DNA of 64,000 nt from Aureococcus anophagefferens (Eukaryota; Sar; Pelagophyceae; Pelagomonadales; Pelagomonadaceae), in NCBI RefSeq assembly GCF_000186865.1, contig NW_008705564.1, forward strand, positions 1,737,168 to 1,801,167, read 5' to 3'. This document shows, piece by piece, positions 1-64,000 of this stretch. Position 1 is the stretch's first letter, and each line of letters begins with the position of its first letter. The notes under the pieces are model-generated. The model did not search any database, was not told the DNA's origin, and worked only from the letters and a program-made list of their open reading frames with translations. The translations under genes were made by a program, and so were the position numbers.

Positions 1-3000
1 GACGACGAGCTCGACGGCGACGAGTCGGACGAGACGCCCTCGCGGTGGGCCGCCGAGGCGCCGCGCTGCACCGTCTTCGAGGAGCTGGTCGCCGTGCCCC
101 ACGCGCGCCTCGACTTCAGCGGCGACCTCTGCCTCGGTAATTCCCGCGACGAGCTCCGGCGGAAGCTGCGGCCGGGCAACGACGAGTATTTGGTGGCGTC
201 GCGCGCCGAGGGCGGCACGTTCGTCGCGCGGTCCGAGCGGCCGGGCGACGTCGAGGTCGTGCGCGTGCTGCTCGGCGCCGCGTCGCCGGAGCACGTGCCG
301 CGCACGCTCGTGGTCTGCGGCCGGCGGCTCGACGTGTCGAAGGACGACCGGCGCTGGTACGACGTCGCGCTCTCGGACGGCGACCGGCGGGTCTGCGCGG
401 CGCTCGGGGGCGTGGCCCTGAGCCTGCTGGGCTCGAACACGGCGGGCAACCCGCCCCTGCTTGATGCTTTAGAGCTCTACGTCGCCGCGCCGGCCGAGGG
501 CGCGGCGGCGGTGCCGGAGGCCGCGGCCGCGGCGCCGGCGCCGCCCGAGGACGCGGCGGCGCACCACCCCCCTTTGTGCGCGCGGGGCCCCGCGCTCCAG
601 CGCTGCCTCGTCGCCGCCGCGCGCGCCGCGGCCATCGCCGCGGCGGCCGTCGCCGGCGACGTCGACGCCGCCGACGTGTTCCCGAGGGACGGGCGGGATC
701 CCTTTGGTGGTGTAGTGTCTCTCGCAACAAAAGCTTCGAAGCCGAACCCGCTCTGCCGCGCGGCGCTGCGGCTCGTGGAGAAGACGTGCCTCGGCGAGTC
801 GCAGCGGGCCCTGGCCTTCGCCGCGGCGACGCTCGTCCGCGTCGGCTGCGACTTCGACGGCGACGCCGCGGCGCTCGCGGTCGACGGCGCGCGGTTGGAT
901 CGCCTCGACGGCGCGCTCTTCGCGGGCGACGAGCCGCGGCGGCCGCCTTTGGGCGTCGCGCGCCTCGCGCTGACGCTCGCGGAGCGGCGGCCCGCGGCCT
1001 TCGAGGCGCGCTTCGGCGGCCGCGAGGGCTTTGGGTTCGCGCGCGCGCTCGACGCGTTCGCGGCCACGAAGAGCCAGAGCTCCCCGGCGGCGAAGCGCGA
1101 CACCGCGGGCGTGCTCGTGCGCCTCGCCTGCGGCGAGCTCTTCTGCCGCTGCCGGGCCGCGCCCGACGACGACGCGCCCGACGTCGCGCGGGCCGGCTGG
1201 CTCGCGCTCCTGCCGCTCCTCGAGGACGGCGACGCCGCGGACGCGGCGTGCGAGCGGTTGGCCGCGTGCTTCGGCGACGCGATGGCCGACGACCCGGCGG
1301 GCGCCGCGCGCGCGTCCACGGACGGCGTCGATCCCACGGCGCCGAGCCCGCGCAAGGTCGTGCCCATGGACGAGTCCAAGGACGAGGACGAGGATTTGTG
1401 CGAGTCGAAGGAGGCGCCGGCGGAGGACGCGGGTCCCGACCGCGTGCCCGTGTCGCGGATGACCAAGGGCGGCTTCCTCGTGGCGGCGGTCCTCCCCCTG
1501 CTCCTGGACCGCCTGCGGAAGCACGTCGTCGTCGCCTGCCTCGACGGCGGCGGCGCCGTGCGGACGCCGGGCGACCTCGGGTCGCCGTGCGCGACAGGGC
1601 AGCACAAGAGAGCGAAATTCCCAACTTCAAAGGCTCATATCTCGGCCGTTTTCCACTCGTTTTGGCTGACTTTTGGACGAGCGATCATCTCTCGGAACGG
1701 TCTCGAAGCGTGGATGCTTTTTCCGGAACGCGCGCGCGCGGAACACTCATGTTGAAGCGACTTGAATCACTCTTTTCCTGCCCAGGTGCGCGATCGCGCG
1801 GTACCTGGCCACGGTGCTCGACGTCGTCGCGCGCGCGTGGGCGACGGGCGACGCCGCGCTCGCGCGCGTGCTGGGCGCGCGGGCCGCGGCCTTCTTCGCC
1901 GGGGAGCTGCGCTACGCGGCCTGCCACGACGCCGTGAACAAGAAGCGGCGGCGCCACGCGCGCGACCTCCGCCGCGGCGACGGCGTCGAGTGGGACGGCG
2001 ACGCGGACGGCTCCTGGTTCGCGCCGGGCGAGGCCGACGACGGCTCGCCGGACACGCTGCGCGGCGACGTCGTCGTGTTGCTCCTGCGGAGCCTGGAACG
2101 GCTCTGCGCGGGCGCGCCGCCGGCGAAGGGCGAGCGCCGCGGCCGGAGCGAGTCGCAGGGCTCCGACGGCGGGTCCCAGGCCCTGTCCCAGGACGAGCGG
2201 CCGCCCAAGGACGAGACCACCTCGCCGGCGAAGCCGCCGCCCGTCGACGCGACGGCGCTGCGCTGCGCCGCGGACGCGGGCCGCGGCGGCGTCGCCGCGT
2301 GCGCGCCGCGGCCGCTGTCCGCGGACGCGGGCGCCGCGGCCGCGCGCGCGGGCGCGCGGGCCGCGCGCGCGGCGGCGGCGGGCGCGCTCGACGAGGCCGG
2401 CGACGTCGGCGTGACCCTGGGCGACGCGCTCGTGGCGCGCGCGCGGCGGGCGCTGGCGGCGCTGGCCGCCGAGGCCGCGCCGGGCGGCCCCGCGGACCTC
2501 GACGACGACGCGCGGCAGCGCGCGACGTCCTACGACGAGGAGTGCGGCGACGCGTCGCCCCTGCTCCTCAACGCCGACGGCGACGACGACGACCACGCGG
2601 GCTGCCCGGCCCCGGCGACCGACGCGTGGGACGACGACGACGACGACGACGTCGGAGACGACGCGACGATCCCGCCTTTGGATGATCCGACGCGCGCGGC
2701 GGTGAAGACACATGGCGCGCCCTGGTGGCTGCCCCTGGTCGTCGCGCGCGAGTGCGACGCGCCGCCCGCGGGCGCGGCGTCGCCGCGGTCCGCGCTGGCC
2801 TGCGCGTTCCTCACGGCGGCGCTCGGCGCGCTCGCGTCCTTCGGGGGCGCCTTCGGCGACGCCGCGGGCGACCGCTGGCCGCCGGCCTTTGTGGCCGCGG
2901 CCTGCGACGCCGTCGCGTCCAGGGAGCTCGGCGCGGCGGCGCGCAACGCGGCGAAGCGCGTGCTCCGGCGGCTCTGCGGCGGCAGCGGCCGCGAGTACCG

Positions 3001-6000
3001 CGCCTGCCGCGACTCCCACGTCTTCGCGCGCCACGCGGCGAAGCTCGTGGGCGCGCTGCGGGGCCTGGGCGAGCGGCGCGAGCTGTCCTACGGCGCGACG
3101 GTCGCGCTCGACGCGTCCTTGCGGAAGTTGCTGCGCCTCGCAAGAGCGAGAAGCCACCACTGGCGCACGTTCTGCTCGCGGCCGCGCCTCGAGCGGCCCG
3201 GCGACGGGGCGAACGACGACGAGGCGCGGGGCGGGACCATCGTCATCGACGGCGACGACGACGCGCGGGACGACGACGACGCCGCGTCGCTCGCGGACGC
3301 GTCGGACGACGAAACTGACGGCGACGGCTTCGCCCGCGCGCCCTGCTGCGCCGTGACGCTCTTCCGCCTCTGCGTGCGGCTCCCGCGGGGGTCGGCGCGC
3401 GACGCGGCGCTCGAGCTGCTGGAGCGGTGCGCGCGGCCGCGGCCAACGGACGACGACGACGGCGCGCGCGAGGACGCGCGCGCGGACGCGGAGCGCGACG
3501 GTGCGCGCCGCGCGGAGACGCGCCACCGGCGGCGCTTCGCGCGCTTTTTAGGCTACGACAAACCGGCGGCGGCGGCGGCGCCGGGCCTGAGCCGCGCGGC
3601 GTGCGGTCTGGTCGACGCGCTCGGCGCCGAGGCCGCGCGCGACTGCCTCGCCTTCTCGGACGCCGTCGTCCTCGACGGCGACACGCGGGGCTGCCGCGCG
3701 CTGGGCGCGGCGGTGCTGCGCCACTGCTGGGCCGCGCTGCCCGCGGCCGCGCGGCGCCGCGTGCTCGAGGCGACGGCGCGGGCCGCGCCGCGCGCGCTCC
3801 GGCGCTCGGGCGGGTCGCGCGGCGCGGAGCTGCTGGCCGTCGTGCGCCTCGGGGCCGCGGCGGCGCTCGACGACGAGGCGGCGGCGCCCAAGGTCCTCGG
3901 CGGCGACGCGCTCGACGCGCTCTGCCGCGCGGTCGCGCGCGGCCTCGACGCGGGCGGCGACGACGACGGCGACCGCCGCGCGGTCTACGCGGCGACGGAC
4001 GCCTTCTTCGGCGGCGGGCCGCGCTACTTCGACTACGACGCCGACGCCCTCGCCCCCGGCGCGGATCGGCCGGACCTGGCGCTGATCCGGGCCGCCGCGG
4101 AGGCGGACGCGTCGTCGGCGCGCGACGTCGACGCGCGCGGCGTCCTCGACGACGTCGGCGACGACGGCGACGCGGCGCTCGCCGCGGACCGCGTGACCTA
4201 CGTGGTCCAGAGCGGCGAGGCCGGCGAGTCCGCGGGCGTGGTCCGGGTCGTCGGCGCGGACGCGCGCGTCGTGCCCGAGCGCGGCGCGGCGCCGGCGAGC
4301 CCGCGGTCGCGGTCCCGCGCGCCGTCGGCGCTGTCCGAGGCGACGGCGGAGCCCGCGGAGGAGGCGCCGCCCGCGCCCAAGGCGCCCGTCGCGTCGGCGC
4401 CGCGGCGCCACCGCCGGGGCCCCGCGCTGCAGGCGCTCGAGGACGTACGCAAGGGCGCGCGGTTCACGGAGAGCTGCTCCATCGCCCAGCTCCGCGGCGT
4501 GCGGCGCATCCACGCCATCGAGCTGCGCCTGCGGGAGCCCCGGGGCCGCTACGTGCGGCGGCTGCGCGTCTGGTACGTCGCGCGCGAGGTCGATAGCATC
4601 GGCGAGCTCGCGGTCCCCGCGAACTGGCCCAAGTGGTCCGTCGCGGCGACGGCGCGGCTCACGCGGGGCCAGACGTCCGTGAAGATCCCCCTGCCGGCGC
4701 CCCTCGTCGCCGCGAACCTGCTCTTCGAGTACGAGGACTTTTACCCGCAGCGGACGACGCCCGGCGGCGGCGCGCCGCGCGGCGGCGACCGGGGCCGCGC
4801 GGGCGCCTCCGGGTCGCGGTCCGGCGCCTGCCTCCACTGCCCGCGCTGCGGCCGCGCCGTCACGGACGCCCACGGCGTCTGCCAGCACTGCGGCGAGGTC
4901 GCGTTCCAGTGCCGCCAGTGCCGCCACATCAACTACGAGCGTTTGGACGCGTTCTTGTGCGTGGAATGCGGCTACTGCGCCTTCGGCGACTTCGGCTACC
5001 GGCTCCGGTCCGAGGCGGCGCCGGACGCGCTGGCCATCGCGTCGGCGGAAGAACTGGAAGCCGCGCGGCGGCGGCTCCAGGACCGCGCGGACGTCTGCCG
5101 CGACACGCGCGCGACGCTCCGGCGGTTATTACCGGAATGCGCGCGGCTCGCGCGCTGCGTCGCGGGCCGCGGCGACGGGCCCGACGACGACGACGCGGGT
5201 TTGGCGCGGTGCGGCGGCGCCTGGACGGCCGTCGACGCCGCGTCGTTCGCGCTCGCGGCCGCGGCGGACGCGCGGTCGCTCGGGTCGCCCGCGGCCGCGG
5301 CGCGCGTCGCGGCGGATTTGGGCGGGCTGCTCGCCGTCGTCGCGCCGTCGCCCCCGGTCGTGGCGGCGCTCTTCGACCGCGACCAGGTCCTGGGCTGCGA
5401 CGCGGAGCCCGCGGCGCCGCCGCGGACCGGCGGCGGCCGCGACCGCGTGCTGACGCTCGAGGGCGTCGTGCCCGGCGCGCCCGCGTCGCTCGGCGCGTCG
5501 CTCGCGCGCGCGCGGCTCCGGGGCGAGGGCCCCGGCGGCCGCGGGCTCGCGTCTTTTGCGTTGGGGGGGTCGCGGGTCTTCGCGGCGCCGCCGGGCGGAG
5601 CGACGGCCTTGCTCGCGACGGAGGACCGGCTCGCGCGGCGCGCGGCGCTCCTGGGCCGCGTCGGCGCGCCGCCGGGCGCCTACGGCGCGCGGCGCGACGG
5701 GTCCCTGGCGGCGCTCGTCGAGTCGACGGCGGCGCTGCGCCAGGGCCGCGCGCGGCTCGCGGGCGCGCTCGGCGCCGGCGCGNNNNNNNNNNNNNNNNNN
5801 NNNNNNNNNNNNNNNNNNNNNNNNNNNNNNNNNNNNNNNNNNNNNNNNNNNNNNNNNNNNNNNNNNNNNNNNNNNNNNNNNNNNNNNNNNNNNNNNNNNN
5901 NNNNNNNNNNNNNNNNNNNNNNNNNNNNNNNNNNNNNNNNNNNNNNNNNNNNNNNNNNNNNNNNNNNNNNNNNNNNNNNNGCGGCGGAGTTCGTCGCCGG

Positions 6001-6180
6001 CGCGCCCGCGCCGCCGACGCACCGCGTCCACGTCCGCGCGCCCGCGGCCGCGGCCGCGGCGGCGCCGCCGCGCGCGCCGCGGCGCCGCGCGGCGCCGGCG
6101 ACGTCGGCGCCGCTGCTGTCCCTCTCCGGCGGCCCCGGCGACCGCGAGCTCGCCTTCCTCCTCGGCGAGGGCCGCGGCCG

Positions 6181-6212
<32 letters not shown>

Positions 6213-6367
6213 GCGGCGACGACGGGCCGCCGCGCGGCGCGGTCCGCGCGGACGACGACGACGACGACCTGCGCGACGACGACGACGACGACGACATGGA
6301 CGACGTCGACGACGACGACGACGACGACGCGAGCGCGCCGGAGCCGGCCGCGCGCGCGGGCGGCGCG

Positions 6368-6409
<42 letters not shown>

Positions 6410-9042
6410 TTCCGCGGGGACCGCGCGGACGACGGCGAGCCCGCGCCCGCGGCGGCGCCGGCGCCGGCGGCCGACGCCGCGGCGCGGGCGCGCGCGCCGC
6501 CGCCGAGTAGGGCCGACGCGGCCGCGAGCGACGACGCGGGCTTGGACGCCGTCGCGGAAGCCGCCGAGGCCGCGGACGCGGCCGTCCGCGCGGCGCTGGC
6601 CGACCTGGCGGCCCCGGCGCCGCCGCCGTCGCCGCGGCGGCGCAAGCGCGACCGCGGCGGGTCCGCGCCGGAGGCGCCCGGCGAGGCGCGCGCGGGCCGG
6701 CTCCGCGACGCGCGCGCGGCCGTCGAGGCGCTGCTCACGGCGTCGCACCGCGAGGACCGGCGCCGCCGCGAGGCGTTGGCCAGCGCCGCCCGCGCCGAGG
6801 AGCGCGGCGACGGCCCGCGGCGGGCGGGCGGCGGCGCCGCCGTCGCGCTCTGCGACGTCTACGAGCGCGACTGCGCGGCGCTCCACGGCGAGCTCCGGCG
6901 CGCGGCGCGCGAGGCGAGCGAGACCGTGGCGCGCATGCGCGCCTGGTACCTGCGGGACGGCGGCGGCGAGGTTCCGGACGACGGCGACGAGTCCGACGAC
7001 GGCGTCGCGCTCGAGGCGCCGCGGTGCTCGCGGGCGGCCGCCGCGGCCGTCGGGCGGCTCGCGGCCGTCGCGGGCGAGCTGGCGAAGCGGCCCCGGGGCC
7101 GCGACGCGCTGGACCGCGCGGGGGTCGCCGCCGCGCTGCTCGGCGCCGCCGCGCGGCCCGCGACGACGGCGGGGTCCCGCGCGGAGTGCGGCCGCGCGCT
7201 CCGCGAGTTGTGCGCGCGGAGCGGCGGCGCGAGGACCGCCGTCTTCCTCGAGCTGCGGCGCTCCCGCGACGCCGCGCTCGCGGGCACGGCCCCCGCGGCC
7301 GCGGGCCGCGCGCTGCGCGTCTTCCGCGACCACGTCGCCGCGCCGCCCGCGGACCGCGACGGCGCGGGCGGCGCCGCGTTGTTCGAAGACTCCGAGGCCT
7401 TCGCGCGGGAGACGGCCAAGCTCGCGGCGCCCGTCGACAGCCCCGAGGCCGCGGAGCACGTGCTCCGGCCGGCGCTCGGCGTCCTCTGCAAGCTCGCGGC
7501 TTCGGAGGGCCGGGGCGGCGGGACGCTCGCGTGGCTCCGGTCCGAGCTCGCGGCGGCGCCCACCGCGGCGTCGGACCGGCGCCGCGCGCTCGCCTGGATC
7601 TCGCCGGACATGGCGTTGCGCGCGGCGAAGCTGCGGCGCGCCCTGCGCTGCCTCCGGGGCGCGCCCCTGGACCGCGCGGACGGCGCGCGGACGGTGGACG
7701 GCTGGTTCGCGGCCGCGCTCGCGTCGCCCGCGCTCGCGTGCCGGCGCCAGGCGAGCCTGCTCTTGTTGGCCGCCTGCGGCGAGGAGCCGGCGCCGGGCGT
7801 GGTGAACACGGCCGGCGCGCTGGCCGGTTTGGAGTTCGCGTGCGCGGCGCTCGGCGCCGTCGCGGCGGGCGGCTCGGCGAGCGGCCGCGGCGACCAGCTC
7901 GTGGCCGCGGTCTTCGAGCTCGTCGCCGACGAGGGGCCCCGGGGGCCGTCGGAGGCGACGCGGGCGCGGCGGGCTTATTTGCGGGCCCGGGGCTTCGGGG
8001 GCTTCGCGTGCCGGCTCGCGCGGTTGGAGGCGGCGAAGGTCCTCGACCGCGACGACGCGCTCGCGACGCGGCGCCGCGGCGGCGTCGACGCGCTGGCGTC
8101 CATCGCCGTCGCGGGCGACGGCGCGCCGGGGCTGCTGCCGCTGGCGGACCTCGCGATCGCGCTGCGCGCGCCGGAGCGGCCCGGAAGCCCGGCGTCCGAG
8201 GGCGAGGAGTCGGCCGCGTCCGCGGCCGCGCGCGCGGCGCGCCGCGAGGCGCTCCACGTGCCCCTCGAGGCGACGCTCGCGCTGCGGGAGCTGCGGCTGC
8301 TCCGCAGCGTCGACACGGAGGACGCCGCGGAGATGCTCGCGAGGGTCGCGCGCTTCGCGCCGGCCGCGGACCCGTCGAAGGCGCGCCGCGACTGGTTCGC
8401 CGCGCCGGAGCCCGCGGCCGCGGCGCCCAAGTGGCGCCGCGAGGACCGCTACGCCTTCCTCGCCGCGGCCTGCGACCTGCTCCGGCGGCGCCGCGCGCAC
8501 CGGCTCCACGCGCTGGCCGAGGAGCCGCCGCCGCGGCTGTCGGTCGCGTCCGTCGAAGGCCTGCTCCGCGACATGGGCGACGCCGTGTGCCCGAAGAAGG
8601 CCAAGGCGCGCGTGGCGCTCCAGCTGCGGCGCGCGCCGACGCAGGAGGAGTTCTTCCGCGGGAATCTCCCGAGGTCGGCCGTGGACTTGGACGACGTGCC
8701 CGCGTCGACGCCGCGCGGCGCCGGCGGCGCGCGCCGCGACGACGACGACGACGGCGGCGGCCGCGAGCCGACGATGGGCGACGTGCGCAACAAGATCGCC
8801 AAGGACCTGGACATGGCCGACGCGGCGGAGATGCTGGAGCTCGTGGTCTGCGACCGCATCGTGAATTTGGACTTGCCCGTAAGAGGGGTCCACGCGCGCT
8901 TGTGGGCGCCCAAGGCGAACGCGCCGCGGTCGCGCGCGCACCGGCGCCAGCTCGGCGCCCTCGCCGCGGCGCTCGGCGGGCCGTCCGTGGGCGACGACGA
9001 CGACGACGACGACGTCGACGACGACGACGACGACGACATGCG

Positions 9043-9089
<47 letters not shown>

Positions 9090-11944
9090 TGGACGAGGAC
9101 GACGTGGACGACGACGACGACGACGGCGACGCGCACCCGCTCCTCGACGACGACGACGACGACGAGCTCGACGACGACGACGACGAGGGCGCGGCGCACC
9201 CGGCCATCGCGGCCGCGTCGGCCGCGCTCGGCCTCGCGTCGCCTCCGGCGCTCGGCGGCCGGAGCCCGCGGTCGCCGGGCTCCGGCGACCGGTCGCCGAA
9301 GCGGCGGCGGCGCGCGAAGCGCCAGCTGCCGCCCATGCTCGTGACCTACCGCTTGACGGGCGTCGACGGCGAGGCGACGGAGGAGCGGCTGGAGACGCTG
9401 GGCGGAGGCGGCGCGAAGTCGGACGCGGCGGACAAATACGCGGCGACGGCGGCCATCGCCGCGGCGGACGGCCTCGTGGAGCTCGTGCGCCTGGTGGCCA
9501 CGGGCGACGAGGCGCTCGTGCCCCGGGCGCTGAGTTTATTGCGCATGTGCGCGCAGGTCGAGGCGCACGCGCGGCAGCTCGCGGAGCTCGGCGCGCCCGG
9601 CGCGCTATTGGCGCGGCTCGTGTCCGCGCTCAAGGCGCGGAGCGGCGCGACGGAGATGGTCGAGAAGCTGCTGAGTCTATTGGAGCGCCTCGCGCCCGCG
9701 GCCGCCGAGGCGTCGTCGGGCGGGCAGGCGTCGCAGACGCTGTCCGACGACGACGGGTCGCACTTGGAGACGTTGGTCGGCGGCCTCGGCGACCCGCGCG
9801 TCGCCGCGGCGCTCGTGCGGACGCCGGCGCTGCGCAAGGCCGTCTGCCGCCTGTTGCCGGCGCTCGCCTACGGCAAGAAGGACGCGGCGGATTCGCTGGC
9901 CGCGCGCGTCGCCGACTGCGCGAGGGATTTGGCCAGCTGGGCGACGTGCCGCGGCGACGACGCGCGCGTCGAGGCGTCGTGCCTGCGCGAGGCCGTCGAG
10001 GGCCTCGGCGGCTTCGGCGATCACGACGCCCTGGCGCCGGGCGCCGAGGACGTCGGCGACGCGCTCGCGAGGGTCGGCTTTGCAAAGTCATTGGCGGAGG
10101 CGCTGGCCGCCGCTTTACCGAAGCGGTTCCCGAAGCTCGCCTGGGCCGAGAAGCGCGCCGACGTCGCGAGCCCCGCGGACTGGGTCGCGGCCCTCGACGC
10201 GGCGACGCCGACCATCGAGGCCTGCGTCGACGGTCTGCGGGGCTGCTGCCTCGCGTCGCGCGCCTGCGGCGCCGCGGCGCTCGCCGCGGGCGCGCTCGCC
10301 GCGTGCCACGGCCTCGAGGCGCTCCAGGCGCCGAAGCACCGCGGCGCGTCGCTCAAGGCCGAGGCGCTCCTCGACGCCGTCGCGCGGTCGCGCCACGGCG
10401 GCGCCGCGGCCGCGGTTGTTGAGTTACGGAAAGCTTCTTCCGACGCGCGGAGCGCGTACGCTTTGAAACGGCGCGCGCGGACGCTCAAGCGCCTCGGCCT
10501 CGAGGCCCCCGAGCCCGCGGCGGCCAAGGCGGCGCCCGCGCCGGAGGAGGACCCGGAGCTCGGCGGGCCCCGGTGCGTCGTCTGCCGCGAGGGTTTCCGG
10601 TCGCGGCCCCGCGACGCGCTCGGCTGCTACGTCTTCTCGAAGCTGGCCGTCGCCGACGTCGGCCGCGGCGACGGCGCGTTTCTGTTGGACGACGACGACC
10701 GGAAGCCGCGCGCCGGCGCCGGCGGGCGTTTGGCGTCGGCGCCGTCCGGCGGGTCGTCGCGCGCGGCGCCGCCGGCGCTGTGCTCGTCCGTGTCCGCCAT
10801 GCACTGCATCCACGTGTCGTGCCACCGCGACGCGACGCGCGCCGAGCGGTCGCTGCGGAGCCCGCGCAACGAGTGGGACGGCGCGACGCTGCGGAACTCG
10901 CGGGTCCTGTGCAACTCGATCGTGCCGCTGAAGCCGCCGCCCGGGGCCGGCGGCGACGACGGCGACGGCGACCGCGCGGCGGCGGCGGCGGCCTACGCGT
11001 CGGCCGTGGACCGCCACTTCTCGCGCGCCGCGCAGCTCGGCGTGCCGTCGTCGAGCGGCGGCGGCGCGCAGCGGACCTCTCGCTTCGCGCTCGCCGCGCA
11101 CGACGCGCGGCTGCTATTATTGCGCCTCGCGCACCGCGAGCCGCTCCACGACGAGTGCGGCGGCGGGTCCCGCGAGTCGAACGCGCACCTCGGGCTCTAC
11201 CTGCTCCAGCTCGCGGGCCACCTGCTGGCCGCGCCGCACGCGGCCGACGACCGGTCGCGCGTCGCCGACCTCCGGAAGGCCTTCGCCGCCAGGACCAGGG
11301 ACCTCGACGTCTTCGCGACGGCGTCGGCGCCGGCGCCGGCGCCCGCGGCGCCGCGGGGCCGGTCGCCGTCCGCGAGCCAGCCCGGCGACGCGGCCGCGCA
11401 ATTGGCCGAGGCCGCGCCGTACGTCGCCTTACTCGGCCTCTTCGCGCGCGGCGCGGACTGGGGGCCCGCGCAGCGGCGCCTCTACGCCAAGCTCGCCCTC
11501 CGGCGCGCGTTGGACCGCGCGCGGACGCGCGCGGCGGCGTCCGCGGCCGCGCGCGACCACCGGCGGCACCGCCGCGGCGACGACGCGCCGTCGGCCGCGG
11601 CCGCGTCGCCGCCGGCGAGCCCCCGCGACGGCGCGCTCGACGCGGCGACGGCGACGCGCGCGCGCACCTACGCCAAGAGCGGCCTCACCTACGTCGCGCT
11701 GCTCGACAAGCTCCACGCGCTCGTCGACGTCGCGGTGCCCGCGCGAACCTCCGACGGCGGCGGCCGCGTCGACCTCCACGCGGGCGACCACGCGCGCGTC
11801 GCGGCGGCCGCCGCCGACCTCGCGACCTTCTACGACGACGACCTCCGCGACGCGGACTCGCCGGCCGACGTCCTCGACAAGCTCGACCTCGGCGCCGCGG
11901 GCCTCGACCTCCCCGACGACGTCCGGACCACGATCTTCGGCTGA
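1..11944 (+). CDS. UBR4: UBR4/BIG-type E3 ubiquitin ligase, 3' part (5' end outside window)
   Basis: Coding frame 1 is already open at the window edge, runs to 1586, then continues in frame 2 from 1786 to a TGA at 11942-11944. An introner intron of 199 nt (1587-1785) joins the frames exactly. Two C-terminal landmarks identify the family. One is a cysteine-rich zinc-ribbon segment at about 4830-5015 (CPRCGRAV, CQHCGE, CRQCRHINY, CVECGYC) that closely resembles UBR4/BIG. The other is a C-terminal hemiRING-like segment from about 10574 (CVVCRE, then a His/Cys cluster MHCIHVSCHRD near 10800). UBR4 is a giant N-degron-pathway ubiquitin ligase; the UBR box would lie upstream of this window. The protein carries long aspartate tracts encoded by GAC repeats (about 6184-6415 and 8993-9190) and an assembly gap at 5783-5980. 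A second short intron near 676-735 is possible but unproven. Confidence 0.88.
1595..1785 (+). mobile_element. Introner element, family A, intron in UBR4
   Basis: This 191-bp element begins CAGGGCAGCACAAG and ends CTTTTCCTGCCCAG, which are imperfect inverted repeats. It is flanked by an exact 8-bp duplication GTGCGCGA (1587-1594 and 1786-1793). The upstream copy gives the GT donor and the element's last two bases give the AG acceptor, so the intron is 1587-1785 (199 nt) and splicing restores the uninterrupted exon (S-P-C-A-I-A-R). The frame change between the two halves of UBR4 equals the intron length modulo 3. This is the arrangement known for introner elements of Aureococcus and Micromonas. 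Confidence 0.93.
5783..5980. other. Assembly gap (198 N) inside UBR4
   Basis: There are 198 unknown bases within the UBR4 coding region. The reading frame on both sides is the same if the gap length is correct (198 is a multiple of 3). Confidence 0.99.
6184..6415 (+). repeat. UBR4: GAC-repeat tracts encoding poly-aspartate in UBR4
   Basis: Several runs of GAC trinucleotides, broken by a few other codons, encode aspartate stretches of roughly 5-11 residues. Similar tracts recur at about 8993-9190. The frame is kept throughout, so the tracts behave as coding microsatellites. They give the protein highly acidic linkers. Confidence 0.9.
8993..9190 (+). repeat. UBR4: Second block of GAC-repeat poly-aspartate tracts in UBR4
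   Basis: GAC and GACGAC arrays, interrupted by Val, Met, Glu and Gly codons, encode a strongly acidic stretch of about 65 residues. Like the first block, it sits between globular segments and stays in frame. Confidence 0.9.
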
Positions 11945-12320
11945 GTTGGAGTTGCGTGCACCCCCACCGCTGCACGCCCCTCCCGCTCTCCCTGTGTCGT
12001 GCTCCTACGTAAGGGCGTCACCTGTGAGACTTCCGTGCGCTCGATTTAAGAATGGCGCCTATCGTGACGTAATCGTGCGGCGAATGTGAAGCTCAAATTC
12101 TTCAAAAACGAGCACCGCGCCAGCGAAGCGCTTGTTGTGTCGGACGATCGCGCCTGCTGTCAACGCCGTTAGCCCCTCCTGGACGCTCCGAGAGGCCGAC
12201 GACAAACCCCAAAGCCGTTCAAAGCAAAACAACCGCCGCCCGCAACCGTGCGCCCTCGCCCGCGCGCCCAACTGTCCCGCAGAACACACACCTGTGGCAA
12301 ATTCCGCGCCCGGTGGCACC
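11945..12320. other. Intergenic region between UBR4 and the plastid-type protein gene
   Basis: No convincing coding frame was found here. The base composition is visibly less GC-rich than in the flanking genes, consistent with the 3' end of UBR4 and the promoter and 5' leader of the next gene. An ATG-initiated frame opens upstream at 12132, but the signal-peptide-like start at 12321 is preferred. Confidence 0.5.
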
Positions 12321-13555
12321 ATGGCCCCGACGACGAAGGCGCTCGCCCTCGCGCTGTCGCTCATCCCGAGCCTCTCCTTCCGCGCCCCGGCCGCCGCGCC
12401 GCGGACCTCCACGCGCCGCGCGGCGAACTTTCACGCCGAGGGCGATCTGAGCGGCGACTTCCAGCTGAGCGGCCTCTGGAAGCTCGAGCGGCGGCCGTGC
12501 GTCGACGAGGCGCTCCCCGCGGCCGTGCCCATCCAGCCGTCGTGGTCCGGCTGCCGCTGGACGTCGCCCGCGCGCGCGCGCGTGCTCGCCGACAGCGTCC
12601 TCGTGACGCTCGATTCGAGGGGCGGCTTCTCGACGCCGCCGGAGACGCCCGCGGACCGCGCCGTGCGGGGCCGCTGGTCCTGCGACGGCGCGGAGCTGAA
12701 GATGAGCCGCTTCGGCCGCCACGCCTGCAACGTCGTCGAGACCTACACGGGCAACTACGAGCGCGGCGAAGGGGTGAGCGGCACGATGTTGTTCGGGGCC
12801 GTCGAGCCCGAGTACGCGGGCACGTTCACGATGACGCAGCAGCTCGCGAGCCTCCAGCCCGTGGTGGAGAACGTCAAGCCGAACCGGACCACGCCCCTCT
12901 TCAAGTGCGACCAGATCGTCGGCAAGTGGAGCCTCGACTTCTCGTCCGAGACGTCCATCTCCGCGTACGAGGTCGTGCTCTACGGCAACCGCACCTGGGA
13001 GACGACGTCGGACCTGGGCAACGGCGCCAAGCTCGCGGGCAAGTGGAACCTCTTCGACTCGGGCATCGACCTCACGTCGGGCATCGACGGCTCCGGCGGG
13101 CGCATCTGGCTCTGGCTCCGCCGCTTCGGCGGCTCGACGGCAGTGACGACGGGCGTGCACCTCAACCACGACAGGCTCTACATCGGCGCGCTCACGGCCG
13201 CGCCGACGCCGCCGGGCGCCGACGACGACGCGCCGCCGTCGCCGCGCCGCATCAAGGGCCAGGTCGCCATCGGCTGGTCCACGGAGCCCGCCTTCATCGG
13301 CTCCTTCCGCATGAAGCTGTGTGGAAATCAACCACTCGTTTGGGGGGTCCCCACCAAACTTCAGAACTCTCTATCTCGGCCAAATCGAAGTCGATTCGGC
13401 TGATTTTTGGACGAATCGATTGCTCTCATCGAGTTCTCGAAGCACAGCGAAAGAGTCTGGTCCAAATCGGTCGATTACGCGCACATTGAAGTCGGGTTGA
13501 AGATTTGATTTCCACACAGGCATGAAGCCCGTCTGGGACGACAACAACGACTGAG
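12321..13555 (+). CDS. Unknown protein with plastid-type N-terminal targeting sequence
   Basis: Two exons, 12321-13308 and 13521-13555, give 340 residues ending in VWDDNND. The family was not recognised. The N-terminus (MAPTTKALALALSLIPSLS, then FRAPAAAP and a Ser/Thr/Arg-rich stretch) looks like a signal peptide followed by a transit peptide with Phe just after the cleavage point. That is the usual bipartite signal for secondary plastids in stramenopile algae. The mature part has two similar-looking beta-rich segments (around GLWKLERRPC and VGKWSLDFSS), suggestive of a lipocalin-like or duplicated beta-barrel fold, but this is only an impression. The start is the ATG directly before the hydrophobic segment; the upstream in-frame ATG at 12132 is considered leader. 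The last intron is a family B introner with a GC donor, and only 11 codons plus the stop follow it. Confidence 0.75.
13317..13520 (+). mobile_element. Introner element, family B, intron with GC donor
   Basis: This 204-bp element begins CTGTGTGGAAATCAA and ends TTGATTTCCACACAG, near-perfect inverted repeats. It is flanked by an exact 8-bp duplication GCATGAAG (13309-13316 and 13521-13528). The upstream copy supplies a GC donor and the element supplies AG, giving a 212-nt intron (13309-13520). Splicing restores R-M-K-P-V-W in frame. Confidence 0.92.
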
Positions 13556-13698
13556 CACACACCACCAAGACCCTCCCTTCCTTTCTCTGCCTGCACATAT
13601 GTAAGATACTTCCCTGTAGGGCCTGGCCGTCGAGACGCCGATTTGCTCTCGCCCCTCGACCACTCCCCTCGTTCTTACAAGTACTAGAAGTAGCGGAG

Positions 13699-16413
13699 CT
13701 AGCAGAGTGCCAGGCTGAACTTGATCGTCGGCGAGGCCTGCGTGGGTGGTGATCCTCCAGCCGAAAGACGACGGACGAAGAGCTGCTCCAGCTGTTTCGG
13801 ATCGAGCTCGGAAAGAAGCACGCGAGCATCGCCCAATTCGACCGGTAGCTTCGAATCTTGGAAACAGATCACCTTGAATGCGACGCCGGGCGCCGAGACG
13901 GCGGGCCCGAGAGCGAAGTGTTCGTTAAAGACGATCTCCGTCGCGGTATTTGCGAGACGCTTCGTCGCGGAGCAGCCCTTCATCGTCGGGGCGCACTTAA
14001 CGCCCGTTTCACCCTTCGTGAGTCGAACCTTGCAGTAGCACCCGAAGGCCTCGCTCGAGCGAGCGTCAGTTCCAGCTAGCGACATGATCGTGACATGGAG
14101 CATACGCGCGGCGGAGGCGCGTGGCGGCTCGGGCAGCTTCGCGGCGGTGGCGCGCACCGACGTGAGGAGCGTCTGGTAGAATTTTGATTTCGCGAATTGC
14201 ATGAGTTCGCAGACGCGCGTCGCGTTGAACGGATGCGATTCCGCAAAGATCGCGCTCGCAGTGAGGAGTGGGGAACGAGCGGCTGCCGTCATCGCGGTCT
14301 CGGTCTGGCGCAGGTACGCTTCGACGTCGACGTCGCGCAGCCCGCTCGCGAGCTTCGCAAAAACCGAGACGGCGACGCGCGGGTCAGCCACGACGAGGAG
14401 ACCGATGCGGTCCGCGGAGAGCTCCGACGCGCGGTACCAGCGGAGCAGGTAGGCCTTGATGGCGAGGAAGCCCACCACCGACAGACTCGTGGCTTCGACG
14501 GGGTGGCGTTCCATTCCGCCGTTGATGACCTCCACGGCGACGTCGTGGTACACGCCGTGCTCGCAGACGAGGTGGCCGAGCTCGTGGCCGAAGACGAATC
14601 GGAGCTCGCTGGCATCAAGGATGTTGATGAGGCCCGACGTAATGACGATGAACGGACGACCGACCTGGCGGGCCATGGTGTACGCGTTCGGGATCGGGTC
14701 GTTCTTGATGTAGAGCGTCGGCGGCGGAGGATTCGCGTTCGACGACGCGTCGACGCCGATCGCATTGCACGCGTCGACGTAGCAGGCCCAGATATGCGGC
14801 TTTTGGGATGGACCAACCTGGAGCGATCCAGCGACGTACTTGATCTGAGCACTTTCGACCGCGCCAGCGCCCATCACACGCACGTACGTGGGCACGGCGG
14901 GGATGCGCGTAAGGACGGCGAGAAGCCGCGCGTCGGCGGGATGGATGAGGTTGGGCGTACCGTGGCACTCGAGGCCGTGCTTGAAACTGCTCCCCTGGAG
15001 GCTGAGCATCGACTGTGCGTCCGCCGATACGCCGCCGCCGCCGTGCCGGTCGCCGCTGGATCGTTCGCACCGCGTCAGGAGCTCGATCGCCTCGTCGAGG
15101 CTCGCGAGGCCGCCGCTAGCCAATGCCGACGTCTCGTCGGGCGTGAGCCGGAAGCCGAGCCCCGCGACTTGCATCAGCGCCTTGGTCGCCTCGGGCGAAG
15201 GGGCGCTCGTGCCGGAACCGACCCACTTGCGGACCCGAGCCCACTGCCGCCGGCGGAACTTGGAAGCGATGCCCGGCGTCGAGGACCACGACTGGCCGAT
15301 CGTCAATCGCGCTGCATACTCCCAGCCCTGGGCATCCGTTCCGGAGCCATGATCGCGGACGATCCGCCACGGTGTGACCCATTCCCACCGAGCGCTCGGG
15401 AGGCCGCCGCCGTCTTCGATGCCGACCTTGCAACGGACAACGGCGCGAAGCGCGTCCAGCACAGCGTCGGACGTCTCGTCCGACGGGTCGACACGGCTCA
15501 GGCGCTTCGGGTCGCCGTACCCCAGATTTTGCAGATTCTTGTGTGACCAACCGCGTATTGCGTTACCCATCGTAACCGAAGAGAATCGCTGCGATTCATA
15601 GACCCGTTCTGTGACCACGAAGCTCGTCCCTTCGTCAGGGTGTGGTTCTTTCCCCACGACTACGGACGTGGCCACCGGAAGGTCGTCGAGCCCCTCTCCT
15701 AGGTCGCTGGCAACCTGGACTTTGTCCGGCGCGTCGGCCGCGGCCTCGAGCTGAGCGTTCGGCGCCGCTGGTGGCTCCGGCACCTCTCGAGCATCGCTCA
15801 GTGCGTGCGGTGGTGACTCAGGAGGAGGTACCGCCGACGTCTCTGCGTCGTCGACGGTAGCCTGGCGAGCTGCTGGCTCCGAGACTGCGAGCACTTGTTG
15901 CGACGCCCATTCTTCTGAGAGTGCGCGCTTGGCCTTTTGCTTGTGTCGTTCCCAGAAGAGCCTCCGGTCCTCTGCAGGCTGCTGCGAGCTCAAATTGTTG
16001 CTGTCTGGCATCTTGAGCTCCGCGCCGAATTTGCCGACGGCCGTCGCCGCGGCCGCGGGCGCGGGCGCGGGCTTCTCGGCCGCGGGCTTCTCGGCCGCGG
16101 GCTTGGGCCGCGACCCGCCGAGGCCCAGGCGCTGGCTGCCGCCGTAGGCGGCGTAGGGCGACGCCGCGGGCGCGGGCGCGGGCGCGGCCGCGGGCTTTTT
16201 GGACACCGCCAGACCGTCGTAGACCGCGGAGAGGAGCGAGCTCCGCGCGGGCGCGTCGAAGAAGACGTCGCCGTCGGCGTCGGGTTCGGGCGCGCCCCCG
16301 GCCTGCTTCTTCGGCGCGTTGCTGTACATGTCCGCGTCGTCGTCCTCGTCCGCCTGTGTGCCCAGCTGGCAGCGCGGGCTCCAACACGCCCGGCGTTCCC
16401 CGAAGAGCAACAA
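13699..16413 (-). CDS. DysF domain, M48-type zinc metalloprotease and C2-like domain protein
   Basis: One open frame of up to 904 residues. The N-terminal 250 or so residues are low complexity (Pro/Ala/Glu-rich). Residues about 281-400 resemble a dysferlin/peroxin DysF domain, with tryptophan-rich signatures WEWVTPWR, GWEYA and a basic stretch FRRRQWARVRKW. A peptidase family M48 domain follows, with the zinc-binding HELGH at about residues 603-608 and a downstream SELSADR that supplies the third ligand. The last 130 residues look like a C2 domain. A membrane-associated protease is inferred. The likely start is either the first Met (16413) or MYSNAPKK at 16329. An intron in the leader (AG at the acidic stretch) is possible. 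GC content is visibly lower than in neighbours. Confidence 0.8.
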   Translation of the reverse strand: MLLFGERRACWSPRCQLGTQADEDDDADMYSNAPKKQAGGAPEPDADGDVFFDAPARSSLLSAVYDGLAVSKKPAAAPAPAPAASPYAAYGGSQRLGLGGSRPKPAAEKPAAEKPAPAPAAAATAVGKFGAELKMPDSNNLSSQQPAEDRRLFWERHKQKAKRALSEEWASQQVLAVSEPAARQATVDDAETSAVPPPESPPHALSDAREVPEPPAAPNAQLEAAADAPDKVQVASDLGEGLDDLPVATSVVVGKEPHPDEGTSFVVTERVYESQRFSSVTMGNAIRGWSHKNLQNLGYGDPKRLSRVDPSDETSDAVLDALRAVVRCKVGIEDGGGLPSARWEWVTPWRIVRDHGSGTDAQGWEYAARLTIGQSWSSTPGIASKFRRRQWARVRKWVGSGTSAPSPEATKALMQVAGLGFRLTPDETSALASGGLASLDEAIELLTRCERSSGDRHGGGGVSADAQSMLSLQGSSFKHGLECHGTPNLIHPADARLLAVLTRIPAVPTYVRVMGAGAVESAQIKYVAGSLQVGPSQKPHIWACYVDACNAIGVDASSNANPPPPTLYIKNDPIPNAYTMARQVGRPFIVITSGLINILDASELRFVFGHELGHLVCEHGVYHDVAVEVINGGMERHPVEATSLSVVGFLAIKAYLLRWYRASELSADRIGLLVVADPRVAVSVFAKLASGLRDVDVEAYLRQTETAMTAAARSPLLTASAIFAESHPFNATRVCELMQFAKSKFYQTLLTSVRATAAKLPEPPRASAARMLHVTIMSLAGTDARSSEAFGCYCKVRLTKGETGVKCAPTMKGCSATKRLANTATEIVFNEHFALGPAVSAPGVAFKVICFQDSKLPVELGDARVLLSELDPKQLEQLFVRRLSAGGSPPTQASPTIKFSLALC

Positions 16414-16563
16414 CTCGTGAACAAATTGCTGCTGAGATTGCGATTTAAGTGGCGGCTCGATGACTTCATCATTGCCCTGCTACCCCGAGGCTGCGCATGC
16501 TGCGGTGGCAGCGGTGATTGCGAGGTGGTCCGACTCCAGCAACAGCGCCACCCTGATGCCACG

Positions 16564-17379
16564 ATGCTCCTCCTCGCGGCATTGATCGCGACCGCTGCGT
16601 CGAGCATGCGCCTGCCTAGCAGCGTGATCCACGACAACACCGTGCGCTACTTCGCGTTCGGCTCCAACCTCGATCCGAGCAAGATGGCGTCGCGCGGCAA
16701 GAACGCGTCGGCCATCCCCTACGCGAAGCGCTGGGCCTGCGTCGCGCACGGCTACCGCCTCGCTTTCAACATGCGCGGCTTCCCGCCGCTCGAGCCGGCG
16801 ATGGCGTCCATCGCCGAGAGCGCGGACGACGAGTGCCCGGGCTGCGTCTACGAGATGGCGCTCGACGACTACGAGGCGCTCTGGCGGAGCGAGGGCGGCG
16901 CCATGCCGCGAAGCCCCTACCGCGAGGTCGTCGTCCGCGTGTCGCGGCCCGACGGCCCCGACGTCGACGCCGTGACGCTCGCGGCCGAGGACTGGTGCCG
17001 GCTCCGGTCGGACGCGATCCCGTCGAAGCGCTACCTGGGCATCATCGAGACGGGCGCAAGGTCCCTGGGCCTCGAGGCCCACGCGGACGCGCTGGCGAAG
17101 ATGCCGCGCGCGGACCCGTCGCGGCTGCTCCGACTCGTCGCGACGAGCCACGGAACGATCTCCATCGCCTGCTACCGCCTCGGCCTGAGCGGCCTCCTCG
17201 CGCCCGTGCGGCTCTGGTGCTACGCGTGCCTCTACGGCGGAAACTCGCCGCTCCTCCGCTTCGCCTCCGAGGCCCTCATCGCGACGGCGCTCTTCCCGGG
17301 CGCGGTCCTCGGCGCGGTCGTCCGTTTGGCGCGGCGCGCGCTCCGCCTGCCGGCCCTGTCGTTCGCGCCGCCGTCCTAA
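16564..17379 (+). CDS. Gamma-glutamylcyclotransferase-like (AIG2/GGCT fold) protein
   Basis: A single exon of 271 residues. The core begins with VRYFAFGSNLDPSKM; FGSN at residues 32-35 is the substrate-loop signature of the GGCT/AIG2 fold. It continues with a typical YEMALDDYEALWRSEG segment in which the Glu is the expected catalytic acid. Such enzymes release 5-oxoproline from gamma-glutamyl substrates, but this branch is divergent and could act on other gamma-glutamyl amines. The first 15 residues form a hydrophobic leader, suggesting secretion or organelle targeting. A C-terminal hydrophobic stretch (around ALIATALFPGAVLGAVV) may be a membrane anchor. The gene is divergent from the M48 gene and its stop lies four bases from the stop of the convergent PX gene. 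Confidence 0.8.
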   Translation: MLLLAALIATAASSMRLPSSVIHDNTVRYFAFGSNLDPSKMASRGKNASAIPYAKRWACVAHGYRLAFNMRGFPPLEPAMASIAESADDECPGCVYEMALDDYEALWRSEGGAMPRSPYREVVVRVSRPDGPDVDAVTLAAEDWCRLRSDAIPSKRYLGIIETGARSLGLEAHADALAKMPRADPSRLLRLVATSHGTISIACYRLGLSGLLAPVRLWCYACLYGGNSPLLRFASEALIATALFPGAVLGAVVRLARRALRLPALSFAPPS

Positions 17380-17383
17380 AACG

Positions 17384-18079
17384 TTACGGTCGCTCGCTGA
17401 TCGCGCCGCGCCGCGGCCGCGTCGCGCCGCCGTAGAAGCAGCAGTCGAGCCGCCTCGGCGGCGGCGGCGGCGGCGGCCGGCACCGCCGCGCGAGGTCCGC
17501 GAGGAGGTGGTCCCGCTGCGTCGTCATCGCCGCGAGCGCCGCCGTCGACGCGGCGTCGGACGCCAACGCGGCGTCCAAGCGCCGCTCCAGGAGCGCGGCC
17601 TTGAGGCGCAGGTCGCGGTTTTCGAAATAGTCCAAGCGGAAGAACGACGGCGCGGCCGCGGGCGCCGCGCCGTCGTCGGGCGCGCCGAGGAACGCGCGGA
17701 GCGCCCGCAGCGACCGCGGGTCGAGGACGTCGCGCTTCCCCAGCACCTCGTTGAGCCAGCGCTCGAGCTGGAGCTCGCGGGAGCTCCGGGCCCTGCCGGG
17801 CGCGCCGCCGCCGCCGAAGCGGCCCGGGAAGCGCGCGTCGAAGCCGCCGAGCCGCGTCTGCGTCCGCAGCGCGTCGCGGAGCTCGCGGAACGCGGTGTAG
17901 CGCCGCTCCGCGTCGAGGACGACGTCGCCCTTCTCGCAGCGCGTCACGACGCGGTACCAGGTGACGCCCTTGCCCGTCTTCGGATGGTCGTCGACGCGCA
18001 CGCTCGCGACGCAGCCGCGCGGGATGGTCGGTGTCGCGAGAGATGCGTGCAGCGAGGGCGTGGAGATGGAGCGCTGCAT
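17384..18079 (-). CDS. PX (phox homology) domain protein
   Basis: 231 residues from the ATG at 18079. An upstream in-frame ATG at 18163 would add 28 residues, but those are encoded by a degenerate tandem repeat, so the inner start is preferred. The central segment (VTWYRVVTRC, then RRYTAFRELRDAL, a FPGRFGGG segment and ERWLNEVL) matches the phosphoinositide-binding PX fold, including the Arg-Arg-Tyr/Phe pocket and the Pro-containing loop. A short C-terminal coil and a run of eight prolines follow. Such proteins usually bind PI3P on endosomal membranes. The gene faces the GGCT-like gene tail to tail with only 4 nt between stop codons. Confidence 0.8.
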   Translation of the reverse strand: MQRSISTPSLHASLATPTIPRGCVASVRVDDHPKTGKGVTWYRVVTRCEKGDVVLDAERRYTAFRELRDALRTQTRLGGFDARFPGRFGGGGAPGRARSSRELQLERWLNEVLGKRDVLDPRSLRALRAFLGAPDDGAAPAAAPSFFRLDYFENRDLRLKAALLERRLDAALASDAASTAALAAMTTQRDHLLADLARRCRPPPPPPPRRLDCCFYGGATRPRRGAISERP

Positions 18080-18531
18080 TGCACCGATGAATGGGCTGCC
18101 TCTGCGTGCTCGCAGGCTGCAAAGGTGAGCCGATGAATGGGCCGCCGATGAATGGGCTGGCACCGATGAATGGGCTGCCTAGGTGTGCGCGCAGGCTGCT
18201 TTGAGAACTGCCTATGTGTGCCGTCGACGAGCGCGACTGGCGCCAATGAGACGTAATGAGGGCTGCCGCGATCGCCTTCCTGCAACTTTTACATCAACTC
18301 CCTGTGCACAATTCAGGAATGAACGCTCTGTCGAGGATCCTGATGGCAGCAAGAGAGGAGTAAAAATCCTCGCCTTGAATGCTCGCGATGACCTCCTGAC
18401 CGCGCCAGAAAAACGCACAGTCTTTTCAACGTCGCGTCCCAAATTCGCACCGTGATCGCGCGGGCGTCGCCGGTCCCGACACGGCCGCCGTCTACCCTCT
18501 CTCGGCGGAGTGGGGGCAGCCCCCGACCATC
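18080..18531. other. Intergenic region with short tandem repeats
   Basis: This is a region between two divergent genes. At about 18085-18180 there are four near-copies of CCGATGAATGGGCTGCC, interspersed with a TGCGCTCGCAGGCTGC-like unit. The remainder (18200-18531) is less GC-rich and shows no convincing coding frame. It probably holds both promoters. Confidence 0.6.
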
Positions 18532-20530
18532 ATGGAGGACTTCGCCGACGACCTCCAGAGCCTGGGGCCGCGCGACGGCGCGGACGACGGGGGCCTGGAC
18601 GCGGCCGACGAGGGCCTGCCGCGGGAGGCCATCGACGTCGACTGCTTCGACGAGCTGCTCAACGCGCCGCTCGTCGACTCGCCGCGAAACGCGCGCCCGC
18701 CGTCCGCGGCCGGCGACGAGGAGCGGCGCCTGGCGAGCGGCGAGGTGATGCCCTTCGAGACGGTGCACGCCTGGCTGCGCAAGCTCGCGACCGGCGGCGA
18801 CGCGCCGCGGACCCTGCCCCTGCGGCCGTCCGCGTCGCCGTTCGCGCCGTTCTCCGGGCCGTCGGCGGCGTACGTCGTCTCGCGCGCGCGCGCGGAGGGC
18901 CGCGGCGAGTCGGGCGGCATCTCCGTGGCCTTCCAGTCCGTGACGAACGGCGAGGCCTGGTGGGCGCCCGACGAGCTGCGGGGCGTCGTGCGGCGGCCCA
19001 TGGCGCGGCGCGTCCGGAGCGGCGAGGGCGCGGGCCGCGTCCACGGCTACCGGGGCTGGCTCTACACGCTGACGGCGCGGCCCGACGCGCGCGCGCCGCC
19101 GGCGGCGGACCGCGGCGCCGACGTCGCCCTCGTCCAGCTCTGGCGCGACGGCGGCACCGGCGGCACGAAGCGCGCGCGCGCGCCGCCCGACGACGAGGAC
19201 TCGAGCCAGTTCTGCGACTCGCTCAGCGACGCGGAGAACGGCGCGACGGCGCGGAGCGGCGAGCGGTCGTCGCGGACGCCGTCGCCCCGGGGCCTGCGCA
19301 AGCGGCGCGACAACCTGTACACGGAGGAGGACGTCGTGCCGCGGACGACGCGGTTCCTGCGCGACGTCGTCGTCGAGGGCGCGATCCGCGGCACGATCCG
19401 CGCGCCCGAGGGCGCGGCGGACTACGCCGAGTGGTTCCCCTGGCACGACGACGTCCTCGCGTCGCCCAAGCTCCCGCCGCCGGGGTCCGTCGTCGCCATC
19501 GACGCGCGGACGCAGAGCCTGACGCTCGACACGTCCGGCGACGGGCCCGTGCTCATCACGTCGAGCCGGCCGTCCGTCGCCGCGGGCGTGCCCGACGACG
19601 AGGACCGGCGCCGACGGGGCGCCTTGGTCGCCTTCGTGGGCCAGGTGCCCGTGCGCTGCGACGCGGGCGTGCGCGCGGGCGACACGCTCGTGCCGTCCGG
19701 CGCGGGCGACGGCGCCGCGGCCGCGGCGCGCGCGGCGCCCGGGGCGGTCCTCGGCGTGGCGCTCGGCGACGCCGGCGACGGCCCCGGGGGCTTCGAGGTG
19801 CTGTGCTTCGTGCGCTGGCACCAGGCCGTGCAGCGCGAGGTCGGCCGCGAGCTCGGCACGTGGGTCGCGCGGTGCGCGCGCGCGGGCAGCAACGGCATGT
19901 TCTGGCTGAGCCTCGTGCAGATCGCGCTGACCCTGGCGCTGACGCTGAACACGACGCGCGGCGCCGCCCTGGGCCGCAAGCCGCCGCCGCGGCCCGTCGC
20001 GCGGCCGAGCGGCGTCGATTTGGGCGAGCCCCGGTGGGAGCCAGCGTCCCGCGGCCGTGACGATTTTCGAGAGTTTTTGACTGGGAAAACGATGAGAAAT
20101 CATTACCGAGGTGGTTGGTAGGTGGGAGCGCGTCCACATGTTCAGCAGCGTCATCATCGGGGTGGACCACGTCTGCCTCTACGGCCTCATCGCGCTCTAC
20201 GGGCCCACCCTTCCCCGCCTGCGGCTCGTGATGGCCCAGTGGGTCGTGGGCCTGAGCACGCTGCCGGCGACGTGGGCCGTCTGGGGCCGCGTCTCCGACG
20301 ACCTCCAGTACGCCTTCGCCTTCTACTTCGCGCTGCTCCGCGCGCTCTACTACGCGACGCTCGCAATGCTCGCGCGCGAGGTGCGCCGCGGCGACGTCGT
20401 CCCCAAGGGCCTCGCGTCGTGGCCGCGGACGCTCGCGTTCTTGCGGCGGCGCGCGGACGACATCTGGCCGCCGGCGACGATCCTGCTGTTGTTCGTCTAC
20501 TGCATGTACGTCTACGACACGGGCGAATAA
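18532..20530 (+). CDS. Membrane protein with possible intramolecular-chaperone/autoproteolytic (peptidase G2-like) domain
   Basis: Exons 18532-20033 and 20122-20530 give 636 residues. The N-terminal half is not recognised. From about residue 295 (DYAEWFPWHD) through VAFVGQVPVR, DTLVPSG and VLGVALGD the sequence resembles the phage-tail/peptidase G2 autoproteolytic chaperone domain that also occurs in protists. The catalytic residues were not verified. After this comes a transmembrane segment (about FWLSLVQIALTLALTL) and, in exon 2, three or four more hydrophobic segments ending at a TAA. The 88-nt intron has an exact 8-bp repeat GTGGGAGC on both sides; without it the frame stops just after the first membrane segment. 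The stop codon directly abuts that of the convergent rhomboid gene. Confidence 0.65.
20034..20121 (+). mobile_element. 88-nt intron flanked by 8-bp direct repeats (possible short or decayed introner)
   Basis: GTGGGAGC occurs at 20034-20041 and again at 20122-20129. The first copy provides the GT donor and AG at 20120-20121 is the acceptor. Removing 88 nt joins P-R to W-E-R-V-H-M-F and moves frame 1 to frame 2, which is needed to reach the membrane-spanning 3' exon. The 80-bp insert is AT-richer than the exons but lacks the inverted ends of families A and B. Confidence 0.7.
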
Positions 20531-21283
20531 TTACGTCGCGAGGAGCCACGCCGCGGGGAAGCCGAGGAGGATGCCGGCGAGGTGGCCGAGGAAGGACGCG
20601 CGCGGCACGACGGCCTGGACGAGGCCCGCGAGCACAAAGGGGGCCGCGTTGACCCGGAGGAACAGGACGCGCCGCGTCGAAAAGCACGACGCGTCGACGC
20701 CCGGCACGACGCAGTAGGACGGCGACCGGAGGGTCGCGACGACGACGAGCGCGAAGAGGACGCCGGAGAAGCCGACGGCCGGTGTCCGGAGCCAGGCGGC
20801 GTCTCCGTCGAGCCGCGACGCGGCGGCGGCGAGCGCGCAGCTGAGCAGGCCCGTCGCGGGTACGAGCGCGAGCGTGGCGAGCAGGTACGCGCCGGACCCG
20901 AGCACGTCCTCGAGCGCGCCGAGCGAATACGTCGACGACGCGTTGAAGAGCAGGTGCATCGCGTCGAAGTGGGCGAACGTCGACGTCACGAGGCGCGCGT
21001 ACTGGCGGTCGTGCCACAGGGCATGCGCGGAGAGGCCGACGGCCGACGGCGCGACGTCCCGCGACCGCAGGCGCGCGAAGGCGCCGAGGTTGACAAGCAG
21101 CAGCAGCAGCGTGGTCGGCCGCGCGACGAGCTCGTCGAGCGCGGACCGCGGCGGCGGCCGGCCGCCGATGCGCGTCCAGCCCGGCTTCACGTCAGCGCCG
21201 CCTCGCAGCGCCGGCGCGGCGGCTGCGGCGGCGAGGAGGAGGAGTGTTGTTTGAGGTGCCATTGACATAGGTGATGCGATCAT
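20531..21283 (-). CDS. Rhomboid-family intramembrane serine protease
   Basis: 250 residues in one exon. Multiple hydrophobic helices carry the rhomboid hallmarks: HLLFNASSTYSLG in the second helix region, the catalytic serine in GFSG (Ser173) and the catalytic histidine in GHLAGILLG (His234). All are placed as in active rhomboids. The N-terminus has a hydrophobic leader, with alternative starts at 21268 and 21262. Rhomboids cleave transmembrane helices of membrane proteins; plastid, mitochondrial or secretory location cannot be decided. The stop codon TAA (20531-20533) begins at the base after the stop of the convergent gene, so the intergenic distance is zero. Confidence 0.88.
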   Translation of the reverse strand: MIASPMSMAPQTTLLLLAAAAAAPALRGGADVKPGWTRIGGRPPPRSALDELVARPTTLLLLLVNLGAFARLRSRDVAPSAVGLSAHALWHDRQYARLVTSTFAHFDAMHLLFNASSTYSLGALEDVLGSGAYLLATLALVPATGLLSCALAAAASRLDGDAAWLRTPAVGFSGVLFALVVVATLRSPSYCVVPGVDASCFSTRRVLFLRVNAAPFVLAGLVQAVVPRASFLGHLAGILLGFPAAWLLAT

Positions 21284-21455
21284 AATATGCGATCATCATG
21301 TGCGGCGCATTGGCAGCCCCATGCCGATCCCAATGCCGGTTCATCAATCGTTCACTGAACCTTCAAGGCCGACATCAATCGCGCACGGCGCGCGATGGAC
21401 GAGGGCTTTTGCATCCATCCATGCGCGACACAATTGAGATAACAGCAGCAACCGC

Positions 21456-22826
21456 ATGGTCCAAACGAGAGACCTAAAAGTCCACGACCGCGCCGCGGGG
21501 GGCCGCACGGTCACCGTCGCTGCGGCGGACGCCGGCGTCTCCGTGCGCGTCGTGGTCCCGGACCAGTGGCTCGCGAGCGGCCGCTGCTGCGACATCCTCC
21601 TGGCGCGCTTCCTCGCGGCGCATGACCTCGCGCGCGACGCGCGCTACGACGACGGCTGCGAGATCCGCTTGCGCGTCCGCCGCGCGGGCCGCGCCGTCCG
21701 CTGTTCGACGCCGCTGTCGGACGTCGTCGGCCGCGGCGACGTCGCGGTCGACGTCGAGCGCGCCGCCGCCGCCGCCGCGCCGTCGGCGGACGCGGCGATC
21801 GACGTCGAGCGCGCCACCGCGGCCGCCGCGCCGTCGGCGGACGTCGCGGTCGACGTCGAGCGCGCCGCCGCGGCCGCCGCGCCGCTTCCGCCGCCCGCGA
21901 CGCGCGGCGGCCGGGGCCTCGTCGTGACCTTCGTCTCGGAGGCCTACGCGCCGCTGCTGCACCTCTGGCTGCGGTGCGTCGAGCGGTCGGCCGCGGCCGT
22001 CGAGGTCGCGATCGTCGCCCTCGACGGGCCCGCGCGCGCGGCGGCGGCCGCGTCGCTGGCGCTGCGGCCGTCGCTCCGGGGCCGCGTCGTCGAGCGGTCC
22101 TGCGCCGTCGACGGCGACGACGGCCGGCGGCGGCTCTGGAGCCTGCGGCTCGACGCGATCCAGGACGCGCTACGAGACGCGGAGGCGCGCGGCCTCGACT
22201 TCGTGCTCCACAGCGACGTCGACGCGTTCTGGATCGGCGACGCCTTCGCCGCCGCGGCCCGCCGGCTCGGGCGCCGGCTCGGTGCGTTCTCCGTGGACCT
22301 CGGCGGCCGCGCCGCGCGGCACAAGGGCTTCGCGCTCTGCCCCGGGTTCTTCCTGCTGCGCGTCGGCGCCGACGCGCGGGCCTTCGTCGCGGCGTGGGCC
22401 GCGGCCACCCGGGAGGAGCGCGACGACCAGAACGCGCTCAACTTCCTCGTCGACGACCGGCTCCTGAGCCGCGCGTGGCGCGCGACGGGCGAGGCCCGGC
22501 CCGCGGCGGGCCGGCGGCCCGCCGTCGCCGGCGCGCCGGACGCGGCGCTGGCGCTCCTGCCCTACGACGACTTCCAGCGGTGCCTCGCGAAGCACCCGCC
22601 GACGCGCGGCCGCCTGCCGACGCTGTGGCACCCGTGGCTCGACGCGACGCACTTCGCGCCCCGCGCCAAGGCCGAGCTCTGGGCCCTCGTCGTCGACGAG
22701 CTCCAGGCGGGGAGCACGGCCATCCTCGACGACTTCTACGCCGACTCCGCGCGCGCGTCGTCGACGCTGACGCCGCGCGCCATCGCCCGGCTCGCGCTGG
22801 GGCGGGCGCGGGCGGGCGTCACGTAA
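21456..22826 (+). CDS. Nucleotide-diphospho-sugar transferase-like protein (GT77-type)
   Basis: 456 residues, single exon. The C-terminal two thirds resemble nucleotide-diphospho-sugar transferases: a start such as LVVTFVSEAYAPLLHLWLRC, the DxD-type metal/sugar-nucleotide motif in FVLHSDVDAFWIG, GFFLLRVG, a DDQNALNFLV acceptor-side motif and a final LWHPWLDATHF. A Golgi or plastid glycosylation role is inferred, but no N-terminal membrane anchor is visible. The N-terminal 95 residues look like a separate small domain. Between the two lies a tandem repeat of about 16 residues (VDVERAAAAAAPSAD type), present three times at about 21740-21890. Confidence 0.72.
   Translation: MVQTRDLKVHDRAAGGRTVTVAAADAGVSVRVVVPDQWLASGRCCDILLARFLAAHDLARDARYDDGCEIRLRVRRAGRAVRCSTPLSDVVGRGDVAVDVERAAAAAAPSADAAIDVERATAAAAPSADVAVDVERAAAAAAPLPPPATRGGRGLVVTFVSEAYAPLLHLWLRCVERSAAAVEVAIVALDGPARAAAAASLALRPSLRGRVVERSCAVDGDDGRRRLWSLRLDAIQDALRDAEARGLDFVLHSDVDAFWIGDAFAAAARRLGRRLGAFSVDLGGRAARHKGFALCPGFFLLRVGADARAFVAAWAAATREERDDQNALNFLVDDRLLSRAWRATGEARPAAGRRPAVAGAPDAALALLPYDDFQRCLAKHPPTRGRLPTLWHPWLDATHFAPRAKAELWALVVDELQAGSTAILDDFYADSARASSTLTPRAIARLALGRARAGVT
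21740..21890 (+). repeat. Three in-frame tandem repeats in the glycosyltransferase-like gene
   Basis: There are three copies of a unit of about 48 bp encoding VAVDVERAAAAAAPSAD-like segments. They form an Ala-rich linker between the N-terminal domain and the transferase domain. Copy number is likely variable between strains. Confidence 0.85.
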
Positions 22827-22927
22827 AAATTAGGGTGCAACAAAAACTGCAACAATCAAAGCACAATTACCACAGTCGGAAGGAAGGAAATCACATGTTG
22901 GGCGCAAAAACGCGCCCGCCCGCAGCC

Positions 22928-23899
22928 ATGCGCCTCCTCCTCTTCGCGCTGGGCACGACAACAGCCCTCCGCGCGTCCTGGTCACCCATCACATCAAAAA
23001 TCCAGCCGTCGCCGCGGTCCGGGGCGGCGGCGACGGCGACCACGGACGGCTCCGTCTACCTCTTCGGCGGCTACGAGGAGGACGAGGCCGGCGCGCGCAC
23101 GGTCGTCGACGACCTCTGGCGCTACGACGCCGACGGCTGGACGCGCGTCGCCACGGGCGGCCCCGGCCCGCGGCTCTGCTCCGCCCTGGCGGCCGTCGGC
23201 GGCGAGCTGTTCCTCTTCGGGGGCTGGGACCCCGAGACCGAGGGCACGGGCGGCTCGATCCTCGACGACGTCTGGGCCTACGACATCGCCGCGGGGCGCT
23301 GGGAGAGCTGCGCGCCCGTGCCCGGCGGCCCCGCGTCGCGCCACGTCTGCTGCGCGCTCGCCGGCGGCGACGTCCTCGTCCACACGCATCGGTCGGAGAC
23401 GTCCGTGCTCCTCTTCGACGCCGCGACGCGCGAGTGGCGCGAGCAGGCGACCTCCGGCCCGGCGCCGTCGTCGCGCGGCCTCCACGTCGCCGCGGCCGTC
23501 GACGCGGGCGTCGTCGTCTTCGGCGGCGCCGACAAGTCGGGCGCCATGTGCGCCGACGCGTTCGTCCTCGACGTGGCCACCTGGACCTGGCGCGCCCTCG
23601 GCGCGACGGGGCCCGCGGGCCGCGCGGGCGCCGCGGCGGCGCCGCTCGACGCCACGTCCGTCGTCGTCGCCGGCGGCGCCGCGCGCGGCGACGACGGCGG
23701 CCTCGACCCGCTCGGCGACGTCTGGGTGCTCGACGTCGCCGCGGACGCGTGGCGGCGCGCCGACGCCTCGGGCGACTTCAAGCCGCGCAACGCCCTCGTG
23801 CTCTGCCCCTCCGGCGGCGGCTTCCTCGTCCACGGCGGCTGGCGCCCCTTCGTGGAGACCTACGGCGACACGCTCGCCCTCGACGTGAGCTCGTCCTAA
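22928..23899 (+). CDS. Secreted or organellar kelch-repeat protein
   Basis: 323 residues from the ATG at 22928, which begins a hydrophobic leader (MRLLLFALGTTTALRAS). An in-frame ATG at 22895 would add 11 residues. The rest is a series of kelch repeats, with VYLFGGYEEDE, LFLFGGWDPETEG, VVVFGGADKSG and VVVAGGAARGD at the start of successive blades and paired Trp residues (DLWRYD, DVWAYD, TWTWRA, DVWVLD). It would form a six-bladed beta-propeller for protein interaction. No catalytic motif is visible. The stop is 21 bases from the stop of the convergent oxygenase gene. Confidence 0.85.
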   Translation: MRLLLFALGTTTALRASWSPITSKIQPSPRSGAAATATTDGSVYLFGGYEEDEAGARTVVDDLWRYDADGWTRVATGGPGPRLCSALAAVGGELFLFGGWDPETEGTGGSILDDVWAYDIAAGRWESCAPVPGGPASRHVCCALAGGDVLVHTHRSETSVLLFDAATREWREQATSGPAPSSRGLHVAAAVDAGVVVFGGADKSGAMCADAFVLDVATWTWRALGATGPAGRAGAAAAPLDATSVVVAGGAARGDDGGLDPLGDVWVLDVAADAWRRADASGDFKPRNALVLCPSGGGFLVHGGWRPFVETYGDTLALDVSSS

Positions 23900-23920
23900 G
23901 CGCGGCTTGGTAGGCCTCCA

Positions 23921-25192
23921 TTAGCTCGCCCGAAGCGCGGCCCGGCGCCGCGCGAGCTCGCGCCGGGCGCCGTCGTCGAGCCGGGCCTCCGCGGCCGCGT
24001 TGGCCGCGGCGTCGAGAGCGAGCCTGGGCAGCAAAAGGGTGCGACATTCCCAACTCAGTCAGGCTTCAAAGGCTCCGATCTCGGTCGTTTTCCGCTCGTT
24101 TCGGCTGATTTTTGGACGAGCGATCATCTCTCGGAGCGCTCTCGACGCGTGGGCGCTTTTTCCGGAACGCACGCGCGCGGAACACTCACGTTGAAGCGAC
24201 GTTGAATCTCTCTTGTCCTGCCCAGGCGCTCGCGCGGCGTCGACGGCGCCGTCGTTCGGGAACGCGTCCCGGAAGCTCCGCGCGTAGTCGTCGGCGTGGA
24301 GGAGCTTGACGAGGGCGTGCTCGACGTCGGGCGCGCGGCGGCCCGCGGCGTCGGGGAGCCGGAGCGCGCCGTCGGCGGCGAACCAGAACGACGCGAGCGG
24401 CCGCGACCCGCGGCGCAGCGGGAGCGTGCGGTGGAGCGTCGCGCGCGACGAGAAGAGGACGAGCGTGTCGCGCCGCGGCGGCACGTCGACGGCGCCCGCG
24501 CCGCCGGCGCGGTAGAGCCGGAGCTCGCCGCCGTCCTCCGGCCCCCAGTCGTCCGCGAGGTAGAGGATGCCCGTGACGACGCGCCCCGTCGCCTCCGTCG
24601 TGTCGAAGTGGGCCGGGAAGCAGCCCCCCGGCCCGTGGCGCGCGGCCTTGACCTCGTCGACGCGCAACGCCGAACCGCCGAGCGCCGCGCCGAGCCGCGA
24701 CCCCAGGACGCGCGCCGCGCCGCCGCCGAAGTCGCGGAGCGCGGGGCAGAGGCCCCGCAGCGCGACGACGGACGGGTCGTCGAGCACGGGCGCGCCCTTG
24801 GACGCGAGCTCCAGCTCCTCGACGCCGACCTTGGCCCGGATCGTCCGCGCGCCGCCTCCGGTCCGCAGCGCGTTCGGGGAAGCGCGCAGCAGCGACTGCG
24901 CGGCCGCGTTCTCGACGTCGTTGCCGAGCTTCGCCGCCAGAGCGCCGCCCGTGGCGCCGGTGACGACGACGAAGCCCTCGGACTTCAGCGCCGCCGCGCA
25001 GCGCGCCGCGTCGACGCCGGGCCAGGGGTCGCCGCCGCGCGCCTCCTCCTCGCCGTCGGACGACGCGTCGCAGCCGACGAGCGCCCAGAAGTCCTCCTCG
25101 TCCGAGCTGCCATCGAACCCGACGACCGCCTCCTCCTCCTCGTCCGCGGCGAAGCCCGCCTGCGCAGGCCGTGCCTCGAGGAGGCAAGCCAT
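23921..25192 (-). CDS. 2OG-Fe(II) oxygenase (prolyl 4-hydroxylase-like)
   Basis: Exons 25192-24234 and 24023-23921 give 353 residues ending ALDAAANAAAEARL...RAAALRAS-like (helical tail). The double-stranded beta-helix core has the iron ligands in HFD (His195, Asp197) and LHRTLPL (His254), with Arg264 (RGSRPLASFWF) expected to bind 2-oxoglutarate. GILYLADDWGPEDGGEL is typical of P4Hc/2OG-FeII enzymes. The N-terminal 60 residues are acidic and repetitive. The substrate is unknown. A family A introner interrupts the gene; it is inserted in the orientation opposite to transcription, yet a GC donor and AG acceptor still join the frames precisely (210 nt). The start at 25192 is the first Met with family-like composition; an ATG at 25276 lies upstream in frame. 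Confidence 0.85.
24024..24225 (+). mobile_element. Introner element, family A, antisense to its host gene
   Basis: This 202-bp element has ends CTGGGCAGCAAAAG and CTTGTCCTGCCCAG and a core close to the other family A copies, plus a small insertion near 24050. Its orientation is + while the gene is on the - strand. Read on the - strand, the donor is GC in GCGAGCGC (24233-24226) and the acceptor is CCCAG ending at 24024, a 210-nt intron. The flanking 8-mers (GCGAGCGC and GCTCGCTC) match at only five of eight positions, so the target duplication has decayed or the site was altered. Confidence 0.85.
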
Positions 25193-25431
25193 CGCCTTAC
25201 ACCCCAAAGCTGGTTGAAGCCTCCTTGAAGGCCAATTTAGCCGAGTTGACGTCCCCGTGCGCGCCCCCTTGCTCATTTCAACCGCCGGACGCTAAACTGA
25301 ACCGCGTTAAAGCACCTCCTGCGCATGTTATGGTCGTGGGGTTGCCCCACAGGGGCGGGTCCGGTGCCGTCTTAGAAAGGACCCAGGACGCGGCGAAGTT
25401 GGGCCGGCTTTGAGACGACAGGATGCCCGTC

Positions 25432-26760
25432 TCAGGCTATGGGAATCCTGTCTGCGCGCGATCCAAGAACCACTTCTGCAGCAGTTTCCACGGGCTCGAT
25501 AGAAGTGACACATGCAGAGTTGCCGTCAAGGCCGAAACCGTTCGCGCACGACCGAATGACAGCGCCATCGAGGCTTCCGTCATGAGGGTGGATGAGCATG
25601 TTCGATGTGTCCGGTTCCTGCTCGAAGAGGCGTTTGGCGTAGCCGGGGAACTCGTCGCTGCCGAGGTATTCTTCGTCGTCGGCCGCCCCGGCGACGTCGA
25701 GGAGGTGCACGCGTAGGACCCCGGGAATCGTCATCATGTTGTTATCTGCCTCATCGTCCTCGACGTACCGCAGCATGAATTCATTCTCTGCGTAAAACCA
25801 ATCGAACGGCGCGGCGCAGAGCCGCCAGACGAGTTGCAGGAGATCTCGCGGACGCCACGCTCCCGCGCCCTCGTCGCCGGATACCAGCTCGGCGAATTCC
25901 AAACATGCCGCCTGGCACAGGGCCCCGCGAGCATAGGTCTCCCCCTCCTGGCAGCCCTCGACCATGTATTCCCAGCGGCAGAGAGTTGCCCACGCGAGTC
26001 GGTCGTCGCCGCCGCGGCGAACGCGGACCGACCCCGAAAAGTAGTAGTCGTCCGGCCCTGACTCCTCGAGGCCCTCGGGGGCGCGAATCTTCTTCTCGCC
26101 AAACGTGAGATGCACCTGCGCCTCTCGGAAGGCCGCGACGCACTTGTAGTCGCGGATTTCGCCGAGCGGATTCCTCCCGTCCGGCATCATCCCGTCTGCA
26201 CGCTCTCCATCAAATGGCGCATCCTCGTACTCCTCGGGCGCCCACGGACCGTGTGGACCGGCGTCGCGTCCGAAGTCAGTGGCGACAAGAAACGGATGCT
26301 CGTCGAAATCGCGCTCGTCCGAGCGAACAAACCAGCCCCATTGACGAGAATAAGAGCACTCCATGATCTCGGCCCGAGCCGCCTCGTCGTGCACGCCCTC
26401 TGCAATGGCATCATTCTCCGTCGTCGTCCAGCTTTGCGCCTCGCCGAACTTCTCGAGCGCGTGACGCGCTTGCTCCGTCGCCGCCTCGAGGTCCAAGCGG
26501 TACTCTGGCTGTGGTCCAGATTCGGTGGCCGCAGGCTTCGTCTTCTTCGCCGGCGGCTTCGCAGGCTTCTTCGCCGCCGGCTTCTTCTTCGCCGGCGGCG
26601 CAGGCTGCCGCTCGTCGGCGGCCGCAGGCTTCTTCTTCTTCGCGGGCTTCTTCTGCTTCGCCGGCGGCGCGGGCTGCCCCTCGTCCGAGTCCCGCGCTGG
26701 CGCCGCTCGCACGCGCTTCGACTGGAGGATGTTCGCGGCGTCGATCTCGCCGCCTGCCAT
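25432..26760 (-). CDS. Unknown protein with Lys/Pro/Ala-rich repetitive N-terminus
   Basis: 442 residues, single exon, not recognised. Residues 25-85 are a basic repeat of Pro-Pro-Ala-Lys-Lys type units (ERQPAPPAKKK and variants), histone-H1-like and likely disordered or DNA/RNA-binding. The remainder is an ordered acidic domain rich in Trp, Phe and Tyr (for example YSRQWGWFVRSDERDFDEHPF, FDWFYAENEFMLRYV) with no motif I can name. Visible GC content is lower than in the adjoining genes. It lies in a run of three genes on the - strand, 76 bases downstream of the ankyrin/U-box gene. Confidence 0.7.
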   Translation of the reverse strand: MAGGEIDAANILQSKRVRAAPARDSDEGQPAPPAKQKKPAKKKKPAAADERQPAPPAKKKPAAKKPAKPPAKKTKPAATESGPQPEYRLDLEAATEQARHALEKFGEAQSWTTTENDAIAEGVHDEAARAEIMECSYSRQWGWFVRSDERDFDEHPFLVATDFGRDAGPHGPWAPEEYEDAPFDGERADGMMPDGRNPLGEIRDYKCVAAFREAQVHLTFGEKKIRAPEGLEESGPDDYYFSGSVRVRRGGDDRLAWATLCRWEYMVEGCQEGETYARGALCQAACLEFAELVSGDEGAGAWRPRDLLQLVWRLCAAPFDWFYAENEFMLRYVEDDEADNNMMTIPGVLRVHLLDVAGAADDEEYLGSDEFPGYAKRLFEQEPDTSNMLIHPHDGSLDGAVIRSCANGFGLDGNSACVTSIEPVETAAEVVLGSRADRIPIA

Positions 26761-26836
26761 GCTCGAGCAACCGGTACTTTAGAACTTGGAGGTCGGCGGA
26801 GCCCTGCAAGTTTCCAAGTTTGCCGGGCAAGTTTCC

Positions 26837-29122
26837 TTACGCGTCCTCGGGGTCTCGTCGTCGCTGCTGGGCGGCCCGCGTCGGCGAGGGCGGCGCGCCG
26901 CCGGCGCGCTTGCACTCGTCGTGCCACTCCTGGATGTCGGAGCGCATGGAGTGGTTCGGCACGAGCATCTTGTGGGGGAAGACCTCGCCCGTGACCGGCG
27001 ACGTGTCGTTCGTCGTGAGCCAGGCGGCGATGAAGGAGCGCTCGAACGTGTTGCCGCAGGCGCAGACGACGGGCTCGCGCATGACGTCCATGGAGATGGG
27101 GCAGTGCCAGGACGCGCGCGCGGCGACGGGCAGCGCGGCGACGGGCGGCGGCCGCGCCGCGCCCGGCCGGTCGCGCGCGGCGGCGACGGCGCAGAGGATG
27201 CGCCGCCGGGGCCCCGTCGGGACGCCCATCTGCACGTAGTCGTCGCAGGTCAGGTACGGCAGCGACGCGCCGTCGATCTCGTGCTGGCGGAAGCGCGGCA
27301 GCAGCCGCAGGAGGTCCAGCCCCCGCAGGAGCCCAACCACCGCCGCGTCGTCGTCGGCCTCGGGCGGCGCCGGCGCGTCGTCGTCGCTCCCCGGCGCCGG
27401 CGCGGCGTCGCCCTCGGACGACGCGTCGGACTCGCGCCGCGCGGGCGCCGCGGCCTCGGGCGGCGGCGCCGCGGCCTCGGGCGCGGCCTCGGCCGCGGGC
27501 GCCTTGGCGCCCTTCTTCCGGCGCTTCCGCTTGGGCTTGGGCCGCGGCGCGCCCGCGGGCGTCGTCGGCTCCGCGGGGTCCGGCGCGTCCGCGGACCCGC
27601 CGTCGCCGAGGCTCAACAGGTCGCGCGCGGCCGCGTCCGCGTCGCGGATCGGCGCCAGCGTCGCGCGCGCCTCCTCGAGCAGGAACCGCAGCTGGGCGGC
27701 CTTGGCCGTGCCCGACTGCGCCTTCTCCAGCGCCCTGGCGAGCTCGTCGTCGACGGCGCCGTGGTCGAAGCGCGCGCCGCCGCGCGACGCCTCCGTCGCG
27801 GCCGTGACCCAGTGGTCCACGTAGGCCCGCGCCGTCGCCCCCGCGTCCTCGAGGCGCTTCCGCCGGCTCAGCCGCGCCAGGTCGTGGAGCGGGTCCGCGC
27901 CGGCCGCGAGGAGCCGCGCGGCCGCGTCCGCGTGGTCGTGGTGCAGCGCGAAGCACAGGGGCGTCGCGCCCGCCGCGTTCTCGACGTCGACGGCCGCGCC
28001 GGACTCGAGGAGCGACGCGACGCAGGAGCCGTGGCCCTGGAGCGCCGCCGCGTGGAGGCACCGGAGCCGCTTGCCGGGCACCGCCGCGTCCGGGTCCGCG
28101 CCGCCCGCCAACAGCGCCGCGAGCGTCTTCGGCCGCCCGGCGGCGGCCGCCGCGTAGGCCCCCGCCGCGGCGTCGTCCGCCGTCGCGCCGTGGCCCCGCA
28201 GCTCGTCGCACAAAGCCGCGGCGCAGTCGTCGTCGAAGAAGCCGTCGCCGGCGACGGCGAGCAGGCACGGCTTGCCCTCGCGGTTCCGCGCGCCCCCGAC
28301 GGCCCGGTCCTGGTCCGCCCGCGCGTAGGCGAGCAGGCGCCGCGCGACGGCGACCTTGGGCCCCCGGTTCTTTTTGCGGGTCGCGCCGGAGAGGCAGCCC
28401 GCGAAGGGCGCGTCGCCGCCGCGCGTGCCCCGCGGCGACAGCGCCGCGAAGAGCGCCGTCGCGACCACATCTAAATCCGCGCCCGCGCCGTCGTCGTTGG
28501 CGACGACGACGACGCGGCCGTGCCGGGGCTCGAGCAGCGGGCTCGACGCGTCGACGGCGACGACGAGCGGCACGGCGCCGCTCGCGAGGCACCGGTCGAC
28601 CTCGGCGCCGCGGCCCCGCGCCGCCGCGGCGACGAGGGCGCCGGAGTAGAAGGCCGTCGCCTCGTCGCAGGCGCTCAGGCCCGCGGCGAGCGCGCCGCCG
28701 AGGTCCGCGGGCGCGGGCTTCGCGTTTGGCGGCCTCGCGGACCGCGCGCGCACGCACGAGTCGTCGTCCCGCGGGCACGCGACGTCGCCGCCCGACTCCA
28801 GCGTCACGCGGTAGGGGCAGCGCGCGCCGGGGGGCCACTCGCGCGCGGGGCACCGGACCGCGGCGACGACGCCGCGCCGCCAGTCGCCGCCGAGCCGCCC
28901 TTGGTCGTCGCCGACGAGGACGTCGACGGCGTCGCCGACGGCGAAGCGGAGCGGCCGGTCCTGCGCGACGTCGGCCGGGGCCTCCCAGGGGTGCGCGCCC
29001 CCGTCGGCCTTGGGGCCCAGGGACTGGACGAAGCGGTTGAGGCCGCTGAAGAGGCTCGCGCTCTCGCTGTCGCTGTCCGAGTCGGCGTCCGTGAATTTGT
29101 CCCACTTGCTGTAGTCGCACAT
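26837..29122 (-). CDS. Ankyrin repeat, SAM and U-box E3 ubiquitin ligase
   Basis: 761 residues, single exon. Domains in order: an acidic Ser/Asp N-terminus; a small beta-barrel-like segment (VGDAVDVLVGDD ... DWRRGVVAAV ... YRVTLESG) similar to MIB/HERC2-type or Agenet/SH3-like modules; ankyrin repeats at about residues 150-430 (e.g. LHAAALQGHGSCVASLLESG, TPLCFALHHDHADAAARLL); a charged linker with a Lys/Arg-rich stretch; a SAM domain (VVGLLRGLDLLRLLPRFRQ ... GVPTGPRRRIL); and a C-terminal U-box (WHCPISMDVMREPVVCACG, ERSFIAAWL, SPVTGEVFP). The U-box recruits E2 enzymes, so this is a ubiquitin ligase with ankyrin/SAM substrate or scaffold contacts. No intron is needed. Confidence 0.88.
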   Translation of the reverse strand: MCDYSKWDKFTDADSDSDSESASLFSGLNRFVQSLGPKADGGAHPWEAPADVAQDRPLRFAVGDAVDVLVGDDQGRLGGDWRRGVVAAVRCPAREWPPGARCPYRVTLESGGDVACPRDDDSCVRARSARPPNAKPAPADLGGALAAGLSACDEATAFYSGALVAAAARGRGAEVDRCLASGAVPLVVAVDASSPLLEPRHGRVVVVANDDGAGADLDVVATALFAALSPRGTRGGDAPFAGCLSGATRKKNRGPKVAVARRLLAYARADQDRAVGGARNREGKPCLLAVAGDGFFDDDCAAALCDELRGHGATADDAAAGAYAAAAAGRPKTLAALLAGGADPDAAVPGKRLRCLHAAALQGHGSCVASLLESGAAVDVENAAGATPLCFALHHDHADAAARLLAAGADPLHDLARLSRRKRLEDAGATARAYVDHWVTAATEASRGGARFDHGAVDDELARALEKAQSGTAKAAQLRFLLEEARATLAPIRDADAAARDLLSLGDGGSADAPDPAEPTTPAGAPRPKPKRKRRKKGAKAPAAEAAPEAAAPPPEAAAPARRESDASSEGDAAPAPGSDDDAPAPPEADDDAAVVGLLRGLDLLRLLPRFRQHEIDGASLPYLTCDDYVQMGVPTGPRRRILCAVAAARDRPGAARPPPVAALPVAARASWHCPISMDVMREPVVCACGNTFERSFIAAWLTTNDTSPVTGEVFPHKMLVPNHSMRSDIQEWHDECKRAGGAPPSPTRAAQQRRRDPEDA

Positions 29123-29328
29123 CGTCGCCGGCGGTCTCCGGGGGACCTGGGGGCGCGACCGGCGGGGGCGAACGACGCGAGACGGTAGACGGCCACAGCG
29201 TCCGACGCCCGATTCGAATGCTAGTATGAGGCTGCCCGGGTGATGCTTTCTTCAACTTGACTTCACACACTTCGCGCACTACTTCGCGCGCTGGTGCTGC
29301 CCCGCCAGCAAGCAGGCCACCGCGGGCC

Positions 29329-30342
29329 ATGGCGACGAAGAAGAAGGACGCGAAGCGGCCGGAGCTGCCGAAGAAGAAGGCCGTGCTCATCGAGGACATC
29401 ACGCCCGACATCCTCTTGGATCTGACGCCGGAGCAGCTCAAGGAGCAGCTCGACCTGCGCCACCTCGACGACCAGGGGCGCCGCAAGCCGCAGTCCCAGC
29501 GCGAGCCCTGCCCGACGCAGGACTTCGGCGGCTGCCTCTGCTACCAGATCGGCCCCAACAGCTGGTACCACCTCCCCGAGGACTGCCCGCACCACGACGC
29601 GCCGTCGACGGCCTACAGGCTCCGGGAGCAGCTCGAGCGCTACGACGAGCTGCTGGCCGTCGTGACGCCGCGCACGGAGGCGCGGAACAAGGCCGCCGCC
29701 GACGCCGAGGCCGCCGCGGCCGCGGGCCAGGAGGAGAAGGCCTACGACCCGCTCTACGACTGGAGCCTCTACTGCCGCGAGGACCACCCGCGGTGGCTCC
29801 AGTACAAGCGCGAGCGGGCCATGCGCGAGGCCGCCAAGGCCGCGGGCAAGATCCCCGACGGCACGCTGTCCTTCGACGGCGTCGACCGCTACGGCGCGGA
29901 CGACCCCTTCCTCTACGGCTCGTACCGGCCGGAGGAGTACAACGAGTTCCACCGGCGCTTCCCCCAGGTCTACACCTTCGAGGGCGAAGAGCCGCCGCCG
30001 CCGCCGCCGCCGCCGGACGACCTTTCCGAGGCCGCGGCGCCCGCCGCGGCGCCGGGCGACGGGACGGCCGCGGACGGCGGCGCCGCGGCGCCCGCGCCCG
30101 CGGCCGCGCGCGCGGCGCCCGCGCCCGCCGCGGCCGTCGAGGCCCCGGCGGCCGAGGCCCCGGCGCCCCCGGCCGTCGAGGCCCCGGCGCCGGCGCCCGG
30201 CGCCAACCTCCGCCTCGAGCTCCCGCCGCCGGGCGCCGAGGCCCGCGCGCCCGCCGCGCGGCCGGGCACGCCCGTGACGCCCGTGCCGGAGTCGTGCGTC
30301 CCGGACCCGAACTTCTTCGACCTCGAGGACGGGCTGGACTAA
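29329..30342 (+). CDS. Unknown Pro/Ala-rich protein
   Basis: 337 residues in one exon. The N-terminus is basic (MATKKKDAKRPELPKKK), followed by an acidic helical segment and an ordered part rich in aromatic residues (CYQIGPNSWYHLPEDCPHH, YDPLYDWSLYCREDHPRW, LYGSYRPEEYNEFHRRFPQ). From about residue 222 it has eight prolines and then a long Ala/Pro-rich linker, and it ends in an acidic FFDLEDGLD. The Cys/His content of the middle suggests a metal-binding or disulfide module, but I do not recognise the family. It is head to head with the ankyrin/U-box gene, with about 200 bases between their starts. Confidence 0.7.
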   Translation: MATKKKDAKRPELPKKKAVLIEDITPDILLDLTPEQLKEQLDLRHLDDQGRRKPQSQREPCPTQDFGGCLCYQIGPNSWYHLPEDCPHHDAPSTAYRLREQLERYDELLAVVTPRTEARNKAAADAEAAAAAGQEEKAYDPLYDWSLYCREDHPRWLQYKRERAMREAAKAAGKIPDGTLSFDGVDRYGADDPFLYGSYRPEEYNEFHRRFPQVYTFEGEEPPPPPPPPDDLSEAAAPAAAPGDGTAADGGAAAPAPAAARAAPAPAAAVEAPAAEAPAPPAVEAPAPAPGANLRLELPPPGAEARAPAARPGTPVTPVPESCVPDPNFFDLEDGLD

Positions 30343-30391
30343 GAAAAGTGTGTGTGTGGTGGCTCTTAGGTGGATCTGCATTGAGGGGGGT

Positions 30392-30560
30392 CAGTGGCGC
30401 CCTCGGCGCCCTCGGCGCCCTCGGGACGAGGGCGCCGCCCCCTCGGCCGACGCCCTCGGACCCTCGGACGGCGGATCGGCGCCCTCGGACGAGGACTCGG
30501 CCGTCGGACGAGCGCACGGCCGTCGGACGAGCGCACGTCCATCGGACGAGGGCGGCGAAC
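30392..30560 (+). repeat. Minisatellite of CCCTCGG(A/C)CG units, copy 1
   Basis: About a dozen imperfect repeats of a 9-12 bp unit (GCGCCCTCGG, ACCCTCGGACG, GTCGGACGAGCGCAC). The tract contains both the unit and its approximate complement (CCGAGGG/CCCTCGG), so it can fold on itself. Confidence 0.8.
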
Positions 30561-31296
30561 CGTTGGTGACCCCCGGGCGCTGGATGTCCGGGCTGCATGA
30601 TTGATGACAGGCTTTGCACCCGCGCCGCTCAGCGAATACGCGGAGATGCGCAACGATCTCAGTGGCTGCATGGGCCGCATCCTGACGGACGACGCGCCGG
30701 TGAAAACGGGACGTCCAGGCGATGGCGTCGGGGAACAGGCGGGCGATTCTCAGAGGCTCGGGTGGGGCGCGCTCGACGCCTCCCAACCCATCGACTCGTT
30801 TCGAGTCACTGCAGCATCGGGAATCGTTCGTCGTCACCCAGGCGTCGTCTCGGTACAAGGGCTGGGTCGTGAGACTCGAAATCGTCGAGTTCGTCCGGTC
30901 GGGGCTCGGGCGCCGCGGCGGTCCGACGGAGACTCCGTGATGATCCACGGCAGCACCAGCGTCAGCAGCCAGGAGAGATCATCCCTGGCCGCCCCCGGGC
31001 CACGCTCCATCATCGACTGGGGCGACTGCGCGGCCTAGGACCGACAGGACCTCGTGCCCGCGCCGACGTGTAGGCAGCCCACGGCGCCGCGAGGGGAAAG
31101 CGCCGCACGGCCGCCGCTCTTGGCTGCGCCCCGTCTCGGGGACCGTCGCGACCGTGGGCGTCAATGCCGGCACCCACGGCGCGCCCAGGGACGCCCAAGG
31201 GCTGCGCCTTTGGGCTGCCGCCCCCCCTCATAACCTTAAAACGACGGATGGCCGAAGGGCTGCTGATCGGCCGGGCGTGCCTTGGCCAATCAGCGG

Positions 31297-31388
31297 CCGT
31301 CGGCGCCCTCGGCGCCCTCGGCCCTTTCGGACCCTCGGACGCTCGGCTCCCTCGGACGAGGGGAAAATCCCTCAGCCGAGGGCGTCGG
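31297..31388 (+). repeat. Minisatellite of CCCTCGG(A/C)CG units, copy 2, truncated by gap
   Basis: The same unit as at 30.4 kb: GGCGCCCTCGG repeated, then CCCTCGGACG and CCCTCAGCCGAGGG, running into the N gap. The gap probably reflects assembly failure in this repeat. Confidence 0.8.
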
Positions 31389-31438
31389 NNNNNNNNNNNN
31401 NNNNNNNNNNNNNNNNNNNNNNNNNNNNNNNNNNNNNN
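31389..31438. other. Assembly gap (50 N)
   Basis: 50 unknown bases directly follow the second minisatellite block. A round length of 50 suggests a placeholder, not a measured size. Confidence 0.99.
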
Positions 31439-31574
31439 CCCCTCAAGATCTGCACACTTTTCCCCCTTCAAGTTGCCCTTCAAGTGCATTTTCTTGTGTG
31501 GCTGGAGAGGTGTGAGACTCGGAGAGGCCGCCTCGACCGCGCCGCAGCCGCAGCCGCACCGCTGCGACACATCG

Positions 31575-32906
31575 ATGGCCTCCCTGGAGGAGCCTGCGTA
31601 CGCGCTGCTGCCGGAGGAGCGAGCAGAACGCGACGCCACGCGGCGCGCGCGCGTCGACTACGCCGTCATGGCCTGGCTCAACTTCTTCGAGACCGGCGCC
31701 GGCGCGGGCCTGACCAAGTTCCTGCCCCTCTTCCTCGCCGCCCGCGGCCTCGACGCCGCCCAGGTCGGCGCCGTCCTCGCGTCCACCCAGGTCGCCAAGT
31801 TCGCCGGCGGCCTCGTCTTCGGGCGCCTCGCGGACGCGACGGGCGGCTACAAGGCCGTGCTCCTCGCGACGAACGGCGCGGCGTGCGCCTTCGCGCTCGC
31901 GCTGACGTCGCTCGCCGCGCCCTGGCGGTCGCTGCGCGGCCTGGCGCGCGTCGCCGCCGTCGCGGCGGTCGTCGACGGCCAGGCGTTCTTCGGGAGCTCG
32001 TCGGGGACGCTCATCGACGCGATCGCGGTCGTGAACATGGCGGGCGGCGGCGCGTCCTACGGGAGCCTGCGGCTGTGGGCGGCGCTCGGCTGGGGCGTCG
32101 CGGCCGTCGCCATCGGCCGCGGCGTCGACGCCTTCGGGTTCTCGGCGATCTTCGTCGCGTTCGTCGCGGGCACGGCGCTCGCGTCGTGCGTCGTCGCCGT
32201 CCTGTTCAAGAGCCCCGCGGCCAAAACCCCCGCCGGCGCGGCGGCGCCGGCGCCCGCGGGGCGCCGCTGGTACGCGGCGGGCGCGACGCCGCTCTACTTT
32301 CTGAACTTCTTCGTCCACGGGTGCCTCGCGGCGTTCGTCGAGAGCTTCCTGCTCCTCTACGTCGCGAGCCGCTACCCGGACGCGCCGTCCTGGTTCCTGG
32401 GGCTGCTGGTGCTCGTCGCGGCGCTCTGCGAATGCCCCGTTTTTTTCTACGCGCAGCGCCTGCTCGACCGCTTCGGCGTGCGGCGATTACTCGTCTTCGC
32501 GCAGGGCCTCTTCGCGCTCCGCTGCGCCGCCTACGCGTTTTTACCGGGCTGCGTCGACGACGACCGCGGCTTTTGGTACTTTTTGCTCCTCGAGCCGTCG
32601 CACGCGGTCACCTTCGCGCTCATGTGGTCCGCGGCCGTCGAGTACGCGCGGACCGCGGCGCCCGTCGAGCGCCAGGGCGGCGCCCAGGCGCTGCTCCGCG
32701 GCGTCTACTATTATCTCGGCGTCGGCGCCGGGTCCTGGGTGGGCGGCCGCATCGTCAAGGCGCGCGGGTTCCACGCGCTCTACGTCGCGGGCGCGGTCGG
32801 CATGGCCGCGTGGATGGCGGCCTGGGCGCTCCTCCTGCGCGCCTGGCGGCCGCGGCCGGCCGCCGCGGCCCTCGCGCCCGCGGAGGCGTCGACGGAGGTG
32901 TTCTAA
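31575..32906 (+). CDS. Major facilitator superfamily transporter (MFSD6/nucleoside-symporter-like)
   Basis: 443 residues to the TAA at 32906. About twelve hydrophobic helices; the segment VFGRLADATGGYKAVLL is the inter-helix 2-3 MFS loop motif, and YGSLRLWAALGWG is typical of the MFS_1-like/MFSD6/LacY-like branch. The substrate is unknown. The ATG at 31575 follows the leader directly; in-frame upstream ATG codons exist only across the gap and repeat. The last codons (APAEASTEVF) are echoed 70 bases downstream (APAEASTRIF), and a GC-AG intron at 32874-32947 could alternatively splice this gene to the following membrane protein frame. Confidence 0.8.
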   Translation: MASLEEPAYALLPEERAERDATRRARVDYAVMAWLNFFETGAGAGLTKFLPLFLAARGLDAAQVGAVLASTQVAKFAGGLVFGRLADATGGYKAVLLATNGAACAFALALTSLAAPWRSLRGLARVAAVAAVVDGQAFFGSSSGTLIDAIAVVNMAGGGASYGSLRLWAALGWGVAAVAIGRGVDAFGFSAIFVAFVAGTALASCVVAVLFKSPAAKTPAGAAAPAPAGRRWYAAGATPLYFLNFFVHGCLAAFVESFLLLYVASRYPDAPSWFLGLLVLVAALCECPVFFYAQRLLDRFGVRRLLVFAQGLFALRCAAYAFLPGCVDDDRGFWYFLLLEPSHAVTFALMWSAAVEYARTAAPVERQGGAQALLRGVYYYLGVGAGSWVGGRIVKARGFHALYVAGAVGMAAWMAAWALLLRAWRPRPAAAALAPAEASTEVF

Positions 32907-32947
32907 CTGGCGGAGGCGGAGGGTTCCGACTCTTCGCTCCCTCGCAG

Positions 32948-34192
32948 GCGCCGGCCGAGGCGTCGACGCGGATATTCTGGCTTGGCTTCCGTTTCAGCGG
33001 GCGGACGCGCCAGTTGCTGACACCATTTCTGGTCGTGTGGCCACTGTTCATCACAGCGTCTACGGGCTATTGTTTGTGGGCAATGAACCAATCTCAATCT
33101 TTGGGCGCCATCGGAGGAGCGCCCTTGTCCTTCCGGAGCCAGGTAAGGTTCCTTATCTCGCGGACGCCACCGATACAAGCGCTGGATTTAAAACAGAGCC
33201 ACGCGACGATGGGTTTATATCTCCCCGGCGCGACACTCCTCTGGTGCGCGGGCTACCACCTGAGGACGATCTGCACGAACGATGAATGTCCGCGAATCTG
33301 GCGCAACCTGTGGACGAGTGGGACCACTCCGATGGGGTGGCGGTTGGCGGGCTGCTTCAACCTCGTGGTGTCATTCATTCAGGGTTGCATGATCGAAGAA
33401 GCGTGGAGAACGCAAACGAACCGAGACGGCCATGAGGAGGCAGCAATCTTCAAGTTCGGCCGACGATTTGGCATCATGAGATTGATGACGTTGACGAACT
33501 TTTCGCTTCTAAATTTCGCCGTATGGATCTATCTCATCGCGTTAGCGAGGACCGCGCGCGTCTTACATCTGCAGCTTCGGCCGCTTGAGAACTGCCTCGT
33601 CGAAGGTCTCGAGACGATGAACGACGTCGAACTGTGCGCGGCCCTCGATGCCGAACTCGAGCGGCTTCGGGGTCCGACATCGACCTACGTTCGGCTTGTG
33701 TCGCCCTTCGTCAAGTTTTACCTTTATTCTGGAGTGGTTTGGTTATTCGTCGCAGCCTCGGTCGTGCTCGCGGAAGCAGACCAGAGGTCCGTGGGCACGT
33801 TTGGCTTCACACTCAACATGATCCTTTACTTTATTAGCGTGGGGGGAGTCGGTATCGGTCTGTGCCTCCACGCGAATCGTCCCTTTGATCGGTTCATGTC
33901 ACACCTCGCGAGCGCCGCCTCGCGGCGGCGCTCCCGCGACCTCGCCACCGCCCACGGTTTCTTCGCGATCGTCGGCGACGACCTCGATGAACCGATTTTG
34001 CTCTCGCTCTTCGGATCCCCGGTCACGCTGTACACGCTGAAGGCGTACGTCGTGTCCGCGCGCGGCCGCCTCGCTTTTCGCCACCTACTTTGTCCCCATC
34101 ACGAAGTCCGGTTTCCTCTGATCCTAAGCTCTCTATCTCAGGCCGATTCGAAGTGCCGATGGGGGGTACCCCCGGGGATGCCGCGCGCGTAA
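32948..34192 (+). CDS. Unknown six-helix membrane protein (possibly spliced to the upstream MFS frame)
   Basis: An open frame-2 segment of 414 codons. About six hydrophobic helices are visible, e.g. LTPFLVVWPLFITASTGYC, FYLYSGVVWLFVAASVVLA and TLNMILYFISVGGVGIGLCL, followed by a soluble C-terminus. The family was not recognised. No ATG precedes the first helix (the first in-frame ATG is 33083, after that helix), so the exon probably begins at a splice acceptor (AG at 32946-32947). Joining 32873 to 32948 by a 74-nt GC-AG intron keeps frame with the MFS gene and would yield an 847-residue fusion. Alternatively an unseen first exon exists. GC content is clearly lower than in the MFS gene, which speaks against a simple single gene. 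Confidence 0.5.
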   Translation, partial: APAEASTRIFWLGFRFSGRTRQLLTPFLVVWPLFITASTGYCLWAMNQSQSLGAIGGAPLSFRSQVRFLISRTPPIQALDLKQSHATMGLYLPGATLLWCAGYHLRTICTNDECPRIWRNLWTSGTTPMGWRLAGCFNLVVSFIQGCMIEEAWRTQTNRDGHEEAAIFKFGRRFGIMRLMTLTNFSLLNFAVWIYLIALARTARVLHLQLRPLENCLVEGLETMNDVELCAALDAELERLRGPTSTYVRLVSPFVKFYLYSGVVWLFVAASVVLAEADQRSVGTFGFTLNMILYFISVGGVGIGLCLHANRPFDRFMSHLASAASRRRSRDLATAHGFFAIVGDDLDEPILLSLFGSPVTLYTLKAYVVSARGRLAFRHLLCPHHEVRFPLILSSLSQADSKCRWGVPPGMPRA

Positions 34193-34227
34193 CTCACGGA
34201 GGCGTCGTGTCCCAGCTTACGCGCCTC

Positions 34228-36201
34228 CTAGGCCTCGACCTTGGCCGCGCCGGACCACTTCTTCGCGTGGACGTCGCGCTTCTTCTTGAGCTTCTTCGTC
34301 TGCGACTTGGAGAGGGGCGCGCCGTCGGCGTCCGTGAGGGGCAGGCCGTCGTCGTCGTAGGACGCGTACATGGCCGCGTACTCGCCGCTGCGGAACAGCT
34401 CCGCCGGCGGCACGTCGCTGAGGTCGGCCTTCTGCGGCGGCGGCGGCTTCGGCTTCGGCGTCGCGTCCGCGGGGGCCGCCGCGAGGCGCGGCTCGAGCGT
34501 CGGCGAGCCGTCGGGGAGGTCCACGAGCGCGACGCCGCGGTCGACGAAGACGTCGGCGTCGCGGACGGCGTCGCACGCGCCGAGGACGCGCCCCCGGAGC
34601 TTGTCGCGGCTCTCGTCGTCGCGCGCGTCGAGCGCCAGGGTCCGCACGTCCGCGCGGAAGGCGAGGAGCGCGTCGAGGCCCGCGTCGCCCGCCGCCGGCG
34701 CCTCGGCGCCCGCGGCCGCGGCCGCGGCCGCGGGCGCGCCCGCGCGCGCGAGCGCCGGCAGGCCCAGCGCCTCCAGCGTCGCCGCGAGGCAGTCCGCGGC
34801 GCCGCGCAGGGGCTCGGGGACGACGGCCGCGTTCGCCGCGCGCGCGTCGAGCACGTACTGGCGCGTTCGGGTCGCGAGCTTCGCGAGAGCCGACACCGCC
34901 GCGGGCAGATCCGCGCCGTCGACGAGCGCGGCCGCGACGTCGCGCTCGCAGGCGCGCCGCGCGTCCTCCAGCGCCGCCTCGCCCGCGCCCCAGCGCTTCG
35001 CCGCCGGCGGCATGCGGCCCGGGGACGCCTTCCCCTCGAGCGCGCCGCGCGCGGCCGTCAGCGCCGCCGCCAGCTGCGCCCGGACCGCCGCGGCCTCGTC
35101 GAGCTTCGCGCGGCTGAAGTTGATCGTCGCGTCGTAGCGGTGCATGGCGCAGAAGAGGCGGAAGTCCTCCGGGTCCACGGCGTCGTCGCCGTCCAAAAGC
35201 TCGCGCACGGTCACGAAGTTCTTCAGGCTCTTCGACATCTTCCGGCCCTCGATGTGGAGGTGGCCCGTGTGGAGCCAGCAGGGGCACCAGACCCCCTCCA
35301 GATCCCCCGACGCGCCGCGCCACTGGGCGATCTCGTTCTCGTGGTGGGGGAAGGCCAGGTCTACGCCGCCCGCGTGCAGGTCCAAGGCGTCGCCGAACGT
35401 GGCCCGCGTCATCGCCGAGCACTCGATGTGCCAGCCGGGCCGCCCCGCGCCCCAGGGCGAGTCCCAGGAGATCTCGCCGGCCTTGGCGCCCTTCCAGAGC
35501 GCGAAGTCGCGGCCGTCGCGCTTCTTCGTGGAGATGGACGCCTTGTCCTCGGCCTCTAGAGCCGCCTGCGCCGCGGCCTTTGACGTGCCGCGGCCCTCCG
35601 CAAAGGCCCCGTAGGCGTCGCCGAGCTTGCCCACGTCGAACCAGACGTCGCCGCCCTCCGTCGCGTAGCCGAAGCCCCGGTCGACGATGTCGCCGACGTA
35701 GGCCACGATGTCGTCGACGTGCTCCGACACGCGGAGCACGCGGTCGGGCCGCAAACAGCCCAGCCGGTCCAAGTCCTCGAAGAAGTTCGCCTCCTCGCGC
35801 CGCGCGAGCTCGAGGGGCTCCAGGCCGAGCTCCCTGGCGCGATTGATGATCTTGTCGTCGACGTCCGTGACGCCCATGGCGAAGTCGACGCGCGAGCCGC
35901 CGTAGGCCGTCGCCGCGCGGCGCACGAGGTCGAGCGTCACGTAGGTCCGCGCGTGGCCGAGGTGCGTCGCGTCGTAGACCGTCGGGCCGCAGGCGTACCA
36001 CTTGAGCACGCCGTCGTCGCGCGACGCGCCGTGGCCCGCGGCCGTGTCCACGACCTCTTTCGTCGCCGCGTCGCGCAGCCGCAGGCCGCCGGCGCTCGCG
36101 GCGTTGAGGTGCGACACGGCGCGCGCGACGCGCCGCGCGGGCGCGCGCACGAGGGCGCGAACGAAGGCGCCGAGCATGGCAAAGCAAAAGACGATGCGCA
36201 T
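34228..36201 (-). CDS. CARS: Cysteinyl-tRNA synthetase
   Basis: 657 residues, single exon. Class I aminoacyl-tRNA synthetase signatures: CGPTVYD (residues 71-77), HLGH (80-83, the HIGH motif), the zinc-site region ending [10 protein letters not shown], and KMSKSLKN (about 320-327, KMSKS motif). It charges tRNA-Cys with cysteine. The first 30 residues (Arg/Ala-rich, few acidic residues) look like an organellar presequence, so the product may serve mitochondrion or plastid, or both compartments. The C-terminal region carries an eukaryote-style extension with Lys-rich [18 protein letters not shown]. Confidence 0.93.
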
Positions 36202-36302
36202 CCCTCCACGGCTGAAGAACTCAAGCCGTCATCGATGCCATCGACTCAGTCCTCAAGCTCACTGTGCAAGCGACCTTCAACGTCGAGGGCAAACAAACGA
36301 GT

Positions 36303-37589
36303 TTACACCTCCCCGCCGTGGGCCGGGCGCTTCTTCCCGTCGTGCTTGACGTGGCGCGTCGCGTCGTGGGCGAAGGCGCGGTGCGACTTCCCCCGCTTCT
36401 TCGTCAGCCGGACGGCCGCGGCGTCGCGGCTCGCGCAGACGCACGCGCCTCCGAACGTCGCCTCGACGGCCGCGAGGAAGGCCGCGCCGACGTGGTCGCC
36501 GTGGGCCACGCCCGCGAGCGCGTTGCAGCCGTCCCGGAGGAAGGACCGCCGCGCGGCGTAGGCCGGGATGGGGCCCGCGTCGCCGCAGGCCTCCGCGGCC
36601 TGCGGCCGCGGCGCCGCGCGGACGACGTCGACGACCGCCGTCGCGTTCGCGAGCGCGACGACGAGGGGCTGGTGCACCGTCAGGCCCGGCCACAGGGGCC
36701 CCGCGTCGACGTGGGCCGCCGTCGCGTCGTAGACGGCGCGCTGCCGTCGCGAGGCGCAGTACCGCGGCAGGTCGATGCCCAGGACGCTCGCGGGGAAGCA
36801 GCCCCGGTCCCAGGCGACGCCGACGGCGACGCGGTCGTGCGTGGCGGCGACGCCCCGGAGCGCCGCGTCGAGGGACAGCGCCGCCGCGCCGCCCGACGCG
36901 TCGAACCACACGTCGTGGTCCACGGAGAACGCGCGCGACACGCCGAGGGGCAGGAGCCAGTGGTCCGGCGCGCTCCGCATGACGTCGAAGGAGATCTCCT
37001 CTTTGTTCGCGTACTTCTTGTTCGCGCGCGCGGTGACCTGCGAGACATGCGTCGTCGACCCCCGGCGACGCCGTCTCTCGCAAAAACGTTCCCCCCGTGA
37101 AACGAAGACGTCCCCCCCCCGTGAAACGAATGGTTCCGCCGCGCCGGCGCCGACCGCGGCGATGTGCTCGACGCCCCGGGGGAACGCCGTCGGCCGGATG
37201 ATCGTGACCGTCGCGCCCTGGACCTGCCCCGGCGCGCAGTCGTCGCCGCGGTGCCAGCCGAAGCGGCCCGCCGTGACGACGCGGCATCTGATCCAGTCGT
37301 CCGTCTGATTCTCCCACCCGTGGGGCTTCGCGCGGCTCAGCGCCGCCGACGCGGCGACGCAGGTCCGCCCCGTGTCGACGCTCGACCCGGCGAGGAGGAA
37401 AAACCGCAGGTTCGGCGCGAGAGGGCGCAGGGAGATGTAGTAGGACCGCCAGGCGCACAACGCGAGCGCCACCTCCTCGGACGACGCCGCGACGGAGAAG
37501 AAGTTTATCGACTCGTCGCCGGACGCGAGGGCGGCTAAGGCGGCGGCGACGGCAAAAATGAGCGCCCGGCGCATCGTGCCTCGGCGCAT
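36303..37589 (-). CDS. Unknown secreted protein
   Basis: The frame is open from 37589 to 36303 (428 codons). An inner Met at 37574 starts a clear signal peptide (MRRALIFAVAAALAALASG). A likely in-frame GT-AG intron at 37038-37154 (117 nt) removes a G-tract-rich stretch and leaves 389 residues reading HIAA-VTARANKKYANK. The intron call rests on composition, splice sites and a TCTCGCAG acceptor; the frame is open through it, so retention is possible. The segment SVDHDVWFDASGG followed by several CxW/Cys-rich parts hints at a glycosyltransferase-like fold, but no family was recognised. The C-terminus is Lys/His-rich. Confidence 0.6.
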   Translation of the reverse strand: MRRGTMRRALIFAVAAALAALASGDESINFFSVAASSEEVALALCAWRSYYISLRPLAPNLRFFLLAGSSVDTGRTCVAASAALSRAKPHGWENQTDDWIRCRVVTAGRFGWHRGDDCAPGQVQGATVTIIRPTAFPRGVEHIAAVGAGAAEPFVSRGGDVFVSRGERFCERRRRRGSTTHVSQVTARANKKYANKEEISFDVMRSAPDHWLLPLGVSRAFSVDHDVWFDASGGAAALSLDAALRGVAATHDRVAVGVAWDRGCFPASVLGIDLPRYCASRRQRAVYDATAAHVDAGPLWPGLTVHQPLVVALANATAVVDVVRAAPRPQAAEACGDAGPIPAYAARRSFLRDGCNALAGVAHGDHVGAAFLAAVEATFGGACVCASRDAAAVRLTKKRGKSHRAFAHDATRHVKHDGKKRPAHGGEV

Positions 37590-37726
37590 GACGAGTCGTC
37601 GAGGCGAGGCGTTGTGGCACTGGCAGCGCGCTGCAGCGCTCGCTGATCAGCAGGCGCAGCGTCGAGAGCGCGGCGTCGGCGCCGCGGCAGAGGCGCACGC
37701 AGCGCTTCCCCGACGCGCCGTCAAGC

Positions 37727-38815
37727 ATGGTGGCGCCCGGCGACGTCGTCACGGTCACGACGCCGCCGCCCGGCGACGCCTTCGCGGGCTTCCGCGGGCG
37801 CGTGGGCGTCGTGCAGTACGCCGTGCCCGGCGGCGGCGGCGCCTGGGTCGTCGCCGTCGAGCGCCTGGCGTGCGAGCGCGCGACGTCGCACGTCCTGTGC
37901 GCGCCGGAGAACGCCTTCGAGTTCCTCGCCGTGGACGCGGCGGCGCTCGCGCCCGCGCCCGGCGCGGCGTGCGCCCGGCCGAGCTACCGGCCGCGCGATC
38001 GCGGCGCGAAGCGGAAGCGCGACGACGACGGCGGCCCCGGGCCGCGCGCGGCGCGCGTCGCCGTCGTCGTGCCCTTCCGCGACGCGCACGTCGAGCAGAA
38101 GCGCGCGGCGCACCTCGCCAAATTCGTGCCGCACGTGACGTCGTTCCTCGCGAAGCACTGCGCGGACTACCGCGTGTTCGTCGTCGAGCAGTCGGCCGAC
38201 GGGCGCAAGTTCAACCGGGGCCAGCTCCTGAACTGCGGCTACGTCCTCGCGAAGCGCGCGGGCTGCGACGCGTTCGTCTTCCACGACGTCGACCTCCTGC
38301 CGTCGGACGATCTCGGGCCGTGGTACGGCGCGAAGCCCCGCGCGGGCGCGCCGTGCCACGTCGCGCGCGTCTGGGACCGCTACAGCGGCAACCCGGACTA
38401 CTTCGGGGGCGTCGCGTCCTGGAGCGCCGGCGACTTCGAGCGCATCAACGGCTTTCCCAACAACTACTGGGGCTGGGGCGGAGAGGACGACGAGATGATG
38501 CGGCGGTCCAAGACCGTCTTCGGCGAGGGATTCGCCATGGCCGCGCCGTCCGCCGGGTCCCTCCAGGACCTCGAAGACATGGGCATCGCCGAGAAGGTCG
38601 AGTTCCTCCGGGGCCACAAGGACTGGAAGTGCAACGTCCGCTGGGAGCTCCGGGACGAGCACGCGGCGACGTGGCGGTCCAACGGTTTGCGGATCGCCGG
38701 CGGCGACCTCGGCGTCGTCGAGGTCGCGACGGCGGACCTCGGCGACCGCGCGTCCAAGGTCACCGTGGATTTGGCGCTCGCGGGCGACTGGACGGACGAA
38801 CACGCGCCGGAGTAG
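37727..38815 (+). CDS. Beta-1,4-galactosyltransferase family (GT7) protein
   Basis: 362 residues in one exon. The C-terminal 250 residues carry the full set of GT7 signatures: VAVVVPFRDAHVEQKRAAHL, the NRGQLLNCGY helix, the metal-binding HDVDLLP (Asp187-Val-Asp189), YFGGVASWS and INGFPNNYWGWGGEDDE (about 240-256). Members transfer galactose (or related sugars) from UDP-sugars to GlcNAc or xylose in the Golgi. Here the N-terminal 110 residues are an unrelated KOW-like or SH3-like segment (VVTVTTPPPGDAFAGFRGRVG) and a basic stretch (KRKRDDD), with no type II membrane anchor, which is odd for a Golgi enzyme. Confidence 0.88.
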   Translation: MVAPGDVVTVTTPPPGDAFAGFRGRVGVVQYAVPGGGGAWVVAVERLACERATSHVLCAPENAFEFLAVDAAALAPAPGAACARPSYRPRDRGAKRKRDDDGGPGPRAARVAVVVPFRDAHVEQKRAAHLAKFVPHVTSFLAKHCADYRVFVVEQSADGRKFNRGQLLNCGYVLAKRAGCDAFVFHDVDLLPSDDLGPWYGAKPRAGAPCHVARVWDRYSGNPDYFGGVASWSAGDFERINGFPNNYWGWGGEDDEMMRRSKTVFGEGFAMAAPSAGSLQDLEDMGIAEKVEFLRGHKDWKCNVRWELRDEHAATWRSNGLRIAGGDLGVVEVATADLGDRASKVTVDLALAGDWTDEHAPE

Positions 38816-38868
38816 ATGATTATACAGGGGACTTTTGGGAGCGGGGGTCGTGCTTGTGAACCCCCCGC

Positions 38869-40708
38869 TCACATGGACGACAGCACCTGGGCGTTGGAGC
38901 GCGTCATGAGGTACTCGTCGCACTTGAGCGCCGCGCCGCGGCCCTCGTTGATCGCCCAGACGACGAGCGACTGGCCCCGGCGGCAGTCGCCGGCGGCGAA
39001 GACGCCCTCCAGCGACGACCGGTAGTCGCCGTACTCGGCGCGGATGTTGTCGCGCTGGTCCGTGTCCAGGCCCAGCTGCCGGGGCACCGTGAGCTCGGGC
39101 GACACGAAACCCATCGCCAGGATGACGAGGTCCGCGGGCCACTCGCGCTCGGACCCGGGGATCAGCTCCACGCCGCCGGGCCCGAGCTTCGCGTCCGACG
39201 TGCGCACGGCCTTGACGCGCTCGTCGTCGTCCAGCACGAACTCCGTCGTGATGACGCCGTACTCGCGGGGATCCTTCCCGAAGACGGCGGCGACCTCCGC
39301 GTGGCCGTAGTCGACGCCGAAGACCTTGGGCCACTCGGGCCAGGGGTTGTCCGGGCTCCGCGCGTCCGGCGGCATGGCCATGAGCTCGAAGTTGAGCACG
39401 GACTTGCAGCGGTGGCGCATCGACGTGCCGATGCAGTCCGTGCCCGTGTCGCCGCCGCCGATGACGACGACGTCGAGGCCCTCGGCCGTGACGAAGGTGT
39501 CCCGGTCCCAGGTCGACTCGAGCGTGCCCTCCTTGGTCATGAGCAGCCGCTTCTGGTTCGCCGTGAGGAACTCCATCGCGAAGTGGATGCCCTTGCCCTC
39601 GCGGCCCGGCACGGGCAGGTCGCGCGGCACCGTCGCGCCCGTCGCGAGCACGACGGCGTCGTTGTTCGCGCGGAGCACGTCCACGTCCACGTTCACCCCA
39701 ATCTCCGCGTTGCAGACGAACTCGATGCCCTCCTCGGAGAGGAGATCTATCCGCCGCGCGACCGAGTCCTTGTCGAGCTTCATGTTCGGGATGCCGTACA
39801 TGAGCAGCCCGCCCGGCCGGTCCTCGCGCTCGTAGACCGTGACCTTGTGGCCCGCCTGGTTGAGCACGTCCGCCGCCGCGAGCCCCGCGGGCCCGCTGCC
39901 GACGACGGCGACGGAGAAGCCCGTCCTCACCTCGGGCACGCGCGGCACGATCCAGCCCTCCGCGAAGCCCCGCTCGACGATGGAGTACTCCATGTTCTTG
40001 ATGGTCACGGGCGAGTCCACGAGCCCCGCGACGCAGGCGCCCTCGCAGGGCGCGGGGCACACGCGGCCCGTGAATTCCGGAAAGTTGTTCGTCTGGTGCA
40101 GCCGGTCGAGCGCCTGGCGCCACTGGTCCTGGTAGACGAGGGAGTTGAACTCAGGGATCAGGTTGTTCACGGGGCAGCCCGTGTGCGTCTGGCAGAAGGG
40201 CGTGCCGCAGTCCATGCACCGCGCGGCCTGCACGGTCCGCTCGACCTCGTCGTGGCCGTCCTGCGCGTTGATCTCGCCCCAGTCCAGCACGCGCTCCAGG
40301 GGCTCGCGGTAGGGCTCCGGGTTCCGCTCGTAGTCCTAAGGGTTTTGGAGGGTGGGGCGGCGCGCCCGCGCGGCGCGCGGGTTCGGCGTTCCGGCGGATA
40401 CGCGGCTCCGTTTCGCCGGCGGCGGCGCGCGCGGCGGCGGCGGCGCGGCGGGGGTACGCGCGCGCGCGCGAGGTGCGGGGGCGGGGTGCGGGCGGGCGCC
40501 GGAGCCGCACGACGAACGCGCGCTTGTTGTCGATCACGTCGACGCTGCCGTCGCGTCGCTTGACCTTGGGAAGGTTGTCGTGGTCGTCGTCGCCGCGGAA
40601 GATTTCGTGACTCGATGTCGACAGGGCCCCGGAGCCCCGGGCGACGGGGGCTCCGGCGCGCGCGAACGCATGGCGCAACGCGCTGCGCGAAGAAGCTAGC
40701 ACCGTCAT
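38869..40708 (-). CDS. gltD: Glutamate synthase small subunit (NADPH-dependent, GltD type)
   Basis: Exons 40708-40511 and 40335-38869 give 554 residues. A 175-nt GT-AG intron joins K-R-A-F-V to D-Y-E-R-N-P, the expected start of GltD. The N-terminal iron-sulfur domain has the four-cysteine pattern ([10 protein letters not shown] ... [16 protein letters not shown]). Two dinucleotide folds follow: [16 protein letters not shown] for FAD and [13 protein letters not shown] for [22 protein letters not shown] near the C-terminus completes the FAD site. Electrons from NADPH are passed to the large subunit, which makes two glutamates from glutamine and 2-oxoglutarate. The first 45 residues look like a plastid or mitochondrial presequence. 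A stand-alone small subunit is unusual in eukaryotes, where the two subunits are often fused. Confidence 0.92.
40336..40510 (-). other. Intron in glutamate synthase small subunit gene
   Basis: 175 nt, donor GTGCGGCT, acceptor CCCTTAG. Phase 0. It is GC-rich with low-complexity Arg/Ala codons, and its frame (175 is 1 modulo 3) reconciles the two exon frames. No inverted repeats or flanking duplication are seen, so it is not an obvious introner. Confidence 0.85.
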
Positions 40709-40791
40709 CTGGTAAATGCAATTGCTGCTGTCGCGCGTCGAGGAAGCGCTGGCCAAGGGCGCGGCTCTTCGACACGAAGCTGGATACGTTG

Positions 40792-40880
40792 CGCGGCGCA
40801 GCCCGGGCAAAAGCTGTGCCCTACGCGGGCATGGGCGCGGCAGCCCGGGTGAAAGCTGTGCCCTACGCAGCCACCGCAGC
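40792..40880. repeat. Two tandem copies of a 44-bp unit between divergent genes
   Basis: Two near-identical units, each containing GCAGCCCGGG, AAAGCTGTGCCCTACGC. They lie upstream of both the glutamate synthase gene (- strand) and the hydrolase gene (+ strand), so they may hold duplicated promoter or regulatory sequence. No function is shown. Confidence 0.6.
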
Positions 40881-40896
40881 GTAGCACCCCAACAAA

Positions 40897-41992
40897 ATGC
40901 GAAACTGCACCGCCACCTGGGCCACGACGGCGGCCGCCTTTCACGTCGACACCTACGAGACGACGCTCGGCGACACGCTCGTCGACTGCGCGCGCCTCGC
41001 CAACGCGACGACCTGCCGCGCCGCGCCCCTCGACGCCTTCGTGTTCCGGCCGCGCTGCGACGCCGGCGGCTGCCCGTCGCGCGTCGCCGCGGTCCTCGCG
41101 CACCGCGGCGGCTACGAGTCGAACGCGCCGTGCTCGAGCTGCTTCGACGCGTCGCTCGCGCGCCACCTCGCGCGCCGCGGCGTCACCGTCGTCCGTCGCG
41201 TACCGGCTCGCGAAGGACCGGGGCCACGCGCCGGCGGCCTGGGTCGACGCGGCCTACGCGAACCGCTTCGCCAACGGCTGGGTCGTCAGCCCCCCGGCCA
41301 TGTACGCGGCGACGCGCGACCTCCGCGCGGCGGCCCGCTGGGCGCGGGCGACGAACTTCAGCTGCGTCCTCGCGGCGGGCTCGTCCGCGGGCGCGACGTC
41401 CGCGCTCGCGCTCGCGGCGCTCGGCGACGGCGCGTACGGCGGCGGCGCGGACGCGGCCGTCGACGGCGCGATCGCGGTCCACGGCACGACGGACGGCGTC
41501 GACTGCGTCTTCGGCGAGGGCGCCTGGCGCTCGGGCGACGGCCGGCCCGTCCTCGCGGTCCACGGCGACGCGGACGACGTCAACGACGTCGCCAACAGCC
41601 GGTGGATCGCGGCGCACTACGGCGGCTCCGCGACGCTCGTCGAGCTCCCGGGCGCGGGCCACAAGCTCCGGGGCGACGCCTTCGAGGCGGCGCTCGGAGC
41701 GGCCGTCGCGTGGCTCCCGCAGGCCGGCGTCGCGCTCGTCGACGCGCGGCCCGACGCCGGGGCGGCCGTCGACGCCGCCGCGTGGTCGCCCGCGTCCTGC
41801 GGCGCCGGCTTCGAGCCCCTCTGCGCCAAGGAGGACAAATGTTTTAGCGTCAGCAAGGTGTGCCTCGGCGCTTTGGAGCTCGGCCTCCTCGCGGCGCTTT
41901 TGTCGAGCCTCGCCCTCGTCGCGGTCGTCGCCGCGCGGCGGCGCCGACGGCGGACTATCGAAAGATCGAAGCGACGTAAACTTACTCCTTGA
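40897..41992 (+). CDS. Alpha/beta hydrolase-like membrane protein with an apparent 1-nt frameshift
   Basis: The start at 40897 is in frame 1, and the C-terminal part to 41992 is in frame 2. The first half ends GVTVV; from about 41195 frame 2 reads VAYRLAKDRGHAPAAWVDAAY, which continues the expected beta-strand. One surplus C at 41192-41195 therefore explains the switch; with it removed the product is one continuous hydrolase of about 365 residues. The nucleophile elbow AAGSSAGATS, the acid in HGDADDVND and the catalytic His in GAGHKLRG are all in frame 2 and intact. Near the C-terminus are several cysteines and then a hydrophobic membrane anchor and basic tail (RRRRRRTIE). A sequencing error is more likely than a pseudogene, because no other damage is seen. 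The last 11 bases overlap the end of the convergent gene. Confidence 0.72.
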
Positions 41993-42506
41993 CGGGCCGG
42001 CCGAGGGCCTCGGAGGCGAGGACGCCGAGCGTCGCGCCGACCGCTAACGCGCCGACGGCCGCGGTGCGGCTCGCGAAGAGCGCGGCACCGACGCCGACGA
42101 CGACGCAGGCGCCGACGCCGAGGGCGACGGTCTCGAGCGGGTGCAGGGGCGCGTCCTGCGCCTCGTCGACCTCGGGGTCGCGGAGCGGCGGGACCGCGTA
42201 GTCTTCGAAGGCCTCGCGGTCGGCCGTTTCTCGCTCGCGCGCGCGCGCGGCCTTGAGCTCGTCGATCTCGCGCTGCATGGCCTCGCACCGGTGCCGGAGC
42301 GCCGCGGTCTCGTCCTCGGTCTCGTCCTCGGTCTCGTCCGCGCCGAGGCCCGCGCGCCGCCGCAGCGCCGGGTCGCGCGCGAGGTCCCGGCCGATCTCTT
42401 CGGCGCGGGCCTCGAGGGCCGCGGCGCTCTCCGACAGGGCGGTGTTCGACGGGGCGCTCCCGCTCGGCCCTTCGACGAGGTCCCAGTCGCCCTTCACGAG
42501 AACCAT
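41982..42506 (-). CDS. Small coiled-coil membrane protein of unknown function
   Basis: 174 residues from the ATG at 42506 (MVLVKGDWDLVEG). A central acidic/basic coiled coil (about residues 30-105, including ETEDETEDET and RHRCEAMQREIDELKAAR) is followed by two hydrophobic helices (VALGVGACVVVGVGAALFA, AVGALAVGATLGVLASEAL), with a short C-terminal tail. The helices are typical of a tail-anchored or hairpin membrane protein. No family was recognised. Its stop overlaps the end of the convergent hydrolase gene by 11 bases. Confidence 0.7.
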   Translation of the reverse strand: MVLVKGDWDLVEGPSGSAPSNTALSESAAALEARAEEIGRDLARDPALRRRAGLGADETEDETEDETAALRHRCEAMQREIDELKAARARERETADREAFEDYAVPPLRDPEVDEAQDAPLHPLETVALGVGACVVVGVGAALFASRTAAVGALAVGATLGVLASEALGRPVKE

Positions 42507-42796
42507 GGTGCGGACGCGGGCGGACGCCGACGGGAGCTTTGCCACTGCATCAATAAGGCAAGTTGCAGAGCTGAAAGCAAGATCTAAGGCAACATCACGA
42601 TCGACCTCGAAGCCCGAGGCTGCCCGGGCTGTCTCACTGCTTTACTGGCGGAATCGGGTCTGAGCACCCGATAACTTTTCGAGAAGTTCGCCCTGCCCGC
42701 CGGCGGCGCGAGCCGCGCGCCACCGGTAGCCGCGCCGCGCGGCGGCCGCCGCCCGCGCCTCCCGGCAACGAGAAGCCGCAAAAAGGCTTCCAGCCC

Positions 42797-45206
42797 ATGA
42801 AGCGCGGCGCCTACCCCTACTGGCCCCCGAGCCGCGGGGAGGCGCCGCGCTACGACGACGCGCCCGGCGGGCCGCGGCGCGACGCGTACGGGCGGCCGCC
42901 GCCGCCCCCGGGCGCCCGCGCGCCCGGGCCCGCGCGGGCNNNNNNNNNNNNNNNNNNNNNNNNNNNNNNNNNNNNNNNNNNNNNNNNNNGACAGCCGGCT
43001 CGACGCGCCGCCGGCCCGCGGCGCGCCCGCGCGGTCGCCGCCGCGGCCGCGCGGCGCCGCCGCCGCGGCCGCGGCGCCGCAGCGGGCGCCGCCGCCGCGC
43101 GCGCGCGCGGACGACCGGCGGCCCGCGCCGATCCGGCCCTACCGCGAGGCGGCGGCGCCGCCGCGGCCGCCGCGGCCGCCGAGCCCGCGGCGGCGGCGCC
43201 AGACCGCGGAGGACGGCGAGATCGTGCGGCCGGCGGCGGAGCCGCCCCGCGAGTCCGCGCCGGCCAAGGCGCGCAAGTTCCGGCCCGGCGACAGCCCCCG
43301 GAGCCCCGCGACGCCCGCGACGCCCGCGACGGCGCCGCCGGCGCTCCCGCGGGCCCGCGCGGACTCGGCCGCGTCCGCGCCCGCCGCGCGCGGCCCCGGC
43401 GGCGGCTGGCGGCCGAACCCGAACCGGCCGCGGCCGCGCGCGGGCTCCGCGCCCATGGAGGCCCTCGTCTGGCAGAAGAAGAAGCCCGCGGCGGCGGCCC
43501 CGCGGGGGACGGACACCAAGGTCTTCGCGCCGCGCGCCGCGCCCGCGCCGCCCGACGGCGCCGCCGCCGGCGCGCGCGGCGCCGCGCCGGGCTCGCCGGC
43601 GGCGCCCGGGGCCCTCCCGCGGACCCTGGGCGCCTGCGGCGCGCGGGCCGCCCGCGAGCTCCAGCTCACGCGGGGCGACGTCGACGCGCTGCTCCGCGCG
43701 GCGCTCGCCGGCGGCGACGCCCAGGGCAGCACAAGAGAGCGAAATTCCCAACTTCAAAGGCTCCGATCTCGGCCATTTTCCACTCGTTTCGGCTGATTCT
43801 TGGACGAGCGATCATCTCTCGGAACGGTCTCGAAGCGTGGATGTGATTTCCGTAACGCGCGCGCGTGGAACACTCACGTTGAAGCGACGTTGAATCACCC
43901 TTGTGCTGCCCAGGCGACGCCGAGGCGGCGATCGGCCGCGTCGAGCGCGCCTGCGTGGGCCGCTTCCTGCGGGGCAAGCAGTCGAAGCTCTACTTCCTGG
44001 GCGTCGTCGTGCGCGCGTCCTGCCCCCTCGACGAGCCCCGGCGCATGCGCTTCACCGTGGACGCGGGCGGCCCGCTGCCGGCCGGCGACGGCGACGCGCC
44101 GCGCTTCGTCGAGCTCGCGCAGGGCCAGGTGTCCAACGACTGCGTCGGCGACGCCGAGTTCGCCGCCTGGTGCGTCGACCGAGCGGCTTTCGAACGACGA
44201 CGGATCCCAACTTCAAAGGCTCCTCTCTCGGCCATTTTTCACTCGTTTCGGCTGACTTTTGGACGAGCGATCATCTCTCGGAACGGTCTCAAAGCGTGGA
44301 TGCTTTTTCTGGAACGCGCGCGCGCGGAAAGATTACAGCGACGTTGAATCTCGCAGGCGGAGCCGCGCGCTGGAGCACCTCACGGACGAGGAGCTCGCGC
44401 GGCCGCTCGACGCGCCGGAGGCGGCGCTGAAGCCGAGCGACCTGCGCCCGCTCGCCGTGCCCGTCTGCGGGCCCTGGGTCGGCGCGGCCTTCGACGCGCC
44501 CCTGGACCTCTCGAAGGCCCGGGGCCGCGACTCGCCGGCGTTGCTGCTCGACGACGCGCCGCTCCGCGACGACCTGCCGCCGGCGTTTTTGGACGAGCTG
44601 CCGTTCCGCCTCGACGACGCGGACGACGACGTCGCGCTCCTCGACATCGACGGCCTCGGCGCCTTCGACGACGCGCCGGCCGAGGCGCTCGCCGCGCCGC
44701 CGGAGGCGGGGCCCCGGCGGCGGCGGCGGAAGATCCCCAAGTCCATCGTCGACGAGATCTGCGACTCCGACGGCGGCTCCGTCTACGAGGACGTCGACGA
44801 CGACGACGCGTCCGACGACGTCCGCGCGGCGTCGCGCGCCGCGCTCCCGGAGAAGAAGCCCGGCGCCAAGGACCCGCCGACCGTCGTGAGCGACGAGTCG
44901 CCCGTGTCCACGGTCCGCGGGCCCCACAGCGACAGCTCCTTCCTGGAGCCGCCGGACACGCCGCCGCCGCCGGGCCTCGGCGCGGACCGGAGGCGGAAGC
45001 GCAAGGAGAACCTCGCGGACCTCGAGAACCGCGTGCGCCGCATCGGGACCAAGGTCCGCGTCGCGCGCGCGCCCGGCACGCCCCGGGCCGAGGTCATCAA
45101 GATCCCCTCGGGCATGCGGACCTTCGTCCTCGTCAAGATGCTCGAGGGCGCCGACGGCGGCAAGGAATGCCTCTACATGCCCTCGGAGCTCATCCTCGAC
45201 GAGTAG
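42797..45206 (+). CDS. Unknown basic/acidic low-complexity protein with two introner introns
   Basis: Exons 42797-43713 (containing a 50-base gap), 43914-44169 and 44357-45206. Start MKRGAYPYWPPSRGEAP. The N-terminal third is Pro/Ala/Arg-rich and disordered. A short ordered domain around exon 2 has RGKQSKLYFLGVVVRASCP, FTVDAGGPLPAG and VELAQGQVSNDC. The C-terminal part is acidic (LDDADDDVALLDIDG, SVYEDVDDDDASDD) with a basic nuclear-type stretch (RRRRRKIPKS) and a final ordered piece (MRTFVLVKMLEG). The family was not recognised; a nuclear or chromatin-linked role is only a guess. Both internal introns carry introner sequence, the first intact and the second decayed, and they join the frames exactly (phase 1, then phase 2). 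Confidence 0.65.
42940..42989. other. Assembly gap (50 N) in the low-complexity gene
   Basis: 50 unknown bases follow a Pro/Arg-rich stretch. The frame before the gap (frame 2) and after it (frame 0) differ, so the true gap size is not a multiple of three off from 50, or a small intron is hidden. Confidence 0.99.
43722..43913 (+). mobile_element. Introner element, family A, intron with GC donor
   Basis: 192 bp, ends CAGGGCAGCACAAG and CTTGTGCTGCCCAG. The exact 8-bp duplication is GCGACGCC (43714-43721 and 43914-43921). The upstream copy gives a GC donor and the element gives AG, so the intron is 43714-43913 (200 nt). Splicing restores G-D-A-E-A in frame. The AGCG and GGACGAG core matches the UBR4 and urocanase copies closely. 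Confidence 0.93.
44170..44356 (+). mobile_element. Decayed family A introner as intron in the same gene
   Basis: The core (CCCAACTTCAAAGGCTC through GGAACGCGCGCGCGCGG) is clearly family A, but both terminal repeats are lost or altered (3' end is TCTCGCAG). The only donor that keeps frame is GTGCGTCG at 44170, giving a 187-nt intron that retains W at the junction. Flanking 8-mers are not duplicates. It appears to be an older copy now spliced by evolved sites. Confidence 0.75.
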
Positions 45207-45454
45207 CCCCCCTCTGCTAACCTCCTCTCCCAGTGTGCGCGAGGGACACGACGAGGCTCGAGATGGAGGCCTCGGTGGTCGCACATCTGAGGACTCATCT
45301 GGAGGCTATCTGGCAGTGGGTCGGCGCGCGGATGGCGTCCAAGGCGCGGCGGGATGTGTTAGTCCCCGAGGAACTCGCGCAGCAGCAGGATCTGTCAGTG
45401 TGATGCGGCGCCGTGTTTTGCTGTGCGTCCCCGCGAAACGCAGGGCCGCTAGAC
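45207..45454. other. Intergenic region with a duplicated SET-gene tail
   Basis: Intergenic region before the next gene. At 45360-45397 it contains a duplicate of the 3' end of the SET-like gene at 46.6 kb (CCCGAGGAACTCGCGCAG, then AGCAGGATCTG), in the same orientation. No gene was seen besides this. Confidence 0.6.
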
Positions 45455-46556
45455 ATGAGTCCGGAGGCGGAGGTGGACCTCGGCCTAGGTGGTGCGGCCG
45501 ATGTCGCCGAATTTCACCTCAGGGCGTCCGCGAGTGGAGCCGCCAGCACTGAGATAGCACTGGCAGACCTGAGCACGATGGCAAGCGACGCCGAGGCGCC
45601 GGCCGTACACCGGATCTTTGACGTCGATGCCCTCTCCGGCATCGTGACTTCGTTCCTGAACGTCCCAGCCCTCGCGGCGTTAATGAACACAGCGCCCGGC
45701 CTCATCACGGAGGGCGTCATCGACGGCCGACTCCAGCCGCCATCGGAGTACGAGCGCATGTTCACGCTCGAGGCCTTGACGCATTCGGGCCTGTTCGCAA
45801 CAGTAGGTATTCTGTCATCCTTGCGCGAAAGAACCAACTTTGAACGCGCGCGAGCGGTGTCGGCACTTTTGCACGCCCGGGCGCTAACGCGAACCCGTCA
45901 CAGGCGCGAGCATGGATCACGCGCGTGTCGGTGCCGACGACGAGCTCGCTCAGGTCACACTGTCTGGGCGACGGCTCTACTCACGGGTCTTTGGAGGATT
46001 CATCGCGGATGATGCAGTGGATGGTGAGTTTTACAGCATCCAGACGAGGCTGACCCACGCGTTCCACTCGGTGACGATGGCGGGCTCGCGGAATATCGTC
46101 CTGTTTCTCCAAGTTACGTGCACATCCTGGGACGATCCTTACACATCCCTGGATGCGCAATCGCTCGTGGCAAAGCTCAGCTACAGCGCGAATGGATCGA
46201 CGGCGCACTTGCCGCTCTTCCTGTTCCACCAGAGCGAGGACGAAGGCACTCACCAGGACGGGCGCATGGTTGGGCATGATGATGCCGAAGGAAACTACAT
46301 CGATGACTATGACTTCTACAATCCATTGTATTGGAGAAAGTTCTCCCCTGGCTCGCTCGACGAATTTAAAGAACACCTGGCGAACGACGACCCGCTTCTC
46401 AACTGCGATCTGGAACCGATACTATCAAAACTCTGCGTCGATTTTGCTCTTGACTGTCGGAGGAAAGGCTACCTGCGCAGTCGCGACCTTGATTGCATGC
46501 ATCCTTGGGTCCGATGCTCGGACCTCCGCCCTCCCTGGGCCACTCTAGTGGACTAG
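45455..46556 (+). CDS. Unknown protein, two exons
   Basis: Exon 1 starts at the ATG at 45455 (MSPEAEVDLGLGGAADVAEF) and ends near 45845; exon 2 runs from 45904 to the TAG at 46556. The join uses a GC donor at 45846 and AG at 45903 (58 nt), giving ...NFERASMDHARVGADDELAQ. GC content is lower than in most neighbours, and the residue composition (Tyr, Asp, His, Phe, Leu) looks like a real globular protein, with FYSIQTRLTHAFHS and LEPILSKLCVDFALDC. No family or catalytic motif was recognised. The splice choice is tentative: an exact 8-bp repeat GCGCGAGC at 45848 and 45904 would suggest a slightly different donor that breaks the frame. Confidence 0.55.
45846..45903 (+). other. 58-nt GC-AG intron near an 8-bp direct repeat
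   Basis: Donor GCGCGCGA, acceptor CCGTCACAG, with a CTAAC branch-point-like element at 45884. The 8-mer GCGCGAGC lies both 2 nt inside the donor and directly after the acceptor, resembling a target-site duplication with the donor used two bases upstream. Confidence 0.5.
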
Positions 46557-46634
46557 GCTCGACCTTTGACGACTGAGTCGCTAGCCCGGTCGCAAATTCG
46601 AAGCGCGAGCGTCGTAATCGAGACTACGTGGGTA

Positions 46635-47705
46635 TTACTCCCCGAGGAACTCGCGCAGGAGCAGGATCTGCCCCGCGCGGTACGCGACCGCGGCCGGCGG
46701 GTCGCCCGCGGCGCCCTCCTGGAGCGCGACGAGGTGGGCGAGGTCCGACGCCGCGGCCGCCCGGAAGTGGGCGCCGTCCGCGTCGATGTCGCCGCCGCGG
46801 CGCAGCGTCGCCTCGGCGCCCGCGGCCGTCAGCCGCCGGTCGTCGTGAGGGTTGTCCGCGAGGCAGACGCCGTGCGCGAGCAAAAGTTCGAGGTTCGGCC
46901 GCTCGCCGTAGTCGCGCGCGAGCGCTTCCCCTTTTCCGGCCGCGCCGGCGACGGCGATCTCGTCGCGGAGGACGTCGTAGCGCGCGGCCGTCGGCGCCCC
47001 CGTCGGCGCGAGCAGGTCCGCGCCGGGCAGGAGCAGCGCGTCGTCGCGCGACGCGGCGAGGCCCGCCGCGATGGCCGCGAGGAAGGCCGCGCGCGTCGGC
47101 GGCGCGCTCGCGAGGGCCTCCGCGTCCGCGTCCGCCAGGAATGGCAGCGCGAGCGCGACGGCCGCCGCCGCGGGCGCCGCGACGGCGAGGACCCGCGCGA
47201 GGCCGTTCGCGCCGAAGCGGCCCTCGAGCGCGTGCGACGCGACGACGTCGCAGGCGTCGTCGAGCGCGTCGCCGCCGCCGAGCTCCCGGAGCTCGCGGCG
47301 CCGGGCCCGGTCGCGGTTCGCGCGCGCGACGGCGTCCGGCGCGCCCAGCCGCCGCAGCGCCTCGGGCGACCAGTGCACGGGCAGCGCGTCCGCGCGCGCG
47401 CGGCGCGGCAGGGCCTCCGCGCCGCCGTCGCGCCAGGCGCGCGCGAGCTTGACCGCGAGCCGCTCGCGGCACGAGCAGCCCGCCCAGGCGTCGCGCTCGA
47501 CGCCGTCGGGCGGGCCCTCCCACGACGTCGCCGCGAGGCACGCCGACCGCTTCGCGGCCAGGGCCGTGCCCGCGAAGGGCCGCGCGCAGCGCAGGCCGTC
47601 GGCCGTGCGCTCGAGGGCGTCGCTGACGAACGCGACGCGCCGCAGCTCGCTGAGGGAGAGCGGCTGCGCGAGTCGCGCGATCAGCGCGAGGCAGAGAATC
47701 CGCAT
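46635..47705 (-). CDS. SET-domain protein methyltransferase-like (Rubisco LSMT/SETD3-type tail)
   Basis: 356 residues from the ATG at 47705 (MRILCLALIARLAQPLS), a signal-like N-terminus; an in-frame ATG at 47750 is less likely. The C-terminal part contains DYGERPNLELLLAHG and LADNPHDD, which match the Rubisco LSMT-type substrate-binding region of SET-domain methyltransferases. The earlier part is rich in Ala/Arg and only distantly similar to SET. Members methylate lysine (or histidine, in SETD3) in plastid or cytosolic proteins. The last 35 bp are duplicated at 45.36 kb. The catalytic tyrosine was not verified. Confidence 0.6.
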   Translation of the reverse strand: MRILCLALIARLAQPLSLSELRRVAFVSDALERTADGLRCARPFAGTALAAKRSACLAATSWEGPPDGVERDAWAGCSCRERLAVKLARAWRDGGAEALPRRARADALPVHWSPEALRRLGAPDAVARANRDRARRRELRELGGGDALDDACDVVASHALEGRFGANGLARVLAVAAPAAAAVALALPFLADADAEALASAPPTRAAFLAAIAAGLAASRDDALLLPGADLLAPTGAPTAARYDVLRDEIAVAGAAGKGEALARDYGERPNLELLLAHGVCLADNPHDDRRLTAAGAEATLRRGGDIDADGAHFRAAAASDLAHLVALQEGAAGDPPAAVAYRAGQILLLREFLGE

Positions 47706-48021
47706 TGCGAGCGGTCGTTGCGGCGCGGCCTCGGCGCTGCGAGCGGTCATTGCGGCGCGTCCTTGGCGCCGCGACGCCGAAGCTTGCCGTCTAGGATCTC
47801 GCGTCGGTGCAAGTTGTGTGCACCATCACTTCATCATCCTGTGGCAAAAACGCCTCCCAGCTTCTTCGAGGCGGCAGCGTCGTCGTCTCTCGGCTCGTCC
47901 ATCTCTGCGGACCGGCCTCGGAGGCGCGGGGCACGCGAAGCACCGCAGCGCCGCGCGGGACGCGCAGCGGCAGCCCAGGAAGCCACTCTCCGAGCGGCAG
48001 CGGACAGCGGCAGCCCTCGGC

Positions 48022-49011
48022 ATGGGTTCGTCCCAGAGCAGCGCGAGTTCGCGCAACGACGAGCTCCTGGGCTTCTCCTACGTCTCCCACGACGTCGCCG
48101 GCGTGCCCCACGAGCACCGCTTCTCCGTGGACTCGACCTGGGGCGTCGTCGAGTCGCGGCGCGCGCTCGACGGGCCGTCGTACGACGCCGCGCGCGACCG
48201 CTACACGCGCGCGTTCTTGGCGGCGGGCGGCGGCCGCGAGCCCGCGGCGTCGCAGTTCGCGGCGACGCGCGACGCCTGGCGCGACTACGCGGGGTCGCGG
48301 TCCGCGTCGCGGCGCGGCGAGGAGCGGCGCGGCGACGCGGCGCCCGCGCGGCGGCGCCGCGCGTCCGCGCCGCCGCCGCGGCGGCCCGACGCGGCCGCGG
48401 CCGTCGTCGGCACGGGCCGGCGCGGCTTCTGGCGGCGCGCGCGCGAGGAGCGCGCGCGCGACGCGCGCGCCGCGCCGCCCGCGGAGCGGCGCGCGTGGGC
48501 CGCCGACGACGCGGCGACGTTCGCCGAGGCGGGCCGCGGCGACCGGCGCGCGCGGGCCCGGCCGTCGACGACGCCCGCGGCCGACGCCTTCGTGTCCGGG
48601 CGGGCGGCGCGCGCGCGGCGCGCGCGGCTCGAGGCGCTCGTCGCCGCCGCCGGGGACCGGGAGCGCGGCGGCCCGCCGCCGCGCGACGACCGCGTCGGCG
48701 GCCGCGCGGTCGAGTACGACTCGTCGCCGTCGCCGCCGCCGGGGCCCCGGCGGTCCCTGTCGCGCGCGCTCAGCGGCCTGAGGCGCCGCGTGTCGTCCGC
48801 GCCGCCGCCCGCGGCCGCGGCCGCGGCCGCGGCGCCCGAGTCGCGCGTGGACCGCGACGACGAGTGCGTCGTCTGCCTCGACGCCGCGAGCAACGTCGAG
48901 TTCGACTGCCTCCACGTCGTCACCTGCGCGGGCTGCGCCATGAAGCTCGACGCCTGCCCCGTCTGCCGCGCGCCCATCCGCACGCGCACGCCCGTGCTCA
49001 CGTGCGCCTAA
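48022..49011 (+). CDS. N-myristoylated RING-finger E3 ubiquitin ligase
   Basis: 329 residues. The N-terminus MGSSQSSASS fits the N-myristoylation consensus (Gly2, Ser at 6). The C-terminus is a C3HC4-type RING: CVVCLD (from residue 282), LHVVTCAGC, then CPVCRAPI, as in MGRN1/RNF157-like or BIRC-type ligases. The middle 200 residues are Arg/Ala-rich low complexity. A membrane-anchored ubiquitin ligase is inferred. The start is the first ATG with this motif. The stop is only 8 bases from the stop of the convergent gene. Confidence 0.85.
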   Translation: MGSSQSSASSRNDELLGFSYVSHDVAGVPHEHRFSVDSTWGVVESRRALDGPSYDAARDRYTRAFLAAGGGREPAASQFAATRDAWRDYAGSRSASRRGEERRGDAAPARRRRASAPPPRRPDAAAAVVGTGRRGFWRRAREERARDARAAPPAERRAWAADDAATFAEAGRGDRRARARPSTTPAADAFVSGRAARARRARLEALVAAAGDRERGGPPPRDDRVGGRAVEYDSSPSPPPGPRRSLSRALSGLRRRVSSAPPPAAAAAAAAPESRVDRDDECVVCLDAASNVEFDCLHVVTCAGCAMKLDACPVCRAPIRTRTPVLTCA

Positions 49012-49018
49012 CAGCCGA

Positions 49019-50740
49019 TTACCAGCCCTCGGCGTCGGGGCGGCAGCGGCCCTGGCGCTTGTAGTCGCGGGGCCGGAAGGTGACGTCGAAGTCCGCGCCC
49101 TCGCGCACGTCGCAGGACCCGCAGGGCTCCGAGCTCCACGCGAGCTCCGCGCCGAGGCCGCCGTTTTTGGGCGCGGCGACGTCGAAGGACACGGCGAACT
49201 CCACGGGGAAGAGGCTGTTCAGCGCCGTCCACTCGTCGCCCGTGACGATCTCGCAGGACCGGTGGTCGCGCGCGGCGTGGCCGCCGCGCGGCAGCAGCTC
49301 CGCCTCGTCGCCGCGGAGGAACGCGCGGACGTGCGGCGGCACGACGGGCAGCCCGTGGGCCGCGCAGAGGCAGTCGGCCGTGTTCGGCGGGCCCGGCCGC
49401 TTCGACGCCGCGACCTTGAGGGACCGCCGCCAGCGCTGGAGCCAGGGCCGCGGCACGAGGTGGTACTTGCCCGGCGTCAGCGGCGCGCCCGCGCCCGGCG
49501 CGGCCAGGCGGTGGGGCGGCAGGCCCCGCTTCGCGCGCTCCTTCGACAGGAGCCCGCGCAGCAGCTCCGACGGCCCGGCCGACGCCGCGCGGTCCAGCGC
49601 CGCCGCCAGGGCCTGGGGCGCGACGGACTCCCGCGGCGGCGGCGGCGCCGCGGCCGCCGCCGGCGACGGCGACGGCGCGTGCGGCGCGGCGCGCGGCCGC
49701 GCCCACCAGTGGCCCGGCGCGTCGCCGGCGCACTCGTCGACCTCGCGGTTCCGGAGCACGCGCTCGCGCTCGGCCGACGCCTTCTGCGCCCGGAGGAACT
49801 CCGCGCGGTCCGCGACGAGCCGCGCGCAGCAGCGGCACTCGGCCGCGACCGACGCCTTGAGCTTCGTCGACAGCGGGAAGCGCAGCGCGATGGCGCGCCA
49901 GGCGCTCCGGTCCACGAGCACGCGCTTCGACCGCGGCGCCGCGACCTTGGGCGAGAGGAACCCGTGCTCGCAGACGATCTCCGCGTTGCAGTCGGGCCAC
50001 GGCGGCAGCTGCTCCGACGACCCGGACCGCCCGCGGCCGCGGCGCCGCGCGCCCCGCGGCGCGGACCCCGGCGCCGCGGCCGCGGCCCGGCGCAGGAGCA
50101 GCGCGCGGTGCGACTCGTAGTAGCGCCGCGCCTGCTGCGCCCACGACTTGGACAGCCAGTAGCCCCGGTCGTGCTCGCCGCTCGGCTCGCGCGCGTCGGC
50201 GACGCCGTCGGCGATGCGCTCGAGCTCGGCGACGCGGAGCGCGGCCAGCGCGACGCGCGGCGACGTCGGCTCGCGCGGCGCGACGCGCGGCGACGTCGGC
50301 TCGTGCGGCGCGACGCGCGGCGACGTCGGCTCGCGCGTTTCGAGGCGCGGCGACGTCGGCTCGCGCGGCGCGCCGCCCTTCCGCGGCGACCCCGACTTCT
50401 CCGCCGCGCGGAGCACGGCGGCGTAGGCGTCGCCGCCGACGGCGAGGCAGACGCGGGGCACGTCCGCGGCGTCGAGGAGGCCCGGCGCGGTCTCGCGAAT
50501 CGCCGCGACGTCGCGCGCCGCGAGGCGGCCGAGCACGTCCTCGAGCAGAATCTGCGGGATCGCCCGGAGCGGGTCGACGCGCTTCGCGACGGGGCAGGGG
50601 GGGCAAAAGCTGGTCGTGACGACGGGCGTCGGCGTCGCCGCGGGGCGGGCCGCGCGCGCCGGCCGCGCCCGCGGCGACGGCGTCACGAGATTCGGCGGCG
50701 CGGTCGCGGGCTTCAGGGGCGTGGCGGGCGGCGCGGACAT
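49019..50740 (-). CDS. Protein with DUSP-like segments and a decapeptide repeat
   Basis: 573 residues, single exon. An F-box-like helix pair lies near residues 60-95 (IPQILLEDVLGRLAARDVAA). Residues about 125-165 are five tandem copies of a REPTSPR(V/L)(A/E) type decapeptide. Two segments (NAEIVCEHGFLSPK ... VLVDRSAWRAI and YHLVPRPWLQRWRRSL ... LCAAHGLPVVP) resemble DUSP domains of the USP48 type, each with Cys/His residues spaced like the DUSP half. No deubiquitinase catalytic site is present. An adaptor in ubiquitin signalling is an inference. Confidence 0.6.
   Translation of the reverse strand: MSAPPATPLKPATAPPNLVTPSPRARPARAARPAATPTPVVTTSFCPPCPVAKRVDPLRAIPQILLEDVLGRLAARDVAAIRETAPGLLDAADVPRVCLAVGGDAYAAVLRAAEKSGSPRKGGAPREPTSPRLETREPTSPRVAPHEPTSPRVAPREPTSPRVALAALRVAELERIADGVADAREPSGEHDRGYWLSKSWAQQARRYYESHRALLLRRAAAAAPGSAPRGARRRGRGRSGSSEQLPPWPDCNAEIVCEHGFLSPKVAAPRSKRVLVDRSAWRAIALRFPLSTKLKASVAAECRCCARLVADRAEFLRAQKASAERERVLRNREVDECAGDAPGHWWARPRAAPHAPSPSPAAAAAPPPPRESVAPQALAAALDRAASAGPSELLRGLLSKERAKRGLPPHRLAAPGAGAPLTPGKYHLVPRPWLQRWRRSLKVAASKRPGPPNTADCLCAAHGLPVVPPHVRAFLRGDEAELLPRGGHAARDHRSCEIVTGDEWTALNSLFPVEFAVSFDVAAPKNGGLGAELAWSSEPCGSCDVREGADFDVTFRPRDYKRQGRCRPDAEGW
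50249..50371 (-). repeat. Tandem 30-bp repeats encoding REPTSPR decapeptides
   Basis: Four or five in-frame copies of a 30-bp unit with GACGTCGGCTCGCG at its core. The final copy has diverged (ETREPTSPR). It lies inside the DUSP-like gene and probably arose by slippage. Confidence 0.85.
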
Positions 50741-51178
50741 GGCGGCGGTTTAATAGCGTGTTCGTCGATGTCGATGGGGCGCGGCACGGCGGGCGCGGCG
50801 GCTGGCGGCGAGATTCGATGGGGCGAATGTCACGGTGTGGCGGTTAATTCTGATTCGGAGCGAATATCGGGGCGACGGGGTTAGATTGTTTGAAAATTGG
50901 ATGGGGATGATGAGGGGAGTCTAAGATGTGTTTGTGATGCTGGTCGGAGGCGGAGGAGGAGCTGGTGCGGATCAAAATGACAAAGTTCGTGGCCGATGGC
51001 GTCGGTAGGTGCAGGTCGACGGCTTCGTCCGCGGCACCATCACCGCACCAACGTCAACGACGACCTGGACGACGACGCCTCTGCATCTCTCTGCTGTCTG
51101 TCGCCGCGGCTGCCTGCACTGCTGCCGTCGTCGCACGCGCGCGGAAGGCGTCCGACGCGCGCGACATACAGCGAAGCC
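50741..51178. other. Intergenic region, less GC-rich, divergent promoters
   Basis: No coding frame convincing enough to report. The 50800-51000 part is conspicuously AT-richer than the genes (TTAATTCTGATTCGGAGCG, GATTGTTTGAAAATTGG), typical of a promoter between divergent genes. No terminator or TATA consensus was identified with confidence. Confidence 0.5.
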
Positions 51179-51571
51179 ATGCCCCTCTACCACCAGATCG
51201 TCACGACGAGCGCCCGAGCGGCGCCCGCGACCCTGGCGACGCTCTTCCGCCAGTGCGCGAAGCAGATCACGGCCCAGGGGGGCCTCGTGCGGTCCTGCGA
51301 GAACTACGGCCTCAAGAAGCTGCCGCACCGGTTCCGGAGCCGCCACGCGTCGGCGGGCGAGGCCGGGCGGTACCACTACGTCGGGCGCCACGTCGCGCTC
51401 TACTTTGACTGCGCGCCGACGGTGTTGCCCGTCGTCGAGAACACGCTGCGCATGCACACGGACGTGCTGCGCTTCACGACCATGCGCAAGGACGCGAAGA
51501 TGGACCAGGTCAACTCGCTCAAGAAGAGCAACCCCTGGCGCGACCTCGACGACGTCCCCGACGCGCGATGA
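51179..51571 (+). CDS. MRPS6: Mitochondrial ribosomal protein bS6m
   Basis: 130 residues. The S6 family signature is present: MPLYHQIVTTS start, long helix RQCAKQITAQGGLVRSCENYG, LPHRFRSR, YHYVGRHVALYFDCAPTVLP, ENTLRMHTDVLRFTTMRK. It is a small-subunit ribosomal protein that binds 18S-type or mitochondrial 12S-type rRNA with S18. The first residues fit a mitochondrial (or plastid) copy. The start is the ATG with S6-type sequence; upstream frame-2 codons exist but are not S6-like. It is convergent with the histidine ammonia-lyase gene, 58 bases apart. Confidence 0.85.
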   Translation: MPLYHQIVTTSARAAPATLATLFRQCAKQITAQGGLVRSCENYGLKKLPHRFRSRHASAGEAGRYHYVGRHVALYFDCAPTVLPVVENTLRMHTDVLRFTTMRKDAKMDQVNSLKKSNPWRDLDDVPDAR

Positions 51572-51629
51572 TCGCTAGGATTCCTTGAGATGTACAGGCG
51601 GGGCCGGGGACCGGGCCGTGGTCGCGCGC

Positions 51630-53446
51630 CTAGGCGAGGTCCGCCGCGACGGCGTCGTGGAGCGCGCCGTCGCGGATGAGGTCCCGGACGGCGGCGATGT
51701 CCGGCGCCATCGCGCGGTCGCGGTCCCACTTGGCCGCGACGCCGCGGACGAGCGCGTGGACGCGCTCGAGCACGGGCGTCGTGCGCAGGGGCCGGTGGAA
51801 CTCGATGGCCTGGCAGGCCGCGAGGATCTCGATGGCGACGACGTGCTCGACGTTCGCGACGACGTCGAGCGCCTTCCGCGCCGCGAAGCCGCCCATGGAC
51901 ACGTGGTCCTCCTTGGCCGCGGACGTGCTCAGCGAGTCGGCCGACGCCGGGTGGCAGAGCACCTTGTTCTCCGACGCGAGCGCGGCCGCCGTGCAGTGCG
52001 CGATCATGAAGCCCGAGTTGAAGCCGCCGTCGGCCGTGAGGAACGCCGGCAGCTCCGACAGGTCCGGGTTCATGAGCCGCTCCGTGCGGCGTTCCGAGAT
52101 GTTCGCGAGCTCGGCGACGCCGATGGCCAAGTAGTCGCAGGCCTTGGCGGGGTACTCGCCTAAAAAAAACGGCGCGGTGATCGCTTCGCCCGCGAGGCGC
52201 GCTCGGAAAACCGCCGCCGTCGAAAAGAAGGACGCGGGCGCTCCGCGCCGTGGAAGTTGCCGCCGGAGATGATGACGGCGCCGCCGCCGGCGTAGCACGT
52301 GTCCCTCGCCGACTTGGTCCGCGTGCCCGCGGCGCCGCGGCCCGCGAGCCTCGCGCGGAGCTCCTCGTTCTCCGCGCGGAGCCGCTCGACCTCGTCCGTC
52401 GGCGCGGCCTTGGGCGGCGGCGGCGGGTCCGGCGGCGCCGCGGCCGGCGCGTCCGGCGACTCGCCCGCGAAGATCATGGGGTTGTCCGTCGCGCTGTTGA
52501 TCTCGACGTCGAGCAACCCCTCGACGAAGGCGATGGTGTCGTGGGCGACGCCGTGGACCTGGGGCGCGCAGCGCATCGTGTAGGGGTCCTGGACGCGGCC
52601 CGCGTAGGCGTGGGACGTCCACAACGCCGACGGCGGCAGCAGCAGCTTCCGCAGCCGCGCCGCGACCGCCCCCTGCCCCGCGTGCGGCCGCGCGGCGTGG
52701 ATGCGCGCGTCGAAGGCGCGGTGCGTGCCCTTGAGCGCCTCCACGGTCAGCGCGCAGGCCACGTCGGCGGCCAGCGCCGCGTACTTGGCGCGGCAGACGG
52801 CCTCCGCGCCCAGCGCGGTCATCATCTGCGTGCCGTTGATGAGCGCGAGGCCGTCCTTCGGGCCCAGCGCGAGGGGCTTGAGATGTCGCGCCGCCAGCAG
52901 CTCGGCGGCGTCGACCTGGCTCGCCCCGTCGGGGCCCCAGCACTGGCCCTCGCCCATGAGGCCCAGCGCGAGGTGCGACAGCGGCGCGAGGTCGCCGGAC
53001 GCGCCGACCGTGCCCTGGGACGGGACGACGGAGATGGCGTCGGCGTTGTAGGCCTCGACGTAGGCCTCGAGCACGCCGATGGACACGCCGCTCCGGCCCT
53101 TGGCGAGCACGTTGATGCGCAGCGCCAGGAGCATGCGCGTGCGCCGCGGCGGCAGCGGCGCGCCGACGCCCGCGCTGTGGCTCCGGATCAGGTTCTCCTG
53201 GAGCTCGCTGAGCTTCGCCGGCTCGACGACGACGTTGCTGAAGAGGCCGAAGCCCGTGTTGATGCCGTAGGCGACGTCGTTCGACTCGACGAGCGCGTCG
53301 ACGACGGCGCGGCTTTCCTTGCAGCGCGCCCAGGCCTCGTCCGAGAGGCCGATGGTCTGCCGGCGCGGCGACTTCGGTCCCTCGGCGAGGGCGAGGAGTT
53401 GTGCGGTTGTCAGAGAGGCTCCGTCGAGGAGGAAGAGGCTGGACAT
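51630..53446 (-). CDS. HAL: Histidine ammonia-lyase
   Basis: Exons 53446-52249 and 52159-51630, 575 residues. The MIO-forming Ala-Ser-Gly is at residues 149-151 in [39 protein letters not shown] and [43 protein letters not shown] and [14 protein letters not shown] follow the family. It deaminates histidine to urocanate. The 89-nt intron (GC donor, poly-T/AG acceptor) falls between FHG and EYPAKA and moves the frame correctly. Between MIF and GGNFHG is an insertion of about 60 residues (329-389) with a proline run and coiled coil, absent from ordinary enzymes. A 66-bp copy of an internal coding segment lies directly at the start codon. The first gene of a histidine-degradation cluster, divergent from urocanase. 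Confidence 0.93.
52160..52248 (-). other. 89-nt GC-AG intron in histidine ammonia-lyase
   Basis: On the - strand the donor is GC (52248) in GCGCGGAG and the acceptor is a run of eight T followed by AG (52160). The intron splits the Gly codon of FHG. Removing it joins GGNFHG to EYPAKA, a contiguous stretch in other HAL proteins. Without it the frame hits a stop. No flanking duplication. Confidence 0.88.
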
Positions 53447-53510
53447 GCCGTAGGCGACGTCGTTCGACTCGACGAGCGCGTCGACGACGGCGCGGCTTTC
53501 CTTGCAGCGC
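53445..53510. repeat. 66-bp direct duplication of HAL coding sequence at the HAL start codon
   Basis: 53445-53510 is identical to 53262-53327, at a spacing of 183 bp. The duplicated part encodes residues [19 protein letters not shown] of HAL. It lies upstream of the annotated start and is in the same frame, so it could extend the N-terminus if an upstream start existed, but a TAG stops it soon. It may be a local duplication or an assembly artefact. Confidence 0.85.
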
Positions 53511-53649
53511 TGCTTGGGAGGCTACTCGAGTCCTACCATGCGCAATTGATTGATCTTCTGTGGCAATTCTGTGTCAAGAATTCACCAATCACACACCAAC
53601 TTTGTCGTCTTCGCACGCCGACCGCGCCGCCCGACGCGCCGCTCTGACC
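53447..53649. promoter_or_regulatory. Shared intergenic region of histidine ammonia-lyase and urocanase (divergent)
   Basis: Only about 200 bases separate the two start codons, so both promoters must lie here or inside the genes. The part 53511-53640 is visibly AT-richer. A shared region would permit co-regulation of the first two steps of histidine breakdown. No known operator motif was identified. Confidence 0.4.
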
Positions 53650-56046
53650 ATGTGCCCGTCGCCCGACAAGGCCTCCATCGCTCCGCCGACGGACAAGCCG
53701 GAAAAGAACGCCTGGGCGCAGCCGGACCTCGAGGACTTTAGCATCCTGCGCCGCGGCATCCCCGACGAGCTGCCGCCCGCCAATCTGGGCCGGCGCGACC
53801 CGACGGTCCCCCACGCGCCCGTGCGGACGCCGAACCTGACGCCCGAGGGCGAGACCCTGGCGCTGCGCAACGCCCTGCGCTACTTCGACGCGAAGCACCA
53901 CGCGACGCTCGCGGCCGAGTTCGCCGCGGAACTCCGAACGGACGGCCACGTGCACATGTACCGCTTCCGGCCGACCTACGAGCTCAAGGCCTACCCCTTC
54001 GCCAAGTTCCGCGCCGTCTGCAGGTGCGACGAGGCGGCGTGCATCCTGCTCATGGTCATGAACAACCTCGACCGGCGCGTCGCGCAGTACCCGCCAGGGC
54101 AGGACAAGAGAGCGAAATTCCCAACTTCAAAGCCTCATATCTCGGCCGTTTTCCACTCGTTTCGGCTAATTTTTGGACGAGCGATCATCTCTCGGAGCGC
54201 TCTCGACGCGTGGATGCTTTTTCCGGAACGCGCGCGCGCGGAACGCTCACGTTGAAGCGACGTTGAATCACCCTTGTGCTGCTCAGGTACCCGCAGGAGC
54301 TGATCACGTACGGCGGCAACGGCTCCGTGCTGTCGAACTGGGCCCAGTTCCTGGTGCTGGCCAAGTACCTCTGCGAGATGACGACGGACCAGACGCTGAG
54401 CATGTACAGCGGCCACCCCATGGGCCTCTACCCGTCGTCGCGGCACGCGCCGCGCATGGTCGTCACGAACGGCATGGTCGTGCCCAACTACTCGTCCAAG
54501 GCCGACTACGCGCGCATGTACGCCCAGGGCGTGTCCATCTACGGCCAGATGACGGCGGGCTCCTACTGCTACATCGGCCCCCAGGGCATCGTCCACGGGA
54601 CGACGATCACGGTGCTCAACGCGGGCCGCAAGTACCTCGGCGTCGACGACCTCGCGGGCCGCGTCTACGTCTCCTCGGGTTTGGGCGGCATGAGCGGCGC
54701 GCAGCCCAAGGCCGCGGTCATCACGGGCGCCGTGGGCGTCATCGCCGAGGTCGACGAGGCGGCCCTGCGGAAGCGCCACGCGCAGGGCTGGGTCGACGAG
54801 GTCTGCGACGGCGGCGCGGAAGCGTGCGTCGCGCGCGTGCGGGCCGCGCGCGCCGCGAGGCGGCCGCTGTCCATCGGCTTCCTCGGCAACGTCGTCGACC
54901 TCTGGGAGGCTTTTGCGGCGGCGCCCGGCGAGCTGCTCGTGGACCTCGGCAGCGACCAGACGTCGCTGCACAACCCGCTCGGCGGCGGCTACGCGCCCGC
55001 GGGCCTGACCTTCGACGCGGGCCGCGCGCTGATGGTCGCCGACCCGCCGGCGTTCAAGGCCGCCGTCGAGGCGTCGCTGCGGCGCCACGTCGCCGCCGTC
55101 AACGCGCTCGCCGCGCGGGGCATGCGCTTCTGGGACTACGGCAACTCGTTCCTCCTCGAGGCGTCGCGCGCGGGCGCGGACGTCCTGCCCGCGGGCGCGG
55201 CGCCGCGCGCGGCCGGCGCCGCGGCGCCGACGGGTTCCGCACCCGACGACGNNNNNNNNNNNNNNNNNNNNNNNNNNNNNNNNNNNNNNNNNNNNNNNNN
55301 NGACGTACGTCCAGGACATCATGGGCGACATCTTCTCGCTGGGCTTCGGGCCCTACCGCTGGGTCTGCTCGTCGGGCGACGCCGGCGACCTCGCGAAGAC
55401 CGACGCCATCGCCGCGGCCGTGCTCCGCGAGGTCGCGGCCGCCGCCAGGGCCGAGGGCGCGGACCGCGTCGCGGACCAGTGCGCGGACAACCTCAAGTGG
55501 ATCGAGGAGGCCGGCGGCCACGGCTTGGTCGTCGGCTCCGCGGCGCGGATTCTCTACGCGGACTGCGAGGGCCGCGCGCTCATCGCGAAGCGCATGAACG
55601 ACGCCGTGCGCGACGGCGTCCTGGCCGCGCCCGTCGTCATCTCGCGGGACCACCACGACGTCTCGGGCACCGACAGCCCGTTCCGCGAGACGTCGAACGT
55701 GACCGACGGCTCCGCGTTCTGCGCGGACATGGCCGTGCAGAACTGCATCGGCGACGCGGCGCGCGGCGCGACCTGGGTCGCGCTCCACAACGGCGGCGGC
55801 TGCGGCTGGGGCGAGGTCACGAACGGCGGCTTCGGCCACGTCCTCGACGGGTCCGACGACGCGGGCGCCAAGGCCGCGCGCATGCTCCACTGGGACGTGA
55901 CCAACGGCGTCTCGCGCCGCGCCTGGGCGCGCAACGACAACGCGCGCTTCGCCGCGGCGCGGGCCATGAAGGCCGAGCCGAAATTGAAGCTCACGGTGCC
56001 CCACGACGCGGACGACGCGCTCCTGGCGGCGGCCCTCGCGGGCTGA
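53650..56046 (+). CDS. UROC1: Urocanate hydratase (urocanase)
   Basis: Exons 53650-54086 and 54287-56046, with a 50-base gap at 55252. It converts urocanate to imidazolone propionate using NAD+ as electrophile. Landmarks: RTPNLTPEGETLALRNALRY, MYRFRPTYELKAYPF, VAQ-YPQELITYGGNGSVLSNWAQF across the intron, MYSGHPMGLYPS, MTAGSYCYIGPQGIVHGTT, and at the C-terminus DHHDVSGTDSPFRETSNVTDG and ALHNGGGCGWGEVTNGGF. Start at MCPSPDKASI. A family A introner of 192 bp interrupts the gene. Around the gap an extra stretch (ADVLPAGAAP...) precedes TYVQDIMGDIF; this region is uncertain. Closest in style to the animal enzyme. Confidence 0.93.
54095..54286 (+). mobile_element. Introner element, family A, intron in urocanase
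   Basis: 192 bp, beginning CAGGGCAGGACAAG and ending CTTGTGCTGCTCAG. Exact 8-bp duplication GTACCCGC (54087-54094 and 54287-54294). The GT donor comes from the duplication, the AG acceptor from the element; the intron is 200 nt. Splicing restores Q-Y-P-Q-E-L, which is the normal urocanase sequence at this point. Confidence 0.94.
55252..55301. other. Assembly gap (50 N) in urocanase
   Basis: 50 unknown bases in the urocanase gene. The reading frame before (0) and after (1) differ, so the gap is not its true length. By comparison with other urocanases it covers the start of the RYPSYVQDIMGDIF-like segment. Confidence 0.99.
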
Positions 56047-56210
56047 GCGTGTCCATAACATCCTGCGTGCAAAGCGCGCTGAGACTCATCGAGGTCGCCG
56101 ACCACGACCGGCCCTACCTTCAATATAAGGTTAATGAAGTCAGATTGCATTTTCCGCTTGTGGCAAAGCTATTAGGTTTGATGCCTTCCGAGCGTTGACA
56201 GCGAACCGCA

Positions 56211-58509
56211 ATGGCTTTGCACACACTCCTACGGTCGCGCCTAGCCACGGCACATGCGCGCGGTTTCGCTGTGCGCGCGCTGCCGCCGCTCGGCACGCCA
56301 TGCCTGCGCGAACAGGCAAAACCGGTGCCCGAGGCCATGTTCGGCACGCCAGCGCTCGACGCCATCGTCGCCGATTTAGTGGACACGATGCGCGACGCCA
56401 ACGGCGCGGGCATCGCCGGCCCCCAGATCGGCGAGGGCTGGCGCATCTTCGTCGTGGAGGGGAGCGGCGCGAACCCGCGCTACCCATACAAGCCGAAACT
56501 ACCGCTGACGGTCTTCGTCAACCCGGAGCTCGAGGTCGTGGACGAGGCGCCCATGGAGATCTTCGAGGGCTGCCTCTCCATCCCCGGCGTCCGCGGCCGC
56601 GTGGCCCGCGCGTCCAAGGTGCGCTGCGCCGCGCGGCGGCCCGACGGGTCGAGTTTCAGCGTTCTGGCGGCGGGCCACGCGGCCGGCACGCTGCAGCACG
56701 AGCAGGACCACCTCGACGGGATCCTCTTCCCGGACATCGCGACGCCCGGCGGCCTCGTGCTCGCCGACGCCTTCGACGAGTACCACCGCGACGCGTTTTT
56801 TGCGTACGCCGCTCGGCTCAACGACGCGCACCCGGAGCCCTGGGTCGTCGAGGCCGCGCGCGGGCCCGCCGTCGCGGCGTCGACGACCACGCGCTACGCG
56901 CCGACGCTGACCTGGACCGGGGCCGCCTTCGAGCGGGACGTCGTCGTCGCCGTCGACGCGGGTGGCCGCGTCGCGTCCGTCGAGCGCGGCCGAAGCGACG
57001 GCGCGCGGCTCCCGGGCGCCGTGCTGCCGGGCTTCGTCAACGCCCACTCCCACGCCTTCCAGCGGGGGCTCCGGGGCCGGGGCGAGACCTACGCCCTGGA
57101 CGACGCGGCGCGGCCGTCGTTCTGGACGTGGCGCGAGGCCATGCGCGGACGTCCGCGTCCCCGAAAAAACTTCCGAGGGCACGTCGCTCTCCCTAGGTAC
57201 GACCTCGTCGAAGGCCTCGACTCCGTGGACGCCTTCCGCGCGGAGACGCTCGCGTGCTTCCGGGAGATGGCCGCGGCGGGCATCACGACGGTCGGCGAGT
57301 TCCACTACTTCCGCCACGGGCCCGGCCGGTCCTTCGAGCACGATTTGGCCGTCGTCGACGCGGCGCGAGAGGCGAACGTGCGCGTCGTGCTGCTCGCGGC
57401 GCTCTACGAGCGCGGCGGCTTCGGCGGCGAGGCGCTCGGCCCGGGCCAGCGGCGCTTCGCGAGCGGGTCGCTCGAGGCCTACTGGGCCGCGCTCGACCGC
57501 CTCGCGGGCGTCTGTGTGGAAATCAAATCTTCAACCCGACTTCAATGTGCGCGCAATCGAACGATTTGGACCAGACTCTTTCGCTGTGCTTCGAGAACTC
57601 GACGAGAGCAATCCATCCGTCCAAAAATCAGCCGAATCGACGTCGATTTGATTGAGATAGAGAGTTCTGAAGTTTGGTGGGGACCCCCCAAACCAGTGGT
57701 TGATTTCCACACAGGCGGACGTCGTCGGCGACGCCGAGGGTACGAGGCGCGGCGACGGGCTCGGCGTCGTCGCCCACAGCCTGCGGGCCGTGGCGCCGGG
57801 CGACGTCGCGGCGCTCGCCGCGGGCGCGCGAAACCGGGGGCTGCCCTTCCACCTCCACATCGAGGAGCAGCCCAAGGAGGTCGCCGACTGTTTAAAGACG
57901 CACGGCGTCACGCCCATGCGCCTCCTGCTGGACCACGCGGACGTGAGCCGCGCGACGGCCGTGCACTGCACGCACACGGACCCCGGCGACCTCGAGGCCT
58001 TTCTCGCCAAGGGCGGCCGCGTCTGCGTCTGCCCCCTGACCGAGGCGTCGCTCGGCGACGGCGCCTTCGGGCCGCTCGACGCGTCGCGCGGCGCCGTGAG
58101 CCTCGGCGCGGCGCCGGCGTCCCGTCCGAAAACGTCGGCGGAAACGGACCCTTTTTTAGGCACGGACTGCAACGCGCGCGTCGACATGTTCGAGGAGATG
58201 CGCTGGCTCGAGTACAGCCAGCGCCTCGCGAGCGGGCGGCGGGGCTGCTACGCGGCGGCGGCGAGGCGGCCGGAGCTCGCGGCGACGCTCCTCGGCGCCG
58301 CGACGGCCGAGGGCGCCGCGGCGCTCGGCGTCGACGCAGGCGCGCTCGCGCCGGGCGCCTGGGCCGACTTCGCGCTGTTGGATCTGGACGCGCCGGCGCT
58401 CGCCGGCGCGGAGGACGTCCTCGGCGCGGCGATCTTCGGCGGGAGCGCCGAAGGCCTGGTCCTCGACACGTGCGTCGCCGGGCGCTGGACCAAGGGCGGC
58501 TACGCTTAG
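56211..58509 (+). CDS. Peptide deformylase-like domain fused to formimidoylglutamate deiminase (HutF)
   Basis: Exons 56211-57142, 57197-57503, 57715-58105 and 58160-58509, 659 residues. Residues 1-205 are a peptide deformylase-like domain with all three motifs: GAGIAGPQ (65-72), EGCLS (119-123) and HEQDH (163-167), so the metal ligands Cys121, His163 and His167 are intact. From about residue 229 the protein is HutF: YAPTLTW, VNAHSHAFQRGLRG (metal-binding HSH at 279-281), FWTWREAM, EFHYFRHGPG, VVAHSLRAV, LPFHLHIEEQPKEV, GTDCNARVDM and WLEYSQRL. HutF deiminates N-formimidoyl-L-glutamate to N-formyl-L-glutamate. The deformylase part could then release formate, replacing HutG (inference). The join lies inside one uninterrupted frame (56211-57142), without a Met or stop between domains, so it is not a gene-model artefact. 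Two of its introns are 54 nt long and in frame; one is a family B introner. Its TAG overlaps the stop of the convergent hutI gene. Confidence 0.9.
57143..57196 (+). other. 54-nt GC-AG intron in the PDF-HutF gene
   Basis: Donor GCGCGGAC, acceptor CCCTAG. The frame is open through it, but removing it gives WREAM-YDLVEGLDSVDAF, the HutF norm, whereas retention inserts 18 basic residues (RGRPRPRKNFRGHVALPR). It contains a short AT-rich stretch. The length is a multiple of three. Confidence 0.8.
57512..57714 (-). mobile_element. Introner element, family B, opposite orientation, in the PDF-HutF gene
   Basis: 203 bp, begins CTGTGTGGAAATCAA and ends TTGATTTCCACACAG. The interior is the reverse complement of the copy at 13317 (for example GGTCCAAATCGGTCGATTACG there against CAATCGAACGATTTGGACC here). 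Flanking 8-mers are GCGGGCGT (57504-57511) and GCGGACGT (57715-57722), one mismatch. GC donor and AG acceptor give a 211-nt intron (57504-57714). Splicing restores L-A-D-V-V-G-D in frame. Confidence 0.92.
58106..58159 (+). other. Second 54-nt GC-AG intron in the PDF-HutF gene
   Basis: Donor GCGCGGCG, acceptor CCCTTTTTTAG. Removing it joins VSLG to TDCNARVDMFEEM, the normal HutF sequence that carries the catalytic Asp region. Retention would insert 18 residues without a stop. The length is again exactly 54 and the poly-T acceptor resembles the HAL intron. Confidence 0.8.
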
Positions 58510-59759
58510 GAACGCCGGAGCTTTCCGCGCCGGTAGACGCGGTCGAGGAGGTCGAGGCCGAGGTAGTAGGCGAGCTCGCCGGGCCCGTCGACGTCCCAGA
58601 CGGCGAGATCCGCGAGCTTGCCGGCCTCGACGGTGCCGCGGTCCGCGCCCTGCCCGAGCGCGGCGGCGCCGTGGCGCGTGCAGCCGGCGAGCGCCTCCTC
58701 GGGCGTGAGGCCGAAGAGCGTGCAGGCCATGTTCATGACGAGGAGGAGGGAGCAGCAGGGCGACGAGCCCGGGTTGCAGTTCGTCGCGAGCGCCATGCGC
58801 ACGCCCGCGGCGCGGAACGCGGCCACGGGCGGCGTCGCCCGCTCCTTGATGAAGTAGTTCGCCGACGGCAAAAGCACGGCGACCGTGCCCGCGGCGGCCA
58901 TGGCCTCCACGGATTCGGGCGACGCGTACTCGCAGTGGCTGCACTCGAGGCAGCCCCAGCCCGCCGCGAGCTTGCCGCAGTGGAACGCGCCCTGCAGCTG
59001 GTCGCCGTGGACCTTGCACGGCAGACAGAGATCCCGGGCGGCCTTGAAGACGCGGCCCGTCTGCGCCGGCGAGAAGCCGACGCCCGCCTTCTCGCAGAAC
59101 GCGTCGACGGCGTCGACGAGGCCCTCGTCCTTGAGCGGCGCCAGCATCGCGACGACCTCGTCGACGTAGGCGTCGTCGCGGCCTTTGAACTCGCGCGGCG
59201 TCGCGTGCGCGCCGAGGAACGTCGTCGCGACGTCGACGCCGAGCTCCTCGCCGAGGCGCCGCGCCGCCGCCAGCTGCGCGCGCTCGCCCGCGAGGTTCAG
59301 GCCGTAGCCGCTCTTGATCTCGAGGCACGTGACGCCGCAGCGGAGCATGGCCTCGACGCGCGGCCGCGCCGCCGCGACGAGCCCGTCGACGCCGGCGGCG
59401 CGCGTGCCGCCGACGGTGTTGACGATGCCGCCGCCGGCGAGCGCGACCTCCTCGTAGGTCGCGCCCTTGAGTTTCAGCTCCCACTCCGCCGCGCGCGCGC
59501 CTCCGTAGACGACGTGCGTGTGGCAGTCGACGAGGCCGGGAGTGACCCAGCGGCCGCCGAGGTCGACGATTTCCGTCCCGGCGGCGACGCGGCCTTGTGG
59601 CACGGCGGACGCGGGCCCGACGAAGGCGATGCGCTCGCCGGCGACGCCGATCGACGCGTCGAGCACGGCGCCGTAGGGCGCCGATGTGTTGGCGGCCATG
59701 GTGGCAACGCGGCAGTTCCGCAGGAGCAGCGTGAACGGCGCGTCCGCGAGGGCAGACAT
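58506..59759 (-). CDS. hutI: Imidazolonepropionase
   Basis: 417 residues, single exon. Amidohydrolase-fold enzyme that hydrolyses 4-imidazolone-5-propanoate to N-formimidoyl-L-glutamate. It has GLVDCHTHVVYGGARAAEW (metal-binding His80, His82), the family segment EIKSGYGLNLAGER, TTFLGAHATP, KVHGDQLQGA (third His) and ATNCNPGSSPC (catalytic Asp replaced by Asn in the ALATNCNPG motif, as in many HutI). The first 20 residues are short, so cytosolic. It is head-to-tail convergent with the PDF-HutF gene; the TAA and TAG stops share bases (58506-58509). Confidence 0.94.
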   Translation of the reverse strand: MSALADAPFTLLLRNCRVATMAANTSAPYGAVLDASIGVAGERIAFVGPASAVPQGRVAAGTEIVDLGGRWVTPGLVDCHTHVVYGGARAAEWELKLKGATYEEVALAGGGIVNTVGGTRAAGVDGLVAAARPRVEAMLRCGVTCLEIKSGYGLNLAGERAQLAAARRLGEELGVDVATTFLGAHATPREFKGRDDAYVDEVVAMLAPLKDEGLVDAVDAFCEKAGVGFSPAQTGRVFKAARDLCLPCKVHGDQLQGAFHCGKLAAGWGCLECSHCEYASPESVEAMAAAGTVAVLLPSANYFIKERATPPVAAFRAAGVRMALATNCNPGSSPCCSLLLVMNMACTLFGLTPEEALAGCTRHGAAALGQGADRGTVEAGKLADLAVWDVDGPGELAYYLGLDLLDRVYRRGKLRRS

Positions 59760-59951
59760 TGTAACTGTGCGTCTACCAAGCGAAGGTGCTCAAAGAACGA
59801 CCTGCGAACTTACCAAAGCGAGAGCGCGCGCCATCGGACTGGGTGTAAATTCTGTGGCAGCACCTTCGGCGAGCAAAGCAGCCCCAAAGTCGACCTTGAA
59901 GACTGCCCGCACACGATGCGGCCTATGTAGCCCCTCGCGCGCGGCCAAATC

Positions 59952-61181
59952 ATGCGCTGGGTGTGCCTCGCGCTAGCCCTCGGTGCGTCGGACGGCGGCC
60001 ACCCGAAGGCGCTCGGTCGCGACGAGGACCACAAGGGGGCGCGCATCGGGAAGCCGGCCCACAACATGTGCGACGAAGATTTGGAGCGGGGCTGCTGGCC
60101 GCGGCTCTGGCTCCTGGGCGCGCAGAAGTCCGGGTCCTGCAGCCTCTTCAACGTCATGGAGAAGTCGCTGGGCGTCTGCGGCGCCGAGCTCACGGGCCCG
60201 AACGCGGCCGCGGCCAAGTACTTCCACAAGGAGACGCACTACTGGGAGAAGGCCGCGCGGCAGGCGGAGCGCGGCGCGAACGCGACGGGCGACGGCTGGG
60301 ACTACGGCGACGCGGCCCACTTCACGCGCCTCTACCCGCGCCACATCGCCGGCCTCCGCCACTGCCGCAACGGCTTCGTCGAGGCGACGCCGAATAATCT
60401 GGTCGAGGCGCGCGTGCCCGCGCTGCTCCGCGGCGCCGTGCCCGCCAAGTTCGGCCGGAGGCTCCAGTTCATCGCCGTGCTCCGGGAGCCCGTCGCCCGG
60501 GACCTGAGCGCCTTCAACCACCAGCGGCACCAGCGCGTCGACTGGCTCCAGGCGTGCCCGGCGACGCGGTTCCGCGGCTACGAGGCCTTCGCGACCTGCC
60601 AGCTCGCCATCTGGCGGTCCAACGGCGCGAACGTGTCCCGGGTCTTCGACGCGTTGCGCTACGGGCTCTGGGCGGGGCTCTACGGCCCCCAGCTCGACGC
60701 GTGGAGCGCGTCGTTCGGCCGGAAGGATCTACTGGTTCTGGAATCGCGGAGCATGCTCGCGAACCCCAAGGCGACGACGGCGCTCGTCGCGTCCTTCCTC
60801 CGCGTGCCCCACGGCGACGCCCAGCGCGCCAAGGTCAAGGCCATGCCCGTCATCAACGCGCAGGACGACGGCAAGAAGCAGCGGACGATCTCGTGCGCGA
60901 CGCGCGACGCGCTCGGCGCCGTCTTCGACCCCTACAACGAGGCGCTCTACGCGGCCCTCGACGACGCGCGCCGGTCCGGCCGCGCGCCGGACGTCGAGCC
61001 GCCCTTCCCGCGGTTCCCCAAGTTCCCCTGCGAGGACCGCGGCGCGCGCGCGGCCGCGCGGCCGCCGGGCCTCCCGCCGCCGCCGCCGCCCAAGCCGCAC
61101 AAGGCCAAGGCCAAGCCGGGCGTGCGCAAGCACAAGCGGCCGGCGAAGAGCGCCGGCAAGGTCATGATCAAGGCCGGGTAA
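59952..61181 (+). CDS. Sulfotransferase
   Basis: 409 residues. The PAPS 5'-phosphosulfate loop is LWLLGAQKSGSCSLFN (about residues 53-67), and the 3'-phosphate motif is VLREPVARDLSAFNH. Both are typical of carbohydrate or heparan-sulfate-type sulfotransferases. The N-terminus MRWVCLALALGAS is a signal-like leader, so a lumenal or secreted enzyme that transfers sulfate from PAPS is inferred; the acceptor is unknown. The C-terminal 50 residues are Pro/Lys-rich (PPPPPPKPHKAKAKPGVRKH). The start is the first ATG followed by the leader. Confidence 0.85.
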   Translation: MRWVCLALALGASDGGHPKALGRDEDHKGARIGKPAHNMCDEDLERGCWPRLWLLGAQKSGSCSLFNVMEKSLGVCGAELTGPNAAAAKYFHKETHYWEKAARQAERGANATGDGWDYGDAAHFTRLYPRHIAGLRHCRNGFVEATPNNLVEARVPALLRGAVPAKFGRRLQFIAVLREPVARDLSAFNHQRHQRVDWLQACPATRFRGYEAFATCQLAIWRSNGANVSRVFDALRYGLWAGLYGPQLDAWSASFGRKDLLVLESRSMLANPKATTALVASFLRVPHGDAQRAKVKAMPVINAQDDGKKQRTISCATRDALGAVFDPYNEALYAALDDARRSGRAPDVEPPFPRFPKFPCEDRGARAAARPPGLPPPPPPKPHKAKAKPGVRKHKRPAKSAGKVMIKAG

Positions 61182-61282
61182 TGATGAAGTCAAAATCTGC
61201 TCGCCAGAGGCAAAGCTGAATTTGTGGAGACGTGTGCTCCATCTCGAACAAGACGCCGTCCTTCCGCGCTGCCGATGGATTC

Positions 61283-64000
61283 ATGCGCCTCGCGCCGCGG
61301 ATCTTGAGCCGAACGCTTCGCAGCGTCGCGCAGGGGCCGATGCGGGTGCGCACCGCCGCGATCCTCGCCTCGGCGTCGGCCCTGCGCGCCCCCGGAACCC
61401 AAAGAACCACCAAACTGCCACAAGCCCAGCGCCTCTTCTCCGCGACCTTCGACGAGCCCGGCGACGACTACGACGTCGCCGCGCCGCCGCCGGAGAGCCT
61501 CGAGTACCTCTCCGTCCTCGCCGGCGGCGAGACCTACACGCGCGAGTTCAAGACCTGCCAGTCGCGCTCCGGCGTCTTTCTACGAATCTCCGAGTCTCCG
61601 TGTTCCGGAGCCACCCGCCGATCCCGAGCTCCCGTCGCACGGCACAGGTACGACCCGGCGACGAAGGTCATCAAGGACAAGGTGGGCAAGTACGTGAACG
61701 CCTTCACGAACTCGGGCGGCGGCGAGATCCTCTTCGGCGTCGACGACGACGGCGCCGTGTCGGGCTGCGTGCTCGCGCCCGAGGAGATGGGCCAGGTCAC
61801 GCGGCTCGTCGACGGCGCCACCCAGCGCGTGGACCCGCAGCTCGACGTCGACGCCGTGCGCTGCGTCTACGTGCCCGTCGTCGGGCCCGGGAGCGGGCCG
61901 GACCGCTACGTCGTCGTCGTGCGCGTCAAGAAGGGGTCGGGCGAGCCCGTCTACTTCCAGGGCGCGGACTCGAACGAGGCGTGGATCCGCCGGTCCGAGA
62001 GCGTCTACGCCATGTCGAGGGACCTGCGCCTGTCGCGGGAGAGCGAGTGGAAGGCCGAGGGCAAGCCCGTGACGCGGAGCTGGCGCCACGTCGCGTGCCG
62101 GTCGATCCCGTTCTTGGACCACGCGCGGAATCTGAGGCTGGCGACGGAGGCCGTCGCGCCGCGGCGCTGGTTCTGGCGCGAGCTGCTGCGGCGCGTCGCG
62201 CGGGGGCCCCGGGGCAATTTGGTGCTCGTCACGGGCTCGTCGGGCGCGGGCAAGTCGACGCTCATGGCGGGGTTGGTCGCGCCGGAGGCCGTGAAGCGGC
62301 GGCCGCCGGGCGTCCCCGGCCGGAACCACCGGCGCTTGTTCGGCGGCGCGGGGGGCGTCGGCGTCGTCGGCGCCCACTTCTGCCTGGGCCACGCGCCGGA
62401 GACGACGTCCGTGGAGCTCTTCGTCCACAACTTCGCCGCGGCGCTCGTGTCGAGCCCTTTGACCGCGGCCTTCAAGCGCGACGTCGCGGTGCCCGGCGCC
62501 GAGGAGCTGCTGCGCGTCTGCGAGCAGCCGGACAAGGTCGTGGCGCTACGGGGCGTGCTGGGCCTCCTGGGCACGATCCCGCGGCCGGGCGCCGCGCGGT
62601 TGGTCTTCGTCGTCGACGGTCTGGACGAGTGCGGCGGCGATTCGGACGAGCTGACGATCCCGCGGCTGCTGGCGCTCGCGGCGCGCGACGCGCCGGACTG
62701 GCTCGCCTTCGTGGCGACGGCGCGGTCCGAGGACGGCGACGCGGCGCGCGCGCTCGCGGCGGCGCCGCGGTCCGCCGTCGACCTCGACGGCTCCCGCGGC
62801 GTCTCGGACGTCCGCGACTACGCGCTCGCGCGCCTGGGCCTGCCCGAGGCGCAGCTCCGGGACCGCGACGCGCGGCTCGCGGACCGCGTGGCGTCGGCGT
62901 CCAAGGGCAGCTTCCAGTTCGCCAAGGCCGTGCTCGATTTGGTCGCCGAGGACAAGGCGTCGGCGGCGCGCGATTTGGCGGAGCTGCTGGGCGACGAGCC
63001 GGACCGGCCCCGCGACCTCGACCGCCTCTACGAGACGCTCTTCGCGAAGCGCTTCGACCCGCGGGGCCAAGAGTGGGCCGACGGCGCGCGGCCCGCGCTC
63101 GAGGTGCTCCTCGCGTCGCCCCGCGCCCTGCGCGTCGACGAGCTCGCGGCGGCGCTGGAGCCGTTCCACCCGCGCCTCGACTTTGGCCGGGCCCTGGCCC
63201 GGTTGCGGCCCTTCCTCCAGCTCGAGGACGACGGCGAGCGCGCCGTGCTCCACGCGTCGCTGCGCCGCTGGCTCCGGACCGCCGGCCCGTTCCGCTGCGA
63301 CGACGGCCGCGGCCACGCGGTCATGGCGTCGCACCACCTGCGGCGCATCCACGCGCTCACGGTGCGCCAGCACGCCTTGCTCGGCTTCGCGGCGTCGTCG
63401 GCGCCGGCGCTGAACGTGGACCGGAACCAGCAGGTCGTCTTCCACGTGCTCGAGGCCGCGGGCCACTGCGAGCGCGCGTCCGACGGCGACGCCGACGCCG
63501 CGGCCGCGGCGCTGCGGGATCTAGCCGGCGACGCGGCGCTCGCGACGGCGGACGCCCAGGGCCGCACGGCCGTCCACTTCGCCGCGAAGCACGCGACGAA
63601 GAAGGTCGCCGCGCTCCGCGTCTTGCTCGCGGCGCTCGAGGCGGCGGACCCGCCCGTGGCCGTCGCCGCGAGCCGCGGCGGCAAGACGCCCCTGGCGCTC
63701 GCGGCGTCGCGGGGCCGCGTCGACGCCGTGGCCGCGCTGCTCCAGTCCACGGAGCCCTACGCGGCGCGGGGCGACGCGCAGCGAACGGCGGTGGCGGACG
63801 CGGCGCGCGACGCCGCGCGGCACGCGGCGGCCGCGGGCGCGGCGCCGTGCGTGCGCGTGCTGCTCGCGCGGGGCGGCTTCGACGACGTCGGCCGCGACGA
63901 CCTCGACGCGGCCGTCGCCGCCGCGCTCGCGGACGGCCTGGAGAGCGGCGGGCGGTCCGCGCTCGACGTCGCCGTCGGCCGCGAGCGCGTCGACGCCGTC
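61283..64000 (+). CDS. STAND NTPase: AlbA_2/Schlafen-like, NACHT, ankyrin repeats (3' end outside window)
   Basis: The start at 61283 (or 61340) gives a basic N-terminus. Proposed exons: 61283-61560 and 61648 onward, with an 87-nt GT-AG intron that joins FKTCQ to YDPATKV. Retention keeps the frame too. Domains: AlbA_2/Schlafen-like (VGKYVNAFTNSGGGEILFGVDDDG, residues about 95-180), then a NACHT-type ATPase with P-loop TGSSGAGKSTL (about residue 288) and Walker B LVFVVDGLDECGG (about 411), helical and winged-helix parts (LDRLYETLFAKRF), and C-terminal ankyrin repeats (from about residue 720: GRTAVHFAAKH, GKTPLALAASRGRVDAVAALL). Members switch by nucleotide exchange, and several act in immune or stress signalling. 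A function in algal defence is only an inference. The open frame reaches the end of the window. Confidence 0.82.
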   Translation, partial: MRLAPRILSRTLRSVAQGPMRVRTAAILASASALRAPGTQRTTKLPQAQRLFSATFDEPGDDYDVAAPPPESLEYLSVLAGGETYTREFKTCQSRSGVFLRISESPCSGATRRSRAPVARHRYDPATKVIKDKVGKYVNAFTNSGGGEILFGVDDDGAVSGCVLAPEEMGQVTRLVDGATQRVDPQLDVDAVRCVYVPVVGPGSGPDRYVVVVRVKKGSGEPVYFQGADSNEAWIRRSESVYAMSRDLRLSRESEWKAEGKPVTRSWRHVACRSIPFLDHARNLRLATEAVAPRRWFWRELLRRVARGPRGNLVLVTGSSGAGKSTLMAGLVAPEAVKRRPPGVPGRNHRRLFGGAGGVGVVGAHFCLGHAPETTSVELFVHNFAAALVSSPLTAAFKRDVAVPGAEELLRVCEQPDKVVALRGVLGLLGTIPRPGAARLVFVVDGLDECGGDSDELTIPRLLALAARDAPDWLAFVATARSEDGDAARALAAAPRSAVDLDGSRGVSDVRDYALARLGLPEAQLRDRDARLADRVASASKGSFQFAKAVLDLVAEDKASAARDLAELLGDEPDRPRDLDRLYETLFAKRFDPRGQEWADGARPALEVLLASPRALRVDELAAALEPFHPRLDFGRALARLRPFLQLEDDGERAVLHASLRRWLRTAGPFRCDDGRGHAVMASHHLRRIHALTVRQHALLGFAASSAPALNVDRNQQVVFHVLEAAGHCERASDGDADAAAAALRDLAGDAALATADAQGRTAVHFAAKHATKKVAALRVLLAALEAADPPVAVAASRGGKTPLALAASRGRVDAVAALLQSTEPYAARGDAQRTAVADAARDAARHAAAAGAAPCVRVLLARGGFDDVGRDDLDAAVAAALADGLESGGRSALDVAVGRERVDAV
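61561..61647 (+). other. Probable 87-nt intron in the AlbA-NACHT gene
   Basis: Donor GTCGCGCT, acceptor GGCACAG. It is in frame (87 is 0 modulo 3) and open, so the call depends on the AlbA_2 fold: removal joins EFKTCQ to YDPATKVIKDKVGKYVNAF, whereas retention inserts Ser/Arg-rich residues. No element features. Confidence 0.6.

Follow-up and report, generated by a model that had tools for sequence, protein, structure and literature searches.

A peptide deformylase-HutF fusion in Aureococcus anophagefferens and a predicted N-formylglutamate deformylase branch of the peptide deformylase family

A peptide deformylase (PDF) and a formimidoylglutamate deiminase (HutF) are encoded by one intron-containing gene in the 64,000-nucleotide stretch of Aureococcus anophagefferens DNA analysed here (the window). 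The two domains are fused, the fusion is conserved in homologues, the gene lies in a cluster of histidine utilization (hut) genes, and the catalytic motifs are intact in both domains. According to its sequence and genomic context, the fusion is very probably a bifunctional histidine-catabolic enzyme, in which the PDF branch is predicted to have taken over the job of HutG. On similar grounds, the whole branch of PDFs that carries an RYPY[KR] loop and Thr at the position of Cys129 in Escherichia coli is probably a dedicated N-formylglutamate deformylase, which would make it a second family beside PF05013; it would act in trans in several bacterial phyla, would have become joined to HutF in two or more independent events, in both orders, and in the alga and other eukaryotes would carry formiminoglutamate to glutamate on a single protein.

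The fused gene and its surroundings

A sequence-only reading of the window had described one continuous open frame from 56211 to 58509, which does not hold, because three inferred introns are needed, and the frame of the ATG at 56211 is a read-through as far as 59930. The splice sites were deduced via alignment with HutF; two of the introns are of the GC-AG type, and the third, of the GT-AG type, carries inverted repeats at its ends (Table 1). With these inferred sites the four joined exons encode a 661-residue protein with a single terminal stop, in which PDF (residues 27-177) is followed by HutF (residues 225-656). PDF and the start of HutF share one exon (56211-57142), where the 109 residues from HEQDH to HSHAF contain neither a stop nor an in-frame Met, so the idea of one continuous frame fails in its details but holds in essence, and the fusion is genuine as an intron-containing eukaryotic gene. 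The motifs GAGIAGPQ, EGCLS and HEQDH named in that reading are present, and its numbering of Cys121 and His163 was right on recount. As for the HutF motifs that it placed in the PDF frame, HSH and FWTWREAM are indeed there, but VVAHSLRAV is in another frame (ORF 57700-58509).

Table 1. Features of the hut cluster in the window, with positions counted from its first nucleotide
Feature	Position	Strand	Evidence
hutH, histidine ammonia-lyase, partial frame, probably intron-interrupted	52160..53446	-	TIGR01225, E 3.7e-116, 388.6 bits (whole-protein cut-off 539)
hutU, urocanate hydratase, starting at or before 53956	53956..56046	+	TIGR01228, E 7.1e-64 and 4e-38; matches of P0017
Exon 1: PDF, linker, HutF start (HSH metal motif, FWTWREAM)	56211..57142	+	Open frame; PF01327
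Peptide deformylase domain, residues 27-177 (GAGIAGPQ, EGCLS, HEQDH)	56289..56741	+	Pfam PF01327, E 1.3e-34, 119.5 bits
Tyr93-Lys94 of the RYPYK loop, marking the hut-type PDF subfamily	56487..56492	+	Residue counts
Thr160, equivalent of E. coli PDF Cys129	56688..56690	+	Residue counts
Intron 1, 54 nt, GC-AG, inferred	57143..57196	+	Frame, HutF alignment
Exon 2: HutF	57197..57509	+	Spliced model
Intron 2, 205 nt, terminal inverted repeat GTGTGGAAATCAA, introner-like, inferred	57510..57714	+	Frame, HutF alignment, repeat search
Exon 3: HutF (VVAHSLRAV, HLHIEEQ, VHCTH)	57715..58105	+	Spliced model, motifs
Intron 3, 54 nt, GC-AG, inferred	58106..58159	+	Frame, HutF alignment
Exon 4: C-terminal end of HutF (metal Asp in GTDCN) up to the stop	58160..58509	+	Spliced model, motifs
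hutI, imidazolonepropionase	58506..59759	-	TIGR01224, 400.7 bits (cut-off 298.15)

The 205-nt intron 2 looks like an introner; a second copy of its repeat pair is found at 13319-13517 of the window, and the intron is absent from the close homologue P0001, whose protein reads LAGVVGDAEG at this place.

The PDF domain belongs to PF01327 (119.5 bits against a gathering score of 22.8), which is the only Pfam match of exon 1, while the HutG profile PF05013 does not match this exon. The score against the peptide deformylase equivalog TIGR00079 is 86.6 bits, below its cut-off of 103.95, and the subfamily profile NF001159 is barely passed (126.4 against 125 bits). The window protein has motifs I-III with the Gln, Cys and HExxH, and so do the aligned fusions wherever the stretch is covered. 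For the second domain, the formimidoylglutamate deiminase profile NF006681 of NCBIfam is matched at 368.2 bits (cut-off 362), and TIGR02022 at 357 bits, under its cut-off of 413. All four metal and catalytic motifs of HutF, HxH, HxHxxEQ, VHxTH and (S/T)D, are found in the window protein and in P0002-P0016. AlphaFold2 folded the homologue P0003 (pLDDT 89.2, pTM 0.70) into two confident domains joined by a 33-residue low-confidence linker (residues 215-247). The best Foldseek match of P0003 is HutF of Pseudomonas aeruginosa (3mdu, TMt 0.87), all 50 matches listed falling on the HutF part, and by sequence, too, 3mdu is the PDB entry that the HutF domain of P0003 matches best (1.2e-59). Among solved PDFs, the top sequence match of the PDF domain is 5t8z, whose aligned loop reads RYPDAP.

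From 52160 to 59759 the cluster consists of hutH (-), hutU (+), PDF-hutF (+) and hutI (-), thus the pathway up to N-formylglutamate is encoded at a single place. The hutU region includes a 50-N assembly gap at 55252-55301, by the public model P0017 it extends back to 53956 or further, and its two TIGR01228 scores, obtained on two pieces, are each under the whole-protein cut-off. By eye, the gene order resembles that of one bacterial locus (L018), which has hutH (-), hutU, PDF, hutF and hutI.

The 49 Mb source genome was searched in six frames with introns ignored. Under these conditions neither PF05013 (HutG; the control matched 1 of 14 genomes) nor the FTCD_C cyclodeaminase PF04961 (control 2 of 14) had a match. 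A divergent glutamate formiminotransferase-like gene with PF07837 and PF02971 was found on another contig (C12), scoring 110.7 bits against TIGR02024, under the cut-off of 221.25; of the transferase and cyclodeaminase that make up FTCD, only this transferase-like part was matched. An arginase-family gene on contig C3 was considered as a HutG and rejected, since its three pieces match agmatinase best, although one of them also matches TIGR01227 (55.9 bits, cut-off 229). PDF is matched three times in the genome, the fusion included, and the other two PDFs have leaders that look plastid-like by eye.

Fusions and their phylogeny

A homologue search listed 120 matches, in which domain order was read from the sequences. 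Sixteen of them (P0001-P0016; 578-736 aa, covering 84-97% of the query) have both domains in the order of the window, so a database search for PDF-HutF fusions, as proposed in the first reading, returned at least 16. P0012, P0014 and P0016 begin within PDF. P0012 carries a label of the transcriptome project MMETSP, and its taxid is the chrysophyte genus Paraphysomonas; P0009 and P0010 are EukProt entries, and P0020 and P0023 are shorter pieces with the domains as in the window fusion. The public A. anophagefferens model P0017, named urocanate hydratase, matches the window piecewise, its longer gap-free HutF pieces being 99-100% identical. The HutU-PDF-HutF triple fusion that P0017 implies was rejected, because HutU of the window ends at its own stop (56046) and homologues with complete N-termini begin at PDF.

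The reverse order, HutF-PDF, is found in P0021 and in P0241, which lacks its N-terminus; P0336 contains PDF and HutF but is seemingly frame-scrambled and was left out. In P0335, predicted on a 309 kb contig, PDF, HutF and HutI are in a single frame. A scan of viral contigs with P0003 found 38 stretches that fit a pattern, none of which encodes a relative.

In the HutF tree, the HutFs of window-type and reverse fusions are on opposite sides of a 100/100 branch; those of the reverse fusions group with HutFs several of which are named Myxococcota, and a third group consists of the HutFs from 16 of the 17 bacterial loci with hut linkage. Nested inside the fusions of this tree are P0018 and P0019, two proteins with HutF alone that may be fragments or losses. 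The PDF tree included the window and 14 forward fusions, with about half of 41 other PDFs dropped. Here the RYPY[KR] PDFs all fall into a single branch (100/93), separate from PDFs encoded beside fmt (def-fmt PDFs, 100/99) and from the other PDFs. Forward fusions belong to one clade (98/96), 13 of whose 30 rows are unfused PDFs close to them. The reverse fusions are in another clade, mixed with the unfused P0132 and P0133, and make no clean pair there, P0132 grouping with P0021. Taken together, the two trees indicate that the pairing of an RYPY[KR] PDF with HutF arose or was rebuilt more than once.

Hut-type deformylases in bacteria

Bacterial genomes were scanned with a PDF alignment in which the PDF of P0335, a fusion with hut genes, was already included, and the search pattern contained NPRYPYK; 80 of 583 confirmed loci were kept by similarity to the query alignment. 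These 80 are a non-random sample with related rows and many fragmented drafts, and taxa differ between the groups compared. Hut genes are present in 20 of the 80 loci, and each of these has its PDF on the strand of the nearest hut gene, no more than 631 nt away by match edges. Six orders occur (U-PDF-F-I, F-PDF-I, F-I-PDF-H, H-U-F-I-PDF, F-H-PDF and PDF-U), some of them cut by contig ends. All hut-linked PDFs are of the RYPY[KR] type (20/39, versus 0/41 of the other PDFs; Fisher 1.9e-8 on the 80 kept loci with their related rows). The remaining 19 RYPY[KR] loci have no hut gene within the stretch (up to 10 kb per side), and what at least four of them share is the PDF, its antisense frame and an ORF that is M24-peptidase-like by eye and occurs in 4 of the 19. 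The location of RYPY[KR] PDFs within bacterial hut operons suggests that the fused PDF probably performs the last step of the pathway, a step so far assigned to a different enzyme.

The distribution of hutG, scored by PF05013 only and searched for together with hutF in all 80 genomes, points the same way. At a hand-set threshold of 235 bits, hutF occurs in 37 of the 39 genomes that have an RYPY[KR] PDF and in 17 of 41 others; PF05013 lies within 10 kb of hutF in 0/37 of the former versus 14/17 of the latter (p 2.1e-10). At the curated cut-off, hutF is found in 27/39 and 16/41 genomes (p 0.008), and PF05013 near it in 0/27 and 14/16 (p 1.5e-9), thus the exclusion of HutG holds and the co-occurrence with hutF is weaker. 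Within Pseudomonadota alone, the counts are 0/5 and 14/17. No sampled genome with an RYPY[KR] PDF has hutG beside hutF. What speaks against the reading is that a PF05013 gene was found elsewhere in the genome for 5 of the 20 genomes with a hut-linked RYPY[KR] PDF and for 14 of the 17 hutF genomes with an unlinked one, so some may have both enzymes or may employ PF05013 for another purpose.

A second PDF is encoded elsewhere in 19 of the 20 genomes with a hut-linked PDF, the exception being a metagenome-assembled genome (G017), and in each of these 19 a PDF adjoins fmt; one of them (G014) has a third PDF (L109) with no fmt match adjoining. Translation would thus be served by the def beside fmt, leaving the hut-linked PDF free.

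Residues near the active site also set the subfamily apart. Counts were made on 56 hut-type rows, of which 19 are linked PDFs, 19 unlinked PDFs, 15 forward fusions (the window and 14 others), 2 reverse fusions and 1 a bacterial fusion, L053 being omitted for a run of N in its gene, and were compared with 41 other PDFs and 19 def-fmt PDFs, from which L109 was omitted. The catalytic Gln, Cys and HExxH are present in 56/56 hut-type rows. All 56 have the loop Tyr, versus 0/41 other PDFs, and the next residue is Lys in 52 and Arg in 4, while Lys or Arg is found there in 3/41 others; the loop is missing in 19/19 def-fmt PDFs. The position of E. coli Cys129 is Thr in 56/56 hut-type rows, 0/41 others and 0/19 def-fmt PDFs, and that of Ile128 is Gly, Cys or Ala in 56/56, 1/41 and 0/19, respectively. 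In PDF structures, residues 125, 128 and 129 of the E. coli enzyme belong to the S1' pocket, and the changed positions line this pocket, which accommodates the side chain of Met. With greater polarity and a Lys nearby, it would suit the two carboxylates of N-formylglutamate, and the loop Lys and the Thr may contribute to specificity.

Proposed reaction, alternative readings and significance

Deformylation of N-formylglutamate by the PDF domain, following the HutF step, was already suggested from the window sequence, and this predicted activity has gained support from the conserved and reverse-order fusions, the bacterial hut linkage, the exclusion of hutG near hutF, the separate def-fmt pairs and the active-site changes. 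The metal chemistry of PDFs and amidohydrolases is well established, and so is N-formylglutamate as the product of HutF. In the proposed mechanism, the HutF part would convert N-formimino-L-glutamate to N-formyl-L-glutamate and ammonia; N-formylglutamate would then reach the active site of the tethered PDF by diffusion, and water bound to the metal there would attack the formyl carbon to release formate and L-glutamate. The net result would be the conversion of formiminoglutamate to glutamate, formate and ammonia by one algal protein. We infer N-formylglutamate as the substrate of the PDF part from genomic context, and having both active sites on one chain may be of benefit.

The fusion could in principle be an error of prediction or assembly that merged two adjacent genes, as P0017, which joins HutU, PDF and HutF and looks overmerged, and the commonness of long open frames at high GC might suggest. 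However, PDF and the start of HutF lie in one exon without a stop or internal Met, at least 16 homologues have the same domain order, one of them (P0012) with a transcriptome label, and P0003 is modelled as two confident domains on either side of its linker, so that an artefact is extremely improbable. An ordinary organellar PDF, fused to HutF by chance and deformylating mitochondrial N-formylmethionine, is a somewhat better candidate but still an unlikely one. Seven of the 16 fusion N-termini have nine residues or fewer ahead of the first conserved LG-P motif, leaving no room for a leader there; bacterial members of the branch adjoin hut genes while def adjoins fmt; the loop and position 129 are unlike those of def-fmt PDFs; and TIGR00079 is under its cut-off. 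The organellar role that the sequence-only reading had kept as its alternative is therefore disfavoured, although the leader of the window protein, MALHTLLRSRLATAHARGFAVR, is basic and could be mitochondrial, and the unfused close relatives P0124, P0126 and P0128 have N-termini that are leader-like by eye. Complete motifs I-III and an Fmt-like gene (197.6 bits, TIGR00460 cut-off 201.5) are also what an organellar enzyme would call for, and with the other two PDFs of the genome appearing plastid-like, the fused one may serve mitochondria too.

It is less probable again that the PDF works in the histidine pathway on another compound, for example on formiminoglutamate directly or on N-formylglutamate derived mainly from 5-formyl-tetrahydrofolate via formiminotransferase. 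The presence of hutF in 37 of the 39 genomes with an RYPY[KR] PDF, together with the known product of HutF, makes N-formylglutamate from HutF the simplest substrate. A folate source is suggested by the formiminotransferase-like gene of the genome, which comes without an FTCD_C match, and by mammalian formiminotransferase, which according to PMC3223725 slowly transfers the formyl group of 5-formyl-tetrahydrofolate to glutamate. Such a transferase would supply the PDF part with substrate from another side, which would add to the role of the PDF but would not replace it.

If N-formylglutamate is the substrate, hut-type PDFs would share the reaction and pathway place of HutG (PF05013, N-formylglutamate amidohydrolase), which is a different protein family. 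Compared with def of E. coli and RYPDAP-type PDFs (5t8z, 5hgw), they have the same profile and the same G.G.A..Q, EGCLS and HExxH motifs, but differ in the RYPY[KR] loop, with Leu before Thr after it, in the Thr at Cys129, where the others have Cys, Val, Leu or Ile, in the Gly, Cys or Ala at Ile128, in a conserved C-terminal extension, and in having hut genes rather than fmt as neighbours in 20/39 loci. The HutF domain has the fold and metal motifs of 3mdu, a 453-residue chain without PDF, whereas the window protein has PDF at its N-terminus. The formimino group of formiminoglutamate can also be removed by FTCD or glutamate formiminotransferase, a route which, unlike the proposed one, depends on tetrahydrofolate, and of which the source genome has the divergent transferase with the cyclodeaminase unmatched. 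An "alternative N-formylglutamate deformylase" of COG0624, the M20 family, has been proposed for the same missing step and belongs to a different COG. The COG0624 protein of Streptomyces avermitilis had no deformylase activity, according to PMC3223725.

In the open-licence PMC literature, no paper linking peptide deformylase with formimidoylglutamate or with N-formylglutamate was found, and likewise no PDF-HutF fusion. We rate the enzyme family for this step and the bifunctional architecture as new, and the folds and the reaction as known. Peptide deformylase is known from textbooks for its part in protein maturation, and it is targeted by antibiotics. Members of the RYPY[KR] branch, where a source name is given, are named "peptide deformylase", so that annotations would be corrected by the claim, which can be checked by the sequence signature (RYPY[KR], Thr129). 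If true, the recruitment of a PDF branch into amino-acid catabolism would give the fold a new function, it would supply the missing last step for histidine-degrading bacteria that have hutF without an adjoining hutG, and it would show that a HutF-type route comes to its end in a eukaryote.

Histidine-degradation gene cluster and its public model

Four adjoining histidine-degradation genes form a eukaryotic cluster at 52160-59759, and its gene order is similar to that of bacterial hut operons. The public A. anophagefferens gene model P0017, which is named urocanate hydratase, joins HutU, the peptide deformylase (PDF) and HutF as a single protein (53956-58035), and this merger looks like an annotation error.

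Related genes in the source genome and bacterial loci

The alga's own genome contains a gene resembling formiminotransferases (L004, G000:C12), in which the FTCD_N domain and the middle domain of FTCD are both present, while the search of that genome found no cyclodeaminase domain. Another PDF of the genome, L003, is unusual in motif II, where ETCLALP replaces EGCLS, while HELDH is retained, and its leader, judged by eye, is plastid-like. Among the bacterial RYPY[KR] PDFs, an ORF named by eye as M24-peptidase-like lies close to four of the 19 that are not linked to hut genes (L009, L013, L024, and L030).

Repeat elements and short introns

Exact matches to the terminal repeat GTGTGGAAATCAA of the introner-like elements numbered 4, against 0.01 expected.

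Features of the window and PDF locus L003
Feature	Position	Length	Remarks
Introner-like element	13319-13517	~200 nt	both ends carry the inverted repeat GTGTGGAAATCAA
Introner-like element	57510-57714	~200 nt	both ends carry the inverted repeat GTGTGGAAATCAA
Inferred intron	57143-57196	54 nt	starts GCGCGG, ends TAG
Inferred intron	58106-58159	54 nt	starts GCGCGG, ends TAG
Run of N	5783-5980		
Run of N	31389-31438		
Run of N	42940-42989		
Run of N	55252-55301		breaks hutU
PDF L003	G000:C48:33400-33819		

Because the two short inferred introns share these ends, GC-AG donors may be common in the A. anophagefferens genome.
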